Source of the DNA: a virus | Length of the DNA: 21,504 nucleotides | Strand: one strand, 5' to 3' | Virus record (IMG/VR): IMGVR_UViG_3300047157_000119 | Coordinates: 1-21,504 of that record | In this document: in pieces, positions 1-21,504 of the stretch | Layout of the letters: the number at the start of each line of letters is the position of its first letter | Position numbering within the stretch: position 1 is the stretch's first letter | Program-made: the position numbers and the translations under genes | Notes under the pieces: model-generated | Seen by the model: only the letters and a program-made list of their open reading frames with translations | Databases searched by the model: none | What the model was told of the DNA's origin: nothing

Positions 1-42
1 AGTTTTCTCGGTATCGGTGCGAAATCTCAGAAACTTTCTCAG

Positions 43-75
43 AAAAAAATCACAGGAATCAGCTCCATCCCGCGA
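43..75 (-). terminator. Rho-independent terminator of the minus-strand RNA
   Basis: Read on the minus strand, TCGCGGGA (75-68) pairs with TCCTGTGA (57-50) as an uninterrupted 8-bp stem with two G-U pairs and a 10-nt loop, followed directly by seven T (49-43). On the plus strand the same two positions would be A-C mismatches and there is no T-run, so the signal is specific to minus-strand transcription. Confidence 0.65.
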
Positions 76-255
76 ATTTGCCCAGGCTCTCTCACTACTC
101 ATGCGTACGGTACGCTTCCTAGCGTGATAGGGGTTCGCATTTGATTTCGTCTGGAGTTTCTTGCTCCTTCGGTCGGTTCGGAGCGGGTGAAGTTGGAGTA
201 GTAAGAGTAATATCGAGAGAATTCCTATCCAAATACGAATGAGAATCATTCTCAT
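43..255 (-). ncRNA. Candidate Fur-controlled structured small RNA
   Basis: On the minus strand, transcription from the promoter at 290-262 would start near 255 and stop at the T-run at 49-43, giving about 210 nt. Seen folds: an 8-bp 5' hairpin made by the Fur palindrome; a 12-bp closing helix, CTCTTACTACTC (207-196) with GAGTAGTGAGAG (100-89); inside it GCTCC (184-180) with GGAGC (167-163), or alternatively GGAG (167-164) with CTCC (156-153); and a long arm ATGCG/CGCAT (140-136 with 105-101) capped by ACGCT-AGGA-AGCGT (125-112). The arm holds an unpaired C-rich strand, AACCCCTATC (135-126), of the sort that could pair with ribosome binding sites. Three pairs are G-U on this strand but would be A-C mismatches on the plus strand, so the minus strand is the RNA strand. 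Known Fur-repressed sRNAs (RyhB, PrrF, NrrF) spare iron; I see no RyhB core, so any equivalent role is inference. Targets are unknown. Confidence 0.6.
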
Positions 256-256
256 T
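238..256. promoter_or_regulatory. Fur box (ferric uptake regulator operator)
   Basis: AATGAGAATCATTCTCATT is a perfect 9-1-9 palindrome. It fits the gammaproteobacterial Fur pattern TGAnAATnATTnTCA at every fixed position. It lies from about -1 to +18 relative to the start predicted for the minus-strand promoter, where iron-loaded Fur would block initiation. The divergent plus-strand promoter begins 77 bp away, so it is a less likely target. Iron-dependent repression of the minus-strand RNA is inferred. Confidence 0.75.
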
Positions 257-261
257 TAGAG

Positions 262-290
262 CTTATATCATACTTTGGGCCAAATGTCAA
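262..290 (-). promoter_or_regulatory. Sigma-70 promoter of the minus-strand RNA
   Basis: Minus strand: a consensus -35 TTGACA (290-285), a 17-bp spacer and -10 TATAAG (267-262), placing the start near 255, next to the Fur palindrome. The correct spacing and the matching terminator 210 nt downstream support a real transcription unit. Confidence 0.65.
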
Positions 291-333
291 GGGTTTTATT
301 TGCTTTTTTGCTGCAGAATATCGGCGAATTTCC

Positions 334-362
334 TTGACAATTCATGTTCAGCCCCCTATACT
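334..362 (+). promoter_or_regulatory. Strong sigma-70 promoter for the small-gene operon
   Basis: Consensus -35 TTGACA (334-339), a 17-bp spacer and -10 TATACT (357-362). The predicted start is near 369, ahead of the first phage gene. This is the host-polymerase type expected for early or middle phage genes, unlike the TATAAATA boxes before the structural genes. It is divergent from the minus-strand promoter at 290-262, and the two -35 boxes are 43 bp apart. Confidence 0.75.
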
Positions 363-393
363 AGCTATGTAAACAATGAAAAAGAGAGAGAAA

Positions 394-654
394 ATGACAA
401 AGTATATTGAAGATATTAACAGTATTGGTTTTAACGAACTGAAAGTAAACATGAACTACGAAACAGGAACTAGAGGAGAGAATGCTTGTAGGATAGTGAG
501 TAAAGGTTCAGAACTAGACCAGATGTATGCTAGGACATATCATGAATACTTAAAGAAAACGAGAGAAGAAAGAATCAGAAAAGAGAAAGAGATAGACTAT
601 ACTTTAGGATTCACAGAACAAGAACAGATTGATATAGAGAGAAAATTTGGATGA
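394..654 (+). CDS. Hypothetical phage protein, 86 aa, first gene of the operon
   Basis: I do not recognise this protein. It is soluble and strongly charged, with a Lys/Arg/Glu-rich helical stretch in its second half (KKTREERIRKEKEIDYT) that could form an alpha-helical or coiled segment. I prefer the ATG at 394 over the in-frame one at 376: the promoter predicts transcription from about 369, leaving the upstream ATG almost leaderless, whereas the purine run AGAGAGAG sits just upstream of 394. The stop overlaps the next start as ATGA, so the two are probably translationally coupled. Its place directly behind a strong host-type promoter suggests early expression. Function unknown. Confidence 0.7.
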   Translation: MTKYIEDINSIGFNELKVNMNYETGTRGENACRIVSKGSELDQMYARTYHEYLKKTREERIRKEKEIDYTLGFTEQEQIDIERKFG

Positions 655-767
655 ATACAAAAGTAATAACAATGAATGAGGTAATTAAGATGATTGAGAT
701 ACAAATATTCGGTTCGCTATTCCTAATAGCAATAACAATTAAACTACTTGGTGAGGCATACCTATAA
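651..767 (+). CDS. Membrane microprotein, 38 aa
   Basis: The 38-residue product begins MNTKVITMNEVIKMIEIQ and continues as one hydrophobic helix of about 17 residues (IFGSLFLIAITIKLLG), so a single-span inner-membrane peptide is likely. The start overlaps the previous stop as ATGA and its own stop overlaps the next start as TAATG, the pattern of coupled genes, which is the main reason to accept so short a frame. I recognise no family. Small membrane proteins of T4-like phages sometimes act on the host envelope or in superinfection exclusion; nothing here shows which, if either, applies. Confidence 0.55.
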   Translation: MNTKVITMNEVIKMIEIQIFGSLFLIAITIKLLGEAYL

Positions 768-880
768 TGAAATATGTATTAAGTGATATAAAAAGAGGAT
801 TTAAGATTAAGACAATTATGCGAAGACATGACATATCAGCTACACTAGTGATAGCTTGTATGAGAATCGTACAGAACTAG
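767..880 (+). CDS. Basic microprotein, 37 aa, possible helix-turn-helix
   Basis: A 37-residue, strongly basic product whose middle (IKTIMRRHDISATLVIACMR) reads like a compact helix-turn-helix: a helix, a turn at HDIS, then a second helix. DNA binding is a guess from this pattern and the charge. The start is coupled to the preceding gene (TAATG at 765-769). It is the last gene before a 200-bp non-coding stretch with strong hairpins, which a small regulator might affect; that is speculation. Too short for a firm family assignment. Confidence 0.5.
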   Translation: MKYVLSDIKRGFKIKTIMRRHDISATLVIACMRIVQN

Positions 881-1083
881 ATTTCTCTCTAGGATGGCTC
901 TACATGGATACATGATTCAGAGCCATCGCTCAGAGGACAACGGCCACCCCCTGCTATGTAGCGCTGAGTGACCCAATCTATAAATGTAATAAGTATCAAG
1001 AGAGATATACAGAGAGAGCCACCACCCCCTAATCCTAGAACAAACAAAACAAATCAATACAAAAAATTTTTCGGAGGTAAATT
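881..1083 (+). other. Non-coding structured leader between small genes
   Basis: No gene is visible here. GATGGCTCT (893-901) and AGAGCCATC (919-927) form a perfect 9-bp stem. Next to it CGCTCAG (927-933) pairs with CTGAGTG (964-970), seven pairs with one G-U that favours the plus strand. Part of the first loop, ACAT (902-905), can pair with ATGT (956-959) in the second loop, a possible loop-loop contact. There is no T-run, so these are not standard terminators. CCACCCCCT occurs twice (944-952, 1022-1030). A late-type box TATAAAT (979-985, last base G not A) follows, so transcription may restart here. The stretch ends with the ribosome binding site GGAGG (1073-1077). Confidence 0.5.
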
Positions 1084-1242
1084 ATGAATATGAAAGAACT
1101 GGTCAAAGAGATAAAGAAAGAACAACTACAAAAGGATAGACAAAAGAAACTGCGTCTTGCACAAGAGATTGAGTGGTTTGCTTCTATCGAGGGTCAGTAC
1201 AATACAAGTGAGAACTATTTTAAAGGAGAGTACAACAAATGA
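1084..1242 (+). CDS. Hypothetical charged protein, 52 aa
   Basis: A 52-residue protein, not listed by size-limited gene finders. The ribosome binding site CGGAGGT sits seven bases before the ATG, the best in this cluster, and decides the start. The N-terminal half is a Lys/Glu/Gln-rich amphipathic helix (KELVKEIKKEQLQKDRQKK), the C-terminal half is more ordinary (EWFASIEGQY). Family unknown. The stop overlaps the next ATG (ATGA at 1239-1242). It opens a second run of coupled small genes after the hairpin leader. Confidence 0.65.
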   Translation: MNMKELVKEIKKEQLQKDRQKKLRLAQEIEWFASIEGQYNTSENYFKGEYNK

Positions 1243-1472
1243 GTATACACTATTTAACAAACAAACAGAAAACAATACTACAAAACTTTACAAGGCATCG
1301 TTCCCCTATACATGAGAGTAGTCTATTTAAAGGTATTGATATACAGTATCTAAAACTATTCAAGAAACATTTTAAAGGAAGATTTATCTATCGCCCGCGT
1401 GGTGGTCGATATCATATACAGTATAACTGTACTATGGAAGATGCGAAAACCTTTGCGGTGTATAACAGATGA
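1239..1472 (+). CDS. Hypothetical basic protein, 77 aa
   Basis: A 77-residue basic protein, rich in His, Lys and aromatic residues (KLFKKHFKGRFIYRPRGGRY near the middle). The RG-rich turn followed by beta-type residues suggests nucleic-acid contact, but no named domain is recognisable. AAAGGAGAG lies about ten bases before the start. Coupled by ATGA at both ends (1239-1242 and 1469-1472), so it belongs to a single translational relay. It is intact, unlike the next gene. Confidence 0.65.
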   Translation: MSIHYLTNKQKTILQNFTRHRSPIHESSLFKGIDIQYLKLFKKHFKGRFIYRPRGGRYHIQYNCTMEDAKTFAVYNR

Positions 1473-1685
1473 TAAGAAGAAAAACAACAATCAAGAATAT
1501 GAGATTATAGACTTGACAGGACCACAAGGTAATGCACATTATCTCATGGGTCGTGCAATCGTACTATCCAAACAACTTGGTATAGATAGTGACAGTATAT
1601 TCAAAATATGAAATCAGGTGACTATGACAATCTGATAAAAGTATTTGACAAACACTTTGGAAGTTTTGTGGTGTTAGAAAGATGA
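1469..1685 (+). CDS. Conserved T4-like small protein (DLTGPQGNA type), broken by two single-base gaps
   Basis: The conserved core IIDLTGPQGNAHYLMGRA, then SKQLGIDSD, and then in another frame MKSGDYDNLIKVFDKHFG, is one protein of roughly 71 aa that I recognise from T4-like marine phages as a hypothetical family. Starting at the ATG coupled to the previous stop (1469), one missing A in the A-run near 1480 puts the core in frame, and one missing A in the AAAA near 1605 joins the C-terminal part, which ends VVLER at 1683-1685. Both breaks fall in A-homopolymers, so sequencing error is likelier than gene decay. Function unknown. Confidence 0.65.
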
Positions 1686-1861
1686 TTGAGATACTACAGG
1701 AAATTACCGATTGGGGCGAAGACAAAGTGAGTAATCATACATACTATGTAAGAAATAAAACCTCGCTGGTCGCGTATATACCCGAGGGTTCGAAGAAGAA
1801 AATTGAGTTTACTAAGCCCTTGTCGTTTAGTAAGTCGCGGAGAAAGTTTAAAAAGTTATGA
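1682..1861 (+). CDS. Conserved small phage protein, 59 aa
   Basis: A 59-residue protein, MIEILQEITDWGEDK at the start, a central NHTYYVRNKTSLVAYIPEG and a basic tail (SFSKSRRKFKKL). The pattern, an aromatic beta hairpin and then a KSRRKF-type basic end, resembles a hypothetical family of T4-like marine phages. The tail suggests nucleic-acid or acidic-partner binding, which is inference. ATGA overlaps at both ends (1682-1685, 1858-1861). Codon use at 1765-1850 is more GC-rich than its neighbours, perhaps a sign of a different history. Confidence 0.65.
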   Translation: MIEILQEITDWGEDKVSNHTYYVRNKTSLVAYIPEGSKKKIEFTKPLSFSKSRRKFKKL

Positions 1862-1923
1862 TGTATTTAAAAATAATCGGAAAATTAGCGTTTCTATTTC
1901 CAATGGAGGCAATCGTACTATGA
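1858..1923 (+). CDS. Possible 21-aa coupling peptide
   Basis: A 21-residue frame (MMYLKIIGKLAFLFPMEAIV, then L) fills the gap between its neighbours exactly, overlapping both by ATGA. It is hydrophobic. It may be a leader peptide that carries ribosomes from one gene to the next, because its body holds the GGAGG (1905-1909) of the following gene, or it may be chance. Only the overlap geometry supports it. Confidence 0.3.
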   Translation: MMYLKIIGKLAFLFPMEAIVL

Positions 1924-2105
1924 AATATAAACATGAATCATGCAGTAGGTATATATCTGAAGGTGGCGGATTCTCTACTGAGGTAGTAAGAATACAAGTC
2001 AATGGAAATGTACTGTATTCTGTAACGGATAGCACGGGTAATCATCTAGGTTACTATGATAGAGAAGATGAGGCAGAGGCCGTCGCAGAGGAAAGAGTAT
2101 TATGA
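1920..2105 (+). CDS. Hypothetical protein, 61 aa
   Basis: A 61-residue protein, MKYKHESCSRYISEGGGFST onward. The middle looks like an antiparallel beta unit (VVRIQVNGNVLYSVTDSTG, then NHLGYYD) and the C-terminus is a short acidic helix (REDEAEAVAEERVL). The frame is open further upstream, but that extension overlaps the 59-aa gene in another frame; GGAGG at 1905-1909 supports the ATG at 1920. Unknown family. Coupled to the next gene by ATGA at 2102-2105. Confidence 0.6.
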   Translation: MKYKHESCSRYISEGGGFSTEVVRIQVNGNVLYSVTDSTGNHLGYYDREDEAEAVAEERVL

Positions 2106-2185
2106 ATTTTATACTACAAATACTATGGTATGTATTCCTATTCTTTGTAATTACTTATGGACTAGCATTCTGGTCTTTATTATGA
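2102..2185 (+). CDS. Membrane microprotein, 27 aa
   Basis: A 27-residue peptide that is almost entirely one membrane helix (ILQILWYVFLFFVITYGLAF). It overlaps its neighbours by ATGA on both sides (2102-2105, 2182-2185). No family recognised. Its role could be at the inner membrane, like other short hydrophobic phage peptides, but the sequence alone does not show it. Acceptance rests on the overlaps and the clean hydrophobic profile. Confidence 0.5.
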   Translation: MNFILQILWYVFLFFVITYGLAFWSLL

Positions 2186-2280
2186 ATGGGCACTTGACAT
2201 TTCTTGAATGGACTGTTATAATGGCAGTATTGATTTATTTAACAATAGAGGTAATCGTATGGATAAAATATATAATGTAA
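2182..2280 (+). CDS. Membrane microprotein, 32 aa
   Basis: A 32-residue peptide, MNGHLTFLEW followed by a hydrophobic helix (TVIMAVLIYLTIEVIVWIKY). The frame is open further upstream but the ATG at 2182 overlaps the previous stop and is preferred. It lies between another one-helix microprotein and a two-helix protein, so a small membrane set is encoded together. Function unknown. Confidence 0.5.
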   Translation: MNGHLTFLEWTVIMAVLIYLTIEVIVWIKYIM

Positions 2281-2474
2281 TGGATAGAATGTTTAAACTA
2301 GAATACATTGGGGTTCTGTTTATCGCATTTGGATTTGGAATGTTTCTAGGTATCGTTGGATATGTGGAAAACTTAGAAGTCATAGGATACACAGAAACAA
2401 TTAAGATTGGTACAAGAATCATTTTGTCAACCTTTCTTATGTTAGTAGGAATCAGAATCTATGACGGAAAGTGA
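2259..2474 (+). CDS. Small membrane protein with two helices, 71 aa
   Basis: About 71 residues. Two predicted membrane helices: residues about 15-36 (YIGVLFIAFGFGMFLGIVGY) and about 50-68 (GTRIILSTFLMLVGIRIY), joined by a short loop, so a hairpin in the inner membrane. I choose the ATG at 2259 because AGAGGT lies eight bases before it; the ATG at 2280 (TAATG coupled) is an alternative that removes seven residues. No holin family is recognisable, though size and topology would allow one. The 3' end overlaps the next gene by 14 bp. Confidence 0.6.
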   Translation: MDKIYNVMDRMFKLEYIGVLFIAFGFGMFLGIVGYVENLEVIGYTETIKIGTRIILSTFLMLVGIRIYDGK

Positions 2475-2733
2475 AGAACAACTGAATAAACTACTTGCAG
2501 AGATGCGAGAAGAAACACAATCGGTACGAGGTGATGAGTTTGGACTGTTTGATTATAATGATTTAGACAGAGAAACACAAGAAGCCAAATGGCAAATCAT
2601 TGCCTACATTATGGACATGGGTCGAATACAACGAGAGGATGTTGCGTTGATACTGAAAAACAATCCCTGGTTTAATGACTGGTATTGTAGAACGGTGTTG
2701 TCGGATACACCTGTATCGGAAACATACCATTAA
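2461..2733 (+). CDS. Hypothetical acidic protein, 90 aa
   Basis: A 90-residue acidic protein: an N-terminal Glu-rich helix (MTESEEQLNKLLAEMREET), a linker, then a helical, tryptophan-containing part (QEAKWQIIAYIMDMG, KNNPWFNDWYCRTVL). Soluble. It starts inside the end of the membrane-protein gene, so the two are coupled. No family recognised. The frame is intact and the codon use matches its neighbours. Confidence 0.65.
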   Translation: MTESEEQLNKLLAEMREETQSVRGDEFGLFDYNDLDRETQEAKWQIIAYIMDMGRIQREDVALILKNNPWFNDWYCRTVLSDTPVSETYH

Positions 2734-2752
2734 AAATAGCGAGCGTGTATCT

Positions 2753-2845
2753 ATGAAAACTGAAAACCTATTTGAAGAATTAGCAGATATGATAATTACG
2801 ATTCTGCATAACGAACTATTAAGAGATTTAATAGATAAATTATAA
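2753..2845 (+). CDS. Microprotein, 30 aa
   Basis: A 30-residue helical, acidic peptide (MKTENLFEELADMIITILHN, then ELLRDLIDKL) with a regular Leu/Ile spacing that would form an amphipathic helix and could dimerise. It fills the space between two better-supported genes and is separated from the previous stop by 19 bp. There is no strong ribosome binding site, so I am unsure it is translated. Confidence 0.4.
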   Translation: MKTENLFEELADMIITILHNELLRDLIDKL

Positions 2846-2857
2846 GAGGTAAACATT

Positions 2858-3058
2858 ATGATAAACTTTATATTATTTGTGACTGTAGTAGTCTTTTGGC
2901 TAGGTGCAGTTTATCTATATTTTGTATTGTCTAATATGCTAGAAGATGTTCGAGAAATCAATAAAGATATAGTCGAATGTAAAGCAATGATGAAACAAAA
3001 AATAGAACAAGACAATATCAAAGCAGAAATACCAAATGATGAATTTCTAGGTATCTAA
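2858..3058 (+). CDS. Membrane-anchored small protein, 66 aa
   Basis: A 66-residue protein with one N-terminal membrane helix, residues about 3-25 (NFILFVTVVVFWLGAVYLYF), followed by a charged helical tail with heptad-like spacing (EDVREINKDIVECKAMMKQK) that may be a coiled coil. AAGAGGT lies just before the start and fixes it. The stop overlaps the oxygenase start as TAATG, so both are probably expressed together. A spanin-like or anchor role is possible but not shown. Confidence 0.65.
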   Translation: MINFILFVTVVVFWLGAVYLYFVLSNMLEDVREINKDIVECKAMMKQKIEQDNIKAEIPNDEFLGI

Positions 3059-3630
3059 TGTCTTTAAAAGAACTATCGAACAATCTTCAAACCGAAGATG
3101 AGTTTCATACATTCGTAAAATCGGAGCGAGTGATACGCAGACCACTATCTTTACACCACTTACATAAAGACATGGCAGACATCATTCGCTCTCACAAATA
3201 CGAAGAAGCAAACAAGTCAAATGTACAAGCATACATGACTAATTATTTTTTACACAAACAACATTCAATCGTGAATGATGTATGTAATGCTGCAATTGAA
3301 ATCGTAAAGAGTATACAAGTGAAAGACCAGAAAGGAACTCTAGATAAATTTTTTACTTTTGATTGTTGGGGTGCAATCTATTCTGTAGATGATTATACCA
3401 AACCCCATACTCATGGCCCTGCATTGTGGTCGTGGGTTTATTATATACAAGTACCTAACAATGCCCCACCCCTTTATTTCTCAGAAGCAAATTTGAGAAT
3501 ACATCCTAAACCAGATGAACTAATACTCTTCCCTGGTCATGTTCTACATGAAGTGCCAACTGCAATAGGCATGTCAGAGGAAAGAATTGTTCTTGCTGGA
3601 AATATCTATCTAGACTATCGGAACATGTAG
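3058..3630 (+). CDS. 2-oxoglutarate/Fe(II)-dependent oxygenase
   Basis: A complete 190-aa protein of the phage 2OG-Fe(II) oxygenase type common in T4-like marine phages. Such enzymes use iron, oxygen and 2-oxoglutarate to hydroxylate a substrate; the substrate of the phage members is not known. The double-stranded beta-helix core is visible: the metal-site strand YTKPHTHG (H117, H119), the strand SWVYYIQVP, then the distal motif ELILFPGHVLHEV (H161 or H164) and ERIVLAGNIY, where R176 fits the 2-oxoglutarate carboxylate site. The first motif reads HxH with no obvious acid two residues on, so the exact iron triad is uncertain. The N-terminal 100 residues are helical and not typical of the core. 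Coupled by TAATG to the membrane-protein gene; the next gene, gp5, has its own late promoter. Confidence 0.8.
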   Translation: MSLKELSNNLQTEDEFHTFVKSERVIRRPLSLHHLHKDMADIIRSHKYEEANKSNVQAYMTNYFLHKQHSIVNDVCNAAIEIVKSIQVKDQKGTLDKFFTFDCWGAIYSVDDYTKPHTHGPALWSWVYYIQVPNNAPPLYFSEANLRIHPKPDELILFPGHVLHEVPTAIGMSEERIVLAGNIYLDYRNM

Positions 3631-3638
3631 TATAAATA
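3631..3638 (+). promoter_or_regulatory. T4-type late promoter before gp5
   Basis: TATAAATA is the exact consensus -10 element of T4 late promoters, read by the late sigma factor gp55 with gp33 and the gp45 clamp. It lies between the oxygenase stop and the baseplate spike gene. Transcription would start near 3644, only about one base before the ATG at 3645, which bears on the choice of start for gp5. Confidence 0.7.
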
Positions 3639-3644
3639 GTTTCT

Positions 3645-5100
3645 ATGAACGAAAACTATTTCATGGGCCTCGATGGCTTTGTATGGTTTACTGGTGTTGT
3701 AGAAAATCGTAATGACCCTGCAAAACTTGGTAGAGTACAAGTCCGTTGTTTAGGATACCATACACAAGATTTAAATGATATCCCATCAAAAGATTTACCA
3801 TGGGCTCATGTCATGCACCCTGTCACCGACCCTGCATGCAAGGTATGGGAAACTCACCTAGTTTTCTAACTAGAAGGAACATGGGTAGTCGGATTCTTTC
3901 GTGATGCAAACGAAAAACAACAACCACTTATCATAGGTTCATTACCTGGCATACCAGGTTCAACTGCAGATATGACAGAGGGATTTAATGACCCACAAGG
4001 ACAATACCCATCGGCAGACATTGACCATTCAGGTCATGGATTAAATGAATCAGATGTATCAAGACTTGCAAGAGGACAAGATGCAGAAACTCATGAACTA
4101 TTAATTAATCGTAGAGGTACTCAATGGAAAGAAATACCTACTGCAACCAAACCAGATGTATCAACAGTATCAACAAATTCTAAAGCAGAAACTGCTGGAA
4201 CTTTTGATGAACCACAATCCTCGTAATGTAGAAAAGACTGGTGGGTCAACAGGTGTCTATCCTTTCAATCATGTATACGAATCTGAATCAGGTCATGTGT
4301 CATGAGATAGATGATACAACAGGTGGAGAGAGATTATTAAGACAACATACATCTGGTACCTTATGAAGAAATTGTTGACACAGGTACAAAGACAGTTAAG
4401 GTTGTAGGTGACAACTATGAATTGATTGCTGGTGCATCTAACATGTTATGTGAAAGGAAATATTAATTTAACATGTGACGGAACTAAGAGAGAAAAGATT
4501 ACGGGTGATTATATATTAGAGGTTGGTGGTGACTTCACAAGAAAGATACACAAATCAGAACAAGTTAAGATTGGTGCTGGAGAAGCTGGTGGAAATCTAG
4601 AAGAAGAAATAATTGGTAATCATGGATTTAATATTTCTAATTCTGTATCTGGTGCAATAGGTTCTACAGAGAAAGGTACAGCAAAAGATTGTGATATTAC
4701 TATCGGTGGAAAAGAAACAAGAACGATTGGTGGAACTTATGATATAACTTCTGTTGATAGTTATTCTGTAGTATCTTTAAAAGATGTATTAGTAGGAGCA
4801 AGTAATAATATAACAATGTCAAGTGTTAAAGGAACTTCTATATCTTCTGGTACAACCATGACAGTTAAGGCTGCAACAAATCTAGATATTAAATCAGAGG
4901 CAGTAGGTACAATGACATTCGTTGGTAATTCAAGTGCGATTAGCTTTACAGGTTCATCAGGCACAATTAATCTTTCTGGTTCAGGTAGTACAATTACAAC
5001 TACACAAGAAGTTACTGCGAATACTATTGCACTTACAACTCATACACATACTGATACAGAAGGTCTGGCAGCTAACATAACATCAGCACCTAATACATAG
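3645..5100 (+). CDS. gp5: Baseplate hub spike gp5 (lysozyme-less), frameshifted
   Basis: The trimeric hub and cell-puncturing spike of the tail. The OB-fold start DGFVWFTGVVENRNDPAKLG and VRCLGYHTQDL match gp5 of marine T4-like phages, as does EGTWVVGFFRDANEKQQPLI and GSLPGIPG. From about 4440 to the end is the repetitive beta-prism needle (ITGDYILEVGGDFTRKI and many Gly/Ser/Thr repeats). T4 gp5 has a lysozyme domain between these parts; none is visible here. Frame breaks fall near 3836 (missing A), 3868 (extra A), 4217, 4302, 4363 and 4445, all repaired by one or two bases, so I give the whole span. Because the late promoter leaves no leader for 3645, the in-frame ATG at 3663 (MGLDGFVW) may be the true start. 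Confidence 0.8.
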
Positions 5101-5109
5101 GAGATAACA

Positions 5110-5610
5110 ATGGCAGATATAAAAATTGACGGAACAGATTCTACTAAGATAAATCTTGATGTAGATGATTCAAATGATTTAGTATTAAATCTAACAGGTG
5201 GTGATAAAGGTTTACGATTACATGTATTAGAAACAATTTATCCCGTTGGTTCTATTTACACCAATGCTGGTGTTGCAACAAACCCTGGTACACTATTAGG
5301 TTTTGGAACATGGTCAGCATTTGGAACAGGTAGAGTTATAGTAGGTGTTGATTCAAGCGATACTGATTTTGATGCAGTACGAGAAACAGGTGGTTCAAAA
5401 ACTCACACATTAACAATTGCTGAATTACCATCACATACTCACACAGCTACTTTAAGAGGTAATGGTGAAAATGAAACTCAAAGTTTACCATCGGCATCTG
5501 ATAATACAGACCCAAGTAGAACAATGACAACTGATGCCACTGGTGGTGGTGCTGCTCATACTATTGTACAACCATACATCACAGCATACATGTGGAGAAG
5601 AACAGCATAA
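5110..5610 (+). CDS. Tail collar-domain structural protein, 166 aa
   Basis: An intact 166-aa virion protein with a phage tail collar domain, related to the end domains of T4 short fibre gp12. Residues 44-75 carry YPVGSIYTN and GTWSAFGTGRVIVG; then SKTHTLTIAELPSHTHT with the HxH pair (H109, H111), which in gp12 and the long fibre tip binds a metal ion at the trimer axis; then GGGAAHTIVQPYITAYMWRR at the end. The first 40 residues differ and may attach it to the baseplate. Position between gp5 and gp25 is that of a baseplate or fibre component. GGAG lies about six bases before the start. The stop overlaps the next ATG as TAATG. Receptor contact is possible, not shown. Confidence 0.75.
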   Translation: MADIKIDGTDSTKINLDVDDSNDLVLNLTGGDKGLRLHVLETIYPVGSIYTNAGVATNPGTLLGFGTWSAFGTGRVIVGVDSSDTDFDAVRETGGSKTHTLTIAELPSHTHTATLRGNGENETQSLPSASDNTDPSRTMTTDATGGGAAHTIVQPYITAYMWRRTA

Positions 5611-6666
5611 TGGCAGACTTTACAACAGCAGATTTAGAGGGAGCAAATGAGTTATTAAATAAAACTCTTACAGATGCTAAAGCATTAAAGGATAGTCTTG
5701 TTGCTCAACATGGAGCAGATGCATCCACAATGCTCGCAGATGTAGAATCTAAAGTTACAGATTTAATATCATCAGTATCAAGTATGATACCAGAGTTACC
5801 TACTATTCCTAATGTAAATATGCAAGGAGAATTTGCAGCACTTGCAGATATTGACATCTCAACCCAAGCAGGACTTGAACAGTTTACTGCACAAACAGCA
5901 AATATAACTTCACAGTTTGGAACTGCAATGGCGGACAAAGGATTAGATATTGATTCTCTTGCTACACAAATACAATCAGGTGGAAAAGATTTAGTCGGTG
6001 ACTTACTTCCAAACTTACAATTACCAGATGGTGAATCACTTCCTATTGAGTTACCTTCTAATATAAAAATACCATCTAAAGAATCATTAAAAGAAACACT
6101 TACTTCTACACCTACACTTGAAACTATAGCTTCAGATGAATGCATTAGCAAAATTAAGAAATGCTGCTGATGATGTTGTAGAAGAAGAAAAAACTAAAAC
6201 TGATACACCTATAGATACACCTAAGGAAGGTTATACAGTAGTTAGTACAGGAGAGATTGCTGGAATTAAAACAGTTAAAACAACTACTACAACTACTACA
6301 ACTACAACTGATACAGAAGAAACAATTCCACCAGAGGGTACTAACAGAAAGAAAAAAACTAAAACATATAATCTTTTAGGTGGTGTAGGAAGTCCTAGAA
6401 AATGGAAAAAGTATCCTGCTAGTTATCCTAACTACCCTGGTGCAACTGGTATATTTGTTGGATATCAAAGAAGAGGTTGGGATGATGATAAGATAGCAAG
6501 AAGACAAAAGAAAGAAGAAGATAGATTATTTTTAAGAGCAGAAAGAGGTCAAACAATCTTTACCCGTAATCAGCAGTTTGATGAATTGGGTAATTGGAGA
6601 AAAGACACAAATGGATTTGTTTATTATGATATAAGATATAATCGAAAGAAGATGGTTAAAACTTAA
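5610..6666 (+). CDS. Unknown baseplate-cassette protein, probably one gene with a frame break
   Basis: Two frames, 5610-6170 and 6136-6666, overlap by 35 bp; I read them as one protein of about 350 aa. The first ends in an atypical SKIKKCC tail, the second starts without a ribosome binding site at MNALAKLRNAADDVVEEE, and skipping one base near 6135 joins a helical stretch. The N-terminal half is a helical, Ala/Leu-rich segment (EGANELLNKTLTDAKALKDS) with a central proline-rich turn (IPELPTIPNV). Then come a ten-threonine run (6280-6309), a basic, aromatic stretch (PRKWKKYPASYPNYPG) and FVYYDIRYNRKKMVKT at the end. I do not recognise the family. Its place between the collar protein and gp25 suggests a virion role. 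The start at 5610 is coupled by TAATG. Confidence 0.55.
6280..6309 (+). repeat. Threonine-run microrepeat (ACA/ACT)
   Basis: Ten consecutive threonine codons built from ACAACTACT-type units inside the unknown cassette gene. The repeat keeps the frame. It probably encodes a flexible linker between the helical N-terminal and the basic C-terminal parts. Its length may vary by slippage. Confidence 0.7.
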
Positions 6667-6683
6667 TAAATGAAAGAATCTCT

Positions 6684-6691
6684 TATAAATA
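6684..6691 (+). promoter_or_regulatory. T4-type late promoter before gp25
   Basis: Exact TATAAATA, 25 bp before the gp25 ATG; transcription would start near 6697, giving a short leader with TAGAGA as ribosome binding site. The 15-mer AATAAATGAAAGAAT just upstream (6665-6679) recurs at 14014-14028 beside the gp8 late promoter. Confidence 0.7.
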
Positions 6692-6715
6692 ATAATTAAA
6701 TAACTAGAGATTACA

Positions 6716-7145
6716 ATGTCCGCATATAAAGATGCACAAGCTCAAAATGATATCAGTCGTAATGCCAGACAGTATTCTGATTTAGATTTATTCTTTACTA
6801 AGAAAACTGTAGGTTCTGATGTTAATAAAGTAACTGATATACAAGCAGTTAAGAGGTCATTAAGAAATCTAATAAACTTAAATGCTTTTGAAAAACCATT
6901 CCACCCAGAGATATCTGGTGGGGTTCGTGAATGTTATTTGAAAATATATCACCTATGGTTTCTGCAGTACTAGCTAGAAAGATAGAAGATGTTATTAACA
7001 ACTTTGAACCAAGATGTAGATTAGTATCAGTTAGAGCAATACCTGATTATGATAGAAACATTTACAATGTACAATAGAATTTTATGTAGTTAACGCACCC
7101 ACAGAACTAGTAGACTTATCAGTCATGTTAGAGAGATTAAGATAA
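6716..7145 (+). CDS. gp25: Baseplate wedge gp25, frameshifted
   Basis: About 142 aa, a conserved wedge component of contractile tails (GPW/gp25 domain) that sits next to the inner wedge and helps fix the tube and sheath start. The signature is clear: SDLDLFFTKKTVGSDVNKVT, then DIQAVKRSLRNLINLN, EKPFHPEISGGVRE, and in the next frame LFENISPMVSAVLARKIEDV, INNFEPRCRLVSVRAIPD and the C-terminal LVDLSVMLERLR. Breaks occur near 6934 and near 7072 (GTACAATAG where GTAACAATAG restores TIEF). Its own late promoter lies just upstream. The stop overlaps the gp6 start as TAATG, so the two wedge proteins are co-translated. Confidence 0.85.
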
Positions 7146-9069
7146 TGGCAACAAACGATAAAAGATTAAGAGTAACAGAATTAGACTTTGACAATATTAA
7201 AGATAATTTAAAAACATATTTAAAAGCACAAACAGAATTTAAAGACTATGACTTTGAAGGTTCTGGTATGAATATTCTATTAGATACTCTTGCATACAAT
7301 ACTCACTACTTAGGATTCAATGCTAACATGTTGGCAAATGAAATGTTTTTAGATAGTGCATCACTTCGTTCAAGTGTAGTATCTCATGCAAAAACTTTAG
7401 GTTATGAAACAACATCAGCAAGAGCATCTAATGCTACAATTAATATAAATTTAACAACAAATTCTAATACAAAAACAATGTCGGCAGGTACAGCATTTAC
7501 TACAAGTGTTGACGGAACTGATTATCAGTTTGTACAATTGCTGATGTGACTGCAAGTAATACAGGTAGTGCTGTTCCATTTGATAGTGTAAAAATTTATG
7601 AAGGTAGTTATATTACAACAAGATATACAGTAGATACTTCTGATGTTGACCAAAGATTTTTATTAAGTGATGCTAATAGTGATACTTCTACTTTAACAGT
7701 TAAGATACAAACATCAAGCTCTGATACAACAACTACAACTTATACTAAAGCAACAGACATAACACAACTATCTCAAGTAGCACTGTTTATTATTTACAAG
7801 AAACTGATAGTGGTTTATTTGAAGTTTACTTTGGTGATGGTACAGTTAGTAAAGCTTTATCAGATGGTAATATTGTTATACTACAATATGTGGTTACAAA
7901 TAAAACTTTAGCAAATGGAGCAAGTACATTTAGTTCACCATCAAGTATTGATGGTGTTCAACAATTACAGTTACAACTGTATCAGGTGCAACTGGTGGTT
8001 CTGAAGCTGAAAGTATACAATCAATAAAATTAATGCTCCATTAGATTATGCAGCTCAAGGAAGATGTGTAACAGTAGATGATTATAAAACTTATACTAAA
8101 AAATTATTTGCAAACACTCAAGCAGTTTCTGTTTGGGGTGGAGAAGATGGTAGTTATGATACAAGTACAGGTGTATCATCTAACCCAGAATATGGTAAAG
8201 TGTTTATCTCAATTAAATCTACTACAGGTGAAAATTTAACAACTGTACAAAAGAGTAACTTAGTTCAGCATTTGCTCCATTCAAAGTTGCTTCAATTACA
8301 CCAGTGGTTGTAGACCCAGAAACAACTTATCTAATTTTAAATGTTTCATTTAATTATGATTCAACTGCAACAACATCTACTAAAGATGAGTTAGCAAGTT
8401 TAATATCTACAACTGTTTCTAATTACAACTCAACATGACTTACAAGAATTTAATAGTTCGTTTAGACATTCTAAACTATTAGGACTAATTGATGATACAG
8501 ATACATCTATATTAAATAATACAACTACAGTCACTCTGGGTAAATTTTTTACACCAGTAAGTGAAACATCATCATATAATATTAATTTTAACAATGCATT
8601 TTTTAATCCCCACTCAGGTCATAATGCACTGGTGGTGGAGTAATTGCATCTACAGGATTTTATCTAGATAATAGTACAAAACAGAATACTTTTTTGATGA
8701 TGATGGCTCTGGTAATTTAAGAATTTATTCTTTATCCACTGGTCAAGTAAGAACATATCTAAACTCAGAAGCAGGTACAGTAGATTATACTAATGGTACA
8801 ATTAGTACAACAGCATTATTAATTTCTGCAGTATCAAATGTAGATGGTGCATCATCAACACAAATTCGTATAACAGCAATTCCAAAATCAAATGATGTGA
8901 TACCTGTAAGAAATCAAATATTAGAAATAGATTTAGTTAACACAACAACAGGTGGAACTGTTGATGCACAAGCAACTACAGGTGTGGGATATACTGTTAG
9001 TCAACAGGTACAACTTCAACTACAACTGTATCAACACCTTCATCTACACCAACAAGTTCGGCGTATTAG
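7145..9069 (+). CDS. gp6: Baseplate wedge gp6, heavily frameshifted
   Basis: About 640 aa when the frames are joined, close to T4 gp6 (660 aa). gp6 is a dimer that links the wedges into the inner ring. The N-terminus RLRVTELDFDNIKDNLKTYL, FEGSGMNILLDTLAYNTHY and LGFNANMLANEMFLDSASLR is typical of this family; PLDYAAQGRCVTVDDYKTYT, VWGGEDG and FAPFKVASITPVVVDPET follow further on. The conserved text jumps frame about nine times (near 7537, 7782, 7972, 8035, 8268, 8440, 8622, 8680 and 9003), nearly all repaired by one added base. The last part reads GYTVSSTGTTSTTTVSTPSS to the stop at 9067-9069. No decay of conserved residues is seen between breaks. Confidence 0.8.
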
Positions 9070-9073
9070 ATGA

Positions 9074-12000
9074 ATGGCAAAAAATAATTCAAAATTACTA
9101 ACTAAAGTATCACCACTTATTGAGGGGCAAGTACCTGATTTTGTACAATCAGAACATCCTAAGTTTGTAAAATTTCTTAAACACTATTATCAATACCTAG
9201 AGGCAGGTAGAATTACCTATACAGGTGAGTTAGATTATTTAAGACAACAAACTAATACATTAGAATTTATTTTACAAGAAGATGGTGAAAGAATTGTTAC
9301 TGAAACAGGAACAGGTACTACAGGTTATTTGTAAATGGTGAAACCATTACAGGTGCAACATCTAAAGCAACTGCAACAGTATTAGTAGAAGATGGTCGAA
9401 ATAGATATCTTTATATATCTTCTCAACAAAAATTTATTACAGGTGAAACTTTTACAGGTGGAACATCTGGTGCAACAGGTGTTATGTCAGAGTATCGTGC
9501 AAACCCCGTACAAAACATTCAACAACTTTTAGAGTATGCCAATGTAGATAATACTATCTACGATTTCTTAGACCAAATGCGTGACCAGTTTATGAACGCA
9601 ATACCTGAAACATTAGCAACAGGTGTATCTAAAAGAAAATTATTAAAAATATTAAAGACTTATATGCTGCCAAAGGAACATCAAAAGGTCACGAATTATT
9701 TTTCAAAGCATTCTTAGGTGAAACACCAGAGATAGTTTATCCAACAGAAAGAATGATGAGAGCCTCAAATGGTAATTGGGGTCAAAAAGTTACTCTAAGA
9801 GTTTCTGCTGCAGCCAATATAGATGGTTCAGAAGTAATCAATCAAATTATTACAGGAGAAACATCTGGTGCAACAGCTGTTGTCGTATCTTCATCTACCT
9901 TTACACAAGGAAACTTTGCAGTAACAGAATTTGAATTACAAAATATAACAGGTACATTTACAGATGGTGAAACAATTACAGGAACATCAATTACAAGAGA
10001 TGTAGATGTATCATTCACAGTATCATCTCAAATCACTACATCGGCCGTTACGAATGACGGAATATTGAATAGTGTATCTGATACTCTAAGTATTGAAAGT
10101 CTAGGAAGCGGTGTATCAGAGGTCGTTGTAGAGGATATTCTAACAGGGTCAGTAAGTGATGTCATAGTAGATGATGGTGGTAGTCTATATGAAGTAGGAG
10201 ATGTAGTATCATTTACTTCTGATTCAAATGATACAGATATTAATGCTGCAACTGGTGTTGTTAGTATGATTGGTGGTGGTATCTTACAAGAGGCAGGTAC
10301 TCTAGATGATTCAGATATTACAACAGATACAATTACATTAGAAGAATCTACTAACACATCATTAGTGCCATTTGAAATTATTTTAGAAGATGGTAATTTA
10401 ATTCAAGAAGATATTACACCAGATTCTTCTACAGTAGAATTTACTCTTACATCATTAAATGCAAACACAGATGATATTAAAATATATCGTGATGGTGTAT
10501 TATTAAATTCAACAGATACTGCTGGAGATACTGTATGGAGTATAAGTGGTACAACATTAACATTCGATACTGCACCAACAACAGGTATACCTCATGTAAT
10601 AAAAGGTAACTCTGTTAATAAATTATTATTAGATAGTACAAATGGTACAGCAAATGCTGGTCATAATTTATTAACAGATACATTACAAGAAACTGCAGAT
10701 GAATTTACAAACAATAATTTATTTGCTTTAGAAGAAGACACATTTGGAACACTTGCAGAAGCTACATCAATTAGAAAAGTAAAAGTAACTGATGGTGGTA
10801 ATGGTTATTCTAAATTACCTACTGTATCTGTTACAAGTACATCTGGTACAAGTGCAAGTCTTAAATCAAATACAACAGACATTGGTAGAGCAAATGGTAT
10901 AGAAATTAAAAATGGTAGTTTCGATTTAGATTCTAGTAATCCACCAGATGCAACATTCCAAGCTCACTTTGTATTAAAAGATGTTACAGGAACATTTGCT
11001 TCAGGTAATACTTTAACATCTCATACAGGAACAATTTCTGGTTGGGATTCTGATACACAAGTTTTAAGTACAACATTTGAAAATGTAATTAGAACAGATG
11101 GTGAGGCATCAAGTACAACAAACGAAGGTATAAGATTAGAAGATAATTCTGAATCAACACCTCATGGTATTCTTTTAGAAGATGAATTAGATTTTGATGA
11201 TGGTGAAAACTTCTTAATTAATGCAACAGGTATAACTACACCTACAAATACAAAAGAAATATTTAAAGTAACTGTTGGAAGAAACTCTACTGATACTGCA
11301 AATATATTTTATATTAATGGAGTTGCAAACCCAAGACTAGGTTTGGCAAGAGGTAATACTTATAGATTTGATACATCTGATAGTTCATTATACAATGCAG
11401 TTTCTACAGCCAATCATCAATTAAAATTTAAATCAGTTTCAGTTGCTGGAACAACAACAGGTGGTAGTGAATATACAACAGGTGTAACAGCATCTAGTGT
11501 AACAACAATTCCAATAGGAACAACAGGTTCATTTATTGAAATAGAAGTTGCTGCAGATGCTCCACAATTATATTATTATTGTGTTAATCATTCTGGTATG
11601 GGTAATTCATTACTTACATTTACAAGACCAAATATTATTAATGGTGTTGATGATAGAATAGTAATTAACGCTGATGGTAAAACAGGTGATGATAGTATAT
11701 TATTAGAAACTGCTACAGGAAGAAATAACGGAACACATATACTGATACAAGAAAGTGGTCAAGCATTAGGAAGTGCAACAGATGGTCCAAACATATCTGG
11801 TGGAAGTTTTATTATAGAACATGGACACAGAGATGGTGGAGTTCCACATAATGAAGGTGATGCATTAGCCATAAACAGATATCGTGAAAATGGTCAAACA
11901 AATTTTGTAGTAATGGAAGAAGGTAACACAGGTGATGAAGGTAACAGATTAAGTACAGAAGATTTAGGTAATGTATTAGTACAAGAAGATAATGATAAAA

Positions 12001-13989
12001 TATTATTTGAAGAAGATATATCATTTGACAATATAGTTTTAGATGCAACAGATAGTTCATCTACAGATGCTGCAGATGATATCATAAATGAATCACCTAT
12101 AGATTTCTCAAACGACAATGTAACAATTACAGATTCAGGTGGAGCATCAGCAACGATTGTATCTGCTGATATATCTACAGGAACACTTGCAGTTGGTACA
12201 CAAAAAACAGAGGTTGGTGCTTACAGTGGTATTCAAAGTTTAGTCGGTGAGGACTTAAACAGATTGCAAGATTCTTACTACTATCAAGATTACTCTTATG
12301 AGGTTAGAGTGGGTGAATCATTATCAACATATTTAAACGAATTAAAACGAGCAGTACATCCAACAGGATTTGCTCCATTTGGTAAAGTAAATATTGCATC
12401 ACAAATTTCTGTTAGAGTTACAACAACTGCTGCAGGAGTTGCTGGTTATGATGGTGACACAACAACATTCTCACCAGAACTTGCTTCTACATTCGCAACA
12501 CTATTTGATGAACATGTAAAAATATCACACAGAACAGCTGTTGGTATAGGTGACCACGATGCTAATATTGTATTGGATGGTACAGATGGTTCTTCAACAA
12601 ATGCTGGAGATGGTATAGAATACGAAACTGCTACAGGTGATACTGGTAGTGGAATCATGGCATCTGAATCAGCACAGGGTATTGGTGGAAATAGTCAAAG
12701 AGCAATTATACATTCTAGAGAAATTAAGATTAGTAATAATCCAATGTCAAGAGTAAAAGACAATGTACTATTACATCTTGCAACACATCCATTTAGAGAT
12801 TCATGTGGTATCGTATTAGAAAGTGGTTCAGGTAATCTTACAGACAATTTAGTATTAGATGGTATTAAACCATTTGATGATATTGTATTCTTTACTTTAG
12901 AAGATGACACAGGTAGTATATGTTTAGAAACTTGTCGACCAGGTACAGGTAGATTACTTGCAGAGGCAGATAGAATTGCTGTACCTACAGATATGATTAT
13001 GAATGAGAATGAAAAAATATTGTTTAGTGATGATGACAATGATACCACACTTACATTTGATGAGTTTGGTACAATAACATTTGAACATATATTAAGACCA
13101 AGTCAACTTACCTTGGCAGATGATACAGATAACATTGATGTAACAGGTATGGTAGATTCTATTGTTATGGAAAATGAAGGTGAGTTATTATTAGATGGTA
13201 CAGATAGTTCATCTACAGATGCTGGATTTAAGATATTACAGAATACAAAAGAAACAATAGTTACTGTAGAAGATGAGGGTGACATAGTTTTAAATGGAAC
13301 AGATAATGCTGGTAGTGATGCTGGATTTAAATTAGTAATAGAACCTGATACAGATGATTTAGGATTCGTTGTACCTATTGGATTAGAACAAAATGTTAAA
13401 ACAATATCATCAAGTTCAGAAAGAGCAACATTTATATTAGAGGAAACAGGTGTATTAATATCAGAAGACAATGACCCTACATCAATTAATGATAGAATTA
13501 TAAGTGATAACCTAAGTGAGGCTGGTGGTATTCTTATGGAAGATATATTTGCCACAAGATGCAAATGATAGAATTAAATTAGAGTATGGTGATGGTGTTA
13601 TTCTTATGGATGGTAGTGGTAATACTGTATCAACAGGATTAGATGGTTCACCTATTACACCTTATGATGAGGATGCTGGATTTGCTGTAACTTTTGAAAC
13701 AGAATTTAGAGACCAACCACTTCTTGCTATGGAAACATATAACATAATAGGAAGTAGAGGACAAACACCAAGAGAAAACTTTAGACTAAGTTCTCAAAAT
13801 GACACAGCGTATAAGTCTAAATATGGATATACACCAATCGTGTTACCTGCTGAAATAACTGTTCGTGATACTGGTGATATTGCTCTTGAAGATGCAACAG
13901 ATAATACACATGGATTTCTTGTATTAGATACAGCAGCACATGCTGGAGATAATATAGATTTAGAGGGAGCAACTGGTATAACATTTTAG
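9074..13989 (+). CDS. gp7: Giant gp7-type baseplate wedge protein, about 1,640 aa
   Basis: By position between gp6 and gp8, and by its start (LLTKVSPLIEGQVPDFVQSE, then HPKFVKFLKHYYQYLEAG), this is the gp7-type wedge protein of marine T4-like phages; T4 gp7 has 1,032 residues. The conserved block NIQQLLEYANVDNTIYDFLD, KDLYAAKGTSKGHELFFKA and LGETPEIVYPTERMMRASNG follows. From about 9800 it is a long Asp/Thr/Ser-rich beta region with GExITGxTSGATA modules, a cupredoxin-like domain (11229-11630) and LDGTD repeats (12030-13370). The segment YSYEVRVGESLSTYLNELKR with AVHPTGFAPFGKVN is a conserved non-repeat block. Frame breaks lie near 9330, 9655 and 13550; 9753-13568 is unbroken. Naming it gp7 is by synteny and partial similarity only. 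Confidence 0.6.
11229..11630 (+). other. Cupredoxin-like domain inside the gp7-type protein
   Basis: About 134 residues with the layout seen in marine-phage virion proteins: FKVTVGRN, then FYINGVANPRLGLARGNTYR, FDTSDSSLYN, a histidine in ANHQLKF (codon 11415-11417), EYTTGVTASSVTTIPIGTTG, and finally YYYCVNHSGMG with Cys (11580-11582), His (11589-11591) and Met (11598-11600). That His...Cys-x2-His-x2-Met set is the ligand set of type 1 blue-copper proteins. Copper binding in a phage particle is inference. Confidence 0.65.
12030..13370 (+). repeat. LDGTD-type protein repeats in the gp7-type gene
   Basis: Recurrent in-frame units: VLDATDSSSTDAADDI, VLDGTDGSSTNAGDGI, LLDGTDSSSTDAGFKI and VLNGTDNAGSDAGFKL, with looser copies earlier (LLLDSTNGTANAGHNL) and later (ALEDATDNTHGFLVLD). 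A 25-nt identity (12048-12072 and 13200-13224) shows recent common origin or exchange for two copies. Asp-rich turns separated by short beta strands suggest a stacked or calcium-binding fold; this is inferred. Confidence 0.7.
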
Positions 13990-14009
13990 ATAATGTTAGA
14001 TATAACTTG

Positions 14010-14017
14010 TATAAATA
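14010..14017 (+). promoter_or_regulatory. T4-type late promoter before gp8
   Basis: Exact TATAAATA in the 53-bp gap after the gp7-type stop; transcription would start near 14023, giving a leader of about 20 nt with GGGA before the gp8 ATG. It partly overlaps the second copy of the 15-mer AATAAATGAAAGAAT (14014-14028). Confidence 0.7.
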
Positions 14018-14042
14018 AATGAAAGAATGGGAATAAAACAAA

Positions 14043-15539
14043 ATGTCAGCAATCATAACAGAAAAATTTAGACAACACAATGCTACTCAATTCTTTGAGA
14101 GCTTTTCAGAGGCGTCCAAATCTACATACTATCTATTTGTAGGAAAGGCAACTGCCTATACATCAGGGACCACAGGGGGTAGTGATTCTTCACCACCAAC
14201 ACCTAGTGATAGTCCAACAGACACAGAATTTTACGCATGGGATTCCATGCTGGCTGCAAAGAATGTAACATCATCAGATATTACATATGCAATTCCAAGA
14301 AGAGCTTGGGCAAATGGAACAACATACGATATGTATGATGACAACATATCATCATCAAATACAACAACATCAGGTGCGTCTAATTTATATGATTCAACAT
14401 TTTATTTTATGACTTCTGATTATAGAGTTTATAAAGTTTTAGATAATAATGGTGGTACTGCATATAGTGGTGCTGAACCTACATCTACCTCAACATCCCC
14501 ATTCGAGTTAGGTGGATATGTATTAAAATACATGTATCAAGTTACAACTTCTGAAGCTGCAAAATATTTAACTAGTGATTTTATTCCCGTATCAGATGAT
14601 AGTGCTGTTAGTACAGCTGCTGTTGATGGTAAGATTGAATCAATAAAAGTCACTGCAGGAACAGGATATACTAATGGAACATACTATGCTGCTATCTATG
14701 GTGATGGCACAAGTGCTGGAACATCATCAGGTGGAATTATAAGAATTACAGTATCAGGTAATGCAATACAATCATTCGGATTAACTGCTGGAACAGATAC
14801 AACTATTCATGCTGGTGGAGCTGCTTATACTTTTGGAACAGTAAATCTAGGTTCTGGTTATACATTCTCAGATTCAGGTTTATCAAGTGCATCTAACATG
14901 GGTGGTTCTGGTGGAGCTATCGAAGTAGTTATCTCACCTAAGAATGGTCATGGTAATAGTTCAATCGTAGAATTAGGTGGACACTATGTAATGTCTGCTA
15001 CTACATTAACACAAGCAGAAAATGATGACATTACAACATCAAACGATTTTAGACAAGTAGGTCTTGTTGTTGACCCAACTAATTATGGAACATCAACAGT
15101 TGCTACTGCATCTACACGAAGACAAACTTTTGTAGTTAAGGCTTCATCTGTAAGTGGTACATTTGAAGTAGATGAAAAAATTACTCAAGCAACAACAGGT
15201 GCTGTAGGTAAAGTAGTAGAATATGATTCTACATTAAGTTTACTATATTTCCAACAAGAAAGATTTGGTGACTTTGGTACTAATAGTACAACAGGTGACC
15301 ATAGTGTATTTGAGGGTACGAATATAATTACAGGTGCAACATCATCTGCAACATTTACACCATCAACTGATTCCGAAACAATTACTCTTGCAAATAATAA
15401 TACACTTGCTACAACATCAGGTTATGCTAACCCAGAGTTGCAACCAGATAGTGGTAACATTGTTTACTTAGAAAATAGAAAACCTATACAAAGGGATTCA
15501 GACCAAACAGAAGACATTAAATTAATCATAGAGTTTTAG
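14043..15539 (+). CDS. gp8: Baseplate wedge gp8, 498 aa
   Basis: Intact 498-aa protein. The start SAIITEKFRQHNATQFFESF with KSTYYLFVGKATAY parallels T4 gp8 (IVTSKFRTEKMLNFYNS and IFITFGRSEPW), as do ITYAIPRRAWANGT (T4 AVIPRRDW), STFYFMTSDYRVYKVLDNNG, and GYVLKYMYQVTTSEAAKYLT with DFIPV. gp8 is a dimer in each wedge, bound to gp7 and gp10. It is longer than T4 gp8 (334 aa): from about residue 200 there are glycine-rich insertions (GTGYTNGTYYAAIYGDGT, GSGYTFSDSGLSSASNMGG) and two ITGxTSxA-type modules (VDEKITQATTGAVGKVVEYD, and FEGTNIITGATSSATF). The end PELQPDSGNIVYLENRKPIQ with RDSDQTEDIKLIIEF is well formed. A late promoter lies upstream; the next gene starts four bases after the stop. Confidence 0.75.
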   Translation: MSAIITEKFRQHNATQFFESFSEASKSTYYLFVGKATAYTSGTTGGSDSSPPTPSDSPTDTEFYAWDSMLAAKNVTSSDITYAIPRRAWANGTTYDMYDDNISSSNTTTSGASNLYDSTFYFMTSDYRVYKVLDNNGGTAYSGAEPTSTSTSPFELGGYVLKYMYQVTTSEAAKYLTSDFIPVSDDSAVSTAAVDGKIESIKVTAGTGYTNGTYYAAIYGDGTSAGTSSGGIIRITVSGNAIQSFGLTAGTDTTIHAGGAAYTFGTVNLGSGYTFSDSGLSSASNMGGSGGAIEVVISPKNGHGNSSIVELGGHYVMSATTLTQAENDDITTSNDFRQVGLVVDPTNYGTSTVATASTRRQTFVVKASSVSGTFEVDEKITQATTGAVGKVVEYDSTLSLLYFQQERFGDFGTNSTTGDHSVFEGTNIITGATSSATFTPSTDSETITLANNNTLATTSGYANPELQPDSGNIVYLENRKPIQRDSDQTEDIKLIIEF

Positions 15540-15542
15540 AAT

Positions 15543-18500
15543 ATGGCACAAATAACAGATTTAAATGTTTCACCATATTATGATGATTTTGATGAAGCAG
15601 ATAACTTTCATAAGGTACTCTTTAGACCAGGGTATGCTATTCAAGCAAGAGAGTTAACACAACTACAATCTATTTTACAAAAACAAGTAGAACGACATGG
15701 TAATCACATGTTTAAAGAAGGTAGTATTGTTATACCTGGTCAACTATCTTATTCAGATGATTATCCAACACTACAACTTACATCAACATTTGCAGATGAA
15801 GAAATAGACCCAAGTCAATTTTTTGATTCAACAAATCCTGTAACAGTTACAGGAGTAACATCTGGTGTTAAAGCATATGTTACAGGATATCAAGCTGCAA
15901 CTGCAACAACACAACCTATACTATATCTTAACTATTATAAAACAGGTTCAGATAATTCATCAACAACTTTTAGTGATGGTGAAAATATAACTGCTGATAA
16001 AGCAATTACACATACTACAGGATATGCAAGTGGTGTGGCATCGGCAACTACATTTGCTACAGATGCATCTCAAACAGGTTCTGCGGCAACCATAGAAGAT
16101 GGTGTCATTTATATCAGAGGACAATTTGTAAAAGTAAACAGACAAACACTATTACTAAGTTCAAACTCTGTAACAGAAAGTGCAAGAATTGGTTTAACAA
16201 TTACAGAAACATTAGTAACACCAGAAGTAGATAGTTCACTTACAGATAACTCTAGAGGTTCATCTAACTATGCTGCTAAAGGAGCACACAGATTAAAAAT
16301 TAGTTTAACACTTGATAAACTTTCAACAACATCTACAGATGATTCTAAGTTTATTGAAATGATGAGAATAGATAGTGGTACTTTAGTTTCTAAAGCAAGA
16401 GCAACAGAATATTCAGTACTAGGAGATGTACTTGCAAGAAGAACACATGATGAATCAGGTGACTATACAGTTAGACCATTTACATTTAATGTAAGAGAAA
16501 GTATAACTAATACAGTAGAGGGTAAAAATTTCACAGGTATATACACATCTGGTAATCCTACAGATGATGGTGGAACTGCTTCAGAAGATTTACTTGCACT
16601 ATCATGTTCTGCTGGTAAAGCATATGTTAGAGGATATGAATTTGAAACTTTAGGAACAACATTTAAAGATTTAAATAAAGCAAGAGATGTTAAAACAATT
16701 AATGCTGGAGTTACTAACTTAGAGTTAGGTAACTTTGTTAGAATTACAAACTTATATAACACACCAGACATTGGTAGTGTAAGTGGTGAAACAACACCAT
16801 ACAAAGAAGTTAAATTATTTTCTGGTGCAACAGTTACAAGAGGAACAGTATCTACAGAAGAACCTGTAGGTGTTGCTCGTGTAAGAGCATTAGAATATGA
16901 TTCAGGTGTATCTGGTAATACAGATGCTGTATACAAAGCACATCTATTTGACATTCGTACATTTACAGTTTTAACTTTAAGTGATACACCAAGTCCATTA
17001 TTAACTGCAACACATTCAACAGGTGTAAAAATAACAGGTAATACTTCTGGTGCAACAGGTTTACTTTTTGATACAGATACAAGTAATGCTGAAGGCCATA
17101 GAGTTCGTTTAACAAATGTTGTTGGTCACATTTAATTCTGGTGAAAAATTAATTGCATCAGATTCAGCTGAAACAAGTGGACTTATAGAAAATTCAGGTA
17201 ACACAGATTTAACAGTTACTTTAGTCACTACAAGAGCATTTTCAGAAACAAGACAAATGTTTATGGATGATGCCGATAGTGGTCAAGACTTTACAGCAGA
17301 TATAGAATTATCTAAAGTAAGAGATACAGATTTAATTGCATTAAATGCTACAGATGCTAGTCTTGCAAATGCAAACGATAACATTTTACTAGAAGAAGAT
17401 GGTACTACTGAATTAGGTATTGAACCTATTAGAGAAGCAGTATTAGTATCACCAGAAAAAAATGTTGCAATATATAAACTACCTAAAGCTGTAGTTAAAA
17501 CTTTATTAACAGATTCAAATAATAATACTAGTGATACATCATATACAATTAGAAGACAGTTTGTTGCTACATCAAACAGTTCTGGTGTAATATCATTAAG
17601 TGCTGGAAGCAATGAAGTCTTTGGTGGATTTGCTGAAGTAGATTATGTAATGTCTATATTAACTGCTGGAGATGGTAGTGGTGTACAAGGAGATTTAGTA
17701 CCTATTTCTGGTAAGATATCTGGTACAGGTACATCAAGTATTACAATTACAGATAATACAATTTTAGGTAATGCAGCTAAAGTAAAAGTTATAGCAACAA
17801 TCGTTAAGTCAAGTGTTGCATCAAAAACTAAAACAACAAATTTATCTAAACAAGTTAAAGTAGTAACAGATGATGCAGATGGTGCATATGGATGTAGAGC
17901 AACAGACAAAGAAATATCTTTAGGTCGTGCAGATGCATTTAGGTTACAAGCAGTATTTGATTCAGAGAGTACAAGTTCAGATGCGACTGCTCCAACATTA
18001 ACATTGGGAACAGTTACAGGAACATTTACTAGAGGTGAAAAAATTACAGGTTCATCATCAGGTGCAACTGCAAGAATTATTACAACAACAAGTCCAATAC
18101 AATATGTACTTACAGGTGGATTTGGTGCAACAGACTTTACAACCTCTGATACAATTACAGGTGAATCATCAAGTGCAACATCTACAGTATCCACAGTAAC
18201 TGCTGGAAGTAAAGTGATTACTTCTAACTTTACATTAGACACAGGACAAAGAGATAACTTTTATGACATTGCAAGAATTGTAAGAAAGTCTAATGCAGAA
18301 AAACCATTAGGTAGATTACTAGTAGTATTTGATTTCTTTTCACATGGTACAGGAGATTTCTTTAGTGTAGATTCTTATAGTTCTATTAGTGGTCAAATGA
18401 ATTATGATGACATACCAACATACAGTGCTACAAAGATTGACCCAGATGACCCTAAACCATCAGGACTATTTCCTTTAAGAGATTGTTTAGACTTTAGACC

Positions 18501-21500
18501 AACAGCAGAAAACATTGCTGGAGCAACAGATACATTAACAGCAGTAGATACAATTACTGCAACTGCAAGTTCCTTTGACTTTACAAACAGACAATTTGAT
18601 GGCACAGGTGCTATTGCAATAGATACACCAAAAATTAATAATGCTTTAACTTGTGACTTTGAACATTACTTACCTAGAAGGTCTGTATTGTATATTGGAA
18701 CAGATGGTGAATTTAAAATTGTAGATGGTGTTCCTGCTGAAGACCCACAATTACCAGCAGTATTAGATAATGCAATGAAACTTGCAACAATAGATATTCC
18801 TGCTTACACATTTACACCAGCTGATGTAACAGTTACAAGAGAACAAACACAAAGATTTACCATGAGAGATATTGGTAAACTACAAAACAGAATTGAAAAC
18901 TTAGAGTATTACACTTCATTAAATCTATTAGAAAGAGATGCAGAAAGTTTACAAATATCAGATGTCAATGGATTGAACAGATTTAAATCTGGTTTCATAG
19001 TAGATAACTTTGCTGGACATAAAGTTGGTGATGTATTACACCCAGATTATAAAATTGCTATTGATATGGAAAATAGAGAGTTAAGACCTAAGTGTGTAAT
19101 GAAGGCTGCTAAGTTAGTAGAAAAAGTTACAACAGATGCTGCAAGGACAGTATCAGGTTATCAGAAGACTGGTGACTTACTAACATTACCATATGCAGAA
19201 AAAGATTTTATAATTCAACCATATGCAACAAGACCAGAGAATATTCAGTCAGCATTAATCTATGAGTATCTCGGAAAGATTACTTTAACACCTAGTGGTG
19301 ATGAGTGGTTTGAAACAGAACAGGCTCCAGATTTAATTATAAATGTTGATGGTAACTTTGATGCAGTAACAGCTGCAAATGAAAATAACATAGGAACAGT
19401 TTGGAATGCATGGGAAACACAATGGTCAGGTACAACATTCGTAGAATCAAGACAAGTCATTCGGAGAGCTGAGATATTTGGAGGGCGACCTGCATTGAGA
19501 ACAATTACTAACACAAGGTCAGACCAATTAAGAACAGGAACAAGAACAAGAGTTGTTGAACAAGTAGATAATATATCTATGGGTACTAAAACAATATCAC
19601 AAGCAATAATTCCTTTTGTTAGACCTAGAACAATTACTGGTACAGGTGAATGTTTCAGACCAAACACAAGACTATATGCTTTCTTTGATGGTACAGATGT
19701 TAGTTCATTTATTACACCAGCATCTGCAAGTTATACAAACTTAACTACAAATATTGTAGAGGGTAATGCTCTAATAACAGACATACAGGGTAAAGTAGAA
19801 TTTTCATTTAGAATACCAGAGTATAGATTTGCTGGACAACAAAGTATTCCAAAATTTAGAACAGGTGATGTAGAATTTAGATTAACATCAGATGATGAAA
19901 ATAAAAAAGCACCAGCTCCTACAACAGTAGGTCAAGTACTCTATGTTGCAAAAGGTATAACAAATACTGACCAACAAACAATTCATGCAACAAGAAATGC
20001 TACAGTAGTTCAAGAAACTGTTAATCAAACACGAACAATAAATCAAAGACGCCAAGATTTTCGAAGATGGTTGACCCACTGGCACAAACATTCTTAATAT
20101 CAGAAACAGGTGGATGTTTTATACCATCTGTAGATTTATTCTTCTCAGAAAAAGATAACTAACTTACCTGTATGGGTTGAGTTAAGAGAAGTAGTTAATG
20201 GATACCCAGGCCCAACATTAGTTCCATTTGGTAGAAAAGTTTTAAATCCAAACGATATTAATATAGATGCTACTACTGGTAATACTGCAACTAACTTTAA
20301 ATTTGATTCACCTGTATATTTAAAAGAGGAAATTGAATATTGTTTAGTTGTTATGACTAACAGTTTAAATTATAAAGTATGGATTGCTGGTTTAGGTGAA
20401 GCTGATGTATCTGGTTCAAATAGAATTATTTCTACACAACCACATCTAGGTTCATTATTTAAATCACAAAATAACACTACATGGAATGCTGTACAATCAG
20501 AAGACTTGAAGTTTACTATGAAAAAATGTAACTTCACATCTGGTTCTGGTACAGTTACTTTACAAAATGATAATCTAGGTGATTCTGTAACAGCAGAGGA
20601 TGGTAGTACAACAGTTTATGGACAAAGACTAGGAAGTAATCCAATCATATTAACAAACAGTTCAACAGTCGTAAGAGTTAAACACGCTGACCATGGTATG
20701 TATAGTACATCAAACAATGTTACAATCACAGGAGTTTCTTCTGGTGTATCAACAACATTGAATGGTGCAATTACAGCATCTGGTACAAGTGTTACATTAA
20801 CATCTTCTACAGGTTTCCCTTCAAGTGGTACAGTTCATATTAAGATAGACAATGAGATTATGTCTGGTACAATTTCTGGTACAACAATTTCTAGTATTAC
20901 TAGAGGACAAGGAAGTACAACAGCTGTTGCTCATTCAAATCTTGCAACAGTAGAATTATACATGATTAGTTCAATACCATTAACAGAGATTAATAAAACA
21001 CATACTGCAATTGCAAACATAGGAATAGATTCTTATACAGTTGCTTCTACTACAAGTGCATCAATTAGTGGAGCATCCACAACAGCACAAGTTGGTGGAA
21101 TAAATGTATATGCTACAGAAAACTATAGATACGAAACAGTTAAAACATTAATAGGTACTATGGAATTACCTAATACTTCATTGACTGCAACAATTAAAAC
21201 AACGAATGCTACAAGTCCAGCTGGTACAGAAACATCATTTGGTCAGTCAACATCAAATACTAGCAATTCCATTAAACGAAAACTTTGATGTGATCAAAAT
21301 CATCTATGATTGCTTCAGGCTATTAATGAAACAAATGAAATATCTGGTAGTAAATCATTAGAGATGCCAATAGTTATGACTTCTCAAAATTCTAATATAT
21401 CACCAGTGATAGATTTAGATAGAAGGTCGTTTATTGCTGTAGGTAATAGAATTAATAATGTAGATAGTTCTAGTGATGTATTTCCAACAACAGACTTTGT

Positions 21501-21504
21501 TGCT
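15543..21504 (+). CDS. Very large DUF4815-type virion protein, cut by the window edge
   Basis: At least about 1,985 residues, no stop reached. The start, SPYYDDFDEADNFHKVLFRP then GYAIQARELTQLQSILQKQV and GNHMFKEGSIVIPGQL, is the DUF4815 signature found in structural proteins beside the baseplate genes of marine T4-like phages. Later blocks also fit: MRDIGKLQNRIENLEYYTSL, FRPNTRLYAFFDGTDV, DPLAQTFLISETGGCFIPSV and GRKVLNPNDINI. Between about 15840 and 18200 several GExITGxTSGATA modules occur; near 20770-20960 is a fibre-type unit (SSTGFPSSGTVHIKIDNEIM then SITRGQGSTTAVAH). Frame breaks fall near 17130, 20068, 20160, 21270 and 21292; each is repaired by one or two bases. Its place after gp8 is where T4 has gp9/gp10, so a baseplate-to-fibre connector is likely, by inference. 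Confidence 0.75.

Follow-up and report, generated by a model that had tools for sequence, protein, structure and literature searches.

The left end of the window, by which we mean the whole stretch of DNA analysed here (a complete linear virus record and entire IMG/VR contig of 21,504 bases), carries a unit of promoter, Fur box and predicted RNA that adjoins tail genes. We consider it probable that this unit is a divergent promoter owned by the phage and repressed by the Fur protein of its host, that it gives rise to a noncoding RNA, and that it belongs, as one of several sites, to a Fur regulon of the phage. Its features and the related array loci are given in Table 1.

Table 1. Features at the left end of the window, and loci of palindrome arrays in other phages.
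Feature	Position	Strand	Remarks
Conserved block past the T-run (minus-strand sequence CCGATACCGAGAAAACT)	1..17	-	in six of six units; cut by contig end
Hairpin and T7 run, proposed terminator	43..75	-	hairpin only in this contig; T-run conserved
Predicted noncoding transcript (length up to the T-run about 213 nt)	43..255	-	no reading frame conserved in relatives
91-nt core	111..201	-	identical in window, L200 and L201; flanks diverge
Fur box, perfect 19-bp palindrome AATGAGAATCATTCTCATT	238..256	strandless	spans about +1 to +19 in the minus-strand transcript
Sigma-70 type promoter, TTGACA (290-285), 17 bp, TATAAG (267-262)	262..290	-	reads towards contig end
Divergent early promoter, TTGACA-17-TATACT	334..362	+	serves gene at 376; 11/12 consensus bases
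92-aa phage protein, function unassigned	376..654	+	adjoins unit in window, L200, L201, L202 and L272
Array loci	KR233164 (L283 1202, 1559-1826); MN850571 (L279 1509-1614); NC_052657 (L282); PQ438393 (L280)		

The window belongs to a Melnitz-like T4-type phage, as indicated by a T4-type baseplate gene set, whose families are matched by the window genes, and by the Methylophilales phages Melnitz as closest match, which were reached via the gp8-like protein as nearest cultured relatives with 62% identity. On our best reading, the phage carrying the unit is a lytic, marine member of the Melnitz group. Melnitz (Kyanoviridae, T4-like) agrees with the window phage in how its hydroxylase and gp5 genes are ordered, but differs by tRNA genes ahead of gp5 and by the complete lack of Fur boxes in its genome. 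A regulatory RNA of an unusual kind is present in Melnitz, too, where the tmRNA has a glutamine riboswitch (PMC9004378). Near the unit, this phage with Fur boxes encodes an iron enzyme, namely a 2OG-Fe(II) oxygenase (PKHD-type hydroxylase, window 3058-3630). Frameshifts absent from the relatives split several genes of the window, among them the gp5-like and gp6-like genes (3645-4226 and 7145-9073), both of which are intact in the related contig L273. These splits are likely assembly indel errors, so that some small indels between the window and contig L200 may likewise be sequencing errors.

Along the minus strand, the -10 hexamer is followed after 5-6 bases by the perfect palindrome AATGAGAATGATTCTCATT. 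This palindrome is of the 7-1-7 type of the Fur consensus class and overlaps the sigma-70 promoter near the predicted transcription start, the +1 of the minus transcript being placed from the position of the -10. The promoter was missed by a simple promoter scan, which requires T as the final base of the -10.

The unit is present at the same locus in eight contigs, namely the window, L200, L201, L202, L272, L273, L275 and L277. Three of these (L200, L201 and L202) were found with the 92-aa gene and L272 with a profile of this gene, whereas a search for the promoter-plus-box pattern retrieved L273 and L275, and a search with the conserved 3' block retrieved L277; L203, L222, L223, L276 and L278 were discarded as unrelated or chance matches. 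L200, which forms one end of a contig of 123,703 bases, is 96.6% identical to the window over positions 1-993, L201 is 81% identical across the first 1.1 kb, and L202 retains promoter and box up to its contig end. L277 has 84-89% identity with the window along thousands of bases of baseplate DNA. The recurrence of the unit in the same place, and of its junction, in other, independent assemblies excludes an artificial chimera, which the sequence-only reading of this DNA had named as a finding that would speak against its proposal; that the unit belongs to a T4-like phage is supported by the same recurrence.

Across the eight aligned promoters, the box is the best-conserved stretch (98% identity), followed by the -35 and the -10 (96% each), the spacer (81%) and the sequence behind the box (79%). 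Its place is the same in each of the eight contigs, 5-6 bases past the -10 hexamer. Both the minus-strand sigma-70 promoter and the 19-bp Fur palindrome at the predicted start, as claimed in the sequence-only reading, are therefore conserved features of the locus. Only the L202 and L277 sites deviate, by one base each within the 15-mer. In L202 the palindrome is broken, but the Fur hexamers are kept, with an extra hexamer alongside, and the site matches 16 of 19 positions of the E. coli Fur consensus. We interpret this as fitting recognition by a protein and not a hairpin.

The palindrome is, judged by its sequence, a proteobacterial Fur box. The phage site TGAGAATNATTCTCA is the exact G/C variant of the Gram-negative 7-1-7 type Fur box TGATAATNATTATCA, and in 397 Pseudomonadota genomes it occurs at 39 sites, against four for the reversed motif. 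In terms of neighbourhood only, these sites lie near genes for FTR1 iron permease, Fe/Mn superoxide dismutase, FeoB, FeoA-FeoB, Fur and solute-binding proteins. The earlier identification as a Fur site, and with it the name, is justified because the same 15-mer flanks iron genes in Pseudomonadota. The phage copies differ from bacterial Fur boxes in two respects: most of them lie upstream of a promoter and not inside it, and the phages lack a Fur gene. In particular, no gene for a Fur-family protein is present among 10 related phage records, which rejects a phage-encoded Fur and implies that the binder would have to be the host Fur.

The box of the RNA unit, the only one that the sequence-only reading took up, is present as claimed but is one of seven, mostly at early promoters of protein genes. 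The 123.7-kb relative contains seven exact TGAGAATNATTCTCA boxes, which make this the most repeated 14-mer of that genome; the reversed motif has no copy there, and five shuffles of the 124-kb relative yielded no match at two or fewer mismatches. A motif of such quality is not expected by chance. The degenerate motif is absent from eight other related records. At least five of the 11 strict plus-strand early promoters in the 123.7-kb relative are preceded by a box, at a distance of 13-93 bp from the -35; a sixth box stands ahead of a weaker promoter, and one more is situated 86 bp beyond the point where the -35 of a promoter begins. Most of the strict promoters that lack a box stand close behind the preceding gene, with little intergenic DNA in between. 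Among 120 viral contigs retrieved by the exact motif, 22 belong to this lineage and hold 42 boxes. An early promoter follows within 110 bp downstream of 27 of these 42, and 31 of the 42 are situated after a stop codon; as the 22 contigs were selected for holding a box, these counts describe placement and not frequency. Two boxes (G001 48882 and 49012) flank a single early promoter ahead of what reads from the sequence as a probable AAA-ATPase gene. The best reading of this distribution is that the boxes would form a small phage Fur regulon, of which the RNA unit is one member.

The main rival to a regulon, which we regard as rather unlikely, is Fur titration: the boxes would mainly act as decoys that bind host Fur as the phage DNA multiplies and so derepress iron uptake of the host, and the RNA would be a by-product. 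The number and location of the boxes (seven per genome, six of them outside core promoters, some paired), the box arrays of T5-like and Stephanstirmvirinae phages (see below) and the contrast between a poorly conserved RNA body and a box that is the best-conserved element all speak for titration. A pure decoy is disfavoured, however, by the fixed place of the box behind the -10 and by the conserved -35 and -10 in eight of eight contigs, because a decoy would need neither.

We hold it improbable that the palindromes are operators which merely happen to share the Fur sequence and serve a DNA-binding protein other than Fur, either specific to the phage or from the host, for example as sites of a stoperator-like repressor. 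Their positions just past stop codons and upstream of early promoters resemble those of dispersed stoperators, which occupy such positions in some temperate phages. Against this, 14 of the 14 specified bases agree with the proteobacterial Fur box, which flanks bacterial iron genes, and the divergent site of L202 drifts towards the Fur consensus and not away from it.

As to the RNA of the Fur-controlled unit, a minus-strand transcript is likely, and it looks noncoding. The alternative of a minus-strand protein gene (an ORF from 255 to the contig end) was rejected, as the frame is lost; L201 and L273 stop after MRMILI. In the relatives, the predicted transcript measures 199-285 nt to the T-run. 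The 91-nt core is absent from L273, L275 and L277, the bodies of which contain modules of 8 to 24 nt that are common to the window and to one another and stand in changed order. A 39-nt segment of L273 (RNA 56-94) is even inverted in L277 (RNA 92-129; 82%, E 3e-7), with collinear flanks. Constant are the ends of the unit, that is promoter, box, T-run and CCGATACCKAGAAAACT.

The terminator of the sequence-only reading stands in part. A run of six to seven T is conserved at the 3' ends of the units and the hairpin is present in the window, where it alone reaches -10.3 kcal/mol, whereas the matching 3' ends of five relatives fold weakly (-4 to -7 kcal/mol). Likewise proposed was a branched fold with a 12-bp closing helix; it does occur in the window, but it lies near the energy of shuffled sequences and is not conserved. 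Compared with dinucleotide shuffles, the fold energy has a z of -1.7 in the window; for the nearest relatives z comes to -0.1 and -0.4, for L273 to +0.9, and RNAalifold on six units, which are few for covariation analysis, gives nine pairs with almost no covariation. The case for a fixed family of structured small RNAs is accordingly weaker, as neither fold nor conservation of the body supports it.

The unit resembles the loci of RyhB in Enterobacteria and Vibrio and of PrrF in Pseudomonas in having a sigma-70 promoter, a Fur box near +1 and a predicted noncoding transcript of 100-300 nt that ends near a T-run. It differs in its lytic phage carrier, its rearranged RNA body, its unconserved terminator hairpin and the lack of any sequence or covariance match. 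The earlier statement that a RyhB core is absent holds, since neither the RyhB/PrrF core nor Rfam models match; searches of Rfam gave nothing at the gathering score and nothing relevant at a relaxed threshold, and no tRNA, tmRNA or known RNA family was detected. A host homologue of the RNA was likewise not found: scanning 84,980 species genomes for exact 19-mers returned eight chance sites, and BLAST against 369 genomes of one class five matches with E of about 0.004 each, approximately as expected by chance. No homologue occurs in E. coli or phage records, and the RNA core has no complementarity above chance to the phage genome. Of the proposed Fur-controlled small RNA, what persists is a Fur-type unit of the phage; a RyhB-like regulatory RNA is not supported, given a rearranged body and no Rfam match, conserved fold or identifiable target.

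On the minus strand beyond the conserved 3' block, L273, L275, L277 and L204 contain four repeats of the GTGG type, which are spaced at 10-bp steps, are weaker in L204 and are followed by a conserved block CAAGGGGTT...GGA(A/T)ACTCTGTG; this arrangement resembles a protein-binding array. Repeats of this kind, together with a GC-richer body that tolerates inversion, might suggest a replication origin or another cis element, in which the divergent promoter would prime an R-loop and the variable, GC-richer segment would serve as structural DNA. We consider this very improbable, as the GC skew climbs steadily around the genome and does not switch at the locus. Scarcely credible is a role as hairpin elements that would serve the preceding genes as weak intrinsic terminators or form the ends of their mRNAs, because the palindromes, although perfect inverted repeats with A/T flanks directly past stop codons, reach only -4.3 to -8.7 kcal/mol with at most three T directly behind the stem, their stem sequence is fixed without compensatory variation and broken in L202, and at the unit the palindrome marks the start and not the end of the minus transcript.

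Under the preferred reading of a Fur-repressed promoter, iron-loaded host Fur would bind the palindrome at +1 to +19 and shut the minus-strand promoter. Binding and repression are suggested by the sequence identity of the box and by its location at +1, which it shares with the boxes of bacterial Fur promoters. Under iron shortage of the host, or when Fur is diluted by many phage genomes, the promoter would fire and produce a noncoding RNA of about 200-290 nt. We infer that this RNA exists and is derepressed in iron-poor hosts; its role most likely falls into the class of antisense control or sponging, directed at RNA of the host or of the phage. The other six boxes, most of which come after a stop codon and before the next early promoter, would complete a small Fur regulon. 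Several observations count against this reading: the RNA body is conserved in only three phages and has no outstanding fold, the other six boxes lie outside the core promoter, which is unusual for classical Fur repression, and Melnitz, which infects OM43, has no boxes.

Palindromes of this kind are not confined to the marine group. BLAST of a box-promoter stretch against cultured phages gave short matches that led to phages with arrays of Fur-box-like palindromes: T5, the T5-like Salmonella phage NR01 and the E. coli phages nepoznato, muut and J-01. The T5 array (AY692264, L281, 9554-9713) lies inside the annotated injection stop signal; in the control for this array, nine of ten shuffles were without any copy at one or fewer mismatches. 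The T5 scan covered the genome outside positions 60,000 to 113,238. Part of the array of muut is annotated merely as repeat_region. A lone Fur-like palindrome, AATTAGAATGATTCTCATT, occurs in intergenic DNA near the genome end of Vibrio phage ICP1 (MW794151, about 0.79 kb; L284 1201-1219). The T5-like and Stephanstirmvirinae phages share with the marine group that they are lytic and have Fur-box-like palindromes between their genes, but they differ in that theirs form clustered arrays, and the phages are unrelated. It is conceivable, albeit doubtful, that these unrelated lytic phages (marine T4-like, T5-like and Stephanstirmvirinae) independently gained Fur boxes to sense the iron regulator of the host and, by copy number, to disarm it, the noncoding RNA being one of the outputs among the marine phages. 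The arrays make a general use of Fur boxes by phages worth testing.

Marine bacteria are limited by iron. The links between phages and iron proposed so far concern virion iron and receptors (the Ferrojan horse hypothesis, discussed in PMC9305737). A description of Fur boxes in a lytic phage was not found in searches that covered open-licence papers. If the preferred reading is true, early promoters of lytic phages that carry the site of a host iron repressor would constitute a direct regulatory link. Infection could then take a different course depending on whether the cell is poor or rich in iron, and the iron regulon of the host could be altered by the replicating phage DNA itself. The phage may read or disturb the iron state of its host, partly through a noncoding RNA made beside its tail genes.

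Follow-up and report, generated by a model that had tools for sequence, protein, structure and literature searches.

A word identical to a bacterial Fur operator, lying near the left end of a phage contig, raises the question of what such a site might do among viral genes. The stretch of DNA analysed here, called the window throughout, is a whole IMG/VR record, a linear fragment of 21.5 kb whose proteins (baseplate hub/lysozyme, tail and wedge proteins, and a 2OG-Fe(II) oxygenase) are those of a T4-like marine myophage. Because the baseplate hub/lysozyme gene and a phrog_358 gene are each split over several frames (3645–5100 and 15543–20097), the contig probably contains indel errors, unless these are real frameshifts.

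The sequence AATGAGAATCATTCTCATT is found exactly at positions 238–256 and forms a 9-1-9 palindrome of 19 bp with C/G at its centre, containing the 7-1-7 Fur core TGAGAAT-N-ATTCTCA. It scores 14 of 14 at the fixed core positions and 19 of 19 against the Xanthomonas Fur-box consensus AATGAgAATcATTctCATT, which is of the 7-1-7 type, was derived from nine Fur-repressed genes, and has been aligned with the Shewanella and Bacillus Fur boxes and, after a 3-bp shift, with that of E. coli (PMC1790865). The initial annotation had called a Fur box perfect at all fixed positions, and identity with the published consensus bears this out. No other place in the window comes within three mismatches of AATGAGAATCATTCTCATT, and 100 dinucleotide shuffles of the window gave a mean of 0.03 matches with three mismatches allowed, so that the claim that such a palindrome is improbable by chance also stands. 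By arithmetic from base composition alone, the exact word is expected about once per million such windows, and a chance origin is negligible.

The predicted operator (238–256, no strand assigned) covers the predicted start of a leftward promoter. On the minus strand the order is TTGACA (290–285), a 17-bp spacer, TATAAG (267–262), five bases and then the palindrome, after which some 235 bp remain to the contig edge. A simple promoter scanner missed this sigma70-type promoter, since it requires T as the final base of the −10 hexamer. The two hexamers are kept in three genomes: both relatives have the −35 and TATAAG at the same spacing as the window, with different letters in the spacer. Transcription is predicted to start about 7 nt past the −10, near position 255 and within the palindrome, in agreement with the earlier placement of the site at a promoter start. 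The reading of 238–256 as a putative Fur box and its predicted position at the promoter start are well supported, by identity with the published consensus, by the use of the word ahead of iron genes in marine bacteria and by its recurrence at promoters within the phage clade.

The stretch that would be transcribed from this promoter (1–235, minus strand) runs off the contig and is apparently non-coding, a candidate RNA. Its GC content is 48% versus 32% for the genome, and it carries a U-run at 43–49. The initial annotation had tied its reading to Fur-like sites in related phages and to a conserved RNA downstream; close relatives do carry sites, and 91 nt of the downstream stretch (111–201) are identical in three genomes. 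A leftward ORF was rejected as a gene, as the frame open in the window is not kept in the sister genome G001. Predicted folds are at best mildly more stable than those of shuffled sequences (z of −1.4, −1.2 and +0.2), and a 23-nt exact pattern from the conserved stretch, searched in IMG/VR, returned only the two relatives already known. The arrangement resembles that of the RyhB-type small RNAs, which are Fur-repressed, in that a Fur box sits at the promoter from which a short and seemingly non-coding RNA would be made, but the window's left end has no Rfam match and so no sequence relation to the known RyhB families. The window and the contig of the second relative, L123, stop at almost the same place, no more than two bases apart and at AGTTTTCTCGGTATCGG, where G001 reads through.

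On the other side of the palindrome, a rightward sigma70-type promoter (334–362, plus strand; TTGACA-17-TATACT, with the −35 at 334–339 and the −10 at 357–362) has its −35 79 bp beyond the 15-bp core and serves a 92-aa ORF (376–654, plus strand). The close relatives found through this ORF are L122, which is G001, and L123; both genomes keep both promoters and the core, and the spacer and flanking letters differ. In L124, which is 56% identical in the 92-aa ORF, a Fur-like variant site, AATGCGAATGATTCTCATT, lies upstream of the ORF. Further into the window, a sigma70 promoter matching the consensus at 12 of 12 positions is found at 2194–2222 (TTGACA-17-TATAAT, with TG before the −10).

The near-complete sister genome G001 (123,703 bp, with about 14 kb missing as judged by alignment with the window, i.e. 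about 90% of the genome present) places this single site in a wider setting. It holds seven perfect copies of TGAGAATSATTCTCA, the next best match being 12 of 14, and a reversed-pattern control gave zero matches. The window site is thus one of at least seven in a genome of this kind. ORFs of at least 60 aa cover 91% of G001; the seven sites lie between genes, at gene ends or in short ORFs of doubtful coding value. All seven are within 100 bp of a sigma70-type promoter, of the early type: at six of them a TTGACA promoter begins 13, 21, 32, 44, 79 or 93 bp downstream of the core, and the seventh sits just past one of these promoters. Such a promoter is found within 110 bp of only 2.8% of G001 positions, which puts the chance of the association, by arithmetic, at about 3e-9, or about 1e-3 if gene avoidance is allowed for, and the distances from site to promoter cluster irregularly. 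The adjoining genes encode a CobT-like VWA protein, a CobS-like ATPase (both names assigned by inspection), several small ORFs and the 92-aa ORF of the window. Rfam found no known RNA in G001 apart from one tRNA-Thr, and blastn of window positions 1–1100 and of a second G001 site region gave no match in INPHARED. Copies in L433, L434 and L095 and at position 49012 of G001 lie inside short ORFs and would be translated as ...DENHSH or ...NENHSQ..., sometimes with a stop directly after the site.

Since conservation cannot be proved with contigs that were retrieved by means of the site, relatives were fetched through neighbouring proteins, giving a distribution free of ASCERTAINMENT bias. Among 80 loci found with the CobS-like protein, only the two closest (81–82%) have sites; both carry all three, in one case with a single-letter change, and at one site of this region a different gene stands upstream and half of the flank is altered, yet the site is kept. 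With the FecR-like protein, perfect sites turned up at seven loci, that of G001 being one, and each of these belongs to the 15 loci of at least 81% identity; perfect sites were absent from the region compared in all 65 loci below 80%, SAR11 phage HTVC008M included. Some close relatives (84–92% in FecR) also have no perfect sites in the region compared. Losses can be seen inside the clade: at a place where the copy is intact in L014, L040 and L099, that of G001 has decayed to TGAGAAATTCTCA, and a 12/14 remnant survives in L432. Relatives by a 993-aa structural protein, other than G001 and the L123 record, are without TGANAATNATTNTCA in 46 of 48 cases and have one each in the remaining two. The perfect sites are thus confined to one clade of T4-like marine phages.

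Within this clade the letters of the core are held and those around it are not. At the three CobS/T-region sites and the window site, 14–15 of the 15 core columns are invariant, as against a low of 9 of 30 in one flank; the cyclase site has 12 of 15 invariant core columns, owing to a tandem-copy alignment and to variants. Each site stays with the same downstream promoter across relatives. The variants in related phages are other Fur-box forms, such as TGATAATCATTCTCA, TGAGAATCATTATCA and TGCGAATGATTCTCA, altered in one arm only.

We consider it probable that the sites are operators for the Fur protein of the host, coupling phage promoters to iron. The Fe-Fur of an iron-replete host would bind the phage copies. 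At the window copy, bound Fur would cover the leftward start and block RNA polymerase, repressing a transcript through the conserved non-coding segment. The other copies lie mostly 13–93 bp upstream of the −35, which would place the operator at about −57 to −137 from the start; there Fur may tune the promoters, whether by helping, silencing or insulating them, and we commit to no sign. Distal Fur sites with positive effects exist in other bacteria. Replication of the phage DNA would set its additional sites in competition with the few perfect Fur boxes of the host, and titration of Fur is likely to be a by-product and may be the main point. Three features sit less easily with this proposal. 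Most copies precede the promoter core, whereas in textbook Fur repression the site lies on it; the sites show an unusual uniformity (14/14), beyond that of typical host Fur regulons, which a binder specific to the phage would explain as well; and perfect sites are missing from the region compared in some close relatives.

The copy number bears on the proposal that the sites mainly titrate host Fur and derepress host iron uptake, with no role at individual promoters. Cloned Fur boxes on multicopy plasmids titrate Fur, as in the Fur titration assay. The perfect 15-mer occurs in 71 of 151 SAR86-order genomes, never in more than three copies, and in 18 of 80 Methylophilaceae genomes, again in at most three, as against seven in G001; because one phage genome exceeds any of these host genomes even before it replicates, titration is arithmetically plausible. 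The uniform, high-affinity type of sequence and the variable distance to promoters are consistent with it as well. The tie between sites and promoters, however, goes beyond what gene avoidance would give, and the constancy of the downstream promoter across relatives likewise argues for a local role. As a full account of the sites, titration is unlikely.

The near invariance of the copies within the clade and their placement at phage promoters would also be expected if the word were read by an unrecognised phage-encoded regulator, or some other regulator that is not Fur, and a gene for it could lie in the part missing from G001. No FUR-family gene was detected in the roughly 90% of the genome present in G001, a search that was positive in 14 of 14 control genomes, and the binder should therefore be the host's Fur. 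The variants in relatives, moreover, are established Fur-box forms, and marine bacteria carry the word ahead of iron genes of their own: the identical 19-mer precedes an FTR1 iron permease in SAR86, TonB receptors in SAR86, OM43-type and PS1 bacteria, and periplasmic or solute-binding proteins of the iron/haem kind. We regard a regulator other than Fur as distinctly improbable.

Many copies lie immediately after a stop codon or overlap one, and a transcript could form a stem of 6–9 bp, AAAUGAGAA/UUCUCAUUU, so that the sites might act at the RNA level, as a short hairpin, or as a bidirectional terminator, where genes end. Such a stem would have three G-C pairs only, and a T-run is absent; a true GC-rich terminator is present elsewhere in G001 (L088, near 8320–8350). 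The variants alter one arm and break the pairing, so that letters rather than pairing are conserved, which points to a protein site and not a hairpin. The intrinsic terminator was rejected for its one-arm variants and missing T-run, and an RNA-level element of this kind is very improbable. That the word is a chance palindrome or drifting repeat can hardly be credited, for although AT-rich genomes yield AT-rich palindromes and a second G001 copy has decayed, the shuffles gave almost none even with three mismatches, and the copies share a conserved core beside diverged flanks.

If host Fur is the binder, as we favour, the word might also indicate the host. It had earlier been taken to hint at a gammaproteobacterium; its presence in SAR86, a gammaproteobacterial group, agrees with this, but it occurs also in OM43-type Methylophilaceae, in alphaproteobacteria (PS1) and in Nitrosomonas, Massilia and Trichococcus, so that a gammaproteobacterial host is only suggested. 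The word fits SAR86 and OM43-type hosts, which are AT-rich and marine, and is not exclusive to gammaproteobacteria. By the 993-aa protein the closest cultured phage is the OM43 phage Melnitz (45%), with SAR11 and cyanobacterial myophages further away, and this points weakly to an OM43 host. The tRNA-Thr of G001 has its best match (89%) in one SAR86-order genome, on a 7.5-kb phage-like contig; this is at most a hint of a SAR86 host and possibly a binning error. That contig, L509 (G100:C8, 7528 bp), although binned in a SAR86-order genome, looks like a T4-like phage, and besides the tRNA-Thr match it encodes a ribonucleotide-reductase-like protein and a protein 50% identical to one of G001. The FecR-like protein, considered as a host clue, gave only weak matches, none above 42%, and these were to portions of other proteins, most of them very large.

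The phage sites resemble bacterial Fur operators in their identical 19-bp word, in their association with promoters and in sharing that word with FTR1, TonB and haem-uptake genes of marine bacteria; they differ in that a phage carries them, next to phage genes without any obvious link to iron, in that they outnumber the perfect copies of the candidate hosts, and in that most of them precede the promoter core. That a phage should have a Fur operator is not in itself new, since stx1 of the Shiga-toxin prophages is a Fur-controlled phage gene. There too, as proposed for the marine phage, host Fur acts on a phage-borne promoter, but stx1 is a single cargo gene of a temperate phage, whereas the marine sites are spread as an array over several promoters in the core genome of a T4-like phage.

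T5-like phages (Demerecviridae) of Escherichia and Salmonella also have multiple Fur-type sites, 4–10 per genome with both terminal repeats counted (G004–G007 and G012–G015), including the identical 15-bp core and TGATAATCATTATCA. Their enterobacterial hosts have a well-known Fur. These phages are unrelated to the marine clade, and their sites lie in the terminal repeats, some of them where the repeat is non-coding; in chee24 (locus L508, 7593–10753) the exact-word site falls in such a non-coding stretch. In all, 177 INPHARED records hold most of the 161-bp T5-like region with the exact word. A further dozen or so IMG/VR contigs (L003, L021, L034, L035, L036, L049, L051, L064, L067, L071, L081 and L092) share a module of about 40 bp, in which TTGACA-17-TATAAT-CGGCGCC is followed by a perfect Fur box at the start site. 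Some contigs carry two or three such modules; the sequence that follows the module is unrelated, often without an ORF close by, and these contigs are a second phage group with Fur boxes on promoters. The literature searched yielded no link of T5-like or marine phages to Fur boxes, though absence there is not proof. Nor does that literature appear to describe T4-like marine phages of one clade whose promoters carry perfect host-type Fur operators as an array, in numbers exceeding those of the candidate host genomes.

Iron is limiting across much of the surface ocean, and little is settled about how lytic phages deal with the iron control of their hosts. A phage whose genome exceeds each of 231 sampled candidate-host genomes in perfect Fur operators offers two testable links, one from host iron status to phage promoters and the other from phage DNA copy number to host iron uptake, and the sites provide a sequence handle for host prediction and for the search for further phages that make use of regulators of the host. 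More tentatively, it is possible that this T4-like marine lineage uses host Fur as its own regulator, such that its promoters and a phage RNA would respond to iron and replication of its genome would strip Fur from the few host sites, leaving the dying cell importing iron, and that T5-like phages and the unrelated IMG/VR contigs with the promoter and Fur-box module have come to do so independently. The phage may read or upset the iron control of its host.
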